A stretch of 64,000 nucleotides of DNA from an uncultured Synergistales bacterium (GTDB taxonomy: Bacteria; Synergistota; Synergistia; Synergistales; Aminobacteriaceae), in assembly GCA_905233565.1 (NCBI GenBank), contig CAJOCL010000005.1:15090-79089 (forward strand). Reading direction: 5' to 3'. A program made the position numbers and the translations under genes. The notes beneath the pieces were generated by a model. The model saw only the letters and a program-made list of their open reading frames with translations. It made no database searches and was not told the origin of the DNA. Positions 1 to 64,000 of the stretch are shown here, piece after piece (the stretch's first letter is position 1; every line of letters begins with the position of its first letter).

Positions 1-125
1 GTAATTCCGCGCCTCTTCTCCTCGATTAAACGGTCGCAGTTTATGCCCGTAAGGGCGTTGATTAAAGCGGTCTTCCCGTGATCTATGTGTCCTGCCGTAC
101 CCAGTACCAATGAGATTTCACGCAT
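1..125 (-). CDS. selB: Selenocysteine-specific elongation factor SelB, N-terminal fragment
   Basis: SelB is the GTPase that carries Sec-tRNA to UGA codons marked by a SECIS hairpin. Only the first 41 codons are inside the window; the gene continues beyond base 1. The translation begins [20 protein letters not shown], which holds the P-loop form GHIDHGKT typical of SelB and other translational GTPases, followed by NALTG and the start of the switch I region (EEKRRGIT). The ATG at 125-123 overlaps the 3' end of selA by 8 bases, so the two are translationally coupled. Its place directly behind selA and close to two UGA-containing genes fits SelB rather than EF-Tu. Confidence 0.9.
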
Positions 126-1512
126 TGTAAACACCCTCAAGAGATTTTACCAGAATATCAAAATCGTTATCCTGAAGCGTCCTGACGTGAATAACAATCC
201 TGTCTTCACACGCTCCGCATATAACGGGGACATCAAGTGAACGCAACAACTTCTGAACGTAAGAGGCACTCAAATTTTTATGGCCGATTGAAATCCCCCA
301 GCCGTCTAAATCTATTTCAGGGCATGAACCGCCACCAACAGCGTCAGATACCTCAATCATGTTGACTTCTGCTTTCAGCTTTGTTTTAAGAATTTCGGAA
401 AGTTCAAGGGCTTTTGACTTAATATCATCAATATTCATGTTTAACATTCTCAAAGTCGGGATTTTGTCATACTCACCGACCATGTAAAGCCTCAAAATTT
501 CCTCAAAACATGCTAAAGTTACCTTGTCAACCCTCAATGCCCTTGCTAACGGATACTTCTTCAGAACGTCAATATATTTCTTTTTCCCGACAATCCCGCC
601 GATCTGAGGGCCTCCGAGCATTTTGTCGCCAGAAAAAGTTACGATGTCGGCTCCGGCCTCAAGACAGGCATTTATCGTGATTTCGCTTGACTTTGACGGC
701 AGTTTTATATCAGCAAGAAGACCGCTCCCAGCGTCCTCCATGAAAATTAAGCCGTTGTCATGAGCCAGTCGGGATAAGGCTTTGCGTTCGGGCGATGAAG
801 TGAAACCCTCAATCCTGAAATTTGAAGGGTGTATCTTCATCAGCATTGAAGTTCTTTCATTTATTGCGCGTTCGTAATCATGCAAATGTGTCCTGTTCGT
901 AGTCCCAACCTCAACGAGCTTCGCACCCGAAAGTTCCATGATGTCGGGTATCCTGAACGATCCGCCTATCTCGACAAGCTCACCCCTCGAAACGACAACT
1001 TCAGTGTTTTTCGACAATGCACAAAGCGAAAGCAGGACAGCACCCGCATTATTATTAACCGCGAATGCCGCCTCTGCTCCCGTCAGCGAACACATTAAAC
1101 CTTCAATATGGGCGTTCCTTTGACCTCTTGTGCCGTTTTCCAAGTCATACTCGAGGTTTGAATAACCCGTTGCAACCAGCGACATTGATTTAACGGCACT
1201 TTCAGAAATCAGGGAACGGCCGAGATTTGTGTGAATTATCACGCCCGTTGCGTTTATTACGCGCTTCAGGCTGTTACGCAAAGCACCGGCAAGAGATTTA
1301 ATGCAGGATAACCTGAAATTTTCGGGCGAAAAAGCGGCATCATTCTCAATAATATTCTGCCTAACCCTTGAAAGTTCCGCGTTTATCACGCGTTTAACGT
1401 GAGTACGCCCCAATTTTTCAAGCCATGTCGAAATCCAGTCATAATTTAATATCTCGTTCATGGCAGGAATTTCCCTGATTAAAAGCCCGTCTGCCGGCTG
1501 TCTTCCGTTCAA
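118..1512 (-). CDS. selA: L-seryl-tRNA(Sec) selenium transferase SelA
   Basis: SelA is the PLP enzyme that converts seryl-tRNA(Sec) to selenocysteyl-tRNA(Sec) with selenophosphate. The 464 residues match the usual family length. A SelA-like substrate/PLP region ([17 protein letters not shown]) lies near residues 83-100, and the PLP-lysine context [14 protein letters not shown] near residue 295. The start is a TTG at 1512-1510 with AAGGAG about 11 bases upstream; a second Met at residue 18 is the alternative. It sits 15 bases after the BCCT transporter and overlaps selB, so it appears to be co-transcribed with the reductase component B operon that needs it. No selD (selenophosphate synthetase) is visible in the window. 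Confidence 0.96.
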
Positions 1513-1527
1513 AATTTAAGCACTCCT

Positions 1528-3033
1528 TTATAATTTCCCTTCATGTTCATCTTTTGTCAGAGATTTCCAAAGAGATATACATGAGAATACCATTATAATG
1601 GCAAAAGGCGGTGCCGCAGTCAACGAAATTGTCTGCAAATTCTGAAGTCCCCCCGTCATCAAGAGGATTATCGCAAGAAGTGCCATCAGTACGCCCCATA
1701 CGGCCATTTTAGGCTTTGAAGGGTTGAGATCCCCGAAATTTGAATACATCGACAAAACGAACGTGGCCGAATTTGCGGAAGTTACAAAGAACGTTGTTAT
1801 CAAAACCAACATCATTACAGACATTATGAAGCCCAGCGGGTAATATTTATAAAGCGCGAAAACTCCCACCGAAATATCCTTCGTAACCTGTGAGGCTATG
1901 TCAATTCCCTGAACAAGCTGCAAATGAAGCGCAGACGTTCCGAAAATCGCAAACCACGTGAAACTGCCCAAAGCAGGAACTATCAGAACTCCCGCGACAA
2001 ATTCGCCGATCGTCCTTCCCCTCGAAATCCTTGCAACAAATGATCCGACAAAAGGCGCCCATGCAATCCACCAAGCCCAGTAATAAAGCGTCCAATTCTT
2101 CAGGTGGTCAGCGTATTTCCCGCCGTAAGGTGCCATCATGAAACTTTCCTTTACAAGTCCGCTCATGAAATCGCCTATTCCAGTCATAAGCCCCTCAACT
2201 ATCGGCAGTGAAGGTCCGACAACAAATAAAAGCACCATAAGGGTTAGGCACACAAAGAGGTTGAAATTTGCAACCCACTTTATGCCCCTGTCAATTCCAA
2301 GAACTGCCGAACCCGTGTAAAATACGGCAAGCAATATGATTATTGCTATCTGTATCATCGTAGTTTTGTCAATTCCGCCGATTTCGTTTAATCCGCTGTT
2401 TAACTGCAACGTTCCAAGCCCCAGCGATGTCGTTATCCCTGCCAATGTCGCAAAAATTGCGAGAACATCGACAATCTTGCCGAATGCTCCGTCAACAGCC
2501 TTTTGACCAACTAAAGGAATGAATAACGAGCTTATTAAACCGGGTGAATTGCGCCTGAACTGGTAATAAGCCATAGGCATTGCGATTACTGCGTAACCCG
2601 CCCAAGGGTGAAGACCCCAGTGGAAGAACGAAATCTGCATTGCGTCCCTTGCCGCCTGAATGCTGCCGGGTTCGGCTCCTAACGGCGTATTCTGAAAATG
2701 TATCAGGGGCTCGCCCGCTCCGTAAAAGACCAGACCGACACCCATACCGGCTGAAAACAACATTGCAAACCATGATATATTGCTGTGTTCTGGACGGTCT
2801 TCGGGATTTCCAAGCCTGACATGCCTAAACCTGCTGAACGCCATTATCAGGCAGAATATGACGAAGCTGTTCATCGTCAGAAGATAACCCCACCCGAAAT
2901 ATTTTGTCAGCCCTCCGAACAACGAATTTGCGAAACTCCCGAAATTATCGGGCGCAAGGTAACCCCACAGGACTATGACGAACGTTATAGCTATCGATAT
3001 GATATACACAGAATTAGATTTTTTTTCAGTCAT
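1528..3033 (-). CDS. BCCT-family transporter, probably glycine betaine or sarcosine uptake
   Basis: A 501-residue secondary transporter of the betaine/choline/carnitine family with about 12 membrane segments. The family hallmark GMGVGLVFYGAGEP is near residues 96-109 and the Trp-rich segment WAWWIAWAPFVGSF near 318-331. The termini are short, without the long C-terminal osmosensor tail of BetP, which suits nutrient uptake better than osmotic regulation. It starts at an ATG behind AAAAAGGAG and lies between the component B genes and selA on the same strand. A terminator-like hairpin separates it from the component B gene, so expression may be stepped down. The substrate is inferred from context: betaine if component B is betaine-specific, sarcosine otherwise. 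Confidence 0.93.
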   Translation of the reverse strand: MTEKKSNSVYIISIAITFVIVLWGYLAPDNFGSFANSLFGGLTKYFGWGYLLTMNSFVIFCLIMAFSRFRHVRLGNPEDRPEHSNISWFAMLFSAGMGVGLVFYGAGEPLIHFQNTPLGAEPGSIQAARDAMQISFFHWGLHPWAGYAVIAMPMAYYQFRRNSPGLISSLFIPLVGQKAVDGAFGKIVDVLAIFATLAGITTSLGLGTLQLNSGLNEIGGIDKTTMIQIAIIILLAVFYTGSAVLGIDRGIKWVANFNLFVCLTLMVLLFVVGPSLPIVEGLMTGIGDFMSGLVKESFMMAPYGGKYADHLKNWTLYYWAWWIAWAPFVGSFVARISRGRTIGEFVAGVLIVPALGSFTWFAIFGTSALHLQLVQGIDIASQVTKDISVGVFALYKYYPLGFIMSVMMLVLITTFFVTSANSATFVLSMYSNFGDLNPSKPKMAVWGVLMALLAIILLMTGGLQNLQTISLTAAPPFAIIMVFSCISLWKSLTKDEHEGKL

Positions 3034-3065
3034 AAATGCTCATCTCCTTTTTAATATGCAGCCAT

Positions 3066-3103
3066 GCAAAAAAATTGCTGAAGGCCGTTCAACCCTCAGC
3101 AAT
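3066..3103 (-). terminator. Intra-operon terminator or attenuator between component B and BCCT genes
   Basis: On the minus strand ATTGCTGA and TCAGCAAT (3103-3096 and 3081-3074) can form an 8-bp stem, extended by further G-C pairs, followed by a run of seven T residues. It lies just downstream of the component B stop codon. It probably lets the abundant reductase subunits be made in excess over the transporter and selAB. Confidence 0.7.
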
Positions 3104-3112
3104 CATTATCAC

Positions 3113-4426
3113 TTAGAACTTTGACGGAAATACTTTCGGTTCTTCAACAGGAGTGGCGAGTGCGTCAAGTGCCGCACCAACGCGGCTCGTCCTCAACTGC
3201 CACTCAGCTTCCCTGCTCAGTTCGGGATCTCCCAGAGGATACGGGACTGAGACGGTCTGAACCATTCTGTTTGCGCCGACCGTTTTCGCAACGTCAATAA
3301 GGTTGCACATTACGGTTACGGGGATACCGGTACGCTCGATTTCCTTTGCCATCGTTGCACCGCAACGGGTACAGGTTCCTCAGGTTGACGTGAGAATTAC
3401 GGCGTCAACATTTGCGTCATGAAGCTCCTTAGCGATTTCGCGCCCGAATTTTGCCGCGAATGCCTGAGTTGTTCCCGTTCCGACGGTAACGTAGTAATAA
3501 TCGTAAAGTTTGCCGATTTTCCCCTGTTTCTCGAAATATCTCATTGCGTCCAACGGTACGCCCCTGTCGGGAACTGCACACATTGCGGCGGGGTCGAAAC
3601 CTGCGTGTATCGTCTTGAACTGGCCTTCAGGGAAATGATCCAGCTTTGAAATGTCGTACTTGCCCCATTTCTGAGCGCTTGCACTCTGTATCCTGTCAGG
3701 GTTGTCCGAAGGTACTACGCCGCTTGACGAGACGAGGGCGATTGTTGCCTTGCTTAAATCCTTAACGGGTTCAGCGGGCGGGATTTTCTCCATGCTTGGG
3801 ATAATTAATTCGGTCTGGAAAGGCTCACCGTTAATCTTCTTCAACAACATGTCGATTACCCTGTCGGCGGCCATAATCCCGTCAGGCTCTGGGATTTCCG
3901 AACGAATGCCGCGAGGGAAATAGCCTTCTTTCTGAGCGGGTAAAAGTTCCTCACCTTTAGCTATTTTCACGGCGAATTTTGCCATTGCCGTAACATCCTG
4001 CTTCATGAACGTTGACTTTCTCCCGCCCCTGAAGATGTAAGCGGCTGATTTGTACTCTTCAACTCCGGGATTTTCCTCATTCATTGAAGTTATTACGGGG
4101 ACATGATACTTTTCGGCTACGGCCTTGCAGACTATTCCGCAGCCCACGCCGTAACGCCCGGCCATGAAAGCGGGGCCGGCAAAGAATATGCCGAACTCTT
4201 TAGTGTCGAGGAAGGCGAAAATTTCTTTCAGAGCCTCTTCCGTGTGATTGGTTATGTAGTTGTCGCCGCATACTATGGTATTTGTAACCTCGATGTCAGG
4301 CTTGACCATAGCGTTTAACATCATTGAACAGCCGATTAAGCCGTCATGAAAAATCGGTGTCTGATCGGCCTTGTCTTCACCGCCGATTTGTCCGAAAAAC
4401 TGGTTAATATAGTGTATGGCCTTCAT
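3113..4426 (-). CDS. Selenocysteine-containing substrate subunit of Grd reductase component B (GrdB/GrdF/GrdH type)
   Basis: This is one gene interrupted only by an in-frame TGA at 3382-3380. Reading TGA as Sec gives 437 residues with Sec349 in the context TSTUGTCTRCGA, the UxxCxxC redox motif of glycine/sarcosine/betaine reductase component B. Other family blocks are HYINQFFGQIGGEDKAD at the N-terminus and AGPAFMAGRYGVGCG near residue 90. The subunit binds the amine substrate and passes the carboxymethyl group to selenium and then to GrdA. ATG 4426 is chosen over GTG 4435 because AAGGGG lies about 8 bases upstream of it. The partner proprotein gene ends 4 bases upstream of GTG 4435. The adjoining BCCT transporter argues for betaine or sarcosine; glycine cannot be excluded by eye. 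An ORF caller that treats TGA as stop would split the gene in two. Confidence 0.95.
3353..3382 (-). promoter_or_regulatory. Candidate bacterial SECIS hairpin with UGA(Sec) codon of component B
   Basis: The Sec TGA occupies 3382-3380. Twelve bases downstream a perfect stem forms, CGTTGC / GCAACG with loop GGT (3367-3353), and it can be extended with further C-G pairs across small mismatches. The position and size fit bacterial SECIS elements, which lie inside the coding sequence immediately after the UGA and are bound by SelB. This is a manual fold; no energy was computed. Confidence 0.6.
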
Positions 4427-4439
4427 TGTTATCACCCCT

Positions 4440-5750
4440 TTAGAAGTCGGCGCATGTTCTCTTTGAGTAACCGCTGATGTGGTTAGCGCAGAACATGCCG
4501 TTATTTTCCATTATGAAAGAGCCGTCAGGCCGTATACAGCCTTCCCAGCCGCCCGAATTTCCATCTCTTGCCAACGCTTCAAGTTCGCCTATAACCTGCA
4601 TACCTGCGGGGAACTCGTAGAGTTGGGAGACGTTGCCGGTTGTAACGAGGGCGTTTGTTGCGGGGTTCATTGATACTAGGGGTTGAGATGCGCCGTCACG
4701 TCCCGTGCATTCGTCGGAAAGGCCGACGGTTTTAATGCCGAGCCTCTCTAGTTCTACCAGCATGGCGGTGTAGTCGACATCGGGATTTCCGTAGCCTTCT
4801 TCGGCAACGACAGCGGCTTCAGCGCCCAGACTTGTTGCGATCTGGCCTGCCATTTTTACGCACCGTACTTTTTCGTCCATTTTGACATTGAGGGTCGACA
4901 TCAGTACGCCTAAAAAGTTTATGGTCTTGCCGTGTTGGGCGTAGAGGCGCTTTATCATGGGGTTAGTGGCAAATTCATAAGTTGAAATCTTTGACGATGT
5001 CGGCATGAATGAGCCAGATACCATACAGCCGTCGAGCAGTTCATTCGGGTGCATGAAAGTGGGTAAAATGTGGTTAGCGTCCCAGCCGTAAATGAGCGTG
5101 TTATAGCCCATTGTTTCCATTTGGCTCTGGGGCTGAAGGACATAGAGAACGCCCGGAAGTTTTTTCACTTCCTCGCTTCTTTCAGGGATTGAGGGCAGAT
5201 CGTAGACCTCGATGTTTTCGGGTTCAAGGTCTTTCACGCACTGGCCGACATACTCGGCAAGCCTCATGCCCGCCCAGCGGAGAGCGTGATTTTTCTTCTG
5301 CTGTTCATGACGCTCAAAATCTTCATCTGTATCAGCAACAAGAACAAGGTTGACCATGTCGCCGAAAATCGTGTGATGTTGATACTTTCCGCCCATTGCG
5401 ATAACACCGTCCTGAAATCCGCCTGCATGTTCGCCGACGATGATTAAAGAACAGTCCTGAAGACAGTGTGTACGTCCTGAGCCTGCAACTTCCATTTCAG
5501 ACAGAACGCCCGGGAAAATCCCGTGACCGCCCGAAACTTTGCAGCGCATTTCAACGGCTTCTTTAACCGGACACAAGATAACGTTGTCGCCGGGATGTAC
5601 GATTTTCAGATCCGCCGTAGTGATATGCTCATCTTCTTTTACGACCTTGAGCAGCTCTTCTTTGTTGACCGTAAGAATACCCGAATTATAGGACGTTTTA
5701 TCGCCGAATTGAATATCCTTGACGTGGAATGCTCCTATTTCAAGTTTCAT
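4440..5750 (-). CDS. Grd reductase component B alpha/beta proprotein (GrdE/GrdG/GrdI type)
   Basis: The 436-residue proprotein of component B is expected to be cleaved into two chains, the new N-terminus carrying a carbonyl group that binds the substrate amine as a Schiff base. Family blocks seen are VSGGHGIFPGVLSEMEV (residues 72-88), HAGGFQDGVIAMGG (108-121), HPNELLDGCMVSGSF (234-248) and DECTGRDGASQPL (346-358). Cys242 in LLDGCMV sits where I recall GrdE being cleaved (before a Cys at about 242); here the preceding residue is Gly. The ATG is preceded by AAAGGTG. It is the first gene of a minus-strand operon and is followed 4-13 bases later by the selenoprotein subunit, depending on that gene's start. 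Specificity (glycine, sarcosine, betaine) is unresolved; the transporter two genes on favours betaine or sarcosine. Confidence 0.94.
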   Translation of the reverse strand: MKLEIGAFHVKDIQFGDKTSYNSGILTVNKEELLKVVKEDEHITTADLKIVHPGDNVILCPVKEAVEMRCKVSGGHGIFPGVLSEMEVAGSGRTHCLQDCSLIIVGEHAGGFQDGVIAMGGKYQHHTIFGDMVNLVLVADTDEDFERHEQQKKNHALRWAGMRLAEYVGQCVKDLEPENIEVYDLPSIPERSEEVKKLPGVLYVLQPQSQMETMGYNTLIYGWDANHILPTFMHPNELLDGCMVSGSFMPTSSKISTYEFATNPMIKRLYAQHGKTINFLGVLMSTLNVKMDEKVRCVKMAGQIATSLGAEAAVVAEEGYGNPDVDYTAMLVELERLGIKTVGLSDECTGRDGASQPLVSMNPATNALVTTGNVSQLYEFPAGMQVIGELEALARDGNSGGWEGCIRPDGSFIMENNGMFCANHISGYSKRTCADF

Positions 5751-5966
5751 TATTGAATTTCACACCTTTATTAAAAATTTAATATAAAGTGTCAATCTTG
5801 TGGAATAATTTTAATCAGTGTTACGAAAATTTTAATATTTTAAGTCTTTCAATGCCATAACGAAAATCATTAACGAAATAATGCCGTAAAATGCGTATTG
5901 ACGGCTGAGGCTGATTTTTAGGAAAATATACGCAATCCGAAATTAAAGCGAGGTGAAAAAAATCAA
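5751..5966. promoter_or_regulatory. Divergent control region between component B operon and trxA-grd genes
   Basis: This AT-rich 216-base gap separates two divergent transcription units of one pathway, so it should hold both promoters. It contains the motif TGTGGAATAA...AATCAGTGTT that recurs before grdA, plus several A/T runs. I do not see a glycine riboswitch core or a convincing -35/-10 pair. Confidence 0.5.
5799..5823 (+). repeat. grd-associated repeat, copy 1
   Basis: TGTGGAATAA, a TTTT spacer, then AATCAGTGTT. The copy before grdA (6315-6335) has the same two blocks with a shorter spacer. The position in the divergent control region suggests a regulator site or RNA element; function unknown. 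Confidence 0.5.
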
Positions 5967-6305
5967 ATGTCAGTTACTGAGATTACAAAAGAGAATTTCG
6001 AGGCCGAGTTCAAAAACAGCCCCGTACCCGCAGTCCTTGACTTCTGGGGGCCTAAATGCGGTCCGTGCATGGCACTCATGCCGAAATATCACGAACTCGC
6101 AGAAAATCCAAAGTACGAAGGCAAATTCAAATTCTGCTCGGTCGACACGTCAAAAAACAGGCGCGTCGCAATGATGGTCAGGCCGGCGGTAATGGCACAG
6201 CCTACTTTCCTGTTCTATAAGAACGGCGAGGAAGTCGCACGGCTGGGCGGTGATGACCTCACGATCGAGGCTATAACGGCTAAGGTCGATGAGCTTTGCG
6301 CATAG
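5967..6305 (+). CDS. trxA: Thioredoxin of the glycine reductase system
   Basis: A 112-residue single-domain thioredoxin. The active site is WGPKCGPC (Cys31, Cys34) instead of the usual WCGPC; GPKC-type sites are what I recall from thioredoxins encoded with glycine reductase genes. A cis-Pro is present in AQPTFLFY, and the GG loop is in RLGGDD. It should supply electrons to reduce the oxidised selenium-sulfur bridge in GrdA after each turnover. The ATG has GAGGTG upstream. The gene heads the plus-strand grd cluster, 66 bases ahead of grdA. No thioredoxin reductase gene is in the window. Confidence 0.93.
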   Translation: MSVTEITKENFEAEFKNSPVPAVLDFWGPKCGPCMALMPKYHELAENPKYEGKFKFCSVDTSKNRRVAMMVRPAVMAQPTFLFYKNGEEVARLGGDDLTIEAITAKVDELCA

Positions 6306-6314
6306 TGTTATCAG

Positions 6315-6335
6315 TGTGGAATAAAAATCAGTGTT
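6315..6335 (+). repeat. grd-associated repeat, copy 2
   Basis: TGTGGAATAAA followed by AATCAGTGTT between trxA and grdA. It matches the two blocks of the copy at 5799-5823. A third half-copy, ATCAGTGT, begins five bases earlier. Confidence 0.5.
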
Positions 6336-6371
6336 GAAAATAAAATTTTTTGAAGGGAAGGTGTTTCAGAC

Positions 6372-6848
6372 ATGGGTAAACTTGCAGGAAAAAAGCTGCT
6401 GCTGCTCGGCGAACGCGACGGAGTTCCCGGTCCTGCTATGGAAGCATGCCTGAAGGACAGCGGCGCGGAGATTATATTCTCGGCCACAGAGTGTTTTGTA
6501 TGAACGGCCGCAGGAGCGATGGATCTGCAGAACCAGCAGAGGGTTAAAGATGCCGGTGAAAAATACGGTACGGATTGTGTTGTAATTCTCGGCTCTTCCG
6601 ACGCTGAAGGCGCGGAAATTTATGCCGAAACTGTTACGGCAGGCGATCCGACTTATGCAGGACCACTCGCGGGGGTTTCGTTGGAACTCCCTGTGTATCA
6701 CATTTTCGATCCGATAATCAGAGCTGAATGCGATCCGGCGGCTTGGGAGGAACAGATTTCCATGATGGAAATGGTGCTGGATCCTGAGGCGCTGACCGAA
6801 GCAGTCAAAGGAATGCGCGAACAATACAGCAAGAACGTTATTGAATAA
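6372..6848 (+). CDS. grdA: Glycine/sarcosine/betaine reductase selenoprotein A
   Basis: GrdA is the small selenoprotein that accepts the carboxymethyl group from component B and, with component C, yields acetyl phosphate. Reading the in-frame TGA at 6501-6503 as Sec gives 158 residues with Sec44 in [12 protein letters not shown], the CxxU site of the family; 158 is the normal GrdA length. The N-terminus [19 protein letters not shown] also matches. ATG 6372 is preceded by GAAGGGAAGG, slightly far. The region after the TGA can fold into short stems (for example CTGC with GCAG at 6525-6540), but I cannot single out the SECIS. A terminator follows at once, so grdA can be transcribed in excess over grdC and grdD. 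Confidence 0.97.
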
Positions 6849-6865
6849 GCTGAAAATAAACCCCA

Positions 6866-6905
6866 GCCCGGAGAATTTATGCTGACAGCTCCGGGCATTT
6901 TTATA
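6866..6905 (+). terminator. Terminator after grdA
   Basis: GCCCGGAG (6866-6873) pairs with CTCCGGGC (6889-6896), an 8-bp stem followed by ATTTTTAT. It lies 18 bases after the grdA stop and upstream of grdC, and would uncouple the abundant small selenoprotein from the component C genes. Confidence 0.8.
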
Positions 6906-6931
6906 AAAATTAATACGGAGAATAAAAAATC

Positions 6932-8476
6932 ATGTCAAAAGTAGGAATTAAAGGTTATTCGTACTGCCTCAACCATGCGCCCGAAACCGGATCGCGTTAC
7001 GGCGGGACACCTTACGAGGCCATTCACAGCGGAAAGGAGCAGGAATATTTAGACAGCCTCCCCAAGTTCCTGCAGTCTTATGAACACGCCCTGCATTACG
7101 CCCCCAATCAGACATACATCGGCGGGATAAGCTATGAGGAATTTGAGAGCCTTAAAACCCCGTGGGTTGAAAATCTTTTATCTGATGAAAAGGCCAAACG
7201 TTACGGGAAATTCGGCGAGTTAATGCCCGAAGATGAGTTTTTGGGGCTGATTTCGGCCTGTGATGAGTTTGAACTGGTATGGCTTGAAAAGGCTTTTGCT
7301 GAGGGTTCGGCTAAGAAATTGGCTGAAGACCCGGTTATAACTGAAGCCATCGTAAAGCGCGTTTTGCGTCCGAAAAACATGCACGAGATTTCAGAAATTG
7401 AGACGGAAGTCAAAGAGCGTAACGGTTTGGCATTATATTTTGACGGGAAAGTCATCGGCTGTATCAGGAGCGGCCACCCGACAGATCCTTGTTTAACCGC
7501 ACATGTTTTGCTTGAAAATCTTGCGGGCAAGGCTTCGGGAGTTCTGGCTTTGCTTCACCTTCTCAAGAATACGGGGATGAACCCTTCGGATTTAGATTTC
7601 GTCATTGAATGCAGTGAAGAGGGTGCAGGAGATGTCGGTCAGAGGGCAGGCGGAAATTTTGCAAAGGCAATCGCTGAAGTTGCGGGCTGTATCAACGCTT
7701 CGGGTTGTGATGTCAGGGGATTTTGCGCCGGTCCCGTCAACGCAATGATCAACGCTGCTGCACAGGTTGCTTCGGGAGCAAGAAAGAACATCGCCGTTGT
7801 TGCTGGCGGTTCAATCCCGAAACTTTATATGAACTCACGCGACCACGTTAAAAAAGGCTTATTGGCACTCGAGGACTGTGTAGGGAGCTTTGCGGTCTTA
7901 ATCGTTCCCGATGACGGAACAATGCCCGTTATGAGGCTTGATGTTCTCGGAAAACACACGGTAGGTGCGGGAGGCGCACCGCAGGCCGTAACCAGTGCTT
8001 TGACGTTTGAGCCGTTGCAGTCGGCGGGACTGACTTTTACAGATGTCGACAGATACGCCCCTGAGCTTCAGAACCATGAAATAACCGAACCGGCGGGCGC
8101 GGGCAATGTCCCGTTAGCAAATATAAAAATGATAGCCGCTCTTGCCGTAATGAAAAAGGCAATCGAAAAGCCTGCAATGATGCAGTTTATCAAGGAACAC
8201 GGCACTATCGGTTACGCTCATACGCAGGGACATATCCCGGCTGGAGTGCCTTTCATCGGTCCTGCATGTGAGCTGATTAAGGAGGGCAAAATCAAGCGTG
8301 CAATGATAATCGGCAAGGGTTCGCTTTTCCTTGCGAGGCTGACAAATCTTGCTGACGGCGCGTCATTCTTAATCGAGGCTCCAGAACCTGTTGCGGAAAC
8401 ATCGGCGGTCAGCAAAGAGGACGTAAAAGCCCTTATTCTTGAGGCTCTCAGCGAAGTTGCGGGAAAGCTGGCGTGA
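6932..8476 (+). CDS. grdC: Glycine reductase component C, beta subunit
   Basis: GrdC is the large subunit of the component C enzyme, which releases the acetyl group from the GrdA-bound thioester as acetyl phosphate. The 514-residue length is typical. The fold is related to FabH-type condensing enzymes: conserved blocks include VIECSEEGAGDVGQRAGGN, NASGCDVRGFCAGPV near residues 253-267, and HTQGHIPAGVPFIGPA near residue 430. The ATG follows ACGGAG. grdD begins 6 bases after its TGA stop, so the pair is co-translated in stoichiometric amounts. Component C serves glycine, sarcosine and betaine reductases alike, so it does not reveal the substrate. Confidence 0.96.
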   Translation: MSKVGIKGYSYCLNHAPETGSRYGGTPYEAIHSGKEQEYLDSLPKFLQSYEHALHYAPNQTYIGGISYEEFESLKTPWVENLLSDEKAKRYGKFGELMPEDEFLGLISACDEFELVWLEKAFAEGSAKKLAEDPVITEAIVKRVLRPKNMHEISEIETEVKERNGLALYFDGKVIGCIRSGHPTDPCLTAHVLLENLAGKASGVLALLHLLKNTGMNPSDLDFVIECSEEGAGDVGQRAGGNFAKAIAEVAGCINASGCDVRGFCAGPVNAMINAAAQVASGARKNIAVVAGGSIPKLYMNSRDHVKKGLLALEDCVGSFAVLIVPDDGTMPVMRLDVLGKHTVGAGGAPQAVTSALTFEPLQSAGLTFTDVDRYAPELQNHEITEPAGAGNVPLANIKMIAALAVMKKAIEKPAMMQFIKEHGTIGYAHTQGHIPAGVPFIGPACELIKEGKIKRAMIIGKGSLFLARLTNLADGASFLIEAPEPVAETSAVSKEDVKALILEALSEVAGKLA

Positions 8477-8482
8477 TTGAAC

Positions 8483-9631
8483 ATGTCAGATACGATTAAA
8501 AAATTAGTCGGCGATGCCCTCAATGAAATTATCGAGAGTGCCAAAAACGGAGGGCGTAAAATCCGCGTCGGTTTAATGGCTTCGGGGAGTGAACACGGTT
8601 CGGCTGAGATTGCGAGGGGCGCGAGAATGGCTCTTCAAAATTCAGGAAATGTAATTCCCGTTTTAATCGGCCCCAAAATAAAAGGCTTTGAGGACTTGGA
8701 ATACATAGAGTGTGATGAAGCCGAAATCCCTTCAAAACTTGAAGAGTGCGTTAAAAACGGCGATGTTGCTGGAGCTGTCGCAATGCACTTCCCGTTCCCC
8801 TTAGGCGTAACGACAATCGGGCGCGTATTCACTCCGGGACGCGGACGGCCTATGATTTTGGCCTCAACGACTGGGACATCATCAACCGTCAGGGGCGAGG
8901 CCATGTTAAGAAATGCCGTTTACGGTATAGCCGTTGCCAAATCTCTCGGGATTACAAGCCCTACGGTCGGGATTTTGAATGTTGACACTGCACAGCCCGT
9001 TTTCAGAGCCTTATCGAGAATGAAAGAGAAGGGTTACGATATAACATTCGGAGAGTCGACGAGGGCTGACGGCGGGAGCGTTCTCAGGGGCAATGACATT
9101 TTGTCGGGAGCGGTTGATGTCTGCGTAACCGACACGCTGACTGGGAATGTCTTAGTGAAAATGTTCTCATCATTCACTACGGGCGGAAGCTATGAGGCTT
9201 CAGGGTGGGGCTACGGTCCTTCATGCGGAGAGAATTGGAGTAACGTTGTATCAATCGTATCACGTGCTTCAGGCGCACCTGTCATCGCAAACGCCCTGAC
9301 TTTTACGGCAAGCGTAATAATCGGCGGACTTCCCGAAAAAGTCGCGGAGGAATTGAAATCGGCACGTAAGGCGGGGCTTGATGATGAGATTGAAGGTCTG
9401 ACACCTAAAGCCGCGAAGGCTGAAGACGAGGTTAAAGCGCCCCCTGCGGAACCTACGGACGATGAACTGCACGGAATTGACGTTCTCGAAATCGACAACG
9501 CCGTAAAAGTTCTCTGGAAAGAGGGAATTTACGCTGAGAGCGCAATGGGCTGCACCGGACCGGTAATAAAGATGCCTGCGAGACACATGGAAAAGGCCGC
9601 CGAAATCCTGAAGGCCAACGGATATTTGTAA
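8483..9631 (+). CDS. grdD: Glycine reductase component C, alpha subunit
   Basis: GrdD is the acetyl-transferring subunit of component C, distantly related to PlsX/phosphotransacetylase-like proteins. The ATG at 8483 gives 382 residues; an in-frame TTG two codons upstream touches the grdC stop and is less likely. The C-terminal SAMGCTGPVIKMP contains Cys357, matching the conserved Cys near 359 that I recall as the acetyl-carrying residue. The central glycine-rich HFPFPLGVTTIGRVFTPG is also family-typical. A short acidic, Ala/Pro-rich linker (residues about 300-330) separates the main domain from this C-terminal segment. It completes the acetyl-phosphate-forming step of the pathway. Confidence 0.96.
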   Translation: MSDTIKKLVGDALNEIIESAKNGGRKIRVGLMASGSEHGSAEIARGARMALQNSGNVIPVLIGPKIKGFEDLEYIECDEAEIPSKLEECVKNGDVAGAVAMHFPFPLGVTTIGRVFTPGRGRPMILASTTGTSSTVRGEAMLRNAVYGIAVAKSLGITSPTVGILNVDTAQPVFRALSRMKEKGYDITFGESTRADGGSVLRGNDILSGAVDVCVTDTLTGNVLVKMFSSFTTGGSYEASGWGYGPSCGENWSNVVSIVSRASGAPVIANALTFTASVIIGGLPEKVAEELKSARKAGLDDEIEGLTPKAAKAEDEVKAPPAEPTDDELHGIDVLEIDNAVKVLWKEGIYAESAMGCTGPVIKMPARHMEKAAEILKANGYL

Positions 9632-9632
9632 A

Positions 9633-9854
9633 TTGAGCTGCCTTGCGACTTTCAAAACTACGAGTTCAGCCCTTATGTTCGAGAGGACGTGCAGAAGTTC
9701 GGGGATAGAGGCACGAATTGCGCCCGTCCCGCGAAAATTATCGTCATCATGCGGATTGGCCTGTGAATTTCCATGCGATAAGAGGGCTGAAGTTGAGGCA
9801 ATAGCAATATCAAAAAAAATCAGCGTTGCGGGCTACCACGAAATTGACGAATAA
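9633..9854 (+). CDS. DUF3343 protein, putative Se/S carrier-like
   Basis: A 73-residue protein starting with TTG one base after the grdD stop. The blocks FKTTSSALMFE, GIEARIAPVPRKLSSSCGLACEF and a C-terminal strand-rich tail match the DUF3343 family (putative Se/S carrier-like in Pfam). The conserved SSxCG places Cys40 in the position expected for a carrier thiol. Members are often found beside selenium or sulfur-transfer genes; here it ends the grd transcription unit. A role in delivering selenium for the two selenoproteins is an inference from family name and position; no biochemistry is implied by the sequence. Confidence 0.85.
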   Translation: MSCLATFKTTSSALMFERTCRSSGIEARIAPVPRKLSSSCGLACEFPCDKRAEVEAIAISKKISVAGYHEIDE

Positions 9855-9857
9855 TAA

Positions 9858-9890
9858 AAACCGGAGAGAGTGAAATCTTTCCGGTTTTCT
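9858..9890 (+). terminator. Terminator ending the grd gene cluster
   Basis: AAACCGGA (9858-9865) pairs with TCCGGTTT (9880-9887), followed by TCT. The stem sits immediately after the DUF3343 gene and ahead of the convergent plsY, so it may act in both directions. Confidence 0.7.
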
Positions 9891-9935
9891 GCGTGTATAT
9901 TTATAAAATAATAAAGGAGAAAAATGAGAAAAATA

Positions 9936-10568
9936 TTACTTCTGCCACTTGTTTTCCGTGCCGTTAATCATTCTTACGATATTAGTCCTGTGCCTCCATA
10001 CGCAGAGCATTGCGAGGACGACACCGAGCATGACAAATTCTTTGGGTGCGCCGAGCATTGAGAAGAAAACCGGCATGGCCATCAGCGATAACATTGAGGC
10101 GAGCGACACTATTCTCGTTACGTCCCTGATAATAAACCATAATCCCCCGCAAAGCAAGATAGCCGCAAAAGATTTATACGGCCATATGAAAAATAAGGTT
10201 CCGTATGTTGTAGCAACGCCCTTGCCGCCCCTGAATTTCAGCCAAACCGGGTAATTATGCCCGATTACGACCGCGAGAGCCGCTACAGTGGCGATGATGT
10301 TCTGTTCTTCGGCAGGCACTATATGAGCCGCGAGGAGCAGAGCCAGCGAGCCTTTGAGCATGTCGACAACTGCCGTGAACCATGACCAGAAAGGCCCCAT
10401 AGCGCGCCCGACGTTGGTTGCGCCGATAGCTTTTGAGCCTATTGAACGGATATCGAGATTGTCGCGCTGTCCGTCTTTGTTCTTGTGAAAAAGTTTAGTG
10501 ATTATGTATCCTGTCGGGAACGAGCCTATAAGGTACGAGATTACCACCCATATTACGATATTGCGCAT
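9936..10568 (-). CDS. plsY: Acyl-phosphate:glycerol-3-phosphate acyltransferase PlsY
   Basis: PlsY adds the first acyl chain to glycerol-3-phosphate using acyl phosphate, in the inner membrane. The 210 residues form about five membrane segments. Family motifs seen are IGSFPTGYI near the start, IGSKAIGATNVGRAMG (residues 42-57) and the catalytic-loop block KFRGGKGVATTYG (about 112-124). It starts at an ATG behind AAAGGGG. A gap of 30 bases separates it from the RelA/SpoT-like gene upstream on the same strand. Confidence 0.95.
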   Translation of the reverse strand: MRNIVIWVVISYLIGSFPTGYIITKLFHKNKDGQRDNLDIRSIGSKAIGATNVGRAMGPFWSWFTAVVDMLKGSLALLLAAHIVPAEEQNIIATVAALAVVIGHNYPVWLKFRGGKGVATTYGTLFFIWPYKSFAAILLCGGLWFIIRDVTRIVSLASMLSLMAMPVFFSMLGAPKEFVMLGVVLAMLCVWRHRTNIVRMINGTENKWQK

Positions 10569-10598
10569 TAGAAAACCCCTTTCTCAATCTTAAAATTT

Positions 10599-11675
10599 TT
10601 AATCAATTCCGCTTATACGGTCCGAGCCGCGTTTAATGCCGAGAGCCGTTAAATCCTTGTCTTTCAGCCTGTCCCATTTGAAATTAAGGACGAGGAGGAA
10701 CAGTGCCGAAAACGGGTCAACCCTCCATTTTGAATTGTCCCTGAAGGTGTCGTGAAGCGTTTTCAGCTGCCTGAAGCCCTTATCCTCGCTGTCCATGTCA
10801 TCAAGAAAGATTTTGACTTCTGAAATCGTATCTATACCCGAAGCCCTGAAAATGCTGCACAAATTCTTGAAACTCTCGCGCAGGTAGTCAGCGTCAGGGG
10901 TAAATTCAGGAAATCCTGCGTTGACGGCGGCGTTGTTCCAGTGGACGAGGAGCGAATTATTATCCCTGAACAGCGTATAGAGTTCCTCATCAGTGAAGAG
11001 AGTTTCAGCGTTTACCTGTTCAACTTTTTTTGCTGACGGTGAGGGCGGGACGAGCAGTGCTTCTTCCTTAATTTCGTTGCGTAACGTCAAAAAGCCCTTG
11101 TCAGCTTTCTCAAGCATTGCCCCTAGCAGGAATAATTCACGGGTAAATTCTTCTTCTGAATTTTTGCCGACCGTCTGAGTTACCTTCGGGAGGATCGTAG
11201 CCCATACTTCCTGAAGCATAGTTCTTATTTCGAGCCTGAAATTGAGATCTTTGTACTTTGCCCATTCTTTCAGGGTTGAACGTGATCGGGACAGGGATAA
11301 TATATAGACTACGGCAGGATAGCCGAAACGCTTGGGATCTTTGAGGGTGCCTGAATCGGAGGGCAGTGAACGCGAGCTGTCAATGTCGAACTCGGATTTA
11401 ACCAGCTCTTCAATTCTCAGGACGTCAGCGGGAAATCTCAGCAAAACCCTTATGGTTACGAGGTCAACTCCTGCCAAGTCTTTTTCTTCGAGGGTTGAGA
11501 GAATGTGCAGAAGTTCGGCCGGAGGTTCAGCCCAGCCCTCAATCGCGTAAAATTCAACACCCTCAACTTCGACGAGATCCTGAATTAAATTCCTGATTCT
11601 CGCGGCGTATTCCTCGTAGAGTTTGAGGCTTTCAACGTATCTTATTCCAATTTCGTCAATCCTGCGTTTATTCAT
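10599..11675 (-). CDS. Diverged RelA/SpoT-domain protein, putative small alarmone synthetase
   Basis: A 358-residue protein whose first ~180 residues thread onto the RelA/SpoT nucleotidyltransferase fold. Seen are GVDLVTIRVLL near residue 75 (the Asp-led DxxxxRV strand that binds metal), FGYPAVVYILSL near 117 (the GYxxxHY block, with Val-Tyr in place of His-Tyr), and LNFRLEIRTMLQEVWATI near 145 (the ExQxRT...W block). There is no HD hydrolase domain and no TGS/ACT, so it is not the housekeeping Rel. The remaining ~170 residues are helical with charged repeats and are not recognised. It could make (p)ppGpp-like alarmones, act as a toxSAS-type toxin, or be inactive. It lies between plsY and csaB without a visible partner antitoxin. 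Confidence 0.6.
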   Translation of the reverse strand: MNKRRIDEIGIRYVESLKLYEEYAARIRNLIQDLVEVEGVEFYAIEGWAEPPAELLHILSTLEEKDLAGVDLVTIRVLLRFPADVLRIEELVKSEFDIDSSRSLPSDSGTLKDPKRFGYPAVVYILSLSRSRSTLKEWAKYKDLNFRLEIRTMLQEVWATILPKVTQTVGKNSEEEFTRELFLLGAMLEKADKGFLTLRNEIKEEALLVPPSPSAKKVEQVNAETLFTDEELYTLFRDNNSLLVHWNNAAVNAGFPEFTPDADYLRESFKNLCSIFRASGIDTISEVKIFLDDMDSEDKGFRQLKTLHDTFRDNSKWRVDPFSALFLLVLNFKWDRLKDKDLTALGIKRGSDRISGID

Positions 11676-11687
11676 GACGAAATTTTA

Positions 11688-12632
11688 TCACAGAGCCAAT
11701 ATTTCGCGGCATAAAATATCAATCTCCTTTGAACTTTCCGGGATTTCGCGGGGCATAACGGGAACAGCCCAGTCATCAGCGATTAGCGGCACTCCTGAAT
11801 TTTCAGCAAACTCGTTGATTTTGATGTCATAAGGCATCATTGCAAGGGGTGTCCTGAAAATCTGCGACAAAATCCCAAAATGCAATCTCATTCCGACGGC
11901 TGATTTGGCTTCTGACCAGATTTTTTTAGCGTCATCGAAATTTCTGACCCTGAAGATTTCGCGCAGCCCCAGAGATTTTATGACAATTTCATCTTCATGT
12001 GAGAGCGCAACGCCGACCGTGTAATCATCAATATGGGGGATTAAAATTTTTTTGAAACTGTCGAGATTTCTGCACGGCCTTACGTTTAACAATTTGAGAT
12101 TTCCCCGTGAGATTACGCCGTCATTTTTGAGCGTAAAAACTAAATCAGTTCCGCATGAAATATTTCTGCAGCCTAAATTTTCGGCTTCCCTGAGTGATTT
12201 TGCGCCCCTGACGTGGATTTTCCCGCATAATTTCAGTGCATCGGCGGCCAGAAATCTTGAAATTTTTGTTTTGAGAGGGCCGACTGACTGGCCGATAGCA
12301 AAAATTTTAACGCCGAGAAAGTTTGCGAGCCTTATAACGCCCCAATACCATAGGCAGGATTTTATGCTTGTGCTGTCCTGAAAAATTCCTCCGCCCCCTA
12401 AAATGAGCCTGTCAGATGATTTCAGAGCCGTAAATACACCGTTCCAGCTCCAGCGGTTAATTGATTTAACGCTGAAGCCTGACGATGTTAATTCAGGGTT
12501 GTTTGAAAATACGATTATTTTATCACGGTTTACTCCGCACCTTCCGAGAATGTCAATAGTTGACGATAACAACAGCTCATCGCCCAAGTTCCCGAAACCG
12601 TAATAGCCCAGTAAAGCCGCAGAGTAACGCAT
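11688..12632 (-). CDS. csaB: Polysaccharide pyruvyl transferase CsaB
   Basis: CsaB adds a ketal-linked pyruvate to cell-wall polymer, the modification that SLH domains bind in many bacteria. The protein is 314 residues from ATG 12632. It opens with ALLGYYGFGNLGDELLL, the family's N-terminal glycine motif, and has RLILGGGGIFQD near residue 75, GQSVGPL near 117, VRGAKSLREAENLG near 147 and MRLHFGILSQ near 244. The start codon overlaps the stop of the upstream DUF5693 gene by one base (TGATG), so the two are coupled; longer upstream extensions of this frame lie inside that gene. Together they suggest surface polymer modification. Confidence 0.92.
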   Translation of the reverse strand: MRYSAALLGYYGFGNLGDELLLSSTIDILGRCGVNRDKIIVFSNNPELTSSGFSVKSINRWSWNGVFTALKSSDRLILGGGGIFQDSTSIKSCLWYWGVIRLANFLGVKIFAIGQSVGPLKTKISRFLAADALKLCGKIHVRGAKSLREAENLGCRNISCGTDLVFTLKNDGVISRGNLKLLNVRPCRNLDSFKKILIPHIDDYTVGVALSHEDEIVIKSLGLREIFRVRNFDDAKKIWSEAKSAVGMRLHFGILSQIFRTPLAMMPYDIKINEFAENSGVPLIADDWAVPVMPREIPESSKEIDILCREILAL

Positions 12633-14509
12633 CAGCTTAGTACCGGCCTGATTAATTTCAAAACCGGTATGACAACGAACTTTATTACGCAGACGACTGC
12701 AAGACCGACAACAAGCCCCGTCCATAACCCGTTAAATTCCCTGAGTAAAATAAGCATAACGGGAGTATGAAAATGACAAAAACTGTTGATGACTGACGAG
12801 AAGCCGAGAGCGGTGCCGATCCTGAAAATTTCCCTGTAACGTTCAAAATAATTATTTCTGACTAGGAAGCCCCATAAAAGCAAGGACGGATAGCCGACGA
12901 AAACTTCGCGTGTTCTCGGCCTTGCGATTAATAAACGTTCAAGTGTAACCCTTAAATTTGTCTCAAAGCCCGAAATATCGGAGACGTTGTCGCTCCTGAA
13001 AATTGCGAACGCTATAGCCCCGAGCAATGCCCCGTAGAGCATTAACTCGCCCCATAAAGGCGGACGCGAAAGAAATCCGATTAAAGACTCAGGATGTACT
13101 CTGTTTTTCAGGTCATGAAGAAGAACGAGGACGGGAGGGATAACGAGGGTTAATTTAACGCCCGAGAACGTCTGCAGCCTCAGCATAAACGCCGTAACGC
13201 TGAAGAATGACGCGAGGGCAAGCCCCCCTGCGATTATGAATATGAAAGCGGGGATTATGCGTCTGTTTTTAGCCTCGTCCATTGCAGATAGTGAGGCTTC
13301 AACGGCGATTAAAGGTGCGGTGAAAGCTCCCGTAAACCTTGCAATCACTGGGATTTTGAGTATTAAGCCGGCAATGATTATGGTTGACGCTGAGAAGGTC
13401 AGCGCGATATTTTTAGATGATTTCATGCCCATTCTTACGAGATATGAATAGAGACAGAAGACGAAGACCGCTGAAATTGCCAGAGCCGCGAAGATGTTGG
13501 GATTTAATTTTTCTTCAGCGTAGACTGTATCAGGCCATGCTATATTGAACCCGTGAGCTTTCAGGTCATCGGCAAGCAGCCTGATTTCATCTGCGTAATC
13601 ATTGAATTTGAAATTTGCCGTATTAATCGGGGCAGTTCTGTAAAGCAGCAATCTCACTGAACGTTCGACGGCGGCGCGTATCATTCTGTCCCTGAGAACA
13701 GCCCTAGAAATTCTGCGCGAAGTCATTTCTTCGTTCGTAACGCTGTGAAGGGAGAGCAGTAACGGCGATACTTTAGCATTTAACTGAGGTTCGCCGACCT
13801 GACGTGAAAATTCTACGATTGCGACGGGAATGTTTAACTCTTTTGAAACATCGGCAAGTGCGCTTACATCGGGATAACCTGAAACATATTCGCCTGAGGG
13901 TGTGAAAGCGTCAACGTGATAGATTTCGTGAACTTTCCTGAGCATGAGGGCGGCTTTGTCCGAGAGATGGCCGGGCGATGGAGCGGGACGGTAATAGATT
14001 TTCAGACCTGCATTTTTAGCGGCTTCGAGCCCGTCAATATCTGGTATTATGCCTGAATTTTTGATCATGTTTGCAGGTATGGTTAAAAGAACGGGGCCTT
14101 TTTTGTCGTCAGAAATTCCGAGCCTTAATCTTAACCATTCATTTAACAGGTTTTTATAAGGGCTGAAGGGTTTAATTGATATGATAGTACCTTCAGTGCC
14201 TCTTTGTGAATCGTCAGCGGCTTTCATTTCAGCCTGACCGACACCGTGATTTACGCTGTCGCCGGTTAATTCGCTGACCATGAGGCCGGTAACACCGTTT
14301 TCTGCTAAGATTGAAATTGCCTTGTCAACGCTTAACCCTGAATTTTTAGCTAGTGTAACAATTTCCCTGTAATCAGAAATTATAGCAACGTTCTTGTTTT
14401 TCTGTTCTAATTTCAGTCTCGGCCAAAGACCGTAAAATGAAAACGCCATGACCAGAGCGATAAAAGCGGCGTTAAAAAACTTTCTTTTTGTAAAATCTGT
14501 AAAAGTCAT
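12632..14509 (-). CDS. DUF5693-family multi-pass membrane protein
   Basis: A 625-residue protein with one N-terminal membrane anchor (residues 11-29), an extracytoplasmic domain of about 290 residues, and a C-terminal half with about eight membrane segments. I recall this architecture as DUF5693, a family commonly encoded directly upstream of csaB, as here. The soluble part has TIM-barrel-like sequence (SPGHLSDKAALMLRKVHEIYHVDAF and LNIPVAIVEFSRQ segments). Its biochemical function is unknown. Overlap with csaB suggests a shared role in export or assembly of the pyruvylated polymer; that is inference. Confidence 0.75.
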   Translation of the reverse strand: MTFTDFTKRKFFNAAFIALVMAFSFYGLWPRLKLEQKNKNVAIISDYREIVTLAKNSGLSVDKAISILAENGVTGLMVSELTGDSVNHGVGQAEMKAADDSQRGTEGTIISIKPFSPYKNLLNEWLRLRLGISDDKKGPVLLTIPANMIKNSGIIPDIDGLEAAKNAGLKIYYRPAPSPGHLSDKAALMLRKVHEIYHVDAFTPSGEYVSGYPDVSALADVSKELNIPVAIVEFSRQVGEPQLNAKVSPLLLSLHSVTNEEMTSRRISRAVLRDRMIRAAVERSVRLLLYRTAPINTANFKFNDYADEIRLLADDLKAHGFNIAWPDTVYAEEKLNPNIFAALAISAVFVFCLYSYLVRMGMKSSKNIALTFSASTIIIAGLILKIPVIARFTGAFTAPLIAVEASLSAMDEAKNRRIIPAFIFIIAGGLALASFFSVTAFMLRLQTFSGVKLTLVIPPVLVLLHDLKNRVHPESLIGFLSRPPLWGELMLYGALLGAIAFAIFRSDNVSDISGFETNLRVTLERLLIARPRTREVFVGYPSLLLWGFLVRNNYFERYREIFRIGTALGFSSVINSFCHFHTPVMLILLREFNGLWTGLVVGLAVVCVIKFVVIPVLKLIRPVLS

Positions 14510-14545
14510 AAAAATTTCTCCCGATTATAAATATTAATAGGCATT

Positions 14546-15631
14546 TTAACACTTAATTAGCGAATATAACTGCGAGGCTTTATTCTCAGTCCGGGCGAAA
14601 TACTTTCCTTTTTCGGTCTTAATATCTTTGAGCCTTGATATTATGGGGATCTGCGAGTATTTTTTATATTTCCGTAAAATTTCCCTGCCTTTCCGGTTAA
14701 ACGCTAAAACTCTGGTATACGGGACATTGCCGTTCATGGCCTCTTTAACGTCAGCCCTTTTCAATCCCAATAAAATATATATTAAACGCCGTCTTATGTG
14801 AGCCCTTGTGTATCTTGAACATACGCATTTGCCGATGAAGTCACCGAGATTTTTTGAGGCTTTCCAATTTTTCAGGAACAGCCCTTCAATGCCCTCATCA
14901 ATGCCGTAAATTTCCCTTAACTCATCAACACTGCTTCTTATGAATAGACACTGTAAAAGCGGCCATAATTTCCCCTCATTATATAGAGTATTATTATTAA
15001 GGCTCTGAAGCGAATAATCAGGCAGCATATCGGAATTTTCGATTATGTTTTCGCGTATTAAGCTGCTTTTGAAGTTACCAGTTCTTTTAACGGGGAAAAA
15101 TTCGATGTTAAAGCCCTGTTTTTTAACGTTGAGCATGTATGAAACGGCCAGTAAATTATTAGGCTTTTTTATGAAATCGCCTGAGCCATTGAGTATATTT
15201 TCGAGGGCTATTGAATTAGCTTTAGGGAATGAGGCACCCAGCGACATTTCATGCTTCAGTACGGTTTTGTAGTTTTCAGGCTCGTTAATCATTATGCTGA
15301 CGAGTTTATGAGCGTCAAAATTTACGTCTTCCATTCCGAAAGCTATTTGTTCAACGAAACCGAGACGGCCAAGAATATTAACTGCTCCGCGTGAAAAATC
15401 CTGAGCTGCCGAACAGGAATAAAGGAACGGCAATTCAAGCACTAAATCGGCTCCGGCTATAACTGCATTGTCAGCCCTCGTTAATTTGTCAGAGATTGAA
15501 GGGCTTCCCCTCTGGGTGAAATTTGATGATAATACTACGATTATCCCGTCAGGATTTTTAATTTTGCTGAATAACAATTCATGTCCTTTATGTAACGGGT
15601 TAAATTCCGCCGTAATTCCGGTTAATATGAT
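14546..15631 (-). CDS. tRNA(Met) cytidine acetate ligase-like nucleotidyltransferase (TmcAL/YlbM)
   Basis: The family uses ATP and acetate to acetylate the wobble cytidine of elongator tRNA-Met. The N-terminal block GITAEFNPLHKGHELLF is the HxGH nucleotidyltransferase motif. VVLSSNFTQRGSPSISDKLTRA and GADLVLELPFLYS follow, and RxYTRAHIRRRLIY lies near the C-terminus. The start is uncertain. A longer frame reaches ATG 15694, but TATAAT at 15671-15666 and AAGAGAG at 15646-15640 imply initiation near 15631, where only ATC or ATA codons are in frame. I use ATC 15631 (361 residues), which puts the start just before the conserved motif, as in homologues; TTG 15661 is another option. Confidence 0.85.
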   Translation of the reverse strand: MILTGITAEFNPLHKGHELLFSKIKNPDGIIVVLSSNFTQRGSPSISDKLTRADNAVIAGADLVLELPFLYSCSAAQDFSRGAVNILGRLGFVEQIAFGMEDVNFDAHKLVSIMINEPENYKTVLKHEMSLGASFPKANSIALENILNGSGDFIKKPNNLLAVSYMLNVKKQGFNIEFFPVKRTGNFKSSLIRENIIENSDMLPDYSLQSLNNNTLYNEGKLWPLLQCLFIRSSVDELREIYGIDEGIEGLFLKNWKASKNLGDFIGKCVCSRYTRAHIRRRLIYILLGLKRADVKEAMNGNVPYTRVLAFNRKGREILRKYKKYSQIPIISRLKDIKTEKGKYFARTENKASQLYSLIKC

Positions 15632-15743
15632 AAAATCAACTCTCTTGTAAAAAATTTTCAATGAGATTATATATTGAACTTGGAGCTGCGGCATTCTTAG
15701 TCTGATATTTACCCTTCAGGTACTCGGAATGAGAAAAAAGAAA

Positions 15744-15770
15744 TACCCCCAGTGTAAAAGCTGAGGGCAT
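15744..15770 (-). terminator. Terminator downstream of Mrr-like gene
   Basis: On the minus strand TGCCCTCAG pairs with CTGGGGGTA around an 8-base loop with one mismatch, followed by TTTCTTTTTT. A run of nine T's on the other side makes it potentially bidirectional. Confidence 0.65.
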
Positions 15771-15800
15771 TTTTTTTTGCTTCGTGAATGTCAGTTTTGA

Positions 15801-16841
15801 TTACATTGATGTGAAATCGTTTATATCAGATATTCCTGCATCGGCAAGCATATGGGCAAATTCCATTCCGTTAATAAGCCGTACAGAATTTTCCTGCGCG
15901 AGTGATATTGCTTCTTTTGAAAATTCTCCTGCTGTTGAGAGAACCCACATAATATTTGTCTCGCCTTCAGCAAAATTTATTGTCTGGAGTTCTTTGTATT
16001 TCTTTATCTGCTGAACTGCCCAATCTCCTGTCATGCCGTCATGCTTCTTAACCTGAATGTATATGTTGACTCCAAGCGGTGAAAATTCTGCTGCTACATC
16101 GGCATCTGCATAGTTATCTTCATTAGGATCCCCTTTAGGCTTTGACGGCTTGTATACGTTTGTTGCTCCGGCTTTCTTCATGTACCAGCGCACAAGTTTT
16201 TCTGTGTCTATAGGGTTTGCATTGTCGGTTATTGCACTGAGAATAATTTTTGTTGCCTCATCTGCAATTACATCATGAAGGTTTACGGGAGCTTTGCTTT
16301 TTGCGGCTTCGTCAATTTCCGGCTGCAAATCATCTACATATGTATTAGTCTGCCGTATCTTCATGCGGGACTGAAGTTTTGCGCCTGCCCAGCTTCTAAG
16401 AATGTTGTACCTGATTTCTTCCGTCTCAACATAGAATCCGAGATCTACAAGTTCATTATTGCGGTAGATACCTTTTTCATCGCTGTCATTCTTCAGGACA
16501 ACCGGCAAATCTTCAAGTGCAGAAGCAGGAAGCTCAGTAACAGGTTTAGGGTCGCTCTTCACGCGTACAATGCTGAAAATACTCCCGTAAAGCGGAACAA
16601 CGATCACATCGCCGGGGCGGAACTGCGAGAATACTATCAACGAACGATTTTTTCTGTACTCCGTCTCGAAAACTTCATACATTAACTTGTTAAGCTCTTC
16701 AGAGCTGCCGTGATTTTTTACATTGCTGGTGGCCTTTTCATTTCCGAGAAGGTATCCCCATCCTATTGTCAAATATCCTCTGTCGAAAAGCGGCTTTGAT
16801 ATACTCCATTCGTGAGATATTCTGTGAATAAAATAGCTCAT
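15801..16841 (-). CDS. Mrr-like restriction endonuclease with N-terminal PUA/EVE-like region
   Basis: A 346-residue putative modification-dependent nuclease. Residues about 190-300 resemble the Mrr catalytic domain of the PD-(D/E)xK superfamily: DADVAAEFSPLG (Asp246/Asp248) followed by IYIQVKKHDG (Gln263, Lys265), the D...QxK form used by Mrr enzymes, then a helix with Gln-rich WAVQQIKKY. The first ~100 residues (RPGDVIVVPLYGSIFSIVRV) look like a small beta-barrel of PUA/EVE type that could read modified bases. The ATG is preceded by AAAGGAGAAAG. The EVE-like gene lies 46 bases upstream on the same strand, so they form a two-gene unit. Cleavage of methylated or otherwise modified foreign DNA is the likely role, inferred from family. 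Confidence 0.8.
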   Translation of the reverse strand: MSYFIHRISHEWSISKPLFDRGYLTIGWGYLLGNEKATSNVKNHGSSEELNKLMYEVFETEYRKNRSLIVFSQFRPGDVIVVPLYGSIFSIVRVKSDPKPVTELPASALEDLPVVLKNDSDEKGIYRNNELVDLGFYVETEEIRYNILRSWAGAKLQSRMKIRQTNTYVDDLQPEIDEAAKSKAPVNLHDVIADEATKIILSAITDNANPIDTEKLVRWYMKKAGATNVYKPSKPKGDPNEDNYADADVAAEFSPLGVNIYIQVKKHDGMTGDWAVQQIKKYKELQTINFAEGETNIMWVLSTAGEFSKEAISLAQENSVRLINGMEFAHMLADAGISDINDFTSM

Positions 16842-16887
16842 GTATCTTTCTCCTTTATTTAATTTTTTTTGAAAATTATAACACTAG

Positions 16888-17358
16888 TTAAACGTTGTAT
16901 TTTTTCTGTAATGCCTCGATGAGAATTTTCACCTGTCCTTCACTGAGGTACGGTGTCTTGTATGTCCTTGTAACTTTATCAAGCAAAGTTTTTATCTCGT
17001 AAGGATACAGGCTCTGATTATAGCCGTCTGAACCTGAGACATTCAGCGGAACAATCATTTTTACTTCATGATAACGCCCGTCATCGGCATCTTCTGCACC
17101 GTGAAGTTCTCTTGCCTTACGTGATGTGATTTCGCCTATGGCAATAACGCCCCTGCCCTTTGAGTAGAACAGCACGTAATCGCCTTTCGGGAAACTGTCA
17201 ACAGCCCATTTAGCACCGCCATATGATTCGATATGTCCTCTTTCAAGCATACATTTTTCATTGTCATCAGACCAGCTCAAATTTGTATCAAACATTATGC
17301 CCTTTTTATTGCAGTACTGCACAAGCACAATTCGCCATTCATTGTAACGATATAACAC
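16888..17358 (-). CDS. EVE/PUA-like domain protein, putative modified-base reader
   Basis: A 156-residue single-domain protein. The central part reads GAKWAVDSFPKGDYVLFYSKGRG, VIAIGEITSRKARELHG and a C-terminal KTPYLSEGQVKILIEAL helix, the pattern of small EVE-like/PUA-like barrels that recognise modified nucleotides. It starts at GTG 17358 with AGGAGG 8 bases upstream. It is transcribed just ahead of the Mrr-like nuclease, whose own N-terminus also looks barrel-like, so the two may act together on modified DNA. Alternatives are an RNA-modification reader or a stand-alone regulator; no catalytic residues are visible. Confidence 0.65.
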   Translation of the reverse strand: MLYRYNEWRIVLVQYCNKKGIMFDTNLSWSDDNEKCMLERGHIESYGGAKWAVDSFPKGDYVLFYSKGRGVIAIGEITSRKARELHGAEDADDGRYHEVKMIVPLNVSGSDGYNQSLYPYEIKTLLDKVTRTYKTPYLSEGQVKILIEALQKKYNV

Positions 17359-17428
17359 AGAATATACCTCCTATTATGCTTTGCTCCTTTGATTTTTACA
17401 GGGAATAATACAGCGTTAGTACGCAAAG

Positions 17429-17456
17429 TTAAAGTGCAGTTTATTTACATTATAAT
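17429..17456 (+). promoter_or_regulatory. Candidate promoter for the SWIM gene
   Basis: TTAAAG (17429-17434), 16-base spacer, TATAAT (17451-17456), 44 bases ahead of the ATG at 17500. The divergent EVE-like gene starts at 17358, so the 141-base gap should carry promoters both ways. Confidence 0.45.
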
Positions 17457-17499
17457 AATAAAATGAATAAAAAAATAATTGAAGGAGCTTTATTTTTTA

Positions 17500-18510
17500 A
17501 TGGCTTATTATTACTACAGACCGAAGATAACCAGAGATGAATTTCAGGAAAAGGCAAGTGAAATATTATCGCAACACCCTGAATATGAGCCTGTTGAAGT
17601 CCTAAATCTTCCGAACCGTGCAATCTGTTCAAGCTGGTGGGGTCAGTCATGGTGCGAGAATCTCGAACGTTATGCAATATGGGCTAATAACAGGATAACG
17701 CTTGGCAGGAATTACGTACGCAACGGTGCAGTTGTCGACCTGAAAATCAACGGGGGTAACATCAGCGCACTTGTTATAGGCCATTTGAACGAGCCTCATA
17801 GAGTAAAAATAAAAATCTCGCCTATTTCTGAAGAACGGCAAAGGGAAATTGCAGAGCTTGCAGCAGGTAAAATCTATAATCTTGAAGAAATAATATCGGG
17901 AACGTTCCCGGAGAGCCTGAAGGAAAGTTTTTTCCAGAAGGGTATTCTTTTTCCCAGACCTGATGAGATAGATTTCGAGTGTTCATGCTCGGATTTTGCG
18001 AACATGTGCAGACATACGGCGGCGGCACTTTACGGTATCGGCGTAAGGCTTGATACTAACCCCCTGTATTTTTTCGAGATGAGGGGAATTAACATTGATG
18101 ATTTTGTATCGGGCGTTGTTAAGGGGAAAATAGGGAAAATGCTCGACAACATCGGTAATTACAGCCCAAGAATATTGACGGGAGTAAATTTAACGGAAAT
18201 TTTCGGCATGGAAGTTTTCGGCACTGGAAGCCGCGTAACGGAGCCTATAGACCCGATGAGACAGCGCAGCCAGCAGGCAAAACAAGCAAAACGAACGGCA
18301 TTAAAAACTTCAGAAATAATATCGGAAGGGAAACCCGAAAAAGTAATCAATGCCGTACCCGTGTTTGTGCCGTCCGGAAAACTTCAGGCATTACGGAAAG
18401 AACTGCTTAACCTCAAAATTGAAAATATCGTTTTACAAAACAGGCTGTCAGTCATGATAAGATGTGCGGAAAAATTAAAGGCTGCTATTAATCAGTTGAC
18501 ATTAATTTAA
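17500..18510 (+). CDS. SWIM zinc-finger protein with C-terminal IEN coiled coil
   Basis: A 336-residue protein from ATG 17500 (GAAGGAG 13 bases upstream; a TTG at 17479 precedes the ribosome site and is rejected). Residues 42-95 (SSWWGQSWCENLERY, LGRNYVRNGAVVDL) match the N-terminal part of bacterial SWIM-family proteins. The zinc site CSCSDFANMCRH (Cys161, Cys163, Cys170, His172) is the CxCxnCxH SWIM signature, expected to bind DNA or protein. Residues 250-290 are a basic, flexible linker. Residues 297-334 form a coiled coil starting LKIENIVLQ that is shared, without gaps, with the next two genes. It ends by convergent overlap of 23 bases with the HTH gene. SWIM proteins often pair with SNF2 helicases; none is nearby. 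Confidence 0.85.
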   Translation: MAYYYYRPKITRDEFQEKASEILSQHPEYEPVEVLNLPNRAICSSWWGQSWCENLERYAIWANNRITLGRNYVRNGAVVDLKINGGNISALVIGHLNEPHRVKIKISPISEERQREIAELAAGKIYNLEEIISGTFPESLKESFFQKGILFPRPDEIDFECSCSDFANMCRHTAAALYGIGVRLDTNPLYFFEMRGINIDDFVSGVVKGKIGKMLDNIGNYSPRILTGVNLTEIFGMEVFGTGSRVTEPIDPMRQRSQQAKQAKRTALKTSEIISEGKPEKVINAVPVFVPSGKLQALRKELLNLKIENIVLQNRLSVMIRCAEKLKAAINQLTLI

Positions 18511-19273
18511 TATCAAGCTGTGTCAGGCTGTTTATTGCAACGCGGAACTTCTCCAGCTGAGCGGATAACGTTTCAATTTTGCTCTTGAGAAGTACATTTT
18601 CTATTCTCAGCGAATCGATTTCTTTCCTGACGCTTAACTCCTGCTTCTCCTGATTTTCCTGATTTTCTGGGATTTCTTGGTTTTCTTGAATTTCTTGAAC
18701 TTCCTGATTTTCCGTATTGTCATTTGTTGCCTGAATGTCAGAATCAAACTCAGACTGGTAGGAAAAATCGGATACATAAGGGGCTTCGCTGTATTCATGG
18801 ACTGTACTATAATTTTTATTCCGTCTCTCTTCTTCTAAAATCTCTTCTGATGACGGGATCCCTGTAAAGGCCTCAGTTTTTTTGGGCTGTTCTTTTTCCT
18901 GCAGTTCCTGATTTTTGACCGTGATTTTCTTGTCAGACGGCTTATCAGCAGTCTTTTTCACGGGTGTATCTAATTTGTAGCCGAATTTCCACCGCCAATT
19001 TTCCAGATATTTTTTGCTTACATTAAATTCTGCCGCAGCCTGTTCAAATCCAACTTCTTTTACGCGTTCCCATATTTCGTCTCTTTCTTCGGGAGTAAGC
19101 CTTTTTCTGCGGGGAATTATTTCGTTGCCGTTTGCTTTTTTCAGCTGCCATGATTTTATGGCCTGCCACGATGTATCATATTTTTGTGCCGCGTCTGTAA
19201 TCCCTATTTTTTCAGCGTCTTCAAGTATTGCCTGCCGCTCTTCATCTGTAAAATCTTCAGTGTGTTTGGGCAT
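18488..19273 (-). CDS. Tandem-HTH protein with ENQE-rich linker and C-terminal IEN coiled coil
   Basis: A 261-residue protein from ATG 19273, chosen because GGAGGG lies 6 bases upstream; 16 further codons upstream are not needed. Two homologous helix-turn-helix modules occupy residues 8-46 (FTDEERQAIL...IKSWQLKK) and 59-100 (LTPEERDEIW...LENWRWKF), like transposase-type HTHs that end in a Trp. A charged, disordered linker with ENQE/EIQE repeats (about 188-212) leads to a coiled coil at 215-251 beginning SLRIENVLLK. No catalytic domain is present, so it is not a transposase. Its 3' end overlaps the SWIM gene by 23 bases in convergent orientation. The function is unknown; DNA binding and assembly through the shared tail are inferred. 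Confidence 0.75.
   Translation of the reverse strand: MPKHTEDFTDEERQAILEDAEKIGITDAAQKYDTSWQAIKSWQLKKANGNEIIPRRKRLTPEERDEIWERVKEVGFEQAAAEFNVSKKYLENWRWKFGYKLDTPVKKTADKPSDKKITVKNQELQEKEQPKKTEAFTGIPSSEEILEEERRNKNYSTVHEYSEAPYVSDFSYQSEFDSDIQATNDNTENQEVQEIQENQEIPENQENQEKQELSVRKEIDSLRIENVLLKSKIETLSAQLEKFRVAINSLTQLDIKLMSTD
18635..18712 (-). repeat. Degenerate ENQE-type coding repeat
   Basis: Short imperfect repeats of about 12 bases (TCCTGATTTTCC-like on the plus strand) encode ENQE/EIQE units in the linker of the tandem-HTH protein. Unit divergence suggests old slippage; the number of units may vary among strains. Confidence 0.6.
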
Positions 19274-19393
19274 TTTTGTCCCTCCGAATTTCTTAATTTT
19301 TGCTGAAATATATAATAACATAATTTTTTAGAAATTATTATATGATAGAATAATAAAAAGAATAAATAAAAATTTTAGAAAGGAATTTTAATA

Positions 19394-19981
19394 ATGAATA
19401 TGGGAATAGAAACAGGGACAGAAACAGGGACAGGCACGGAAACAGTAAACGCTTCAACAGAACTTGTTGACGGGGGGACTTCAGAACAGGTTAAAAAAGG
19501 CTCAAGCGATTTTACTCTTGAAGAAAAGAAAATGCTTGTTAAAAAAGCCGTCAAGGAAGGTTACAACAAAGTAGCCGAAGAGACCGGCATTACCGCATCA
19601 ATGCTGTATACATGGTCTTTCAACCTGAAGCATAACAGGCCGATGAGGTCTAAAAAATCTGACGTTGAGCCGAAGGAAATTCAGAAAACAGAAAAAGTTA
19701 AACATCATAAACAGCAGGCATCAGAAAAGAAATCAGAAAAAACCGACAAGCCCTCAGTTACAAGCGCTGAACCAGTACAAAAAAAGACCGCAAGCACAAC
19801 CGTTTCAAGCCCTCAGCCCATGACGGAATCTTATATCAGAAAAAGGCTGTCGGAACTTGAAGAAGAGAATAAACAGCTTAAAATTGAGAATGTTGTACTT
19901 AAAGAACGCGAGAATAATTTACTCGGTCAGGTCGACACCTTCCGCGAGGCCATGCAGGTAATGATCCGTAAGCAGCTTTAA
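19394..19981 (+). CDS. Single-HTH protein with C-terminal IEN coiled coil
   Basis: A 195-residue protein. A low-complexity Thr/Glu/Gly start (residues 4-20) is followed by one HTH module at 40-80 (FTLEEKKMLVKKAVKEGYNK...LYTWSFNLKH) of the same kind as the two modules in the adjacent minus-strand gene. A Lys/Ser-rich linker follows, then a coiled coil at 148-192 with LKIENVVLKE at 162-171, matching the tails of its two neighbours. The ATG has AAAGGAA upstream. It is divergent from the tandem-HTH gene, with 120 bases between. No enzyme domain is visible. It may be a DNA-binding partner or a diverged duplicate of its neighbour. Confidence 0.75.
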   Translation: MNMGIETGTETGTGTETVNASTELVDGGTSEQVKKGSSDFTLEEKKMLVKKAVKEGYNKVAEETGITASMLYTWSFNLKHNRPMRSKKSDVEPKEIQKTEKVKHHKQQASEKKSEKTDKPSVTSAEPVQKKTASTTVSSPQPMTESYIRKRLSELEEENKQLKIENVVLKERENNLLGQVDTFREAMQVMIRKQL

Positions 19982-19991
19982 TTAATATAAA

Positions 19992-20029
19992 AAAACAGGA
20001 CGGGAATTTTTCAGTCCCTGCCCTGTTTT
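19992..20029 (+). terminator. Terminator between HTH gene and symporter gene
   Basis: AAACAGG...CCTGTTT arms with an inner GGGA/TCCC pairing separated by small bulges; T's follow on the plus strand and A's precede, so it can serve both convergent genes. Confidence 0.65.
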
Positions 20030-20053
20030 GCAATTTGCAATTTGAAATTTTTA

Positions 20054-21283
20054 TCAGCCTAGTATATTTTCGAGTTTAGTCTGTTCGATTCCGTGCCGTT
20101 CAGCGTATCCGGTCAAAATCAGCGTCAAGGCTCCGTCCCCCGTAACGTTGCAGGCGGTTCCGAATGAATCCTGAAGTGCAAAGATCGTCAGCATCAGCGC
20201 AGTACCGGTCTCGTCAAACCCAAGAACCCCCGTAATCAAGCCGAGTGAGGCCATTACCGTACCTCCGGGAACTCCGGGAGCGGCAATCGCAAAAAGTCCG
20301 AGAAGTATGCAGAAAAGTATCATATTTCCGAGTGTCGGGTAAACTCCGTAAAGTATTTTTGAAACGGCCATGACGAAAAATGTCTCAGTCATTACCGAAC
20401 CGCAGAGGTGAATATTCGCAAATAACGGTATCCCGAAACTTACGAGATCGTCGCGCAGTGTAGGCTCTGATTTTCTGGCACATTCAAGGGCGACTGAGAG
20501 AGTAGCCGCGCTCGACATCGTGCCGATTGCTGTCATGTAAGCGGGGCCGTAATTGCTGATTATGTTTAACGGATTTTTGCCCGAATAAACACCTGCGATG
20601 AAATAAAGCAGTGCAAGCCATAAATAATGCCCTAAAATTACTATCAATATAACCATTATGAAGACCGGGAATTGTTTTGTTATTGAACCCTCATAGGCAA
20701 GTCCGCAGAAAGTCGCGCCGATAAGCCAGGGGAGTACGGGAATCATAAATCTTGAAACGAGGCTCAGCACGATATTGTGAAATTCCTCAAGAAGATTGAT
20801 TATCATGCGGCTTCTGTTCCATGCCGCTGAAAGCCCGATCATCACTGAAAATAATAACGCCGACATTACGGGCATAATCTGAGGGATTGACAATGCAAAC
20901 AGAACTTTCGGAAGAGATTTCAAGCCCTCAACTTCTTTTACTATGTTCATGAACGGAAGTATTGAATACCCTGCTGCCATTGCCGCGAACGCCGCGCCTA
21001 TTGATGAGGCATAAGCGAGGATTAACGCTAGTATGAGCATTCTTGAGGCGTTCTGACCGAGACGGGTTATTGCCGGTGCAACGAAACCCATTATTATTAT
21101 GGGAACGCAGAAATTCACGAACTGGCTTGAAATATGGCGGATCGTTACGGCTATGTTCAGAAGTGCCGTACATATCATGCTGCCCTCAATTGATGAAAGC
21201 CCCAGACCGATAAACGTACCCAGAACAAGCGCGATTATCAGCTTGAACGGCAAAGAACCTGTAAAAGAATTATTACTGCTCAT
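20054..21283 (-). CDS. Dicarboxylate/amino acid:cation symporter (DAACS family)
   Basis: A 409-residue membrane transporter of the glutamate/aspartate/dicarboxylate symporter family. The serine-rich re-entrant loop GTMSSAATLSVAL (residues about 252-264) and a second loop near APGVPGGTVMASLG (337-350) are present, as is the late substrate-site helix DSFGTACNVTGDGALTLI (370-387). The exact substrate (glutamate, aspartate, serine or a dicarboxylate) cannot be read from sequence. It is a single gene bounded by a terminator on one side and the T2SS genes on the other, and fits an amino-acid-using lifestyle. Confidence 0.9.
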   Translation of the reverse strand: MSSNNSFTGSLPFKLIIALVLGTFIGLGLSSIEGSMICTALLNIAVTIRHISSQFVNFCVPIIIMGFVAPAITRLGQNASRMLILALILAYASSIGAAFAAMAAGYSILPFMNIVKEVEGLKSLPKVLFALSIPQIMPVMSALLFSVMIGLSAAWNRSRMIINLLEEFHNIVLSLVSRFMIPVLPWLIGATFCGLAYEGSITKQFPVFIMVILIVILGHYLWLALLYFIAGVYSGKNPLNIISNYGPAYMTAIGTMSSAATLSVALECARKSEPTLRDDLVSFGIPLFANIHLCGSVMTETFFVMAVSKILYGVYPTLGNMILFCILLGLFAIAAPGVPGGTVMASLGLITGVLGFDETGTALMLTIFALQDSFGTACNVTGDGALTLILTGYAERHGIEQTKLENILG

Positions 21284-21307
21284 GAAAATACCCCCTACAA
21301 TATATTT

Positions 21308-22465
21308 TTATCTTACAATGCCTGCTAAATCGAATACGGGCGTTAATATTGCCAGTACGATAAAGCCGACACTAAATCCCAAAGCAAGCACCATTATCGG
21401 TTCCATTAAAGTTGATAGCTTTTCCATTCTTGACTGGGCGACTTCCCTGCACTGTTCCGAAACGTTCGTTAATGCCTCCGCAAGTTCTCCGCCCATTTCG
21501 CCGACACGGACAACGGCAACGGTATCTTCCTGCATTCCGATTTTTTCGAGAGCGCGGTCAAACCTGTGTCCTGCCTTGACCATTTCGGCAGCGTCAAGCC
21601 ATCTCTGTTTGTAAACGTCCATTGATGATGCCATTCTCAAAGCCTGAACTAAAGGAATGCCCGACTTTAGAAGCGTACTTATATGGGACATGACGAGGGC
21701 TAAATTGAGATTGTCGCGTATCCCTTTCATGAATGGCATGTTGATGCTTTTTCCCGTTCTCTTCATCCATATGAATATTATCGCAAGGACAAGCAGGAGC
21801 CATAAGCCGTAAGAGCCGAGAAAATCTGACATTGCAATTAATATTCTAGTCGGGAGCGGCAAGGTCTGGTGCATGTCCTCGAAAAGTTCCGAAATTTTAG
21901 GGACAACGTAAGTCAGCATGAATGAAACGACACCGATACCGACAACGGCCATGACAATCGGATAAGTCATAGCACCCCTGATTTTGCGCTTCAAGTCATC
22001 TTCAAGTTTGAACTCGTCGGCAGCCTCATTTAAGACTGAAATTAAAGTTCCCGACTGCTCGCCCGATTCCGCAACTCGCCATAAACTTTCACGGAAAGCA
22101 CCCGATTCAGCAAGTGCCGTGTGAAATTTCCGTCCTCCCTCAACTTCAGAAAGCAGTTTTTCCATAACGGGCTTCATGTTCTTGTCACGAGCCTGTTTAG
22201 ACATTATTTTAAGGGAATCGGCCAGCGGTAAACCTGATTTAAGATATGATGCTAAACTTCGGCAGAAAAATATATGCATTTCAAGGGGCAGCATTTTTAT
22301 TTTTGAATTTTTACCGCCTTTTTTTTCCTCCGCAACTTTAACGTCAACTACGGTGATTCCCCTTTCAGTGAGGCGGTCGACGGCCTGAATTGAGGAGCCT
22401 GCTTCGATTGTTCCCTTTGTTGATTTTCCTTTAGCGTCATAACCTGAATAAGTGAAGTACGGCAT
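21308..22465 (-). CDS. gspF: Type II secretion inner-membrane platform protein GspF
   Basis: A 385-residue polytopic protein with two homologous cytoplasmic T2SSF domains (about 65-190 and 270-370) and three membrane segments. Typical blocks are FCRSLASYLKSGLPLADSL (68-86), RVAESGEQSGTL (about 130), and the repeat VMSHISTLLKSGIPLVQAL with VRVGEMGGELAEAL in the second domain. It forms the platform that the GspE ATPase drives to extend the pseudopilus. The ATG is preceded by GAGGAT; gspE ends 3 bases upstream. It is the last gene of the T2SS operon. Confidence 0.94.
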   Translation of the reverse strand: MPYFTYSGYDAKGKSTKGTIEAGSSIQAVDRLTERGITVVDVKVAEEKKGGKNSKIKMLPLEMHIFFCRSLASYLKSGLPLADSLKIMSKQARDKNMKPVMEKLLSEVEGGRKFHTALAESGAFRESLWRVAESGEQSGTLISVLNEAADEFKLEDDLKRKIRGAMTYPIVMAVVGIGVVSFMLTYVVPKISELFEDMHQTLPLPTRILIAMSDFLGSYGLWLLLVLAIIFIWMKRTGKSINMPFMKGIRDNLNLALVMSHISTLLKSGIPLVQALRMASSMDVYKQRWLDAAEMVKAGHRFDRALEKIGMQEDTVAVVRVGEMGGELAEALTNVSEQCREVAQSRMEKLSTLMEPIMVLALGFSVGFIVLAILTPVFDLAGIVR

Positions 22466-22468
22466 TTT

Positions 22469-23986
22469 TTAATCCTCACCGGCTACGCGTGTCAATTCGT
22501 CAGGAGATGTCAACCCTGATTGAACGGCTGAAAGTCCGATTTCCCAGAGAGTTTTGAAACCTGAGAGCCTCGCAATTTCCCTGAGTTTTGAGGCAGGAGC
22601 GCCCGAAACGAAAGCCTCCTGTATTTCCTCGTTTATAACAAACTGTTCATAAAGTCCGACGCGTCCTTTGTAACCCGTGTTATGGCATTCCGAACAGCCT
22701 ACTGGTTCAAAAGCCCGTGTCAATCCCTGCTTCATCATCATCATTGGGGGTACGATCTCGCGCCTGCAATGGGGGCATAATCTCCTCGCCAATCTCTGAG
22801 CAACCGTCCCGATCATGCAGCTTGCGGCTAAATACGGTTCAATTCCCATATCAACAAGCCTTATTATCGCGCTTATTGAATCGTTGGTGTGAAGTGTCGA
22901 CAGGACAAGATGCCCCGTCAATGATGCCTGAACGCCAATATGTGCCGTTTCAAAGTCCCTCATTTCGCCGATCATGACAATATCTGGATCCTGACGCAGT
23001 ATCGAACGGAGGGCGGACGCGAAAGTTACGCCGGCTTTTTCGTTGACCTGAATCTGAGATACTCCGGGAAGCGCGTATTCTACGGGGTCTTCAACGGTTA
23101 TTATATTTACCTGAGGGCTTGCGAGTGCCTGAAGAATTGCATAAAGGCTGGTTGACTTTCCCGAACCCGTAGGCCCAGTGAATAAAATCATGCCGTGAGG
23201 ATGGTGTATTAACTCGTTCATTATTCCGCGTTCCCTCGCCTCCATGCCCAAGTCCTCAAGCGTAAGCAATCCATGCCCCTTGTCAAGAAGCCTCATCGCT
23301 ATTCTTTCGCCGTATTGTGTAGGGACAAGACCGACGCGGATATCGACAGCCCTGTCGCCTACGGTGATTCCGATTCTGCCGTCCTGAGGTGCCATGTGTT
23401 CGGCTATGTCCATTCTTGACATGACTTTTATGCGGCTTGTTAAAGGTGCCTGATTTGAGCGCGGTAATCTCAAACGATCCTGCAGTACCCCGTCAATCCT
23501 GAAACGTATTAAAACCTCGTCTTCATAAGGCTCAACGTGAATATCCGTAGCCCTTTGTCTTAATGCGTCAACAAAAAGGCCGTTAACCAGCCTTATTACA
23601 GGAACGTCAACGGAATCGCTGAGGACATCTTCACGCGTTAAATCGTCAATGTCGTCAATTCCCTCGATATTCTTCGCGGCCTCGTCGGCTGCAACGCTTC
23701 TCAAGTCATATAAAGTGTGAAGGAGATCGCCTAATTCCTTTTCGTCCCTTAACTCTAAATCAATCGGGTAACCGAGCGCAGTGCCTAACATCTGAGCTTT
23801 CGGCCATGCGTCAAAATTAACCGCGCCGACAATCAAAACGCCGTCTTCAATTCTTAACGGTACTATTCTGGCCTGCCTGAGAATATCCAAGCCCATGCCT
23901 TCGGGCAACAAAGAAGATACTTCTTTGGCTTCGGGCAGCGGCGGAAGCGTTGAGGCTGTATTTTCAAGTGTTTCACTTTCTGACAT
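22469..23986 (-). CDS. gspE: Type II secretion ATPase GspE
   Basis: A 505-residue ATPase powering pseudopilus assembly. The N1-type domain contains LRQARIVPLRIEDG. The ATPase core has Walker A GPTGSGKS (about residue 275), an Asp-box TVEDPVEYAL, Walker B-like DPDIVMIGEMRD and the His box HIGVQASLTGHLVLSTLHTND. A tetra-Cys zinc module, CPHC...CSEC, spans about residues 395-430. Length and domain order are standard for GspE/PilB. Eight bases separate it from the secretin gene upstream, and gspF follows 3 bases after it. Confidence 0.95.
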   Translation of the reverse strand: MSESETLENTASTLPPLPEAKEVSSLLPEGMGLDILRQARIVPLRIEDGVLIVGAVNFDAWPKAQMLGTALGYPIDLELRDEKELGDLLHTLYDLRSVAADEAAKNIEGIDDIDDLTREDVLSDSVDVPVIRLVNGLFVDALRQRATDIHVEPYEDEVLIRFRIDGVLQDRLRLPRSNQAPLTSRIKVMSRMDIAEHMAPQDGRIGITVGDRAVDIRVGLVPTQYGERIAMRLLDKGHGLLTLEDLGMEARERGIMNELIHHPHGMILFTGPTGSGKSTSLYAILQALASPQVNIITVEDPVEYALPGVSQIQVNEKAGVTFASALRSILRQDPDIVMIGEMRDFETAHIGVQASLTGHLVLSTLHTNDSISAIIRLVDMGIEPYLAASCMIGTVAQRLARRLCPHCRREIVPPMMMMKQGLTRAFEPVGCSECHNTGYKGRVGLYEQFVINEEIQEAFVSGAPASKLREIARLSGFKTLWEIGLSAVQSGLTSPDELTRVAGED

Positions 23987-23993
23987 TTTGAAA

Positions 23994-26063
23994 TTACTTC
24001 CTCTTCAGGCTCTTTTGATAAAGTTCGCGGAACCTTATATCAACATCAGATTCTACGGGGCTTATGTCAAGGCTTAAAAGCTCATTTCTCGTCTGAGCCG
24101 GCATTAAGTCGGCAAAACCGAGATCTAAATCCGGCGAAACCGTCCTGAAACCTGAAGCCTTGCGAGTTATTGCCCTCATTTCCGCAGATGATTCAATGAT
24201 GTGCGGGGTTAAGAAAATCATGAAATCAACTTTTTCTTTTTCCTTTGAAAGTTTCTGAAAAAGCCCCCCGATTAACGGAATGTATGAAAGTCCGGGAACC
24301 CTGCGCCTCAATGATCTTTCAGTTTCCTTTATCATTCCGCCGAGTATTATGGTCTCGCCGTCACCGACAACTACGGAAGTATTGACTTCGCGCTTTGAAG
24401 TTACGGGAGTTGGGTTGCCCGTTGCGGTCATTACGTCTTCAGTAGTCTGCTTGATGTCCATTGCAACGAGATTTCCGCTCCTGATATGGGGAGTTACGGT
24501 TAAGGTTAAGCCGGTGTCCTTGTAATCGTAATTCGTCTGAACTGAATTTAAGTTGGACATGTCGGAAGTTGAACCCTTCAGGACGGGGATTACCTGACCG
24601 ACCTGGAACGAACTTTCTTTGTTGTCCGTACACATCAGGCGCGGAACTGAAAGAATATTTATTGCGTTGTATTTCTTCAGCATCTCAACAGTTGCATACA
24701 TCAAGGCCATAGGATTGTAATTCGTAACGCTGTAAGTTGACCCGTTGCGCTCGAGTATGTCCTCACGCTTTGAAAGGTCATTGAACCACTGCATGAACTG
24801 CGAAGGAATGGTGTTTTCACCGAGCGACATGTTACCGCCCATCAATAAATCGTCGAACATCATACCGCCGACGATGTTCCAGTCAACGCCGTTGCTTTCA
24901 AGGTTAGAGACGTTAATTTCAGCTATAAATCCACGTAATAAAATCTGCTTGGGCTGAATGTCGATAGCGTCAAGAATGGGGACGAGCGAATCAAACTGTC
25001 TCTGTGTCGCGGCAAATATAAGGCTGTTGGTTGCGACATCAGGTACGACGGTAGCCGGGAATTTTGCGGAGTCAGCCCCCAGCATCGTGGCCGTTGAAGC
25101 AAGGACTTTCGCAACCTGTTCCGAAGCAGCCGTAGCATCTATATTTTTGAGCTTGTATATATGAAAATCGCCGATCTTTGAATCAACGTCTAAATCCTGA
25201 ATGATTTTTGCGGCCTTGTCGACCGCGCTTGTACTGCCGACAACAATAACTTTTTTGCTCGGCGGATCGGCTATCGCGTTCAGCCCCTGTAAAGGCCCGT
25301 TAGCCCCCGCAACAGCGTTTAACTGAGCAGCAACAGTCGCAGGATCGCCGTATCTCAAGTCAAAAGTCCTCGTTATCCTAGCACTTTGCGGGGTGTCCAT
25401 TTTCCGCAGTAATTCCATTCCCTTGCGGACATCGGTAGCGCGTCCCTGTAATAAAATATCCCTTCCGTTGCCTACGGGAATTGCGATTAAGGCGGGGCCG
25501 AAAGTCTGCTGTAACGCAGGTATTAACGCCTCAACGGTAACGTAATCTATGGGCATTATGTAAGTTACGGTCTCTTCGCCGAAACCGGGCCCGGATCTGT
25601 CCCTGTATACATTGGGAGAGGGGCTTACACCGCCCTGCCTTACGATTGAATAACTTCCCATGTCCTGCAGTGAAAAGTTATACATCTGAAGGGTTGACAG
25701 CATTATTTCACGCGATTCCCGTATTGTTACGGGGTGAGGGGAAATTATCGTTATTTTTGAATTTATATTCGGGGGAACGATAATATTCTCGCGCAAAACT
25801 TCGGACATGAAACGCATAAACCTGACCAGATCCATATCCTTGAAATTAAACTGAACAATCCCGGCACGTCTTGCGGCCTGAGCCATTTCGACGAGTTCAT
25901 TTTCTTCCTGTTCGGTCATTGTACCGCCCTCGCCGTTCTGAGGCTGCTGTGGTGCAGGCTGACTGCGCCTTGTTGCGGCCTGAACATACGGACATGAATC
26001 CGAATTTAACACTGACATCAATATAAATATAAGTAAAAATTTTATTATTTTCCTGAAGCTCAA
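23994..26063 (-). CDS. gspD: Type II secretion outer-membrane secretin GspD
   Basis: A 689-residue secretin that forms the outer-membrane channel. TTG 26063 is chosen because CGGAGG lies 9 bases before it and it gives a clean signal peptide (MSFRKIIKFLLIFILMSVLN...QAA); an ATG 30 bases upstream precedes that ribosome site. N0 and N1-N3 domains occupy about residues 60-400 (NSKITIISPHPVTIRES; YVTVEALIPALQQTFG; KLKNIDATAASEQVAKVLA), and the secretin barrel 410-610 includes VPRLMCTDNKESSFQVGQVIPV and VPGLSYIPLIGGLF. No S-domain or lipobox for a pilotin is obvious. Typical for T2SS; the gene-order company of GspC and L-N excludes a type IV pilus PilQ. Confidence 0.93.
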   Translation of the reverse strand: MSFRKIIKFLLIFILMSVLNSDSCPYVQAATRRSQPAPQQPQNGEGGTMTEQEENELVEMAQAARRAGIVQFNFKDMDLVRFMRFMSEVLRENIIVPPNINSKITIISPHPVTIRESREIMLSTLQMYNFSLQDMGSYSIVRQGGVSPSPNVYRDRSGPGFGEETVTYIMPIDYVTVEALIPALQQTFGPALIAIPVGNGRDILLQGRATDVRKGMELLRKMDTPQSARITRTFDLRYGDPATVAAQLNAVAGANGPLQGLNAIADPPSKKVIVVGSTSAVDKAAKIIQDLDVDSKIGDFHIYKLKNIDATAASEQVAKVLASTATMLGADSAKFPATVVPDVATNSLIFAATQRQFDSLVPILDAIDIQPKQILLRGFIAEINVSNLESNGVDWNIVGGMMFDDLLMGGNMSLGENTIPSQFMQWFNDLSKREDILERNGSTYSVTNYNPMALMYATVEMLKKYNAINILSVPRLMCTDNKESSFQVGQVIPVLKGSTSDMSNLNSVQTNYDYKDTGLTLTVTPHIRSGNLVAMDIKQTTEDVMTATGNPTPVTSKREVNTSVVVGDGETIILGGMIKETERSLRRRVPGLSYIPLIGGLFQKLSKEKEKVDFMIFLTPHIIESSAEMRAITRKASGFRTVSPDLDLGFADLMPAQTRNELLSLDISPVESDVDIRFRELYQKSLKRK

Positions 26064-26113
26064 AACATGTATCCTCCGTCCATGAACGAACATAATAATA
26101 CTACAAACAGCCC

Positions 26114-26455
26114 TTATTCTACAATATAAATCACGGTTGAACGCCCGTCGGCAATACTTACGGTTACTTTTCGGAATTTAAGCTCGTAGTCATCAACCGA
26201 AACTGACATATTCTCGGTACTCCATGAAATATTTTTCTTGTCATCATGTCCGCTTGAAGGCATATCCCTTTCAGTCCTGAACCTGAGCCAGATTTCCTGA
26301 GCCGCCGAAGATAATTCGATTTCCTCGTCAATCTCGCTGAGCAGCCTGTAAGACATCGCAATGAGCCTGTAGCCCCCCGAAATCGTCAGGCCTGCAATAG
26401 CCGTAGCGACAAGAACTTCCATTAGAGTAAAGCCCTTACGTTTCATGATTTTCAT
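26114..26455 (-). CDS. gspI: Type II secretion minor pseudopilin, GspI-like
   Basis: A 113-residue pseudopilin. A short basic leader (MKIMKRKG) precedes the cleavage/methylation site G^FTLMEVLV with Glu at +5, then a hydrophobic helix to about residue 30. The remainder is a small soluble domain. Size and the LMEVLVA pattern favour GspI; GspH is the alternative. ATG 26455 or ATG 26446 could be used, both giving functional leaders. The gspC stop lies 3 bases upstream, and the secretin follows after 50 bases. Confidence 0.8.
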   Translation of the reverse strand: MKIMKRKGFTLMEVLVATAIAGLTISGGYRLIAMSYRLLSEIDEEIELSSAAQEIWLRFRTERDMPSSGHDDKKNISWSTENMSVSVDDYELKFRKVTVSIADGRSTVIYIVE

Positions 26456-26458
26456 GAT

Positions 26459-27427
26459 TTACTTTACCACGTAGCGCAGGGCCGTATTAGTTCCTCCGCG
26501 TGTTACTTCAACGTCAAACCTTTCACTGTTCATCAATGAATTTATCGAGTTTGCAATATCTCCCATGTTCGTAAAAGGTATACCGTTGACGGATCTTATT
26601 ACGTCGCCCCTTTGAACTCCCAGACGCTTCAATAAGCTGTCGTTCTGTATCCATTGGACTTCAAGCCCTCCTGCGGTGTCATTCGGCCTTATCCTTATGC
26701 GTTTAAGCTCGTCAAAAGGATTTTGAACAAGCTGATTTACCATTTCGCTTGAGATTTGGCCTTCCTGCTGATCGGGGACGGCCGCAACGATTGAGCCGGT
26801 CTGCTGCTGAGGCTGTGAAGCTCTCTGCGGTGCCGGTGCCGGTGCAGGTGCGGGCTTGGGCTGAACGGCTGCGACGGGGCCGTAAATTATGAATTTGCTG
26901 ACGGGTGCTTCATCGCCCTTTCTGAATTTTGCCTCGCGGTAACTGACGCTGATTAATTTGTACTTGTCAATGCTGTTTCCTATCATTAAGGCTTTTAATT
27001 CCCCGTTAATTTCAAACCAGCCTCCGACATTGGGCAGAGTTCCGCGCAGTATAACGCCGTCAAGCGTCATATCAGGCTGGGGAGGCTCTTCAATTTTCGG
27101 CTTTTCAGGAGGCGGAGGGGTATCCGTCTTCTGAGGGGAAATCTTGAAGGGATTTGATGATAAAAAAGCGTCTAAACCGCGCTGTTTTGAAGATTTATCG
27201 TCAGTTATCACCGTTCCCGTTACAGCAGTGTCGCTTAAACTGCCCTCATTCGTGAACATGCCGAGACACAGACTAAGGACTGAATCGGCCAGTGAACCGA
27301 GCGAAAAGCCGAGTATTACCGGGAGTATAAAAAGCCACAATGAATAATACTTGCTGTTTTCATCATCAGCTTTATTTTTGCTGAGTTTTTTAATTTTAGG
27401 AAATATATTTTTCAGTCTTTCACGCAA
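26459..27427 (-). CDS. gspC: Type II secretion inner-membrane protein GspC with PDZ domain
   Basis: GspC links the inner-membrane complex to the secretin. The predicted 322-residue protein has a cytoplasmic basic start, one membrane segment (LFILPVILGFSLGSLADSVLSL), a Pro-rich stretch, an HR-like beta domain (LDGVILRGTLPNVGGWFEING, about residues 128-180), an Ala/Pro/Gln linker, and a C-terminal PDZ domain (LLKRLGVQRGDVIRSVNGIPF; about 235-322). The TTG at 27427 has AGGAGG 8 bases upstream and follows the gspN stop by 5 bases; upstream ATG 27454 lies inside gspN and before that site. Its place mid-operon between gspN and gspI is unusual. Confidence 0.88.
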   Translation of the reverse strand: MRERLKNIFPKIKKLSKNKADDENSKYYSLWLFILPVILGFSLGSLADSVLSLCLGMFTNEGSLSDTAVTGTVITDDKSSKQRGLDAFLSSNPFKISPQKTDTPPPPEKPKIEEPPQPDMTLDGVILRGTLPNVGGWFEINGELKALMIGNSIDKYKLISVSYREAKFRKGDEAPVSKFIIYGPVAAVQPKPAPAPAPAPQRASQPQQQTGSIVAAVPDQQEGQISSEMVNQLVQNPFDELKRIRIRPNDTAGGLEVQWIQNDSLLKRLGVQRGDVIRSVNGIPFTNMGDIANSINSLMNSERFDVEVTRGGTNTALRYVVK

Positions 27428-27432
27428 TTTTT

Positions 27433-27999
27433 TCACCTCCTGCGAAGATACCATTTACCGCCCTCGTTCACAAGGGGCAGGAAATTTTTTAACATGTCCA
27501 TATTGTGCGCGAATAATTCTGGGACTTCAAGCCTTGCATCGGCATGGCCGATTTTCATGTTAGCCGTGTCAATTGTCATGTAGCCGTTCAACGAGAAATC
27601 GCCGTTAGTCCTGAGATTTTCGAGCAGTATTTCAGGCTTTGAGTAAGTCAGCAGAAAACCGCCGTCCCCGAAGCTCATAACCTGCCCCAGCCTTACGCTT
27701 CCCGTAGAGAACGAGATATTACAGACGGGTGAAAGGCTGAGAATACTTGCTGCAAATTCCGGCTTTATCGTCAGTGATCCGAAAGAAATATCCGTCATGC
27801 CTGTTAATCTGAGATTATGGACGCTGAAGCCCCCGTCAACCCCCGAAACGTCCGAGTAAGATACTCTCATGCCCATTCTTTCAAGCTGTGAACGAGCTGC
27901 GGACATTGCGAATTTTCCGATTTCCCTGTAAGGAAGGAATATATACAGCGAAAATATAAAAGCTGCCGTAAACAATAAAATTTTTAATAAACGTCTCAT
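27433..27999 (-). CDS. gspN: Type II secretion protein GspN-like
   Basis: A 188-residue bitopic protein: a membrane segment at residues 5-22, then an extracytoplasmic beta-rich domain with repeats such as GVDGGFSVHNLRLTGMTDISFGSL, typical of GspN/AsmA-like folds. It is somewhat shorter than Proteobacterial GspN. Its role is accessory in known systems. The assignment relies on fold-like pattern plus position between gspM and gspC. Confidence 0.7.
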   Translation of the reverse strand: MRRLLKILLFTAAFIFSLYIFLPYREIGKFAMSAARSQLERMGMRVSYSDVSGVDGGFSVHNLRLTGMTDISFGSLTIKPEFAASILSLSPVCNISFSTGSVRLGQVMSFGDGGFLLTYSKPEILLENLRTNGDFSLNGYMTIDTANMKIGHADARLEVPELFAHNMDMLKNFLPLVNEGGKWYLRRR

Positions 28000-28013
28000 T
28001 ATCTTACCTGCCG

Positions 28014-28514
28014 TTATGGATTTACGGGGCCTATTATAGCCGAAACGGTGAACAGCCTTTCAGACCCTGCCGGTAACGCTCTGATTTCAGCGGCTATGAA
28101 TTTCACTCCGCGAGAGGCGAGCTGTTTCTGAAGGTCTGCGAGTTCCTCAGCGTAAAGCCTGTTTATCTCGACAGACTGGTTACGGCCGTCGGGAGTTATC
28201 CTGTTTACCCTGCTGCCCAGCGACATATTCTCCGAAACCTGAGCGAATACGGCGGCAACATCAACATTCTGCGTCTGTTGCGAAGACGGGGATAATGATT
28301 TATATTCCGCGCCCAGCAATAACAGGGTGTGAAATCTTCCCTGCTGAGCGTTTAATCTTGTAATCTCTTGAGAGTTCCAGCCGTCAACCGTCAGAACTCC
28401 CGCCCATACAATGAGCATAAGGAGACATGAAGTTATGAATTTGACCGCGCCCGTAATCTCTCCGCGCAGGACGCTTTGAGTGCTGTTGAAGAGAACATCG
28501 AAGTTTAACGCCAT
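28014..28514 (-). CDS. gspM: Type II secretion protein GspM-like
   Basis: A 166-residue bitopic protein with a short cytoplasmic start, a membrane segment at about residues 25-43, a helical/coiled stretch and a C-terminal ferredoxin-like domain (EINRLYAEELADLQKQLASRGVKFIAAEIRALP). GspM partners GspL in the inner membrane. Sequence identity to known GspM is not visible by eye; topology, size and position after the GspL-like gene support the call. Confidence 0.7.
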   Translation of the reverse strand: MALNFDVLFNSTQSVLRGEITGAVKFITSCLLMLIVWAGVLTVDGWNSQEITRLNAQQGRFHTLLLLGAEYKSLSPSSQQTQNVDVAAVFAQVSENMSLGSRVNRITPDGRNQSVEINRLYAEELADLQKQLASRGVKFIAAEIRALPAGSERLFTVSAIIGPVNP

Positions 28515-28518
28515 TTTT

Positions 28519-29829
28519 TCACCACCTTACGCGGATATCGAACCTGTAGCCTATTCCGGCTACGAACTGAGTGTTATCGACCTGAACGAGTGAAGCGCGG
28601 TTTTCAAGGGATTTCCTGAAGTTTAATACGGTAGTCATATCGGGAGCGTTGCCGGTGCAGTCAATGCCGTCAGCGTTGTAGCGGATTATATCGAGAGTTA
28701 CGTCTTTAGTTCCGGGTTCGCTGAAGATTTCGCCCAGATCCGCGAGAACTTCGTCAATTCCGTGTCCGCCGTCATCTTTGCCCGTCAATGATGCTATTCT
28801 GTCCCTTGCGAGAACAACGGGGTTGGATATGCGCCCTGTTCTTGAGGGGTCAAAAGTCTGACGGTAAAAGTTATCAGTTCTTGACCGTAATTTTTCCGTT
28901 TCCCTGCCTGCGTTGTAATATTTCAGAAGTCCCGATGACAGCATTATGATGCCTGCTGCCGTGAGCCATATTGAAACGCGCGTTAAAATCCTGACTGTTT
29001 TTTCAAGGTCTCTTGTGCCTTCAAGCGCGGTTTTCGACAGGTTTATATTCATCAGATAGGGGCATATGCTGACGCTTTCAGAAATTATGCTGCTCAGTTC
29101 GCCGCCGTCATCGTCAGCGTCATCATCATAGTAATCATCGTTATCATCATAATCATAATCGCTTACATTAACCGTGAAATTTCCGCCTCTTTCAAGCTCC
29201 CGTGATTTGCAGTAAGCGTCATACCATGAAATTTCGGATATTTCGGCTTTTTCTGAGCTTTCAGCGTCATTATCAGGAAGTTTTTTCAGCTTTTTATAAC
29301 GGTATAACAACGGCCTGTGATTCTGCCATAAGACTGAGCATATATTCTCCTCGTCAATCCAAATAGTTACGCCGTTACCGCCGAAATCTTCAAGTTTTGA
29401 AATAAACGCTAAAGGTGCCGGCCATGTAATTCCGCGTTTTGACGCTGCCGATGATGACGGTATGTCCAGCTCTTCAGGCGAGAGATACCAGACGAGTCCG
29501 CTGGCACTTCTTCCGGATTTCGACAATATTACCGGGAAGAGAGACAATTCACCGGCGGCGTTGTAGGGCATAACCTGAAGCCTCAGAGCCTCGCGGATTT
29601 TGGCCGGGTTTTGGAAAGGGAACGTAAAATCTTCAAGCGACAGCGATTTCATGGGTACTAAAGTTATCGAGCCTTTCTGACCGCCTTTTGCATTTTTCAT
29701 TATTTTTATTGCCCTGCGCTTTTCGCCGTCAGTCTGAACGTCCAAGACCCTGCGGATTTCGCGCCCTTTAACGTCATTTTTGATACTTCTGTTAATTTTT
29801 AATATATCTTTTATGTTTTTAATGTTCAA
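28519..29829 (-). CDS. gspL: Type II secretion protein GspL-like with acidic Asp/Tyr stretch
   Basis: A 436-residue protein with a cytoplasmic actin-like half (residues 1-265), a membrane segment near 280-300 (ISIWLTAAGIIMLSSG-like) and a periplasmic ferredoxin-like domain at the end. GspL anchors the GspE ATPase. TTG 29829 overlaps the gspK stop as TTGA and has GGGAGG just upstream, so it is favoured over GTG 29841. A run of Asp and Tyr (about residues 215-238; DYDYDDNDDYYDDD) precedes the membrane segment and is encoded by a trinucleotide-repeat-like tract. This is not a usual GspL feature. Confidence 0.75.
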   Translation of the reverse strand: MNIKNIKDILKINRSIKNDVKGREIRRVLDVQTDGEKRRAIKIMKNAKGGQKGSITLVPMKSLSLEDFTFPFQNPAKIREALRLQVMPYNAAGELSLFPVILSKSGRSASGLVWYLSPEELDIPSSSAASKRGITWPAPLAFISKLEDFGGNGVTIWIDEENICSVLWQNHRPLLYRYKKLKKLPDNDAESSEKAEISEISWYDAYCKSRELERGGNFTVNVSDYDYDDNDDYYDDDADDDGGELSSIISESVSICPYLMNINLSKTALEGTRDLEKTVRILTRVSIWLTAAGIIMLSSGLLKYYNAGRETEKLRSRTDNFYRQTFDPSRTGRISNPVVLARDRIASLTGKDDGGHGIDEVLADLGEIFSEPGTKDVTLDIIRYNADGIDCTGNAPDMTTVLNFRKSLENRASLVQVDNTQFVAGIGYRFDIRVRW

Positions 29830-30767
29830 ATTTCCTCCCACCTCACTATATTTCTAGATGTCCTGTCGAATACTACGTTGTAAGACGATCCGCCCTCACC
29901 GTCCGGGCTGAGATATTCAAGCCTGATATTGAAGTAACGGCTCTTGAAATCAGCTATATTTGTCAGTAACGTTGAAGTTCTCGGGGATGCGCCGGGTAAA
30001 TTCTGAACGTCGGAAAAACTTTCCAATACTTTTTCCGTCCTGACTTCCGCAATTTTCTCCGCAAGATCTCCCCTGTCAAGTCCGGGCAGCAGTTCCATGA
30101 CGTGGACGGGTGCGACATTGAGATTTATTTTTCCGTCACTAAAGACCGTGCAGTAATCCGAAAATCCGGGATCCGTTCCGTTGCCGTAGAATATATCATG
30201 GGTTACGTCAGAACTTAAAGCCAATAATTCAGAGATGTCAAAAGGCTGACGGTTGATGAAGTTTTCGTTTTCAACGCTGCCTACTCTGGGCTTTGAATTT
30301 CTGTCCATGAAATCCAGTATCAGCTGTTCAAGTTCACGGTGGCCGAGTTTGTCCCATAATTCGCGCCATACTTCCGTCAATTCGCGCCTGAGGGTGTCGC
30401 CGTCAGGCAGGAATAGCTTTCCGATCGGTATTTTGTCATCAAGCGGAGTAACCTGAACAACCCATATTCCCAAGTCAGGAATGTTGAAAACAAAGGGCTG
30501 ATACCATCTTTGAACGGGGCTGTCAGCCTTGACTTCTTCCGCGATGCTGACCAAAGCGCTAATTACGTTGCTTGAGAGAACCAGAGCCATTGACCTGTTA
30601 GTCAGTGCCGAACGTGTTCTGTAAACGCTTTTAACCTGCATTCTGACGAACCATGTGAAGGCCGTTGCACAGGAGATTAACAGCATACTGAGCATGAGGA
30701 CGCTGACGAGTACGAAGCCTTTACGGGAAGACGATGAAACTCTCAATTTTATTTCTTCTGTCTTCAT
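29826..30767 (-). CDS. gspK: Type II secretion minor pseudopilin GspK
   Basis: About 313 residues from ATG 30767, which overlaps the end of gspJ by 47 bases. The pseudopilin leader reads SSSRKG^FVLVSVLMLSML; Glu5 is replaced by Val, as is normal for GspK, the tip pseudopilin. A large soluble domain follows, with IPIGKLFLPDGD, DFMDRNSKPRVG and INLNVAPVHVMELLPGLD, blocks seen in the GspK SAM-like domain. The start is uncertain because Met codons cluster inside gspJ (up to 30878). Confidence 0.88.
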   Translation of the reverse strand: MKTEEIKLRVSSSSRKGFVLVSVLMLSMLLISCATAFTWFVRMQVKSVYRTRSALTNRSMALVLSSNVISALVSIAEEVKADSPVQRWYQPFVFNIPDLGIWVVQVTPLDDKIPIGKLFLPDGDTLRRELTEVWRELWDKLGHRELEQLILDFMDRNSKPRVGSVENENFINRQPFDISELLALSSDVTHDIFYGNGTDPGFSDYCTVFSDGKINLNVAPVHVMELLPGLDRGDLAEKIAEVRTEKVLESFSDVQNLPGASPRTSTLLTNIADFKSRYFNIRLEYLSPDGEGGSSYNVVFDRTSRNIVRWEEI

Positions 30768-31350
30768 TTTTATCATTATCATTATTACCCCTGCCGATTT
30801 TAATATATATTCCGTCGGGCAGCTTGCCGGAGTATTCTTTCTGCCGGTTATCTTCATGAGAGCCGTTAGGGATTTCAACGCCGAAGATTTTTACGTCAGG
30901 TAAAACGAGCTGAGCATCTTTGGGTTCAAGGGCTTCAACGTCAACATTACCGGGAGTTTTTCCGGGCAGTACCCATCTGTATAATCCCTGAATGACATTG
31001 CCGTGAAGTATGCCCCCTTCAATGATTTTATAAACTAAAGTTCCTGCCGGCATATTCTGAACCGTAGGGGAGCTGCTCATTATCATTAAAGTGTCATCAT
31101 CAAGACCGCCCATAGATTCATGGTCAGTTATTGTTATGACGTTAGGGGCTAATCTCATGGCCGACTGTAAATCGCGTTCAATAAAATTCATTGCGCGCCT
31201 CAACGCTGAAATGTCGTTGTAATCGCTTTGAGTTTGAACAACCTGCCTGACCGTCATAACGACGGGGGCGAGGGCAAGGGTTGTCAAAATTCCCGTAAGC
31301 ATTACGGACACGAGTATTTCAATTAACGTGAAGGCTTTTTTACTGGTCAT
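30721..31350 (-). CDS. gspJ: Type II secretion minor pseudopilin GspJ
   Basis: About 209 residues from ATG 31350. The leader MTSKKA^FTLIEILVS has Ala instead of Gly before the cleavage site, with Glu5 present. The soluble domain includes RRAMNFIERDLQSAMRL, a GspJ-like helix with Arg-Asp-Leu, and strand-rich segments after it. The start overlaps the 3' end of the O-antigen-ligase-like gene by 11 bases, so the two are translated together. The C-terminus is Asn/Asp-rich (GRGNNDNDKNEDRRN). Confidence 0.88.
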   Translation of the reverse strand: MTSKKAFTLIEILVSVMLTGILTTLALAPVVMTVRQVVQTQSDYNDISALRRAMNFIERDLQSAMRLAPNVITITDHESMGGLDDDTLMIMSSSPTVQNMPAGTLVYKIIEGGILHGNVIQGLYRWVLPGKTPGNVDVEALEPKDAQLVLPDVKIFGVEIPNGSHEDNRQKEYSGKLPDGIYIKIGRGNNDNDKNEDRRNKIESFIVFP

Positions 31351-33391
31351 CACTGCCGGGCCCGTTGAGAAGCAGAAGGGCATTGATTATTTTGCCGCTT
31401 GAATCACGCTGAGGGACTCTCTGGAGGTGATACATTCCGGGTTTGAAGTAACTTGCAATTTCCCTGAGAACGTCAACAAGTTGGTACCTTTGGGCAAAGT
31501 TAATCAATCTTGAAATGTCTTCCGAGTGAGGCTCCCTGTTAAAGTGAGACCATAAGACATTAAAGCCCTGTACTAACGCCTGATTATCGCCCTTCTGCTC
31601 GCCGATCTGCAAAAGGTGATAGCCTAAATTGCGCTGTGCTTCTTCCCTGACAATCGGGTATTTGTCGGCTTCATTGAGTAAATATAACTGTATTCTCTCG
31701 TCCTGTGTTGATAATGCCTGACGTAAAACGTAATTCCCGTAAATTCCTCCGCTTATGTAAATACAGCCTGAAATTGACGCTATTACGCAGACAAGGCCGA
31801 TTGCACTCCTGAAAAATTTAGATTTAACGAAATCAAATCTCAGCTTTAACTTGAAATCGGGGAAAAATTCGCGGTTGCAGAGTGCGAATGCGAGAGTTAT
31901 CCACACCATGTTTTCAATCCTATGGAAAGGACGCGTAAAGACTGCGCAGAAAGTTATCAATGAAACTAGGCTCAACGCCCATACTGCAGTGATATTGACG
32001 GACATTCTCTTTTTTTTGAAAAGCCCGTAAACTGCCGGGACGAACCAGACGAGCCACAATAGCAATAACAATATACCGCCGATGTAACCGCCCTCACAGA
32101 AAAACTGCAAAAATTCGTTATGCGCCCAGTGAGTATACTGCCAGCCGTACCAGTCAGCATTATTTATGCTGAAGCCGTAACGCTGACCCTCGAGATAGTG
32201 CCATTTGTACTGTCCGATTCCAACGCCTTCGGGGTGTTCTCGTAACATTGCATAAGATGTCATCCATATACCGCGCCTGAGACCTATATTTTCGGCGTTC
32301 TTGATGATGTCGGCTGTTTTTTCGACAATTTCGCCTGAACGGGGCGAGTACATGGAGGCATAGAACACTGACGAAATTACGAGCATGACGGCGAAAAATC
32401 TTATAACGTAATTTCTGTCGAACTTCCATGCCGAAATCAATAAAAGCACTGACAACCCCAGCAATAATGCCAGAGTTGCGGATCTGCTTGTCGAACTCAT
32501 CAGACCCCAGAAATTCACGCATAAAAGCAGCAATATAAAAACTGAATAATAAACACGCCCTTCATTCCCGAGACGGAAAGCGGCTATAAATGCACCGATA
32601 ATGAATAATCCTGCAATTACCCCGAATAAAATGCTTGCCTCAGTTACGGCAAATTTCAGGCATATTACGGAAAGAGCTATGTTTATTACGGGAACCCAGA
32701 TTTTACGGCCATGTTCGGCGCGGTCATTGTTCCAGGCATCAAAGACGAAGAGATAAACTGCTCCAAGACACGCAACGGCTTCCCATAATCCAAACATGTT
32801 TTGCTGTGCCGTGTTGCCGATGTAATTTCCCGGTGTCGGAAGGATTATATTGCTGAACTGCTGAAGGTCTGAAAGGAATGTGCCGTTAAGGAACGCGAGA
32901 TTATTCATGTCCCTGATCTGAAGCTCGGCGAAAAGTACGTTAATAGCGGCGTTGACGTTGCATAATAATATTATTACGCGTAACCCCTTCTCAGGGAACG
33001 CCTCAACGCTTATGACGTAGAATGCCCATATTGCTGCAAAGCAGACCATTTCGAGGACGTAGCCCGTCGGTGAGGACAGTTTAACCCAAAGCGGCTGAAC
33101 TGCACAGTATATCAGTATCAACGCCCATAAGAGCGCGAATAAATCTGGTTTAACGCTTATTTTTTCACGGCTGTAAAATGAAATTCTAAGACCAGCGAAA
33201 AATAATGCAATTGCTATCGGCACCCCCGTAACCGTCCATTTTATTATATGGAGTGTATCAGCAAACATTATGCCTGAATATATGAGATTGGGCAGACAAA
33301 GTGATATTACCCATAGAGGCAGTATTAGAAATTCGGGGACTAAGGGGAGCTGTAAATATTTTTCAGGGATTTTCTTTTTTTTAATATTCAT
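31340..33391 (-). CDS. O-antigen ligase/polymerase family (Wzy_C) membrane protein with helical tail
   Basis: About 683 residues with 10-12 membrane segments. The conserved large periplasmic loop block GVGIGQYKWHYLEGQRYG ... WAHNEFLQFFCEGGYIGGI (about residues 395-450) is the Wzy_C/WaaL/PglL signature with the His-Asn-Glu-Phe motif. The last ~150 residues are a helical, TPR-like tail (LLNEADKYPIVREEAQRNLGYHLLQIG). ATG 33391 has AAAGGTG close upstream. It sits at the head of the T2SS genes and overlaps gspJ. Possible roles are ligation of surface polysaccharide or O-glycosylation of secreted proteins or pseudopilins; sequence alone does not decide. Confidence 0.85.
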   Translation of the reverse strand: MNIKKKKIPEKYLQLPLVPEFLILPLWVISLCLPNLIYSGIMFADTLHIIKWTVTGVPIAIALFFAGLRISFYSREKISVKPDLFALLWALILIYCAVQPLWVKLSSPTGYVLEMVCFAAIWAFYVISVEAFPEKGLRVIILLCNVNAAINVLFAELQIRDMNNLAFLNGTFLSDLQQFSNIILPTPGNYIGNTAQQNMFGLWEAVACLGAVYLFVFDAWNNDRAEHGRKIWVPVINIALSVICLKFAVTEASILFGVIAGLFIIGAFIAAFRLGNEGRVYYSVFILLLLCVNFWGLMSSTSRSATLALLLGLSVLLLISAWKFDRNYVIRFFAVMLVISSVFYASMYSPRSGEIVEKTADIIKNAENIGLRRGIWMTSYAMLREHPEGVGIGQYKWHYLEGQRYGFSINNADWYGWQYTHWAHNEFLQFFCEGGYIGGILLLLLWLVWFVPAVYGLFKKKRMSVNITAVWALSLVSLITFCAVFTRPFHRIENMVWITLAFALCNREFFPDFKLKLRFDFVKSKFFRSAIGLVCVIASISGCIYISGGIYGNYVLRQALSTQDERIQLYLLNEADKYPIVREEAQRNLGYHLLQIGEQKGDNQALVQGFNVLWSHFNREPHSEDISRLINFAQRYQLVDVLREIASYFKPGMYHLQRVPQRDSSGKIINALLLLNGPGSDDQ

Positions 33392-33406
33392 CGTAAACAC
33401 CTTTAA

Positions 33407-34951
33407 TTATTGTATAAGCGAATATCTTTCAACGGGAGCAAAAGCGTCAGTGAAAGCCGGTACTACGGGATCAGGGGTGAAAGTGTCAAGCCATTGATGA
33501 GACAGCAGGGGCTTGTAACGTTCATCGGGTTCATTAAGCGATATGTTCCCGGCACTTGCGGCGAGTATTATATTTTGAAGTGCGTGGGAGTATTTCATAC
33601 CGGGGGCGTTTACTGGGAAGATCATCATTGTATTGAATGATTTTGAAAACGCCTTGTAAATTCCCTGAAACACGCCTGATTTAGGCCCGTAAATCGAAGC
33701 AATGATGTTGATTATCAGGACCCCGTCAGGCTTGAGGATTTCGCGTATTTTTGCGGCAGTTTCAACCGTAGTCATCTGGAACGGTATTGAAGTCCAAGAA
33801 TTGAAAGTGTCCATAAAGACGGCGTCATAAGGTTCTATTTTGTCGCGCATTGCACGATTTAAGAATGTTCGGGCGTCTTCATGATAAATTGTCATATTCG
33901 GATCGTCTTTCAGGAAAAAATACTTTCGCGCAGCCTCCGTTACGCCCGGATCAAGTTCGACGACATCAATTGATACACCCGGCCTGTTCTCAAGCAAATA
34001 TCGCGGAACACAGTAGCCCCCACCTCCGAGCATTAAAACCCTTTTAGAATCTGGCTTATAATAAAAGGCCAAATCATAAAATTTTGTGTACGCGCTGACC
34101 AGTTCCGAAGTGTTATCGAGATACATCAGTGACTGTGTAGCATCGGGGTTTGTTACGAGTACCCTGACGCGCCTGCCGTAACGAGTGTCAATGCTTTCAA
34201 CGATTGAGAGGTGGTTATAGGCCGTGTCAATCTGAACTCCTATCGGTGCAAATGGTATCCCGTGAAATTCAGCGTATATTGAACCGCCTGAAATCAGGGC
34301 AAAAATGAAGACCGCAATAATTTTCCGCCATGCCCCTGTATATACGAGTACTGATAAAAGGGCTATCATGCTTGCAACGAGCATTAATATAACGCCTGAA
34401 GGGAAGAGCGATATTAGGACGAAACCTCCCATGAACGTCCCCAGAATGCTGCCTGCACTGTTGAGGGCTGACAAACGCCCGACAACTGCGCCGGAATTGT
34501 CGATATTATGTATTGCGAGACGTGCAACGAACGGCGAGACCATTCCGAGCAAAACGCTTGCAGGGGCGAATATTGCAACTGAGGCATAAACTGATGATAC
34601 ATAGAGATTGAGATTTAATTCTTGAATTGCCGTTAAAATATAGTTGCTTGCGAATGCAGTTATGGCCGTTATTATTGCTGCGAATATCAGGATACGCCCC
34701 AATAATTTTGCTTCTGGTCTTTTGTCGGCAATTGATCCGCCTGCCCAGTTCCCTATACATAGACTTGTCATTATTATGCCGATTAGGGCAGTCCAGACGA
34801 TTAATGATGTTCCGAAAAACGGAGCGACAAGACGCGATCCGGCAAGCTCAAGAATCATTGTAGCCGCGCCGCTGAAGAATGACACAAGCTGCAATCTTGC
34901 CTGTATTTTAACGTTTTTTGATGTTTCGTTGCTGTACAAAATTATATTCAC
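33407..34951 (-). CDS. MFS/spermidine synthase fusion membrane protein
   Basis: A 514-residue protein. Residues about 15-230 form six to eight membrane segments (MILELAGSRLVAPFFGTS, IGNWAGGSIADKRPEAK). Residues about 240-500 resemble spermidine synthase: VLMLGGGGYCVPRYLLENRPG, a Rossmann SAM-type loop; VVELDPGVTEAARKYF; HEDARTFL; YDAVFMDTF. The usual soluble SpeE is about 280 residues and has no membrane part. The start is GTG 34951 with AGGAA directly upstream. The reaction of these fusions is not established; polyamine transfer near the membrane is one possibility. It is the first gene of the transcription unit that continues into the T2SS genes. Confidence 0.85.
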   Translation of the reverse strand: MNIILYSNETSKNVKIQARLQLVSFFSGAATMILELAGSRLVAPFFGTSLIVWTALIGIIMTSLCIGNWAGGSIADKRPEAKLLGRILIFAAIITAITAFASNYILTAIQELNLNLYVSSVYASVAIFAPASVLLGMVSPFVARLAIHNIDNSGAVVGRLSALNSAGSILGTFMGGFVLISLFPSGVILMLVASMIALLSVLVYTGAWRKIIAVFIFALISGGSIYAEFHGIPFAPIGVQIDTAYNHLSIVESIDTRYGRRVRVLVTNPDATQSLMYLDNTSELVSAYTKFYDLAFYYKPDSKRVLMLGGGGYCVPRYLLENRPGVSIDVVELDPGVTEAARKYFFLKDDPNMTIYHEDARTFLNRAMRDKIEPYDAVFMDTFNSWTSIPFQMTTVETAAKIREILKPDGVLIINIIASIYGPKSGVFQGIYKAFSKSFNTMMIFPVNAPGMKYSHALQNIILAASAGNISLNEPDERYKPLLSHQWLDTFTPDPVVPAFTDAFAPVERYSLIQ

Positions 34952-35000
34952 TTCCTAAAAAGATAAAAGTTTTATTAATAACTTATTTTAACAGCTAGTT

Positions 35001-36449
35001 TTATTTTTTATATGTTGACGGCATGAGCAGGAGGACGACGGCGAATAATTCAAGCCTGCCGGCGAGCATACAGATTGAGAACAGCCATTTAACGGGAGCA
35101 GGGAGCCACAGGAAATTTTCGACAGGTCCGAGCAAATTCAAGCCCGGCCCTACGTTGCTGAGGCAGGTTAAAACGCCCGTGAATGATGATAACATGTCAA
35201 TTCCGAACGCTGAAGTTATGACCGTACATGCCGCTAAAATGAACATGTAGAGCGCGAAGAAGGCTGCTGCGCCGTTCATGGTTGCGCGGCCGATCGGTTT
35301 TCCGTTCATTCTGGGGGTTATTACGGCTCTGGGGTGAAGAAGGTGTGATATTTCTGCTTTAACCTGTTTTCCGATTATGAGAAATCTTGAAACTTTGCAG
35401 CCGCCGCCCGTTGAACCTCCTGACGCGCCCATGAATTTCAATATTATTATCATGAATTTAGTTACTTCAGGCCACAGATCATAATCTTCAGTTATAAATC
35501 CCGTTGTAGTCATAATGCTGACGGTGTGAAACATGGTACGTCTTAAAGTGTCCTCAATTCCCCTGAACAATCCGCCGAAATACAGGGCTGCTGACATGAT
35601 AAAAGCTGAAAACAGTGTGATTAATGCGTAAGTCCTGAATTCCTCGTCCATGAAAATTTCGCGGAATTTCTTTAACGGTATAAGAAAATAAAGCGAAAAA
35701 TTAACGCCTGACAGAAACATGAATATTATTATCACCCATTGAATATAAGGGCTTGAAAAGTAAGCTATTGAATTATTTTTTGTTGAAAATCCTCCTGTTG
35801 CTATCGTTGAGCAGGAATGACAGAAAGCGTCAAAGAAAGTCATTCCCCCTGCAGCAAGCAGCAGGGTTTCAAGCAAAGTCAGGAAGATGTAAACGCCCCA
35901 TAATCTCAGAGCCGTTTGGCTTAATTTCGGCGTAATCTTCTCAGCCGTAACTCCGGGAACTTCAGCCTTGTACATTTCCATTCCCGAAACTCCCAAGAAC
36001 GGCAGGACGGCTAAACTCAAAACGATAATTCCCATTCCTCCGAGCCAGTGTGTGAGCGAACGCCATAATAATATCCCTCGCGGGAGTGCCTCAATATCAA
36101 CAAATATCGTTGCTCCCGTAGTTGTAAATCCCGACATTGTTTCAAAAAAAGCGTCAGTGTAATTTGCAGTTGACCCTGAGATGACATAGGGAAGTGCGCC
36201 GGCTGCGGAGGCTGCGAGCCATGAAAAAACTGTTATACCGACACCTTCCCTAATGCCTATGGAGAGATTTATATTTCTTGTTAAATATAAGATTAAGGAA
36301 CTTGCCGTTATTACTGTTATTATGGACAGGAAAAACGAAAGAGCCTCGCCCGTTCCGTCATGAATTGCGATGAATAACGGCGGAAACATTGCATATGAAA
36401 CCAGCATACATACCAGCGATAACACGCGTATTACGGTTTTAACATTCAT
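35001..36449 (-). CDS. trkH: Trk/Ktr potassium uptake transmembrane subunit TrkH
   Basis: A 482-residue K+ channel-like transporter with the four pore loops visible: TTTGATIF (about 110), CSTIATGGFST (about 219), MTTTGFITEDY (about 318) and CLSNVGPGLN (about 435). A long N-terminal pair of membrane segments marks TrkH rather than KtrB. The ATG follows trkA by 3 bases, so channel and regulator are made together. It lets the cell take up K+ at low cost, using the membrane potential. Confidence 0.95.
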   Translation of the reverse strand: MNVKTVIRVLSLVCMLVSYAMFPPLFIAIHDGTGEALSFFLSIITVITASSLILYLTRNINLSIGIREGVGITVFSWLAASAAGALPYVISGSTANYTDAFFETMSGFTTTGATIFVDIEALPRGILLWRSLTHWLGGMGIIVLSLAVLPFLGVSGMEMYKAEVPGVTAEKITPKLSQTALRLWGVYIFLTLLETLLLAAGGMTFFDAFCHSCSTIATGGFSTKNNSIAYFSSPYIQWVIIIFMFLSGVNFSLYFLIPLKKFREIFMDEEFRTYALITLFSAFIMSAALYFGGLFRGIEDTLRRTMFHTVSIMTTTGFITEDYDLWPEVTKFMIIILKFMGASGGSTGGGCKVSRFLIIGKQVKAEISHLLHPRAVITPRMNGKPIGRATMNGAAAFFALYMFILAACTVITSAFGIDMLSSFTGVLTCLSNVGPGLNLLGPVENFLWLPAPVKWLFSICMLAGRLELFAVVLLLMPSTYKK

Positions 36450-36452
36450 GAT

Positions 36453-37853
36453 TTATGCTTCCTGTAATTTTGCGCCGAACAATTCAGCCGTTTCAGGCAT
36501 CATTGACGTTAAGGCAAATAATATAACGTGGTCTGAGGCTTCAAGACGAGTTGACCCCGTAGGGACTAAAACTTTACCGCCCCTGCCGATTAGGGCGACA
36601 ACAGCACCCTTTTTCAGCGAAATTTCAGCGAGTGTCCGTCCTATCAGCATATTACCTTCAGGCAGAACGACTTCGAGCATTTCAGCGTTAATTCTCTCAA
36701 TCATTGAAAAAGCCATAGTATGACCGGGATAATGGACAACTCTAAGAATTAAGTTTGCCAGTGAAGCGTTAGGGTCGACAATGGCATCAACGGGCATTGA
36801 ATCGGTTAAATCCTGATAATCTTTTCGTTTGACGACTGCTATTGTCTTTTTAACTCCCATTTTTTTAGCCATTGATGAATATATTAAATTTAATTCGTCG
36901 CTGTCGGTAGCACAGATATAAACGTCAGCGTTTTCAATGCCTTCATCAACTAAAGTTTTTTTGTCTATACCGTCAGCCTCAATGACAAGAGCTTCACCGA
37001 TTTCTTCGGATAATTTGCGGCATCTTTCGGGGTCTTTGTCGATTAAACGGAGACTGACATCGCCAAAATCGCGCTTAATGATAAAGGCTATCTGAGTTCC
37101 TAATTTACCGCCGCCGACGATGAATATTTTTTTTAATTTTCCTCTTCCTTTAGTGCTTGGCTGTAACAATTCCTGCAGCAGCCCTGCACTTTTCTTGTAT
37201 GTAACTATGTAACAGACATCACCTGCTTTAAGAACCGTAAAGCCGTTAGGAACGCCCGAGACCCCGTCTTCATGCTCAACGTGAACAAAGACGGCCATTA
37301 AATCGGGGAATTTCGGGCGTATGTCCTTCAGAGCCATGCCCGAGAGCGGTGAATTTTCAGCAATTTTCATCGTGTACAGAGCTGCTTTGCCGTCCAGCAA
37401 TTCTGCGGCATGAGTGGCGGCTTTGACTTCAAGAAGTCCGAGAATTTCGCGTGCTATTGAACGTTCAGGGGAGATCATTAACTCAATGCCTAATTTGCGT
37501 CCCCAGTCGGGGGAATCGGTAAATTCAAGATTTCTGGCTCTTGCGATTACGTGCGGAACGCCTGCACTGTGAGCGATCCAGCAGGAAAGCATGTTTACTT
37601 CATCACGGTTTGTGCAGGCTATGAGCATATCAACATCACCGCTGGGGGTTATTCCTGCCTGAGCGAGAACCTGAGGGCGTGCGCCGTTGCCTCTGATTAC
37701 TTCAACGTCTAAATCTTCAGCTGCTGATTTAGCGTTTTTTTCGTCTTTTTCGACGAGATATATATTATGACCTTCGGCGGTGAGTTTAGCTGCGACACTT
37801 CTGCCGACTTCACCGGCACCGACGATGACTATTTTCTGAATTGAATCGGACAA
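36453..37853 (-). CDS. trkA: Trk potassium uptake regulatory subunit TrkA
   Basis: A 466-residue cytoplasmic NAD(H)/ATP-binding gating protein with two tandem RCK_N/RCK_C units. Rossmann loops are IVIVGAGEVGRSVA (residue 8 on) and IFIVGGGKLGTQIA (about 240), each followed by an acidic residue at the end of strand 2 (LVEKD, LIDKD). The start is TTG with GGAGGA upstream. It lies 3 bases after the thioesterase gene and 3 bases before trkH. Confidence 0.95.
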   Translation of the reverse strand: MSDSIQKIVIVGAGEVGRSVAAKLTAEGHNIYLVEKDEKNAKSAAEDLDVEVIRGNGARPQVLAQAGITPSGDVDMLIACTNRDEVNMLSCWIAHSAGVPHVIARARNLEFTDSPDWGRKLGIELMISPERSIAREILGLLEVKAATHAAELLDGKAALYTMKIAENSPLSGMALKDIRPKFPDLMAVFVHVEHEDGVSGVPNGFTVLKAGDVCYIVTYKKSAGLLQELLQPSTKGRGKLKKIFIVGGGKLGTQIAFIIKRDFGDVSLRLIDKDPERCRKLSEEIGEALVIEADGIDKKTLVDEGIENADVYICATDSDELNLIYSSMAKKMGVKKTIAVVKRKDYQDLTDSMPVDAIVDPNASLANLILRVVHYPGHTMAFSMIERINAEMLEVVLPEGNMLIGRTLAEISLKKGAVVALIGRGGKVLVPTGSTRLEASDHVILFALTSMMPETAELFGAKLQEA

Positions 37854-37856
37854 AAA

Positions 37857-38585
37857 TTATTCCTCCTTAAACATCATGAACTCGGCACAGGGTTTATTAA
37901 TGCCTTCACGTTTGACGCGGCATAAAATCATATTGCTGTCATCATCATAAAAATCAAGGTTAATAAATTCTCCGAGTTTTGCGCCGCTTCTGAAGGAGGC
38001 ATATATTGACTTTAATTTTAACGGCTGAACGTCTGCCAATGAATCGTAAACTTTTTCAAAATATACGGCGTTGTTCATGTGCCTGTTGTAATCGGTATCA
38101 TGATAATTTACGCGGTATTTGAGAGTTTTTGAAATTCCGTAATCTTCAACTCTTTTAATTTCCTGAAATTCCGGGCTAATTGCTCTGGTGTCGCGTGATA
38201 ATATTTCGGGAAGATTGGAAACCGGCCTGACCGGTCTTTGGGCGTTAATATCGACTAAGAGCCACGAAGTTTTTGCGCGTATTATTTCAGTTCCGTCAAA
38301 AGAATTAACCCTGAACTCTCTTAGGGTGTTATAGCCGTGATCGGGATCGTGATACGTTGAAATTTTGAAAGTGTCGTCAATTCTCGGGATTTTCCCCAAA
38401 AATTCAATCTCATAGCGCGTCAGAACCCATGAATAGCCCCTTGAAATCAAATCCGAAGTGCTGCCCTCAATATCTTCAACTGCGAGGCTTGCTGTATCCT
38501 GAAAATAATCAAGAAGGCTGCGTAACTTTATCGTCCCGTCCTGAGAAGCTGAAGACGGAAGAACCCTTACTTCATGAGAGAACAT
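37857..38585 (-). CDS. Acyl-ACP thioesterase
   Basis: About 242 residues with a double hotdog fold like plant FatA/FatB and their bacterial relatives, which release fatty acids from acyl carrier protein. First hotdog: LRSLLDYFQDTASLAVEDI with GYSWVLTRYEIEFLGKIPR and SWLLVDINAQRPVRP. Second: KYRVNYHDTDYNRHMNNAVYFEKVYDSL, which carries the conserved Asn/His of the active site. ATG 38585 or TTG 38591 could start it; both lie after AAAGGA. Sitting between hisD and trkA it is probably carried by the same transcript without functional link. Confidence 0.9.
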   Translation of the reverse strand: MFSHEVRVLPSSASQDGTIKLRSLLDYFQDTASLAVEDIEGSTSDLISRGYSWVLTRYEIEFLGKIPRIDDTFKISTYHDPDHGYNTLREFRVNSFDGTEIIRAKTSWLLVDINAQRPVRPVSNLPEILSRDTRAISPEFQEIKRVEDYGISKTLKYRVNYHDTDYNRHMNNAVYFEKVYDSLADVQPLKLKSIYASFRSGAKLGEFINLDFYDDDSNMILCRVKREGINKPCAEFMMFKEE

Positions 38586-38607
38586 TAACAAATCATTCCT
38601 TTCTTTT

Positions 38608-39873
38608 TCATTTTGTTCTTATAGTTATACTGTTTGCATGGCCTGTGAGGCCTTCAGATTTTGCGAACGTTTCAATATCATCAGATACATTTTTCAACGC
38701 CGCTTCAGTGTAGTATACATACTGTGATTTTTTAATAAAGTCATCAACTGAAAGAGGGCTTGAAAATCTGGCCGTACCCATTGTCGGGAGAGTGTGGTTA
38801 ATTCCTGCGTAATAATCTCCCAGTGCTTCGGGGGAATAACTCCCGAGAAAGACACTTCCTGCGTTTTTAATTTCTGTGAGCCACCCGAAAGGATTTTCGA
38901 CGCATAATTCGAGATGTTCAGGGGCTATATCATTTGCGGTATTTACGGCCTGTTCTCGGTTTTCAGCGATAATGATTAAACCGTTGTTGTCGATTGATTT
39001 TCTTGCGATTTCATGACGTTCAAGGATTAATATCTGCTTTTCTATTTCTGAAATTACGTTTTCAGCGAGTTCTCTTGAATTTGTTATCAATATTGCTGAC
39101 GCATCGGGGTCATGTTCGGATTGGGCTAACATGTCGGAAGCTAGGTGAGCAGCGTTATTATTTTTGTCTGCAATGATTAAAATTTCGCTCGGCCCTGCGA
39201 TCATGTCGATATCGACAATTCCGAAGACCTGTCTTTTTGCCTCAGCAACGTAGACATTTCCGGGTCCCGTAATTTTGTCGGCTTTGGGAATGCTTTCAGT
39301 TCCATAAGCTAGTGCGGCTACTGCCTGAGCTCCTCCGGCCTTGAAAATCCTCGTAACCCCTGAAATTTTCGCGGCTGCTATGACTTCAGGCCTTATCGGA
39401 GGGGGCGAGACCATGATAATATTTTTGCAGCCTGCAATTTTTGCGGGGATTGCATTCATGAGGACGCTTGAGGGGTAAGACGCTTTACCGCCGGGAATAT
39501 ATAACCCTGCATTTTCAATGGGTAAAACTCTCTGACCGAGTATAATTCCGTTTTCTGATGTGTACATGAAACCTTCGCGCAACTGCCTTTTGTGAAAATC
39601 GGCAATATTTTTTGCGGCGCGTTCAAGCATTGAGATGTATTCACTGCCTGCCGATGATAAGGCTGTCTCTATTTCGTTTTGATTAACTTCGAGGGCTGAA
39701 AGTTCGGTATTATCGAATTTCTTTTCATAATATTTAACTGCCTCATCACCGCGATTTTTAACGTCATCAATTATTTTTCTGACTGTTTCTGAGATTTCGG
39801 GCGTTACTTTTGCCGCTGAACGGTAATTAAAGTAATTTTTATATTCAGCAGCTTCAATTAATTTTATTGACAT
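38608..39873 (-). CDS. hisD: Histidinol dehydrogenase
   Basis: HisD oxidises histidinol to histidine in two NAD-dependent steps. The product is 421 residues from ATG 39873 (AGGAGG 10 bases upstream), overlapping hisG by 20 bases. Blocks seen: GLYIPGGKASYPSSVLMNAIPAKIAG, ITGPGNVYVAEAKRQVFG, IAGPSEILIIAD, ASDMLAQSEHDPDASAILIT (zinc/active-site His) and GDYYAGINHTLPTMGTARFSS near the C-terminus. Normal length. Only three his genes are here; the rest of the pathway must lie elsewhere if the strain makes histidine. Confidence 0.96.
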   Translation of the reverse strand: MSIKLIEAAEYKNYFNYRSAAKVTPEISETVRKIIDDVKNRGDEAVKYYEKKFDNTELSALEVNQNEIETALSSAGSEYISMLERAAKNIADFHKRQLREGFMYTSENGIILGQRVLPIENAGLYIPGGKASYPSSVLMNAIPAKIAGCKNIIMVSPPPIRPEVIAAAKISGVTRIFKAGGAQAVAALAYGTESIPKADKITGPGNVYVAEAKRQVFGIVDIDMIAGPSEILIIADKNNNAAHLASDMLAQSEHDPDASAILITNSRELAENVISEIEKQILILERHEIARKSIDNNGLIIIAENREQAVNTANDIAPEHLELCVENPFGWLTEIKNAGSVFLGSYSPEALGDYYAGINHTLPTMGTARFSSPLSVDDFIKKSQYVYYTEAALKNVSDDIETFAKSEGLTGHANSITIRTK

Positions 39874-40483
39874 TTTTACCAAGCCTCCTGATTATTTCGT
39901 TTATTTCGTCATTCTTGAATTTGTATGCTGACTTGTTAGCGATCAGCCTTGCGCTTAATTCAGCAATATCAGAAATGACGGTTAAATTATTTTCTCTCAG
40001 TGTTGTACCCGTTTCGACAATATCAACTATAACATCAGAAAGCCCGAGAACCGGTGCAAGTTCAAGGGATCCCCTCAGTTCAATAATATCAATGTCGCGC
40101 CCAAGCCCTGAATAATAATTCTTAGCTATGTTCGGAAATTCCGTAGCAACCCTGAGAGTTTTTTCATTGTCATCAACAAAGCCGTTTAATGACGCTGCCG
40201 ACATTCTGCAAATTCCTGCTTTGAGGTCAAGAAGTTCATAGACATCTGGGTTACGTTCCATCAAAATATCCTTGCCCGCTGCGCCGATGTCAGCCGTTCC
40301 GCGTTCGACATAGACGGGGACATCAAAGGGCTTGACCCAGAAACAGCGCATATTGAGAGCCTCATTGACGAATACTAATTTTCTGCTGTTTTCGAGAATG
40401 CCCGGAAATTCGTAGCCTGAACTTTCAAAGAGCCTGTAAACTTTTTCACCCAGCCTTCCTTTAGGCAGTGCAATATTAATCAT
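39854..40483 (-). CDS. hisG: ATP phosphoribosyltransferase catalytic subunit, short form
   Basis: First enzyme of histidine synthesis. At 209 residues it is the short form (HisG-S), which lacks the C-terminal regulatory domain and needs HisZ, encoded 3 bases upstream. Motifs: INIALPKGRLGEKVYRLFESSGY at the start, DIGAAGKDILMER, and the PRPP loop ADVIVDIVETGTTLRENNL (recognisable as SDVIVDIVETGTTL). Overlap with hisD indicates coupled translation. Confidence 0.95.
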   Translation of the reverse strand: MINIALPKGRLGEKVYRLFESSGYEFPGILENSRKLVFVNEALNMRCFWVKPFDVPVYVERGTADIGAAGKDILMERNPDVYELLDLKAGICRMSAASLNGFVDDNEKTLRVATEFPNIAKNYYSGLGRDIDIIELRGSLELAPVLGLSDVIVDIVETGTTLRENNLTVISDIAELSARLIANKSAYKFKNDEINEIIRRLGKNVNKIN

Positions 40484-40486
40484 CTT

Positions 40487-41338
40487 TCAACTTATCCTTT
40501 CCATTAGGCCTAAATACACTGCGAACCCTGCAGCACCGGCGTTTTTGTGTCCCATCATTGACATCATATTATCGTATTGACCTCCTGATAAAATGCTTTC
40601 TGGTATTCCCTGAATAAATCCCCTGAAGACTATTCCGTTGTAATAATTAAGATTGCTGACGGCTGAGAAGTCTATACGCATTTCATTATGATAATTTTTG
40701 AGATTTTTTAGGACGCTGACGGTTAAGCTGCCGTCAAGCTCGTTAATATCTTTGTCGATATTTCCGCCCAGTTCTGCGAGACGGATTAATTTTTCGGGTG
40801 CATTCAGTGATTTTAGGCCGTGAATATTTTTGCCTGAAAGACATTTTAATATTTCCGAACGTTTATGACTGTCCCTGAAGTCCTCAAGCAGTTTTGAAAT
40901 CATGCCCGCATCGGCGACATCAAGAATATATTTCCGACCGTCAGCAATTTTTTTCAGGCTTAACATAGCCAGTTCGATTACTTCGCTGAGGCCGTCAACG
41001 CTTAATTTTCCGATGTATTCAATGCCTGTTTGAGGTATTTCCCTGAAACTTTTTGCATTTTTAGGGACTCTGTAGACTTTTTCGTCATAAAAAAATTTGC
41101 TGATTAAATCAGTGTCTTTAACGTGCCTGATGATTGAAAGTGTAACATCGGGACGCAGAGCCATTAAACGGCCGTTAATATCCGTGAAGGTCAGGACGGA
41201 TTTTGAAATAAGAAAGTCTTTCTTATCAGCGTAAAAATCATATTCTTCAAACCTGCTCATTCTGTAGAATTTATATCCGAATGACGAATATAATTCCCTT
41301 AGCGACAAAGCGGCTTTTTCCTCCGGCAAAAGTAACAT
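40487..41338 (-). CDS. hisZ: ATP phosphoribosyltransferase regulatory subunit HisZ
   Basis: HisZ is a histidyl-tRNA-synthetase-like protein that activates and regulates short HisG. ATG 41338 gives 283 residues; GGAG lies about 14 bases upstream, and longer frames to 41449 run into the divergent phosphatase gene. HisRS-like motif 2 is in MALRPDVTLSIIRHV with a following KVYRVPKN, and motif 3-like PESILSGGQYDNMM near the end. It lacks the anticodon-binding domain of HisRS, so it is shorter. It heads the hisZ-hisG-hisD unit. Confidence 0.9.
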   Translation of the reverse strand: MLLLPEEKAALSLRELYSSFGYKFYRMSRFEEYDFYADKKDFLISKSVLTFTDINGRLMALRPDVTLSIIRHVKDTDLISKFFYDEKVYRVPKNAKSFREIPQTGIEYIGKLSVDGLSEVIELAMLSLKKIADGRKYILDVADAGMISKLLEDFRDSHKRSEILKCLSGKNIHGLKSLNAPEKLIRLAELGGNIDKDINELDGSLTVSVLKNLKNYHNEMRIDFSAVSNLNYYNGIVFRGFIQGIPESILSGGQYDNMMSMMGHKNAGAAGFAVYLGLMERIS

Positions 41339-41383
41339 GATGACAAATAATCTCCGTTTTTGACGTAATAATAACATAACACA

Positions 41384-41392
41384 TGCTATAAT
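41384..41392 (+). promoter_or_regulatory. Extended -10 promoter of the phosphatase-sigma-bamA-lpx operon
   Basis: TGC followed by TATAAT (41387-41392), an extended -10, 43 bases ahead of the phosphatase ATG. A TTGACG occurs at 41360-41365 but 21 bases away, too far for a standard pair. Confidence 0.45.
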
Positions 41393-41435
41393 TGCGTAGA
41401 AATTAATCATGAATTTAGCGTGAAGGGGTGAATTT

Positions 41436-42095
41436 ATGAGAGACTGCAAAATAATACTGGCTCGTCATGGCCAGACTGAATGGAACAAAGAATATAGATT
41501 TCAAGGCCGTACGAATGTGAATTTAACTGAAGAGGGTAAAAAACAGGCTCATTCGCTTTCAGCCCGTCTGCTGAGGTGGAAGCCTGAAGTTGTTTACACA
41601 AGCCCTTTAGACCGTGCATTATATACGGCCGCAGAGATTGCAAGACCTCATAATCTTGAGCCTGTAATAATTCCTGAACTTGAGGAGATAAATTTCGGAA
41701 CTTGGGAGGGAATGTCAATCCCTTCTCTGAAAGATGAAGAGTCTGAAATATATTCAAAATGGCGCAGCGATCCGTTCTTCAACATGCCGGAGGGTGCCGA
41801 GACTTGGGAGGACATAAGCAGGAGATTAACGAGGGCTGCAGAAATTATGCTTGAGGGGAATTACACCCGTATAGTTGCGGTCTCGCACGGCGGAGTAATG
41901 CGTGCGCTTTATGCCGTTATGCTGGGGTTAAATCCTCATAAGACGTGGAATATTGAAGTCTCGAACTGTTCAGTAAGCGGAATTGAGATCGCCGGCGGTC
42001 AGAAATATCTTTCATTCTTAAACGATTATCTTCATGTAGCAGCCGGGAAAACCGGTGAGAATCTTCCCTTATGGGGTGAAATCTATGAACATTGA
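41436..42095 (+). CDS. Histidine phosphatase family protein (phosphoglycerate mutase-like)
   Basis: A 219-residue enzyme of the phosphoglycerate mutase superfamily. LARHGQTEWNKEYRFQG carries the phosphorylated His and adjacent Arg; EINFGTWEGMS, ISRRLTRAAEIM and VAVSHGGVMRALY (second catalytic His) complete the site. Length suits a stand-alone phosphatase such as CobC/GpmB-like enzymes; the substrate is unknown. The ATG follows GAAGGGGTG. Its end overlaps the sigma-factor gene by 11 bases. Confidence 0.92.
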   Translation: MRDCKIILARHGQTEWNKEYRFQGRTNVNLTEEGKKQAHSLSARLLRWKPEVVYTSPLDRALYTAAEIARPHNLEPVIIPELEEINFGTWEGMSIPSLKDEESEIYSKWRSDPFFNMPEGAETWEDISRRLTRAAEIMLEGNYTRIVAVSHGGVMRALYAVMLGLNPHKTWNIEVSNCSVSGIEIAGGQKYLSFLNDYLHVAAGKTGENLPLWGEIYEH

Positions 42096-42648
42096 CCCCG
42101 AACGCGAGCGGAAATTATGGGATTTATGCGTTGCCGGCGACATGGAGGCGCGTGAGGAACTTATAGTGTCATACAGGCCTTTAGTTTTCTGGATAGCAGG
42201 GAAAATCCGTGTCAGCAACAGCGATCTTAAACAGGACATAATACAGGAAGGAATGCTGGCACTTATTAACGCCGTAGATAAATTTGAACCTTCACAGGGA
42301 TATAAATTTTCGACATATGCCTATCACAAGATACACGGTCAGATAATAAACATGCTTGAACGTTCTGAAAAACGCGCCCCCGTTCCCGTTCCTGATGAGT
42401 GGCTTAATACGGGTTATGATTATGATTACGGCGAGAGCGCAGACGATGAATGGATCGAGGCATCTTCAGCCGTTTCAAGGCTTGAAGGCCGTGAAAAAGA
42501 GATAGTGAGCGCGTTATTCTTTGAGGGCAAGAAGCCGAAGGATATTGCACAGGAGAAGAAGTTAGATGTCAGCCATGTATACAGATTGAGACGCAGTGCA
42601 ATAGCTCATATGCGTTTATGGCTTGGACTTGAGGGGGGGAACGCTTAA
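42085..42648 (+). CDS. RNA polymerase sigma factor, sigma-70 family
   Basis: A 187-residue alternative sigma factor from ATG 42085. Region 2 is clear: DLKQDIIQEGMLALINAVDKFEPSQGYKFSTYAYHKIHGQI, the core-binding and -10 recognition helices. Region 4 is LEGREKEIVSALFFEGKKPKDIAQ...VYRLRRSAIAHM, a shortened HTH. There is an acidic inter-domain linker (DYDYGESADDEW). Region 1 and 3 are missing, as in small sigma factors, although region 2 is closer to sigma-70/SigH-like than to typical ECF factors. The stop is 2 bases before a membrane protein gene that could be its anti-sigma factor. Regulon unknown; adjacency to bamA and lpx genes suggests envelope control. Confidence 0.88.
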   Translation: MNIDPERERKLWDLCVAGDMEAREELIVSYRPLVFWIAGKIRVSNSDLKQDIIQEGMLALINAVDKFEPSQGYKFSTYAYHKIHGQIINMLERSEKRAPVPVPDEWLNTGYDYDYGESADDEWIEASSAVSRLEGREKEIVSALFFEGKKPKDIAQEKKLDVSHVYRLRRSAIAHMRLWLGLEGGNA

Positions 42649-42650
42649 CT

Positions 42651-43238
42651 TTGAAGCGTGCAGTTGTTGAGAAGAGAGCCGATGCGGTTATACGCTGGCT
42701 TGAACGTCTGAAAAAATCTTACAGTTCAGGAGCTGTTGAAACTGCTTTCATGGACGCTGAATGCGCCCGTGCAGACTTGGAAAATCTCAGGCATGATGTC
42801 CTGATGAAACTTCCTGTAATTCAGGTCAATAAGACGAGCCGTGCCATTAAATTTTTGCGTATTGCCTTTCTTGCGTGCATTATAGTGATGACGATGCTGT
42901 CGCCGGTTTCGAGGGATATTGTAAATCATGAAGCTGATAATCCCGTAATTTCAGAGCCTATTATAGTTATAAGCGAATATGAAGCCGAGAAGCCGCAAAA
43001 TCAAAATCAGGCTCAGAAACAGGCAAAAACTCAGGCAGTCAGCAGACCTCGAAAAAATCAGCCTCAGACTGCAAAACAGACGGAACGCCCCTTAAAAGCA
43101 GAGAAGCCGCAGAAACCTGAAAAGCCCGAAAAACTTGAAAAACATGAAAAAACTGTGGCGTATGATAAAGTGTATTCATTATTGCAGACCGGCAGAAGGG
43201 CTTTGAGCGATAATAATTCAGTTATAAAGGTGAAATAA
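42651..43238 (+). CDS. Single-pass membrane protein with Lys/Pro/Gln-rich tail, possible anti-sigma factor
   Basis: A 195-residue unknown protein starting with TTG, 2 bases behind the sigma factor stop (GGGGGG upstream). Residues 1-66 are a charged cytoplasmic helical domain (EKRADAVIRWLERLKKSY; FMDAECARADLENLRHDVL). One membrane segment is at about 69-85 (FLRIAFLACIIVMTML). The remaining 110 residues are low-complexity Lys/Pro/Gln/Glu, probably extended through the periplasm. This topology (small cytoplasmic domain, one membrane span, outside tail) is that of anti-sigma factors, but no zinc or ASD motif is visible. The TolA/TonB-like composition of the tail is an alternative hint at periplasm spanning. 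Confidence 0.6.
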   Translation: MKRAVVEKRADAVIRWLERLKKSYSSGAVETAFMDAECARADLENLRHDVLMKLPVIQVNKTSRAIKFLRIAFLACIIVMTMLSPVSRDIVNHEADNPVISEPIIVISEYEAEKPQNQNQAQKQAKTQAVSRPRKNQPQTAKQTERPLKAEKPQKPEKPEKLEKHEKTVAYDKVYSLLQTGRRALSDNNSVIKVK

Positions 43239-43242
43239 AAAA

Positions 43243-45009
43243 ATGAAGATGAAATTAAAATACAGGTTAATAATAATAATGATTATGTCAGTTTCGTTGT
43301 TTTCGGGAATTTCTGGAATTTCAGAGGGTGCGGAAAATTCGGAGCCTCCTTTGAGATATATAACGACCGTCGGGGTTTCCGGGAACGCCCACACTGCAAC
43401 GGAGTATATATTGAATGTTGTTGACACAAAGCCGGGAATGCCTTTGAGCCGCGATATGATACTGAATGATATTGAGGCGATATATAATCAAGGCTTCTTT
43501 TCGTATGTTGATGCTGATTTTGCCGAAGACGGAGGCGGAGTGTCATTAACTTTCACCGTTCAGGAGAACCCGTTAATCGAGAGCATAAACTTCACGGGGA
43601 ACACGATTTACACGACAGAGCAGTTAATGAAGGAAGTATTTTCGCAGGAAGGCACAGTTTTTAACCGCGTCTTTTTCCGCAACGATTTAGACCGTATCCA
43701 GGAAAAATACCATAAAGACGGCTATGTTATGGTACGTGTATCAGATGTTCAGATACAGGGAGGAAATATCTACGTAACAATATTGGAGCCAAAAGTACAC
43801 GACATAATAATTCAGGGCAACACTAAGACAAAAACTTATGTAATACGCCGTGAAATAAAGCTCGAGGACGGGGATATTTTCAACGTAACGAAATTCAGAC
43901 ATCAGTTAGGGAAGCTGCAGGGCTTGGGATATTTTGAAGATGTAAACGTAGCCTTTGATGTTCCCGAAGACGAAGACAGCATGGTTGACCTGATAATTAC
44001 GGTCAAGGAAAAACGCACCGCATCGGTCGGCTTAAATCTGGGTTACGGAACTGAGAGCGGATTATCGGGCGGATTGACTTACAGCGATACGAATTTGTTC
44101 GGACGGGGGCTTGCTTTCGAGGTCGGTTTCAACGAGGGCGACGAGGCAACATACTGGACGACATTTTCAAGCCCTTACATGGACGCAAAGACATACGGCT
44201 GGAGGGTAGGCGCGAGATACAGGAGCTATGACGACAGGTATTATTACCGTCAGGGCAGGAGGCAGTTTAATTTTGACGAAAGAAGCCTGAGCATTTTTGC
44301 AGGAATCGGAAAGAAATTCAAAAATGAGGACTGGAGCTGGTTTTTGACGCTCAGGCGCGAAGATGCGAAGTATTCAAACGTTCACAGGGCGATACCCGGC
44401 TATATTGATGATCTTACCCCTTGGGACGGCATAAACCAGACTGTTGAACTTCAGCTTACTTGGGACAGGCGCGACCCGTATGTGTCATATTCAAAGGGCT
44501 TTATCTGGGATACGTATTTGGAGCAGGCTCTTCAGGTTTTGGGCGGTGATTATGAATACCTGAAATATTGGACGCAGGCAAGGATATATTTGTCGCTCAA
44601 CAAGATTGTAGAAGGGCTTGCGGACATGGGCGGTACATGGTCGGACGAGAACCCGTTAATGTTTGCGGCCAGACTGAGAATAGGCTCTGCAACCGAAGAC
44701 AATCTCCCGTCATTTGCGCGTTACTCGCTTGGAGGAATGAACTCGCTTAGGGGCTATAACTCGCGTTCATTCGAGGGCAGTAATATGTACATGGGAAATT
44801 TTGAGCTGAGAATTCCTATAGCGTCAGCAGTAACTGTTGTAGGCTTTTACGACATCGGCAACGCTGATACAAAATTTGACTGGAGCAATTACCACGATGA
44901 TTACGGTTTAGGATTGAGGGTAAAGACACCGTTCGGGAGCCTTCGTGTTGACTACGCGCACGGCAAGGATGAAAACAGGACGTACTTCGGATTTGGCGAA
45001 ATGTTTTAG
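43243..45009 (+). CDS. bamA: Outer-membrane protein assembly factor BamA
   Basis: BamA inserts beta-barrel proteins into the outer membrane. The 588-residue precursor has a signal peptide (residues 1-30, ending near SEGAE), about three POTRA domains (35-110, 111-183, 184-260; for example VGVSGNAHTATEYILNVVDTKPG and IIIQGNTKTKTYVIRREIKLEDGD), and a 16-strand-type barrel (275-588) with the RGY loop block LRGYNSRSFEGS. It ends in FGEMF with the C-terminal aromatic. E. coli BamA has five POTRA domains; three are common outside Proteobacteria. The gene precedes lipid A genes, as in many diderms. Confidence 0.94.
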   Translation: MKMKLKYRLIIIMIMSVSLFSGISGISEGAENSEPPLRYITTVGVSGNAHTATEYILNVVDTKPGMPLSRDMILNDIEAIYNQGFFSYVDADFAEDGGGVSLTFTVQENPLIESINFTGNTIYTTEQLMKEVFSQEGTVFNRVFFRNDLDRIQEKYHKDGYVMVRVSDVQIQGGNIYVTILEPKVHDIIIQGNTKTKTYVIRREIKLEDGDIFNVTKFRHQLGKLQGLGYFEDVNVAFDVPEDEDSMVDLIITVKEKRTASVGLNLGYGTESGLSGGLTYSDTNLFGRGLAFEVGFNEGDEATYWTTFSSPYMDAKTYGWRVGARYRSYDDRYYYRQGRRQFNFDERSLSIFAGIGKKFKNEDWSWFLTLRREDAKYSNVHRAIPGYIDDLTPWDGINQTVELQLTWDRRDPYVSYSKGFIWDTYLEQALQVLGGDYEYLKYWTQARIYLSLNKIVEGLADMGGTWSDENPLMFAARLRIGSATEDNLPSFARYSLGGMNSLRGYNSRSFEGSNMYMGNFELRIPIASAVTVVGFYDIGNADTKFDWSNYHDDYGLGLRVKTPFGSLRVDYAHGKDENRTYFGFGEMF

Positions 45010-46234
45010 CCTTTGGGCGTTTATCTTAATTTTAATAATGCCGCTAAAGTCAGAGGCGCTGACGGTAAACGGCGTTCCTGAATGGCTGAGGGGTGCTGTT
45101 GAAAGAAGCCTGAATGCGGTCTGGTCAGAAATCCCGAACGATTCCGGCACGGACAGGGAAGGAACGTTATCCCTTGTTGCGTCAAGATTATTTACGGGTT
45201 ACGATGTAAAAGTTAAGGCAGGACGTGAAGATCCTGCTGTTTTTTTGTATGAACGTGATGAATTTATACGGCCTGACGTTAAAATAATCTTTCCGGAACT
45301 CCGTGAAATGTCGTTAAACTGGTTCAGCAATGATATTTCGGGAATGTCTGAAGAAGTTTCGGAAATAGCGGGGAGCATTCCGCAGAGTGCGCTGACTTGG
45401 GCGGATAACGAACTGCGCCTGAATGTCTCGAAAATCGTAAATTCTCATCTGCCCGGCTGGGATTTCACACAGCAGATATACATTTCACCCGAAAAGACAC
45501 AGATAAATCTCTCATTTCGTCCGTCAGCTCAAATGGTCTTGGCCGTCAAACCGTCGTTATATTCGCGTACGGTTCCCGTAATGTTTCAGTCAGATTTAGA
45601 GGCAAAATTAATTCCTGAACTTTCGCCCTTAATCGGAATGCCCGTTAAATGGGTGGAAAAGCATAAATCAGAAATTGAAGAGTACGTCAAAAAATCGCTT
45701 GAAGATCGGAATACGGTTGAAAATCTGAAAGCAAACGTAACAGTAGATTTCAGAGCCGGGAAAATTTCGGAGATAGAAGCAGGGATTGACAGCAAAAACT
45801 TCATGTTCAGCGTATGGGTGTCGGCATATGCGGGGATTTCGGGGCGTTATCCTGAAGCCGGGATATTTTTCGGTTTCCGTCCGTTGTGGCGTATGGTCGA
45901 GAACGGATTTAACTTTGCTCCTGAAATTTACGCGGAAATGATATTCTCGCTTGATGATTTCGGTTTTACGCAGAGAATAGGGGGACGCTTTGAATTAATC
46001 AATAATTTCTGGGCAGGAGCTGAATTTCAATGGCCTGACAGCGATTATTATTTCAGGATCCAATATATACCCGTGAAAATCAGACGGCCTTATGCTTTGT
46101 GGCGTTACAGCCCTTCAGGTTCTAATCATGAGGCTGCAATAGGCTATAAATTTGACGAACATATTTCGATAGAAGTGTATTATGATTCGTCAGGTGAAGA
46201 CAAGCTCGGACTTCGCGGAACATGGCACTTATAA
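44969..46234 (+). CDS. Unknown exported envelope protein, possibly beta-barrel
   Basis: About 421 residues. A signal peptide lies near the start (AKCFSLWAFILILIMPLKSEA), followed by an N-terminal domain (60-170) and a Lys/Glu helix region (210-255). A C-terminal half of alternating aromatic and polar residues (MFSVWVSAYAGISGRYPEAGIFFGFRPLW; IQYIPVKIRRPYALW; EAAIGYKFDEHISIEVYYD) resembles barrel strands. I do not recognise the family. ATG 44969 lies in bamA, overlapping it by 41 bases; TTG 44993 would give a shorter leader. The place between bamA and lpxD suggests an outer-membrane assembly or lipid role. Inference only. Confidence 0.65.
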   Translation: MKTGRTSDLAKCFSLWAFILILIMPLKSEALTVNGVPEWLRGAVERSLNAVWSEIPNDSGTDREGTLSLVASRLFTGYDVKVKAGREDPAVFLYERDEFIRPDVKIIFPELREMSLNWFSNDISGMSEEVSEIAGSIPQSALTWADNELRLNVSKIVNSHLPGWDFTQQIYISPEKTQINLSFRPSAQMVLAVKPSLYSRTVPVMFQSDLEAKLIPELSPLIGMPVKWVEKHKSEIEEYVKKSLEDRNTVENLKANVTVDFRAGKISEIEAGIDSKNFMFSVWVSAYAGISGRYPEAGIFFGFRPLWRMVENGFNFAPEIYAEMIFSLDDFGFTQRIGGRFELINNFWAGAEFQWPDSDYYFRIQYIPVKIRRPYALWRYSPSGSNHEAAIGYKFDEHISIEVYYDSSGEDKLGLRGTWHL

Positions 46235-46266
46235 AAATAATTTATAATGGAAAGGAATAATATGTT

Positions 46267-47238
46267 ATGGAATTTACATTATCAGATCTTTCTGAAAAAT
46301 TAAATCTGAAATTAAACGGCGATCCTTCTCACGTAATAACAAGAATATCACCGCCCGAAGATGCCGACACGTCATCTTTATGTATAATCTGGGATAAGGG
46401 TATAATTTCAGCCCTTGATATAACGGTTCCGATAGCTGCGCCGTCAGAATTTTTCACGCAGGGGAGGGACGGTTTAATCTGTGAAAAACCGCGCGCAATG
46501 CTCCCCGAAATACTAGCTTTATTCGCGTCAGACACGAAAATTTCAGGATTAAAAGCAAAAATATCGGAAAAAGCCGAAATCTCAGAATCAGCGAAAATAT
46601 CGCCAGATTCATATATTGCCCCGTTTGCATATATAGGTGAAAACTGTGAAGTTTCTGAAGGTACAATAATCGAGCCTCAGGCCGTATTGCTGAAAAATGT
46701 TAAAGTCGGGAAAAACTGCATAATTCATTCAGGAGCAGTAATAGGCTGTGACGGCTTCGGTTTTGAGAGGACTTCGGAAGGTCTGGTGAAAATCCCTCAG
46801 AACGGCGGTGTAATTATCGGTGATGATGTCGAGATCGGCGCATGTTCGACGATCGACAGGGGAACGATGAGCGATACGGTTATAGGCTCAGGAACAAAGA
46901 TCGACAATCACGTTCAGATCGGCCATAACGTTAAAATCGGCAGAAACTGCATAATCTGTTCAATGTCGGGGATTGCGGGAAGTTCAACGCTCGGCGATGA
47001 CGTAACTATGTCAGTTCAGGCAGGAATAACGGATCACGTTCACATCGGCTCAAGGGTAATAATTGCCGGACGCTCGGGGGTAACGAGTGATATTCCCGAT
47101 AACAGCATAGTTTCAGGCTTCCCGGCAAGAAATCACAATGACGCGAAAAGGGCGTTAATCCTTGCTGCCGACCTCCCGTCGCTCGTAAAGAGAATAAGGG
47201 TACTTGAAAAGAAATTAGAATCGAAATTACAGTCATGA
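46267..47238 (+). CDS. lpxD: UDP-3-O-acylglucosamine N-acyltransferase
   Basis: LpxD adds the N-linked hydroxyacyl chain in lipid A synthesis. The 323 residues have an N-terminal uridine-binding domain, then a left-handed beta-helix of hexapeptide repeats (residues about 95-270; [26 protein letters not shown]-type rungs) and a short C-terminal helix. Catalytic His is expected in [15 protein letters not shown]. The ATG at 46267 follows GGAAAGGAA. lpxC starts within its last codons (ATGA overlap). Confidence 0.94.
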
Positions 47239-48041
47239 AGTTAAACAATAAAATAATATTAGAGGGTAACGGCCTTCACTCGGGCAATAAATGCAGACTG
47301 ATAATTGAGCCTTTTGAAACGCCTGAAATATTAATCCGTTCAGGGGATAATATACAGCCTTTGAGAGAGCTGAAAACATCGGGAACGAACAGGGGTTCGG
47401 ATTATATTTTTCAGGACGGAACTATCATAAAGACCTGCGAACATGTACTGTCAGCATTAACGGGGCTTGATATATTTTCGGGAGTTCTTGTTACGGCTGA
47501 AGGGGGAGAGATGCCCGCGCTTGACGGCTGCTCAAGGCTGTTATGCTCTGAACTTTTGAAAAACTGCAGTGATGATGAAAATGTAAAAAATGCCTATGAA
47601 TTAAGCGAACCCGTGATAATACATAGTGAGGACAGAAAAAGATTTGTAGCGGCGTTTCCTGATGACAGACTTAATATAACTTACACTGTTGAATATGATT
47701 ATATCGGGGCTCAGGTCTATGATTATGTTCACAGCACTGAGAATTATGTTAAAGATATATCGGGCGCGAGGACGTTTGCAATGAAATCTGAAATAGAATA
47801 TTTGCGTTCTCACGGGATGTCTTTGGGCGGAAGCCTTGACAATGCAGTATTAATCGGTGATAAGATACAGGCAAAAGGCGGACTGCGCTGGGAAAATGAA
47901 TTTGTAAGGCACAAAGTACTTGATTTAATCGGGGATTTGGCTTCTCTGGGCAGACCGTTGAAAGCTCATATAATAGCACTGAGGGCAGGCCATGAGTATC
48001 ATTTAAGGCTTGCGGATAAATTAAAGGGGGAATTTTATTAA
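47235..48041 (+). CDS. lpxC: UDP-3-O-acyl-N-acetylglucosamine deacetylase
   Basis: LpxC is the committed zinc deacetylase of lipid A synthesis. The 268-residue form is somewhat short (E. coli 305) but the active-site parts are present: [12 protein letters not shown] (zinc His), [43 protein letters not shown] (zinc His and Asp) and [14 protein letters not shown] (catalytic His). It overlaps lpxD by 4 bases and shares a base with the fabZ start (TAATG). Confidence 0.94.
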
Positions 48042-48505
48042 TGCCGGAGATCGACATACACGGAATAATGAAAATATTAAAGCACCGCTACCCGTTTCTT
48101 TTAGTAGACAGGATAACTGATTATGACGATATGCACGTTACGGGTTATAAAAATGTAACAATGAATGAGCCTTTCTTTCAGGGACATTTTCCCGGAGATC
48201 CGACTATGCCGGGAGTTTTGATACTTGAGAGCATGGGACAGGTTGCTAGCGTTTTGCTTGGGATAAAGCTCGGCCATGAACAGGGCGGAAAAATAGCATT
48301 CTTGACGGGAATGGACAAGGTAAGATTCAGGAAACCTGTACGGCCCGGCGACAAACTGGTGACAAAAGCTGAACTTACAAACGTAAGAAGCTCATCGGCA
48401 AAAGCTAAGGCAGTTGCATATGTTGATGATGAAATAGCGGCGGAGGCTGAATTTTTAACGATAATTGCTGATACTTTGTCGAAAGATGAGGAGGCTTCAA
48501 AGTGA
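48041..48505 (+). CDS. fabZ: 3-hydroxyacyl-ACP dehydratase FabZ
   Basis: FabZ dehydrates 3-hydroxyacyl-ACP in fatty acid synthesis, competing with LpxA for the same substrate. The 154 residues hold HRYPFLLVDRI (residues 15-25) and the active-site block GHFPGDPTMPGVLILESMGQ, with the catalytic His and Glu. Translationally coupled to lpxC and lpxA, the classic arrangement balancing phospholipid and lipid A. Confidence 0.96.
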   Translation: MPEIDIHGIMKILKHRYPFLLVDRITDYDDMHVTGYKNVTMNEPFFQGHFPGDPTMPGVLILESMGQVASVLLGIKLGHEQGGKIAFLTGMDKVRFRKPVRPGDKLVTKAELTNVRSSSAKAKAVAYVDDEIAAEAEFLTIIADTLSKDEEASK

Positions 48506-49290
48506 GCGTCAATGTTCACCCGTCAGCAATAGTCTCAAAGAAAGCAGAAATTTCTGACGGCGTAACGATAGGGCCTTTCTGCGTAATTTCAGACAATGTA
48601 AAAATCGGTTCGGGTACGGAATTATTGCCTTTTGTCAGCATTCATGATTATGTAACTATCGGCGAGAACTGCAAGATTTGTGAATATACGGCTATCGGAG
48701 GAGAACCGCAGGATCACGGCTTCAAGGGTGAAATTTCATACGTCAGAATCGGCAACAATAATTTAATCCGTGAGAACGTAACGATAAACCGCGCTACGGG
48801 CGAGGGCAACGAGACAGTTGTCGGGAATGACTGTTTTATTATGGACGGCGTACACCTTGCGCATAATACGAGGCTTGGGGATTTCGTAACGATTGCCAAC
48901 AAAGTCGGTCTTTCGGGTTTTGTTCAGGTCGGGAGCCATACGGTATTCGGGGGAATGGCCGGAGTTCATCAGTTTGTCAGGATAGGGGACTTCTGCATGA
49001 TAGGCGGACTTTACAGGGTTGTTAAGGATGTGCCGCATTACACGCTTGCTTCGGGCGAGCCGATGAGACTGACGGGATTAAACAAAGTCGGCCTTGAACG
49101 CGGAGGCTTCAGCTCTGAGACTATAAGGACTATATATAGATTTTACAGGGAACTTTACAGGAAGGACAGGCGTTTCACTGAAAATCTTGCGGAAGTTTCG
49201 GAACGCAGGGACGAATATATACCTGAAATAAGGCATATTATAGATTTTTATGCCGGAACGAAACGCGGTGTAACATTCTGGGGCAAATAG
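48502..49290 (+). CDS. lpxA: UDP-N-acetylglucosamine acyltransferase LpxA
   Basis: LpxA performs the first acylation of lipid A synthesis. The 262 residues form a beta-helix of hexapeptide rungs (residues 1-185; VHPSAIVSKKAEISDGVTIGP) and a C-terminal helical domain. Markers are EYTAIGGEPQDHGFKGE, FIMDGVHLAHNTRLGD (catalytic His), FGGMAGVHQFVRIG and LNKVGLERGGFSSE. GTG start overlapping the fabZ stop (GTGA). lpxB and later genes are not in the window. Confidence 0.95.
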   Translation: MSVNVHPSAIVSKKAEISDGVTIGPFCVISDNVKIGSGTELLPFVSIHDYVTIGENCKICEYTAIGGEPQDHGFKGEISYVRIGNNNLIRENVTINRATGEGNETVVGNDCFIMDGVHLAHNTRLGDFVTIANKVGLSGFVQVGSHTVFGGMAGVHQFVRIGDFCMIGGLYRVVKDVPHYTLASGEPMRLTGLNKVGLERGGFSSETIRTIYRFYRELYRKDRRFTENLAEVSERRDEYIPEIRHIIDFYAGTKRGVTFWGK

Positions 49291-49347
49291 AGTTATAATT
49301 TTCACATTCCATAATATAAAGATAACTGGAACGGAGGTTATTAATAA

Positions 49348-50946
49348 ATGCAGGAAAAGAAAATTGTAAACATCCCCTCACTGATCAGTGATTATTACAC
49401 ATTGGCTCCAAATCCTGACGACAAGACGCAGCAGGTAGCATTCGGAACGTCAGGGCATCGCGGAAGTTCAGCACTTCACAGCTTCAACGAGGCTCATATA
49501 CTGGCGATTGCTCAGGCTGTTTACGAACACAGGACGGCTGAAAAGATACCCGGCCCGTTATATCTTGGTGCCGACACTCACGCCCTTTCAGAGCCTTCAA
49601 TGAGGACATGCGTAGAAGTTCTCGCTGCTAACGGTGTTGAGCTGATACTTCAGAAGGATTTTGCGCCGACCCCTACGCCCGTAATCTCGCGCGCAATTCT
49701 CGAACACAACAGGACACCGGGAAATAAAACGGCTGACGGAATGGTCATAACGCCCTCGCACAACCCCCCGACTGACGGAGGAATAAAATACGATCCGCCT
49801 TCGGGAGGCCCTGCAAGCCCTGAGATTACGAGCAAAATTCAGAACAGGGCGAACGAGTTGATACGTCAGGGAGTAAGCTCAATAAAGCGCGTTCCGTTTG
49901 AAAAGGCAGTCAAAATGGATAACGTACACTTTGAGGATTTCGTTCTGCCTTACGTCAAGGCACTTTCAACCGTTGTTGACATGGAGGCAATCGCAAAATC
50001 AGGCCTGAAAATCGGCGCGGATCCGCTTGGAGGCTCGGGGATATATTACTGGAAGCCTATAGCTGAAGTTTACGGGATTAAGAATCTCGAAGTCGTAAAC
50101 CCGAATTTAGATCCGACATTCTCATTCATGCCCCCCGACCATGACGGTAAAATCAGAATGGACTGCTCATCACCCTATGCAATGGCAAATTTAATCAGGC
50201 TCAAAGATGATTACGATATAGCTTTTGGGAATGACACGGATTATGACCGTCACGGGATCGTAACGCCTCAGGGCTTAATGAATCCGAATGCTTATCTTGC
50301 AGTAGCCGTTCAGCACCTTTTCACATCACGCAAGGGCTGGAGGGCTGACGCTGCCGTCGGTAAAACAGTAGTTTCAAGCTCGATTATCGACCGCGTAACT
50401 GAGGGCATCGGCAGAAAATTATGTGAAGTCCCTGTAGGCTTCAAATGGTTTGTTGACGGGCTTCTTGACGGTTCAATGGGCTTCGGCGGTGAAGAGAGCG
50501 CGGGCGCGTCATTCCTATGCAAAGACGGCTCAGTATGGACGACCGACAAAGACGGAATCATCATGGACTTGCTTGCATGTGAGATTACTGCAGTAACTGG
50601 GAAAAACCCGGCACAGCATTATGACGAAATCAAGGCAAAATACGGTACAAGTTTCTACGCGAGGATCGACACTCCTGCAACTCCCGAACAGAAAGCCGCA
50701 CTCGGCAAATTATCGCCCGATGACATAAAGGCTGATACGCTCGCAGGAGACAAGATTACGGCAAAATTCACGAAGGCTCCCGGAAATAATGCCTCAATAG
50801 GCGGACTGAAAGTTACGACTGCTAACGGCTGGTTTGCGGCCAGACCTTCAGGAACTGAGAATATCTGCAAGTTATATGCTGAAAGTTTCGTCAGCCCTGA
50901 ACATCTCAAGAAAATTCAGGAAGAAGCACAGGCAATAATAGCATAA
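49348..50946 (+). CDS. pgm: Phosphoglucomutase, alpha-D-glucose phosphate-specific
   Basis: Interconverts glucose-1-phosphate and glucose-6-phosphate, linking glycolysis to UDP-glucose and surface polysaccharide. The 532 residues carry [10 protein letters not shown] (residues 31-40), the phosphoserine loop TPSHNPP with Ser137, the metal loop DTDYDRHG and the sugar-specificity EESAG and phosphate-binding [10 protein letters not shown] segments. Length matches the bacterial Pgm of this class (about 545). The ATG follows ACGGAGG. A terminator follows. Confidence 0.95.
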
Positions 50947-50956
50947 GAAAATTTTC

Positions 50957-50987
50957 ACCCTCCGGATTTTCTAAGGAGGGTTTTTTA
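50957..50987 (+). terminator. Terminator after pgm
   Basis: CCCTCC (50958-50963) pairs with GGAGGG (50975-50980), followed by TTTTTT. Confidence 0.85.
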
Positions 50988-51298
50988 CTTTTAGGAAAGG
51001 CAAAGAGATTCGCAGGTAAACATCCCAAGCCTAAAGGCAGGGGCTTTCAGTGAAGTTTGACACACGGACTAAATGTCTGAACACGCATACAACCGCTTCA
51101 GAATGCCCTCATTCGCTGGGGCTGGTTTACTTCAGCCTCTAGACCGTAGAACCGTTAAGATTCACCGGGTTACGTTGTTAAGCACAGTGTGTGCAATCGT
51201 TTTTACAGAACGTCTAACTGTTTGCCTTAACTTATTAAAGACTGGAGAAATTATAGCAAAAAAAGGAGGTTAGCGCGTTTCCACGCGCGCGGTATTTG
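50988..51298 (-). mobile_element. Protein-free IS200/IS605-like remnant with RE/omega-RNA-like sequence
   Basis: A 310-base gap without a credible gene. Read on the minus strand it ends in a block like the right end and omega-RNA 3' scaffold of tnpB/iscB elements: AACTTCACTGAAAGCCCC, then TGCCTTTAGGCTTGGGATG (about 51055-51022), with a GCCTTTAGGC hairpin. The other end carries a GC hairpin, GCGCGT / ACGCGC with loop TTCC (51273-51288), as in subterminal hairpins of these elements. No transposase or nuclease frame remains. A TATAAT occurs at 51254-51249 on the minus strand. The name is by recall of similar ends; exact borders and family are uncertain, and a stand-alone structured RNA is the alternative. 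Confidence 0.5.
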
Positions 51299-52561
51299 AT
51301 GACACATAAAGACAGCGAACTTACGAACCTGCGTAAAGAAGTAAACCCCGTTTTCCTGACTGCAAGATCCTGCCTTAAAATCAGTGCTGATAACGGCGAT
51401 ATAAACGCTAAGAAACTCTTGGACGTTTTTAAGTTTGATTATCTTCAGGCTGAATACAAGATAAAACTTTCCTCAGAACTTGAGGAAGTACTGAAACAAT
51501 TTCTGCTGTGTTTTTCGTTGATTATAGAGATGAGGTTCGAGGCAACGGAAAATTATTTCAGACGATCTGGCTTTAATCAGCTTGTTGACCTGCCCTGCGG
51601 TTATACTTCAAGGGGCTTGAGGCTTGCTGAATCGGGAAAAGGCTTCAGGTATTACGGCTGTGATATTCCTGCCGTTATTGATGAATTACTGCCGGCGGTT
51701 ACAAAATTTCTGAATGCTGACGGGATGAAAACGATTCATTATTCGCCCGTTGACGCGACTAATTATGAATCTCTCCGCAATGCCGTCAAAGGTGCTGAAG
51801 GTGAACTGTTAATCACTACCGAAGGACTTTTAATGTATTTCACTCAGACGGAAATTGAGGAAGTTTTTCATAATATACACCGTTTGCTTGAGGAATTTGG
51901 AGGCCGCTGGATTACGCTGGACAGGACACTTCAGGCAAAAACTGATGAAATTCAAAGGGTCATTTTAGAGGATTTCCCGGAAAACAGCAGCGATGTCATA
52001 CGGAAATCATTATCAGCCGCTTCAATAGACATTATGGGGAATACATTTTTTGCTGAGGATGAATTACAGGCAAAAAAGTTTATTAATGATATGGGGTTTG
52101 ATTTAACTTTAGACCCCGTGAAGGATTATATGCCTGAAAAATTGCACTCGCTTGAGGAAGTTTCAAGGGAACATCAAGACGCGATACGCAAAATATTAGA
52201 GGGTATATGCTATTACGTGATGACCCCCAGCAAAGTCAGCTCTTCAAACGTCAAGAACTCCGAAAACAAAAAGTTTATATTAAACTCAGAAATTAACGGC
52301 AGTACTTTGAGTTTAAATCTCAGCGGAAGACTTGATACTATTTCAGCCCCCGAACTCTTGGAGACATTCAGGGGCAGCGGAGATATTAAAAGCGTTGAAC
52401 TGAACATGAAGGACTTGGATTATATTTCGTCAGCCGGCCTCCGCGTCCTGATGATAATCTACAAGGCTCTGCCTTCAGGCGGACTAAAAATTTCCAACAT
52501 CAAGCCGGCAGTTCAGGAAATATTAGAGACAACAGGATTTGCCTCTATCTTTAATCTTTAA
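51299..52561 (+). CDS. SAM-dependent methyltransferase fused to a STAS domain
   Basis: A 420-residue two-domain protein. Residues about 70-310 form a class I methyltransferase of the leucine carboxyl methyltransferase-like type: LVDLPCGYTSRGLRLAE (SAM loop), YYGCDIPAVIDELLPAV, ITTEGLLMYFTQTEIEEV and RWITLDR. Residues about 325-420 form a STAS domain as in anti-sigma-factor antagonists: LNLSGRLDTISAPELLE, then DYISSAGLRVLMI, where one Ser of the pair (about 377/378) is the usual phosphorylation site. The fusion is unusual. Substrate and partner unknown. AAAAGGAGG lies 28 bases from the ATG with a hairpin between. The gene is flanked by terminators and a mobile remnant. Confidence 0.85.
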   Translation: MTHKDSELTNLRKEVNPVFLTARSCLKISADNGDINAKKLLDVFKFDYLQAEYKIKLSSELEEVLKQFLLCFSLIIEMRFEATENYFRRSGFNQLVDLPCGYTSRGLRLAESGKGFRYYGCDIPAVIDELLPAVTKFLNADGMKTIHYSPVDATNYESLRNAVKGAEGELLITTEGLLMYFTQTEIEEVFHNIHRLLEEFGGRWITLDRTLQAKTDEIQRVILEDFPENSSDVIRKSLSAASIDIMGNTFFAEDELQAKKFINDMGFDLTLDPVKDYMPEKLHSLEEVSREHQDAIRKILEGICYYVMTPSKVSSSNVKNSENKKFILNSEINGSTLSLNLSGRLDTISAPELLETFRGSGDIKSVELNMKDLDYISSAGLRVLMIIYKALPSGGLKISNIKPAVQEILETTGFASIFNL

Positions 52562-52569
52562 TAGTCATT

Positions 52570-52598
52570 AAACCCTCTGGATTTTTTCGGAGGGTTTT
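52570..52598. terminator. Bidirectional terminator between methyltransferase-STAS and MATE genes
   Basis: AAACCCTC (52570-52577) pairs with GAGGGTTT (52590-52597) with T-rich sequence after it on the plus strand and A/T bases on the other side; it serves two convergent genes. Confidence 0.8.
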
Positions 52599-52602
52599 AT
52601 TT

Positions 52603-53955
52603 TTATCTCAATGCCGCAATTTTCTTTTCCCAGCCTGAACGCTTTATGTGAAGCGTCATTAACGCAGTGCATACAAACCAGCCTATAGGGTAGCCGATTG
52701 CAATAAAATAAATTGAGCTTGTCAGTCTCGAAATTATGAATAAATATATCTGCCTGAACAGAACGAACGAACTTAACATAATTATCATCGGCGTGCGTGA
52801 ATCGCCAACGCCCCTCAAAGCTCCTGCCTCAATCTGGTTTGTTGCGTTTACGGGGTCAAAAAGACAGTTCAGCCTCAGGAATAAAACTCCATAGCCTACA
52901 ACTGCCATATCCTGATTGAAAAGTTCCGCAACGTAAGGAGCAAATATATATATCATTGAAATTATGAATGCCGAAATCCCCCACGACAAAAATAGTCCCT
53001 GCATAAGTCCTTTGTGTATCCTCTCAGGCTTTCTTGCACCTGCGTTCTGTCCTACAAAAGTAGTAACGGACATGGCCATGCTTTGAGTGGGGAGGACTAC
53101 GAAACCGTCAACACGCGCATAAATTCCCCATCCTGCAGTCGACGCGGCACCGTATGAATTTATATACGACTGGACAAAGACGTTTGAAAATGATGTCAAA
53201 GCCATCTGGAAACCTGCCGGGAAGCCTATAGAGATTATGCGCCTCAAAATTCCCGTGTCTATTTTCATCTCGTGCCATGAAAGGCTGTGAATTTCATGAC
53301 TTCTGAACAGTATCCAGAATATTATCAGGCCGGAAACTAACTGGGATATTATCGTGGCATACGCAACGCCCGCAACACCTGAATTGAATTTTATAACGAA
53401 AAGAAGATCAAGAAATATATTCAGTATTGACGCAAGTATAAGAAAATATAACGGCCTCTTTGAATCGCCTACAGCCCTTAAAATTGCGCTGCCCATGTTA
53501 TAGAGCATTGTACCGCCCAAGCCTAACGAAAATATTTGCAGGTAAACGACAGCTTCACGGAAAACGCTTTCAGGAGTGTTCATCATTCTCAATAAAAACG
53601 GTGTCGAATAATAACCGGCTGCAGAGATTACTATAGCTATAATTATTGTCGATACTACTGCGGTGTGAGTTGCCTTGCGCAAATTCTCAACGTCTTTCGC
53701 CCCGAAATACTGTGAAATAACAACGCTTGCGCCCATTGCAAGGCCGATAAACAGTCCGATTAACGTAAGCACTACGGGGATTGTTGAAGTTACGGCACCG
53801 AGAGCGTCAGCACCTACGAAATTCCCGACTACTATACTGTCTACGGTGTTATATAACTGCTGAAAGATATTGCCGATTAACAAAGGGAATGCAAAATTTA
53901 CAAGATGCTTCCAGATTGTACCCTCCGTCATGTCCCTGACAGTTGAATTTGACAA
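52603..53955 (-). CDS. MATE-family multidrug/cation efflux transporter
   Basis: A 450-residue transporter with 12 membrane segments in two homologous halves. The N-terminal block TEGTIWKHLVNFAFPLLIGNIFQQLYNTVDSIVVGNFVGADALGAV is the MATE start (quoted in part), and the second half has RIISIGFPAGFQMAL and TTFVGQNAGARKPERIHKG. It exports cationic compounds using Na+ or H+; substrates cannot be predicted. Expressed divergently from mtnA across a 67-base gap. Confidence 0.93.
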   Translation of the reverse strand: MSNSTVRDMTEGTIWKHLVNFAFPLLIGNIFQQLYNTVDSIVVGNFVGADALGAVTSTIPVVLTLIGLFIGLAMGASVVISQYFGAKDVENLRKATHTAVVSTIIIAIVISAAGYYSTPFLLRMMNTPESVFREAVVYLQIFSLGLGGTMLYNMGSAILRAVGDSKRPLYFLILASILNIFLDLLFVIKFNSGVAGVAYATIISQLVSGLIIFWILFRSHEIHSLSWHEMKIDTGILRRIISIGFPAGFQMALTSFSNVFVQSYINSYGAASTAGWGIYARVDGFVVLPTQSMAMSVTTFVGQNAGARKPERIHKGLMQGLFLSWGISAFIISMIYIFAPYVAELFNQDMAVVGYGVLFLRLNCLFDPVNATNQIEAGALRGVGDSRTPMIIMLSSFVLFRQIYLFIISRLTSSIYFIAIGYPIGWFVCTALMTLHIKRSGWEKKIAALR

Positions 53956-54022
53956 GTTAATACCCCCTCGATTTATGATAATATAATTATGCTAATATTA
54001 ACAAATTCAGGAGATTTTTTAC

Positions 54023-55117
54023 ATGAACGACAAGGCCATTTTGAATTATGAAACAGTAGCGTTAAATGAACGTGAACGGGAATTAATAATTCTGGATCAG
54101 ACAAAACTTCCGAACGAGATAGATATTTTACACCTCAAAGATATTCATGAAATTTGGAAGGCTATAAATACCCTTCAGGTCAGGGGCGCACCGGCGATAG
54201 GAATTTCGGCGGCATTCGGGCTTTATATAGCTGCAATGAATATTGATGTTGATGATGATGATTACAGCACATTTAACGAAAAATTAAACGAGGCTGCATA
54301 TTATCTGAACTCCTCAAGGCCGACAGCCGTAAATCTTTCTTGGGCATTAAACAGAATGCTGAAAACTGCGGAAATTAACAGACATAAAAAAATTGACGAA
54401 ATAAAAGAGCTGCTGAAACTTGAGGCACTTGAGATTAAGCGCGAAGATACTGAAACATGCAGGAAAATCGGCGAATACGGTTTAACTTTAATCAAAGACG
54501 GCGACGGGATATTAACGCACTGCAACGCCGGGCAGCTAGGGACTTCAAAATACGGGACTGCTTTAGCTCCGATACATTTAGGGCGTGAAAAGGGAATGAA
54601 TTTTCATGTCTTCTGTGATGAGACAAGACCGCTTCTGCAGGGTGCGAGGCTTTCAGCGTTTGAGCTTCTTTCTGACGGAACGGAAACAACTTTAATCTGC
54701 GACAACATGGCCTCACAGGTCATGAAAAACGGCTGGATTAATGCGGTCTTTGTGGGCTGCGACAGGGTAGCGGCTAACGGCGATGCCTGCAACAAAATCG
54801 GAACTTCAGGGCTCTCAATTTTAGCAAAGCACTATAATATTCCGTTTTATGTATTCTGCCCGGTTTCGACGATTGACATGAACATGAAAACGGGGAATGA
54901 CATAAAAATCGAACAGCGGCCCCCCGAAGAGATTACGGAAATGTGGTACACACGGAGAATGGCTCCCGAAGGCGTAAAAGTCTATAACCCTGCATTTGAT
55001 GTCTCAGAAAATGAGCTGATTACAGCTATAATTACTGAAAACGGTATAGCTTACCCGCCTTATTCCGAGAGCCTGAAGAGAATTTCAGCGCAAAATTCAG
55101 CTCAGAAGGGACGCTAA
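54023..55117 (+). CDS. mtnA: S-methyl-5-thioribose-1-phosphate isomerase
   Basis: MtnA isomerises methylthioribose-1-phosphate to the ribulose form in methionine salvage; related enzymes act on ribose-1,5-bisphosphate or 5-deoxyribose phosphate. The 364 residues show [51 protein letters not shown] (catalytic Cys), [17 protein letters not shown], and [20 protein letters not shown] (catalytic Asp). RBS AGGAG, ATG start. No other mtn gene is near. Its 3' end overlaps convergent ribE by 21 bases. Confidence 0.93.
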
Positions 55118-55732
55118 ATATTCATCGTTATTATTATTTTTAGAATGTCCCGTTAGTCTTGCTATATATTTCCCTAATATGTCAGTCTCAAGGTTTATAA
55201 AACTTCCTGCCTTGAGGCTGCTTAGTGTTGTTGCGCTGAGAGTTTCGGGAATTAATCCTACTGAAAAGCTGAAATCACCTGCATCAATAACGGTTAAACT
55301 TACTCCGTCAATTGCGACGCTGCCTTTTGATACTATGCCGGAAAGCAGCGATTTATCTTCAGGAATGAATACGGCCTCTTTAGTCCCTGTTCCGCGAATT
55401 TCACGGAGCGAAGCAACACCGTCAACATGGCCTAGTACCAGATGACCGTCTAACCTGTCTGTCAGTTTCATAGCCCGTTCAAGATTTACCCGAGTGTTAG
55501 GAGTTAAAGATCTGCCGAACCATGTACGTTTGAAAGTTTCGTTCATAATTTCAGCGTCAAAAGTCCTGTCATCATTTCTCGTTACGGTTAAACATGCACC
55601 GCTAACGCTGACTGACTGCCCGATGGTTAAATCACCTGAAATTTTTTCTGCTTCAATCATAAGGCTGTAATACGTTCCCTTGCGGCTAAATTTCCTGATT
55701 GTCCCGATTGTCTCTATAAGTCCGGTGAACAT
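55097..55732 (-). CDS. ribE: Riboflavin synthase alpha subunit
   Basis: Dismutates two lumazine molecules to riboflavin. The 211 residues form two lumazine-binding barrels; [10 protein letters not shown] at the start, [11 protein letters not shown] and [14 protein letters not shown] in the first, [12 protein letters not shown] in the second. Overlaps the end of ribD by 19 bases, so translated with it. ribBA and ribH are not in the window. Confidence 0.95.
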
Positions 55733-56820
55733 GTAAATCTTCCTTCTGTCATAATATCTTCTCCAAGCATTTTAGATTTTACCCCTTTAAGCCTGAATGC
55801 CTCGTTTACGTTTTCAAAATTCATGTTAATGTCAAAGCCTTTTCCCTCACCGAGTATTCTCGGAGACATGAAGAGTTTTGCATAATCTGCAAGCCCCTCA
55901 CGAATGAATGAGCTGATAACTTCCGCTCCTCCCTCGACCATGAGCGTTAAAATTCCCCTGAGTGCAAGAAATTTCACAGCCTCATGCAAATTTATATGTC
56001 CGTTTTCAGAAATCGGGAGATTTATTATCTCTGCTCCTGCTTTCCTGAGTTTTTCGGCGTGATGAATATCTTCAAAGACAGACGAAAGAATTATACATTT
56101 TCCGTCATTTCCGATAACTTTTGCGTTTTCGGGAGTTCTTAAATTTGTATCGAGTATTATTCTTGACGGGTTTACCCCTTCAACATGCCTGACCGTCAAT
56201 TCAGGGTCATCATTCAGGACGGTATTTACTCCGACAAGTACCGCATCATTTTCGGCGCGTATTTTATGGGCTTCAGTCCTTGCTTCAATTCCCGTGAGCC
56301 ATTTGCTTGAGCCGTTATTCAGGCACATTTTGCCGTCAAGGCTCATTGCTGCCTTAACCGTAACGAAAGGACGGCCGTATTTATGGACGAATATAAATCC
56401 CCTGTTCAAAATTTTCGCGGCCTCGTTGATTTCACCGCCCAGCTCAGTAACTTTAATTCCCGAATCACGCAGGATTTTTATTCCCCTGCCGTTCACTTTG
56501 GGATTTGGATCCGTCATTGCAATAATGACCTCTGAAACTCCTTCTTTAACCAGCCTGTCGGCACAGGGGGGCGTTTTCCCGTAATGTGAACACGGCTCAA
56601 GGGTAACATAAAATGTTGAGCCTTTTATATCTTCATTTCTTGATTCAGCGTCGTTTATCGCCTCGATTTCGGCGTGTGAATGTCCGTATTCATGGTGCCA
56701 GCCCTCGCCTATAATCCTGTTGTCTTTCACGATTACGCAGCCGACTAAGGGGTTAGGGGAAGTTTTCCCGAGACCGCGTGAAGCCAGCGATAATGCACGG
56801 CGCATATAAAAATCATGCAA
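55714..56820 (-). CDS. ribD: Bifunctional riboflavin deaminase/reductase RibD
   Basis: RibD deaminates then reduces the pyrimidine intermediates of riboflavin synthesis. The 368 residues have a deaminase domain (1-145) with the zinc motif GHSHAEIEAI and EPCSHYGKTPPC, and a reductase domain (147-360) with VKAAMSLDGKM, SKWLTGIEARTEAHKIRAENDAVLVG and MVEGGAEVISSFI. I see no FMN riboswitch in the 94 bases upstream. Confidence 0.95.
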   Translation of the reverse strand: MHDFYMRRALSLASRGLGKTSPNPLVGCVIVKDNRIIGEGWHHEYGHSHAEIEAINDAESRNEDIKGSTFYVTLEPCSHYGKTPPCADRLVKEGVSEVIIAMTDPNPKVNGRGIKILRDSGIKVTELGGEINEAAKILNRGFIFVHKYGRPFVTVKAAMSLDGKMCLNNGSSKWLTGIEARTEAHKIRAENDAVLVGVNTVLNDDPELTVRHVEGVNPSRIILDTNLRTPENAKVIGNDGKCIILSSVFEDIHHAEKLRKAGAEIINLPISENGHINLHEAVKFLALRGILTLMVEGGAEVISSFIREGLADYAKLFMSPRILGEGKGFDINMNFENVNEAFRLKGVKSKMLGEDIMTEGRFTCSPDL

Positions 56821-56914
56821 AATTTTCGCCCTCCGAGTAATTTTTTTGCACTTATTTTAGCCTGTCTGGTGTATCATTTACAATTATTTTGTTTTTAGGA
56901 GGAAGTTTTATATT

Positions 56915-59101
56915 TTGAATGTCAGAAAAATTTTACTGTTAGTATTAATCCTCATCTCTTCAGCAGCTTCAGCAGCGTCAAGGCACTCAAGAAGCTCTTA
57001 CGACATAATCATAGCGGGCGGCGGAACGGGCGGAATTTCAGCGGCAATTCAGGCAGCAAGAATGGGAGCAAGCGTTTTAGTTGTTGAGCCGAGTACGTGG
57101 ATCGGCGGTCAGGCAACAGCCGCAGGAGTTTCAACAATGGACGACATGAGCCGCCAGAAAAGCGGAATATACCTCGAATTTGTTAACCGTATAAAAAGCT
57201 ATTATGACTCACGCGGTAAATCTATGGGAACATGTTACTGGGATTCAAGATCCATAGCGTTTGAGCCTCATATCGGGCAGGAAGCCTTTGTCTCTATGGT
57301 CAACGAGGCAAGACGCAAAGGAACTCTTGAATTTTTGATGGCCTCTGAAATAATCAAAGTTGAAAAAGACAGTCACTCAATTTCAGGCGTAACCGTAAAA
57401 ACTCCTTCAGGCAACAGAAATTATTCCTGCAAAATCTTGATTGATGCTACAGAATACGGTGATATTCTGCCGCTTTCAAACACTGCTTACAGGGTAGGGA
57501 ACACGAAATCAGGTTTTATAGACTCTGAAGCTATGATACAGGACATAACATGGACGGCTGTAATTCACAAATATAACGGCGGCATACCTGATTATCTGCG
57601 TCCAAGAAATCCGCTGCCCGGCTATGAAATTGCAAAGCGTAATTATGAAAGTTTTGTTTCTGCTGACGGTAACAACTTCAGGAACGTTTACCCTGTTGAA
57701 ATACCCGTTAATTTCATAACTCATAACGCTTACAGGGGACTGCCCGACAGTTCTAACCCGTATAATTACGACGCTGACGCTCCAAACAGGATGTTCATAA
57801 CTAAAACTGTTCTTAACTGGGGAAATGACTATCCCGGTACTTACGGATGGACTAACGGGAAAAGGGGACTGCCCGTAAGTTATATTGAGGACAGAAATTT
57901 AAGGCTGCAGGTTGAACGCGAGGCATTAATTAAGACTCTGCACTTTATATATTATATTCAAAACGAACTGGGCGAGCCCTGGTCAGTTGCCGAAGACGAA
58001 TACGCAAACAGGATTTTACCCGAAGCAGCTAGGGATTTACCGCGAGAATGGCAGGAAATCGTAAGACGTATGCCCGTCATTCCTTACGTCAGGGAATCAA
58101 GACGCATAATCGGTGATCACACGCTGACATCTCACGAACTTTTAAGAAATTCACTGAGTTACAGGGACGGTCACACAAGCAATGAGTTTTCGGACGCAAT
58201 AGCGATAGGAGGCTACATTCTTGACCTTCATGGAGCCAATACCGATGCCGATACTGAGTGGGAATTTGAGGAACGCTCAAGAACAAGCATACTTAACAGA
58301 CCGAGAGGGCCTTTTCAGGTTCCCATGAGGGTTTTAATACCTGCTGAAACTGACGGGCTTATAGCCGCTGAAAAAAATATTTCAGCTACAAGGCTCGCAA
58401 TAGGTACATTAAGATTACAGCCGATAACAATGATGACCGGGCAGGCTGCGGGGGCATTGGCAGCGGTTGCAGTGAGAGACGGGAAGAGGCCGAGAGATGT
58501 CCACCCGATGAGGGTGCAGTGGGAGCTGTTAAAGTCCGGAGTTTCGTTATCTCTGTGCAAATATTCAGACGTTCCCCCCGAACACAGTTATAACAAGAGC
58601 ATTCAAATTTCAAACATGTACGGTATAGTCGCCCCGAATGAATATCCTCATGCACCGTCATTTAATCTTGAAGATCTGGACGATCCTGTTTTTGAAATGG
58701 CGGTTATAAGAGGTGCCGACAAGGGATTATTCGGCGTTAATGAGCTGATTAACGGGCATTATGCTGCCGAAATAATCACGAAGGCTCAGGAAGTTATGGG
58801 AGTAAAAGCCGCGTCAAAAATAAAAATTGATAAGCCTGATAATTTTGTTTCAAGAGGAGATTTCATAAAGGCAATAATTGAGGCTTTCCCCGTTTTAAGA
58901 GATGTTAAACCGCAGAAAAATTCACGCATTCCCTTCAAGATACCCAAGCACAGAAATTCGGAATACGCTGAAATTCTCGGACGTTTAGGCGTTCTCGATA
59001 CTTACATAATTGATGATGAGTTCCATTTCGGACGGCCAGTAACTAAGGGCGAGGCCTGCGACATGATAGTTAGGGCATGTGTTGCGGTATCGGGCGCATA
59101 A
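56915..59101 (+). CDS. Exported FAD-dependent oxidoreductase with SLH-like C-terminus
   Basis: A 728-residue protein starting at TTG with AGGAGGAAG upstream. A signal peptide (MNVRKILLLVLILISSAASAA) is followed by an FAD-binding Rossmann motif IIIAGGGTGGISAAIQAARM (residues 31-50) and the STWIGGQATAAG block of the FAD_oxidored family; SATRLAIGTLRLQPITMM-like and GQAAGALAAVAV segments occur near residue 500-520. The last ~90 residues (VSRGDFIKAIIEAFPVL; GRPVTKGEACDMIVRAC) look like S-layer-homology units, which bind cell-wall polymer. It is unusual for such an oxidoreductase to be exported with its cofactor. Substrate unknown. Confidence 0.85.
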   Translation: MNVRKILLLVLILISSAASAASRHSRSSYDIIIAGGGTGGISAAIQAARMGASVLVVEPSTWIGGQATAAGVSTMDDMSRQKSGIYLEFVNRIKSYYDSRGKSMGTCYWDSRSIAFEPHIGQEAFVSMVNEARRKGTLEFLMASEIIKVEKDSHSISGVTVKTPSGNRNYSCKILIDATEYGDILPLSNTAYRVGNTKSGFIDSEAMIQDITWTAVIHKYNGGIPDYLRPRNPLPGYEIAKRNYESFVSADGNNFRNVYPVEIPVNFITHNAYRGLPDSSNPYNYDADAPNRMFITKTVLNWGNDYPGTYGWTNGKRGLPVSYIEDRNLRLQVEREALIKTLHFIYYIQNELGEPWSVAEDEYANRILPEAARDLPREWQEIVRRMPVIPYVRESRRIIGDHTLTSHELLRNSLSYRDGHTSNEFSDAIAIGGYILDLHGANTDADTEWEFEERSRTSILNRPRGPFQVPMRVLIPAETDGLIAAEKNISATRLAIGTLRLQPITMMTGQAAGALAAVAVRDGKRPRDVHPMRVQWELLKSGVSLSLCKYSDVPPEHSYNKSIQISNMYGIVAPNEYPHAPSFNLEDLDDPVFEMAVIRGADKGLFGVNELINGHYAAEIITKAQEVMGVKAASKIKIDKPDNFVSRGDFIKAIIEAFPVLRDVKPQKNSRIPFKIPKHRNSEYAEILGRLGVLDTYIIDDEFHFGRPVTKGEACDMIVRACVAVSGA

Positions 59102-59118
59102 GGGGGGAGTTATTCCCC

Positions 59119-60510
59119 CTATTTTTTCCTGTAAAAAATCATTGATACGGCCATGGCGATAAATGATAATATTATTCCGCATGTTGAGGCATTGAGCTTT
59201 ACGCCTGAAACTTCAATAAATCCCCCGAAGCCTCCGAAAGTCATATAAACCGTCAGTCCTGCACCGAGAAGCGAGGACAAAAAAGCCCCCGTATTCGATG
59301 CCTTTTCAGTGAATAATCCGAATATTAACGGTGCTGAAAGTGATACGCTCATCAGTGAATAAAATATTGTCAGTGCCGATATTATGCTCTCAAGACGCAG
59401 GGCAAGTATTACACCCGTTACTCCGCATATTAAGGTTATTACGCGTGAAAGCCTGAGAAGATTAATATCTGAAATTTCAGGATTTATGAAACGTTTATAT
59501 ATATCATTAGTCAATGAGCCTGAAAGCATGTATAAAACTGTGTCGGCGGTGCTGACTTCAGCGGCGAAAATCCCGGCAAGTGCCAGACTTGCGGCAAAAA
59601 AAGGCATCATGTTTTTCATGGCCGCAGGGAGTGAAAGATCCGCCCTTGAAAGTTCAGGGAAACAAGAATAAGCCGACATTCCTATTATTACGGGGATAAC
59701 GGCAAATATTAACTGTACAAGGCCGTTTAACGATGTTCCGATTTTTACCGAACGTTCGTCTTTTGCCGCGAAAACTTTGCCTATTAAGCCGGGCGATATG
59801 AAGAATGACGGTACAAGCATGACAATATAGCCGATTATTGCGGTGCTTCCCATTCCGTAAAAGTCAAAATATGAAGGATTGCTGATATTTTCTTTTATCC
59901 CTTCAATTCCTCCTGCATAATTCAGGACGTAAGGGACAGCGACAATAAAGCCGGTGAGAATAACTGCAACTTCAATTATATTTACTATTGCACTCGAAAG
60001 AAGCCCGCCCGCTGCGAAATAAAGCGTTGTTACAACTGCGCCGATTATAACGCCCTGATACTTCGGGATTTCAGCAGCAGCTTCGAGAATCCACGCTATA
60101 CCTAATAATTGACCGGCGAATAAAGCGAGAGTCCCTGCGGCCATCATGATAGATATTAAGCCTGAAAAAGCCCTGCTGAATCTCGCGTCAAGATAATCGC
60201 TGAGAGTGTAATAATTATGTTCCCTTGCAATTTTCCAGATTTTCGGGCCGACTATGAACGCTAAAATCATTGAGCCTATTCCCGCGCTTCCTATCCACCA
60301 CCAAGCGGAAATCCCGTGCTGATAGGCGAGTGCCGAAACTCCTACGGTTGAACCTGCGCCCAGATTTGCGGCGATTAAAGTCGTGAAAAGAAGACCTGAA
60401 CCCAAGTTACGCCCGGCAACAAAAAAATCTGATGCAGATTTTGCCCTGCGCCCGATTAATGCGCCGATCAAGATTAAAATTAATGCGTAAATGAAAATGA
60501 ATGATAACAC
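59119..60510 (-). CDS. Sodium:solute symporter (SSS family)
   Basis: A 463-residue transporter with about 13 membrane segments. Start at GTG 60510 (AAGGGGG about 13 bases upstream). GAGSTVGVSALAYQHGISAWWWIG (in part) and ARFSRAFSGLISIMMAAGTLALF are SSS features, and AGIFAAEVSTADTVLYMLSGSL is the conserved Ser/Asp-containing Na+ site near residue 325. The substrate may be an amino acid, panthotenate-like or sugar compound; unknown. Ends 17 bases after the convergent oxidoreductase gene stop. Confidence 0.9.
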   Translation of the reverse strand: MLSFIFIYALILILIGALIGRRAKSASDFFVAGRNLGSGLLFTTLIAANLGAGSTVGVSALAYQHGISAWWWIGSAGIGSMILAFIVGPKIWKIAREHNYYTLSDYLDARFSRAFSGLISIMMAAGTLALFAGQLLGIAWILEAAAEIPKYQGVIIGAVVTTLYFAAGGLLSSAIVNIIEVAVILTGFIVAVPYVLNYAGGIEGIKENISNPSYFDFYGMGSTAIIGYIVMLVPSFFISPGLIGKVFAAKDERSVKIGTSLNGLVQLIFAVIPVIIGMSAYSCFPELSRADLSLPAAMKNMMPFFAASLALAGIFAAEVSTADTVLYMLSGSLTNDIYKRFINPEISDINLLRLSRVITLICGVTGVILALRLESIISALTIFYSLMSVSLSAPLIFGLFTEKASNTGAFLSSLLGAGLTVYMTFGGFGGFIEVSGVKLNASTCGIILSFIAMAVSMIFYRKK

Positions 60511-60557
60511 GAAAAATTTTCCCCCTTTTAACTCTGTTCCTGATTTTAGATACAAAA

Positions 60558-60593
60558 AATCCCTGCTCAGATTTCATTTTCTAAACAGGGATT
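60558..60593 (-). terminator. Terminator downstream of tRNA-Gln
   Basis: On the minus strand AATCCCTG (60593-60586) pairs with CAGGGATT (60565-60558), followed by TTTTTG. It lies 27 bases after the tRNA and ahead of the symporter gene. Confidence 0.8.
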
Positions 60594-60619
60594 AATATCT
60601 TCCGTATTCTCAAAAAAAT

Positions 60620-60693
60620 TGGCTGGGAATCAGGGATTCGAACCCCAATTGCCTGATCCAGAGTCAGGTGTGCTGCCGTTGCACCAATTCCCA
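60620..60693 (-). tRNA. tRNA-Gln (anticodon CTG)
   Basis: A 74-base tRNA with CCA encoded. Acceptor TGGGAAT/ATTCCCA with discriminator G, anticodon arm CCTGA-CTCTGGA-TCAGG giving CTG, and T-loop GGTTCGAATCC. The anticodon reads CAG codons. Confidence 0.95.
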
Positions 60694-60750
60694 GCGTTTT
60701 TATTTACCTGCCTGATTTCCTCAAAGCACTAGGAAATTTTATCAGCAAAA

Positions 60751-60778
60751 TTAAAAAAGTCAACTATTCTGTTATAAT
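60751..60778 (+). promoter_or_regulatory. Candidate promoter of the epimerase/sugar transferase unit
   Basis: TTAAAA (60751-60756), 16-base spacer, TATAAT (60773-60778). It lies 44 bases ahead of ATG 60822 and argues against the upstream TTG at 60780 as start. Confidence 0.45.
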
Positions 60779-60821
60779 TTTGTCGTTGTTAATAATTGAA
60801 AGGAATATTTTTTTTCATACA

Positions 60822-61766
60822 ATGTCAGGAAAAAGAATACTTGTTACAGGGGGGGCAGGCTTTATCGGCTCTCATCTTTGCGAAGAGTTACTGAAACAGG
60901 GAAATGATGTCATATGCGTTGACAATCTGTTTACGGGGCAGAAAAATAATATACGTCATTTAATGAAAAGTGATTATTTTGAGTTTATAAGGCATGACAT
61001 TATTGAGAATGTTTATGTTGAATGCGACCAGATTTATAATCTTGCGTGTCCTGCCTCCCCGATACATTACCAGTATGATCCTATAAAGACGAGTAAAGCA
61101 TGTTTCATAGGCTCGCTTAACACTCTGGGGCTTGCGAAAAGGTGCGGTGCAAGGATACTTCAGGCTTCGACTTCAGAAGTCTACGGAGATCCAGAAATTC
61201 ACCCCCAGCCTGAAAGTTACAGGGGCTGCGTGAACACGATCGGCATACGTTCATGTTATGACGAGGGGAAAAGAATCGCTGAAACTCTTTTCTTTGACTA
61301 TCACAGGCAGCACAAAGTCAGCATTAAGGTCGTCAGGATTTTCAACACTTACGGCCCAAGAATGAGGGCTGATGACGGGCGCGTTGTCAGCAATTTTATC
61401 GTTCAGGCGTTAAGAAATCAGGACATAACGATTTACGGGGACGGCAAACAGACAAGGAGTTTTTGCTTTGTAACTGATTTAGTTGACGGAATGATTAGGA
61501 TGATGAACAGCAGGGAAGATTTTACGGGGCCGGTTAATCTTGGAAATCCCGGAGAATTTACGATGCTTGAACTTGCTGAAATGGTCATTAAACTTACAGG
61601 CTCAAAATCAAAAATAATATATATGCCACTCCCTGAAGATGATCCGGCGCAAAGAAAGCCCGTTATTGATTTAGCGAAAAAGGAATTGAACTGGGAACCG
61701 ACAATTAATCTTGAAGACGGCCTGAAACACACGATCGAATACTTCAGGAAGACGATTGATATATAA
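60822..61766 (+). CDS. NAD-dependent epimerase/UDP-glucuronate decarboxylase-like
   Basis: A 314-residue extended short-chain dehydrogenase. [20 protein letters not shown] (NAD loop), [35 protein letters not shown] and [18 protein letters not shown] with Tyr-x3-Lys in [10 protein letters not shown] follow UDP-xylose synthase (UXS) closely. It would make UDP-xylose from UDP-glucuronate for polysaccharide; a dTDP-glucose dehydratase role is less likely. ATG 60822 precedes the conserved N-terminus by two residues; a ribosome site AAAGGA is 17 bases upstream. The sugar transferase follows after 7 bases. Confidence 0.9.
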
Positions 61767-61773
61767 AACATAG

Positions 61774-62364
61774 ATGATATATAAACATTTTTTCAAGCGT
61801 TTATTTGATATAGTGCTGAGTTTGACAGCCCTCGTTGTTCTTTCGCCCGTGCTGATTATATGCGCATTTATCATAAAGCATGAGGACAAAGGCCCCGTAT
61901 TTTTCAGCCAGAAAAGATTCGGCATTCACAAAAAAAAATTTATGATTTACAAATTCCGTTCAATGAAGATCGGTGCGCCTTGTGATGTTCCTACACATCT
62001 TCTTGAAAATCCTGAACCATATCTCATGGAATGCGGGAAATTCATGCGTAAGTATTCACTTGATGAGCTTCCGCAGATTATTAACATTCTCAAGGGCGAT
62101 ATGTCAATCGTAGGCCCCCGTCCTGCACTCTGGAATCAGGAGGATTTAATCGCTGAACGGGACAAATACGGAGCTAACGACATAAAACCCGGCCTGACGG
62201 GCTGGGCTCAGATTAACGGGCGCGATGAGCTTGAAATTTCAGAAAAGGCAAGGCTTGACGGTGAATATGTGAAGCGTGAAAGTTTTATGTTTGATTTAAT
62301 GTGCATGTTCAGGACTGTTTGGAGTGCCGCCAGACATGAGGGCTTTGTTGAAGGAAAAAAATAG
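61774..62364 (+). CDS. Undecaprenyl-phosphate sugar phosphotransferase (bacterial sugar transferase)
   Basis: A 196-residue initiating glycosyl-1-phosphate transferase of the monotopic PGT type (WecP/PglC/WcaJ C-terminal domain). One hydrophobic re-entrant helix at residues 13-34, then FSQKRFGIHKKKFMIYKFRSMK, MRKYSLDELPQIINILKGDMSIVGPRP (catalytic Asp-Glu pair) and GLTGWAQINGRDEL. Lacks the N-terminal membrane part of WcaJ, so it is the minimal type. Transcribed with the epimerase; together they start a surface glycan. Confidence 0.94.
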   Translation: MIYKHFFKRLFDIVLSLTALVVLSPVLIICAFIIKHEDKGPVFFSQKRFGIHKKKFMIYKFRSMKIGAPCDVPTHLLENPEPYLMECGKFMRKYSLDELPQIINILKGDMSIVGPRPALWNQEDLIAERDKYGANDIKPGLTGWAQINGRDELEISEKARLDGEYVKRESFMFDLMCMFRTVWSAARHEGFVEGKK

Positions 62365-62410
62365 GGGCTATAATAACTCTCAAATTCATATAGTAAGGTG
62401 AGATTTTAAC

Positions 62411-64000
62411 TTGCGTAAATTTTTCCTGTCTCTAAGTCTGTTATTAATGCTGTCAAATTTATCATATTCGGCAGAAGTTCCGCGCGCAAACCTTGACGAG
62501 GCCGAACGGTTATTCAACAATGCTTATATTCACTTCATGAGGCGCGATTACAGGGATGCCCAAGTATATTTGGATCAGGCGGCGCGTGAGAATACATACA
62601 TGGTAGATTATTATCTTTTATCCGCACTTAATCTTAACCGCATGGGCTATGTTGACGAAGCAGTAACGGCTCTCAACAGCTATCTTGAAGTAAGGCCGCA
62701 TGATGTATCAGCCCCCAGAATTTCACGGAATTTTGACGAACAGGACAGGGTTTTGCGTTCTGTTCTGGGAACTGCACCGATTCCCGTGTCGTGGCGTTAT
62801 TCAGAGTCGAACGTTCAGACTGACTGGGACATGGGATATACACGCCCTTTCAGCATAAAAGGCTTGGGGAAAGTAAGATCTTTGGGCGGAACCGTCTGCA
62901 TTCCCGACACGTTCGGCGACAAAGTTTTCATAAAGCATGACCAGAGCGGCGGTATGCCTGCCTCATTCCTTCACGGAAATTTATACGAGTTCAACGTCCC
63001 TTCACCCGTAACCGTAATTCCTATGGGGGACGGAACTTTCAGGGTTTTCAATTCTGACGGTGAAGTCTACGGGCTGCCTAGAATTGAGGGAAATACAAAT
63101 ATTTCTGCTGATTATCTTTACACCCTGCCTTCTCTTGTAGTTTCTGATGCTGAATACATAGCCGAAAACTTATTCGCCGTTTCAGACCCTGCAGACAGGA
63201 ACGTGGCTTTTTACAGCACGGCAGCTTATGACTTGAGAGTTAGATACTGGAGGCCGCCTCTTGTTGACGGTGATTTTCTTTTTGAACCCGTTGCGATTGA
63301 GCCGTATGCTGACTGGCTCGCCGTAGCTGACAGGATGAACGACAGAATATATATATTAAATATCGTTACGCATGATTATTTTGCACTCAGAGGCATAGCG
63401 AAGCCGAGAGATTTAGCGTGGAGCGTAACGGGTGAACTTTTTGTCCTGACTGATGAGGGTAAAATTTTCGATTTCATTATAGATTTTGGGACGAGAACTT
63501 ACGCTAACAGGAATAACGGTGCTTTGTATTCTGACCTGCGTAATTCATGGTCATTTTTCAAATCTCCTGAGGGCGATATAAACTGGCTTGATATGAGCGT
63601 TTCAAAAATTTTCAAGAATATAATGATGCCTTCGCGCGATGACGTTCCCGGATTTCTGAGCATATACAACCCTTCAATTTCCGTTGATACTGAGGGGCGC
63701 GAAAGTTTTATCATTGAGGCCGCTTTGATGTCCCCCTTCATGCACTATGCTAATAACGCGAGAATTGTAGCCCAGTCAGTCTGGAATGACAGGAACATGC
63801 TCTGCAACGTGGGCTGGCACAGACCGGGAAATTTTGACGCAGTTTTATTTCATGCACCTGTACCAAGAGGAACGGTCTTCCCGTTAAACGTAAGGCCGTC
63901 GCAGATTACTTCGGGGCGCGATGTCCAGTCCGTTTTAGCTTCAATGTGGCTGCTTCACAGGGAGACTTTGACAAATATAATCGTTGATGCCTCACTGCCT
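62411..64000 (+). CDS. Exported TPR and propeller-like protein, 3'-truncated by window end
   Basis: An open frame from TTG 62411 (AGGTGAG upstream) to the window edge, 530 codons without stop. A signal peptide (RKFFLSLSLLLMLSNLSYSAE) precedes a TPR-like helical region (AERLFNNAYIHFMRRDYRDA; DEAVTALNSYLEVRP, to about residue 100). The rest has beta-strand repeats resembling an NHL/propeller fold (SPVTVIPMGDGTFRVFNSDGE; DWLAVADRMNDRIYILNI; LAWSVTGELFVLTDEGKIFDF). I do not recognise the family. The last residues (GRDVQSVLASMWLLHRETLT) may begin another domain. It follows the polysaccharide genes by 46 bases, so a surface role is plausible. Confidence 0.7.
   Translation, partial: MRKFFLSLSLLLMLSNLSYSAEVPRANLDEAERLFNNAYIHFMRRDYRDAQVYLDQAARENTYMVDYYLLSALNLNRMGYVDEAVTALNSYLEVRPHDVSAPRISRNFDEQDRVLRSVLGTAPIPVSWRYSESNVQTDWDMGYTRPFSIKGLGKVRSLGGTVCIPDTFGDKVFIKHDQSGGMPASFLHGNLYEFNVPSPVTVIPMGDGTFRVFNSDGEVYGLPRIEGNTNISADYLYTLPSLVVSDAEYIAENLFAVSDPADRNVAFYSTAAYDLRVRYWRPPLVDGDFLFEPVAIEPYADWLAVADRMNDRIYILNIVTHDYFALRGIAKPRDLAWSVTGELFVLTDEGKIFDFIIDFGTRTYANRNNGALYSDLRNSWSFFKSPEGDINWLDMSVSKIFKNIMMPSRDDVPGFLSIYNPSISVDTEGRESFIIEAALMSPFMHYANNARIVAQSVWNDRNMLCNVGWHRPGNFDAVLFHAPVPRGTVFPLNVRPSQITSGRDVQSVLASMWLLHRETLTNIIVDASLP

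Follow-up and report, generated by a model that had tools for sequence, protein, structure and literature searches.

The window, by which we mean the whole 64,000-nucleotide stretch of DNA analyzed here, contains three adjacent genes between positions 17500 and 19981 whose products end in similar coiled-coil tails. The first gene (17500..18510, forward strand) encodes a 336-aa SWIM zinc-finger protein with a C-terminal zipper, recognized from its homologues and their tree, from a terminal helix spanning residues 293-335 in its AlphaFold model and from a CxCx6CxH motif at residues 161-172 (CSCSDFANMCRH; 17980..18015, forward strand) that belongs to the SWIM class (CxCxnCxH). Residues C161, C163, C170 and H172 were invariant in 22 homologues. 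PF04434 matched the protein with E = 0.011 (15.7 bits, below the 19.6-bit cut-off) and 19 of 22 SWIM homologues with E values up to 0.01, and Foldseek of the model returned a weak match to ZSWIM8 only (E = 0.18). On the reverse strand, an ORF with its ATG at 19273, preceded by a Shine-Dalgarno sequence (GGAGGG), encodes a tandem-HTH zipper protein of 261 aa (18488..19273). In its AlphaFold model both HTHs are predicted with confidence and consist of three helices, the linker is disordered and the chain ends in one helix of 54 residues; repeat 1 lies at 19139..19258 (reverse strand; HMM E = 1e-19; three helices with pLDDT of 97-98) and repeat 2 at 18986..19105 (reverse strand; HMM E = 7e-18; pLDDT about 94). 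Within the part of the gene that encodes the linker, positions 18636-18720 form a degenerate 9-bp tandem array encoding Glu-Asn-Gln-rich repeats. The third ORF (19394..19981, forward strand) encodes a single-HTH zipper protein of 195 aa, with its HTH at 19505..19624 (forward strand; HMM E = 3e-14).

Just upstream of the SWIM gene (15801-17358) are genes for an Mrr-type restriction endonuclease-domain protein (15801-16841) and a weakly EVE-like protein, which gave a weak PADLOC match only; the Mrr-type protein falls outside the conserved SWIM/zipper gene pair described below. A defense system was considered as an identity for the three zipper genes and rejected, PADLOC being empty for the SWIM and tandem-HTH proteins and returning a weak HTH match only (E = 0.009) for the single-HTH protein.

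The tails occupy residues 305-333 of the SWIM protein (LKIENIVLQNRLSVMIRCAEKLKAAINQL; 18412..18498, forward strand), residues 222-250 of the tandem-HTH protein, inside its predicted 54-residue helix (LRIENVLLKSKIETLSAQLEKFRVAINSL; 18524..18610, reverse strand), and residues 162-190 of the single-HTH protein (LKIENVVLKERENNLLGQVDTFREAMQVM; 19877..19963, forward strand). An earlier sequence-only reading had placed them correctly and had proposed that three otherwise unrelated proteins share a gap-free tail that assembles them into one complex; its counts of identical residues over 29 columns, namely, 12 between the two HTH proteins, 11 between the SWIM and tandem-HTH proteins and 9 between the SWIM and single-HTH proteins, were reproduced exactly upon recomputation. 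Compared with shuffles within a/d and other heptad classes, these identities (in the order 12, 11 and 9) had P values of 5e-5, 0.0017 and 0.004, so the tails are more alike than two leucine-rich helices would be. When whole proteins were shuffled and searched blindly for the best 29-residue window, the observed best was reached in 5, 1 and 1 of 300 shuffles. This signal is modest, and the three sequences by themselves are therefore weak evidence; it is the family search that makes the case strong. A profile of the three tails run over the window's 2.02-Mb genome matched these three proteins only (next E = 0.37).

Tail profiles built from eight and later thirty tails were run over whole genomes and recovered 36 ORFs, spread over 16 of the 43 genomes from the window's genus (rumen Synergistales), with E values reaching about 1e-17. 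No convincing match was found in 145 other Synergistota genomes or in 22 genomes from other phyla, where the best E value was 1.4e-3. The named relatives among the genomes fetched are Synergistales/Synergistaceae MAGs, with sheep, goat rumen and red deer as sources. An HTH repeat with the pattern KDFTPEERAAILARAxEVGxxxAAxEFGTxWQxxxxW was present in 33 of the 36 tail ORFs in one, two or three copies, with a single C-terminal tail in each, and an independent HTH profile recovered nearly the same genomes. Since the search used the tail alone, this co-occurrence of HTH and tail provides independent support. The N-terminal [FL]TxEE...W module that had been noticed in both HTH proteins of the window is this same repeat, present twice in the tandem protein and once in the single one. 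Because the repeat is common to the tail ORFs, these two proteins are paralogues of one HTH-zipper family, and to that extent the description "otherwise unrelated" fails. Family linkers are flexible and often Lys/Ala-rich, and several members are strongly basic (e.g., 54 K+R versus 25 D+E). Proteins of the form HTH(1-3)-linker-zipper are thus, as judged from sequence, an unnamed, genus-restricted family of predicted DNA-binding proteins; no description of such a family was found in the literature covered, from which subscription journals are mostly absent. The best match in another phylum (E = 1.4e-3) is a Clostridia ORF (L164:1495-1902) with a YRDPxTKKPKSRR N-terminus and a similar LTRENAILKEKI coiled coil at its end. 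A second HTH branch also occurs in the genus (G000:C27 = L212:2984-3445; L211:2349-2762; L108 in G029), in which a related HTH is joined to a different C-terminal domain (IIQSPxGxEIT...KIYIRADExKAYWV) with weak likeness to DUF6465.

Thirty tails could be aligned without internal gaps, their a and d positions being hydrophobic apart from an Asn at a18. L14, L21, L28, L35 and L42 fall at d, and N18, V/I/L25, V/L/I32 and I/V39 at a. No tail departs from E17 at g, N18 at a or L21 at d, and 27 of the 30 have K or R at e22. A parallel dimeric leucine zipper is marked by leucine at d, a beta-branched residue or Asn at a and opposite charges at g and e', and the column counts of the tails agree with this. 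The tail therefore reads as a homologous leucine zipper of roughly 4.5 heptads, and the Asn at a together with a g17-e22' salt bridge would favor parallel coiled-coil dimers. Oddly, almost every tail is hydrophobic at f16 and c20, a feature for which a plain two-stranded coil has no need; these positions may serve a tetramer, a higher oligomer or an additional contact. Eukaryotic bZIP and zipper-only regulators are likewise DNA-binding proteins that pair by means of short zippers containing an Asn, and a zipper-only member exists in both cases (see below), but an HTH here takes the place of the basic region, and the comparison is one of analogy, with no homology claimed. In the PDB, the closest sequence matches to the tail were mostly coiled coils (the YabA N-terminus and designed dimers). 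A generic coiled coil as the whole explanation was rejected because the tail profile is genus-specific: its weak matches outside the genus (G071, G207 and G209) and one inside it (G011) were long or unrelated coiled-coil proteins. The search across genomes bore out the tail as a specific module, found repeatedly on both SWIM and HTH proteins.

Several lines of evidence connect the HTH proteins to insertion sequences. Their best named matches are HTH_Tnp_1, HTH_29, IS66 TnpA (E = 1.5e-7) and IS3 transposase, with HTH_23 also matched; among NCBIfam models the single-HTH protein matched IS66 TnpA (E = 1.7e-4) and IS3 transposase (E = 7.4e-4, spanning HTH and zipper); Tc3 transposase ranked first, weakly, in Foldseek; and the nearest HTH match outside the genus within the phylum is an IS3-like OrfA in G133, with an HTH and a short zipper followed by OrfB. 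IS3 OrfA and IS66 TnpA share with the family an N-terminal transposase-type HTH and a C-terminal leucine zipper, and specific DNA binding by IS911 OrfA/OrfAB depends on its zipper and on the M multimerisation domain, the dimers forming mixed complexes (PMC2909936). That the HTH proteins are OrfA/TnpA-type parts or remnants of IS3/IS66 elements today is, however, improbable. The window proteins score below curated cut-offs (single-HTH protein, 22.1 versus 74 bits for IS66 TnpA and 19.5 versus 24.1 bits for HTH_Tnp_1), no adjacent catalytic ORF (OrfB, DDE) or transposase was found at the window locus or the other family loci read, where the neighbors are ordinary genes, and a terminal-repeat scan around the window genes gave imperfect arms only (73-93%), with no convincing inverted repeats. 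Moreover, the family differs from IS3 OrfA and IS66 TnpA in having one to three HTH repeats, long linkers, a zipper at the extreme C-terminus, solo chromosomal genes and a fusion to SWIM. The HTH dN/dS of 0.17 in orthologue pairs is that of maintained genes, and the pooled tail value of 0.33 lies between it and that of the linker (0.41), indicating moderate constraint on the tail. As OrfB is missing from the loci read, the window proteins score below cut-off and the scan around the window genes gave no convincing terminal repeats, the family appears to work like OrfA without being one. Descent from IS3/IS66-type OrfA proteins with an HTH and a zipper is the most likely source of the family, and an OrfA/TnpA relationship is tenable as the origin of the HTH proteins, not as their present identity. 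A phage or plasmid origin was considered and rejected, as relatives were absent from the viral contigs, phages and plasmids searched. A single birth within the genus without loss or transfer appears unlikely, as the GuaA tree requires 6 presence changes. Two HTH-zipper genes are adjacent on the same strand in G066 (L047:10003-11366).

The SWIM protein has a separate ancestry. It is 56-59% identical to homologues in G019, G007, G006 and G020, and its relatives in Bacillota, Spirochaetota, Fibrobacterota and Synergistota (G020 and G056) are mostly about 240-340 aa long and have no such tail; at most of the fetched loci their genes lie directly downstream of an SNF2 helicase gene. We take this widespread SNF2-SWIM gene pair to be of the YwqA/YwqB type, a pairing made by name. 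The window SWIM protein is roughly 40-58% identical to the SNF2-downstream SWIM proteins of these four phyla but differs from them in having a C-terminal zipper, a convergent HTH-zipper gene and no SNF2 gene beside its own. The SNF2 partner YwqA of Bacillus subtilis is described as a poorly characterized Swi2/Snf2 translocase for which an interaction with RNA polymerase has been reported (PMC7385302). An orthologous SNF2 protein, 68-73% identical to that of G020, is kept at an unlinked site in the window's genome (G000:C22), G019 and G007; none was found in G006. The tailed SWIM proteins of the window, G006, G019 and G007 form one clade (support 98/95) nested among tail-less SWIM proteins. They have a single origin, in which a SWIM subunit of the SNF2-SWIM pair left its SNF2 partner and gained a zipper. 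In G019 and G007 the SWIM protein bears one HTH as well as the zipper. The simplest history would thus be that an HTH-zipper module was captured by the SWIM gene and its HTH lost in G000 and G006, or that the zipper was captured and an HTH gained later.

In all four genomes with a tailed SWIM gene (the window's, G006, G019 and G007), this gene is convergent, tail to tail, with a zipper gene. The 3' ends overlap by 23 bp in the window, 26 bp in G019 and 17 bp in G007 and are 1 bp apart in G006; the convergent overlap of the window recurs at loci L008 and L009. As the window, G006 and G019/G007 have different genes on either side, the SWIM/zipper pair has stayed together across three chromosomal sites. 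In the GuaA tree, the part of the genus that holds G000 and G006 consists mostly of genomes without the family, G019/G007 excepted. The possibility raised in the sequence-only reading, of a generic coiled coil lacking neighborhood conservation, is thereby countered for the SWIM/tandem-HTH pair: a SWIM-tail gene adjoins a tail gene in four of four genomes (three lineages and three sites), the neighbor in one of them being zipper-only. Next to the SWIM genes of the other three genomes there is no equivalent of the single-HTH protein, whose proposed membership in the complex is therefore unsupported. The zipper-only neighbor, in G006, is a 47-aa ORF whose ATG follows a good Shine-Dalgarno sequence (GGGAGGG); upstream of it, no trace of an HTH is left. 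That genome contains only two tails, those of the SWIM protein and of this ORF; every family HTH has been lost there and both zippers have been kept.

The tails of the convergent partners are most like one another, those of the tandem-HTH proteins matching their own orthologues at 18-20 of 29 positions. Their combination of L32 and F35 is exclusive to them (F35 alone also occurs in the single-HTH protein of the window), the SWIM tails have A/L, A/A or L/M at positions 32/35, and other family tails mostly have V/L. SWIM and partner zippers consequently depart from the family in one and the same core layer, one toward larger and the other toward smaller side chains. A bulky residue on one strand opposite a smaller one on the other would be expected of a dedicated heterodimer; seen in three lineages, the arrangement is suggestive. 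A charge code for heterodimers was rejected, as charges at e and g do not discriminate between homo- and heterodimers. These charges are homodimer-compatible in all tails but one, most family genes are solitary among ordinary genes, and the HTH plus zipper on the SWIM protein of G019 and G007 is what fusion with a family member would give; the tails could then be promiscuous zippers that mainly form homodimers, with the adjacency of SWIM and HTH genes a by-product of tail acquisition by insertion or fusion and no dedicated complex. We consider this rather unlikely, because the pair is kept at three sites, including lineages (G000 and G006) with few or no other family members, because G006 retains both zippers although all family HTHs are gone and because the two tails depart from the family at one layer in opposite directions. 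The two tails also form an inverted pair around overlapping stops, as would follow from a recent DNA-level inverted duplication of the 3' ends. Within-locus tail DNA identity (40/87 in the window; 39, 42 and 42/87 elsewhere) is, however, no higher than identity between loci, and tandem-HTH partner tails are nearer to their orthologues in other genomes, as given above; since generic coiled coils elsewhere are not matched by the tail profile, convergence on such a coil fares no better, and we regard duplication or convergence as a very improbable cause of the likeness between neighbors.

Our favored explanation, to which we assign a probability of about 0.6, is that a genus-restricted HTH-zipper family exists and that the SWIM protein is coupled to the convergent tandem-HTH protein by a dedicated zipper heterodimer, an association suggested by the gene pairing and the core-layer residues. 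The SWIM protein and its neighbor would pair through their zippers, and the HTHs of the partner would choose the DNA site, bringing to it the SWIM protein and perhaps also the now-unlinked SNF2 motor. With the HTHs gone in G006, the pair there may function with no specific binding to DNA, or else the role of the zipper-only protein may be to block others. A broader and more tentative proposal is that of a zipper interaction network, in which a young, genus-restricted HTH family with one zipper code may have captured the SWIM subunit of an SNF2-type remodeler for recruitment by DNA-binding partners, with the dedicated heterodimer and a 47-residue zipper-only microprotein as its natural variant. 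If true, this would show the rewiring of a conserved but poorly known SNF2-SWIM pair, in which SWIM quits the operon of the motor and becomes attached, through a transferable zipper, to a DNA-binding protein. The HTH-zipper family is small, apparently recent and found in varied states (fused, paired and zipper-only); comparing close relatives might therefore show how a protein interaction code is born. SWIM proteins from SNF2-SWIM pairs of other phyla carry other C-terminal HTHs, namely, HTH_3 (L155 and L157) and a winged-HTH-like domain (L141), which indicates that the joining of SWIM to DNA-binding domains is recurrent.
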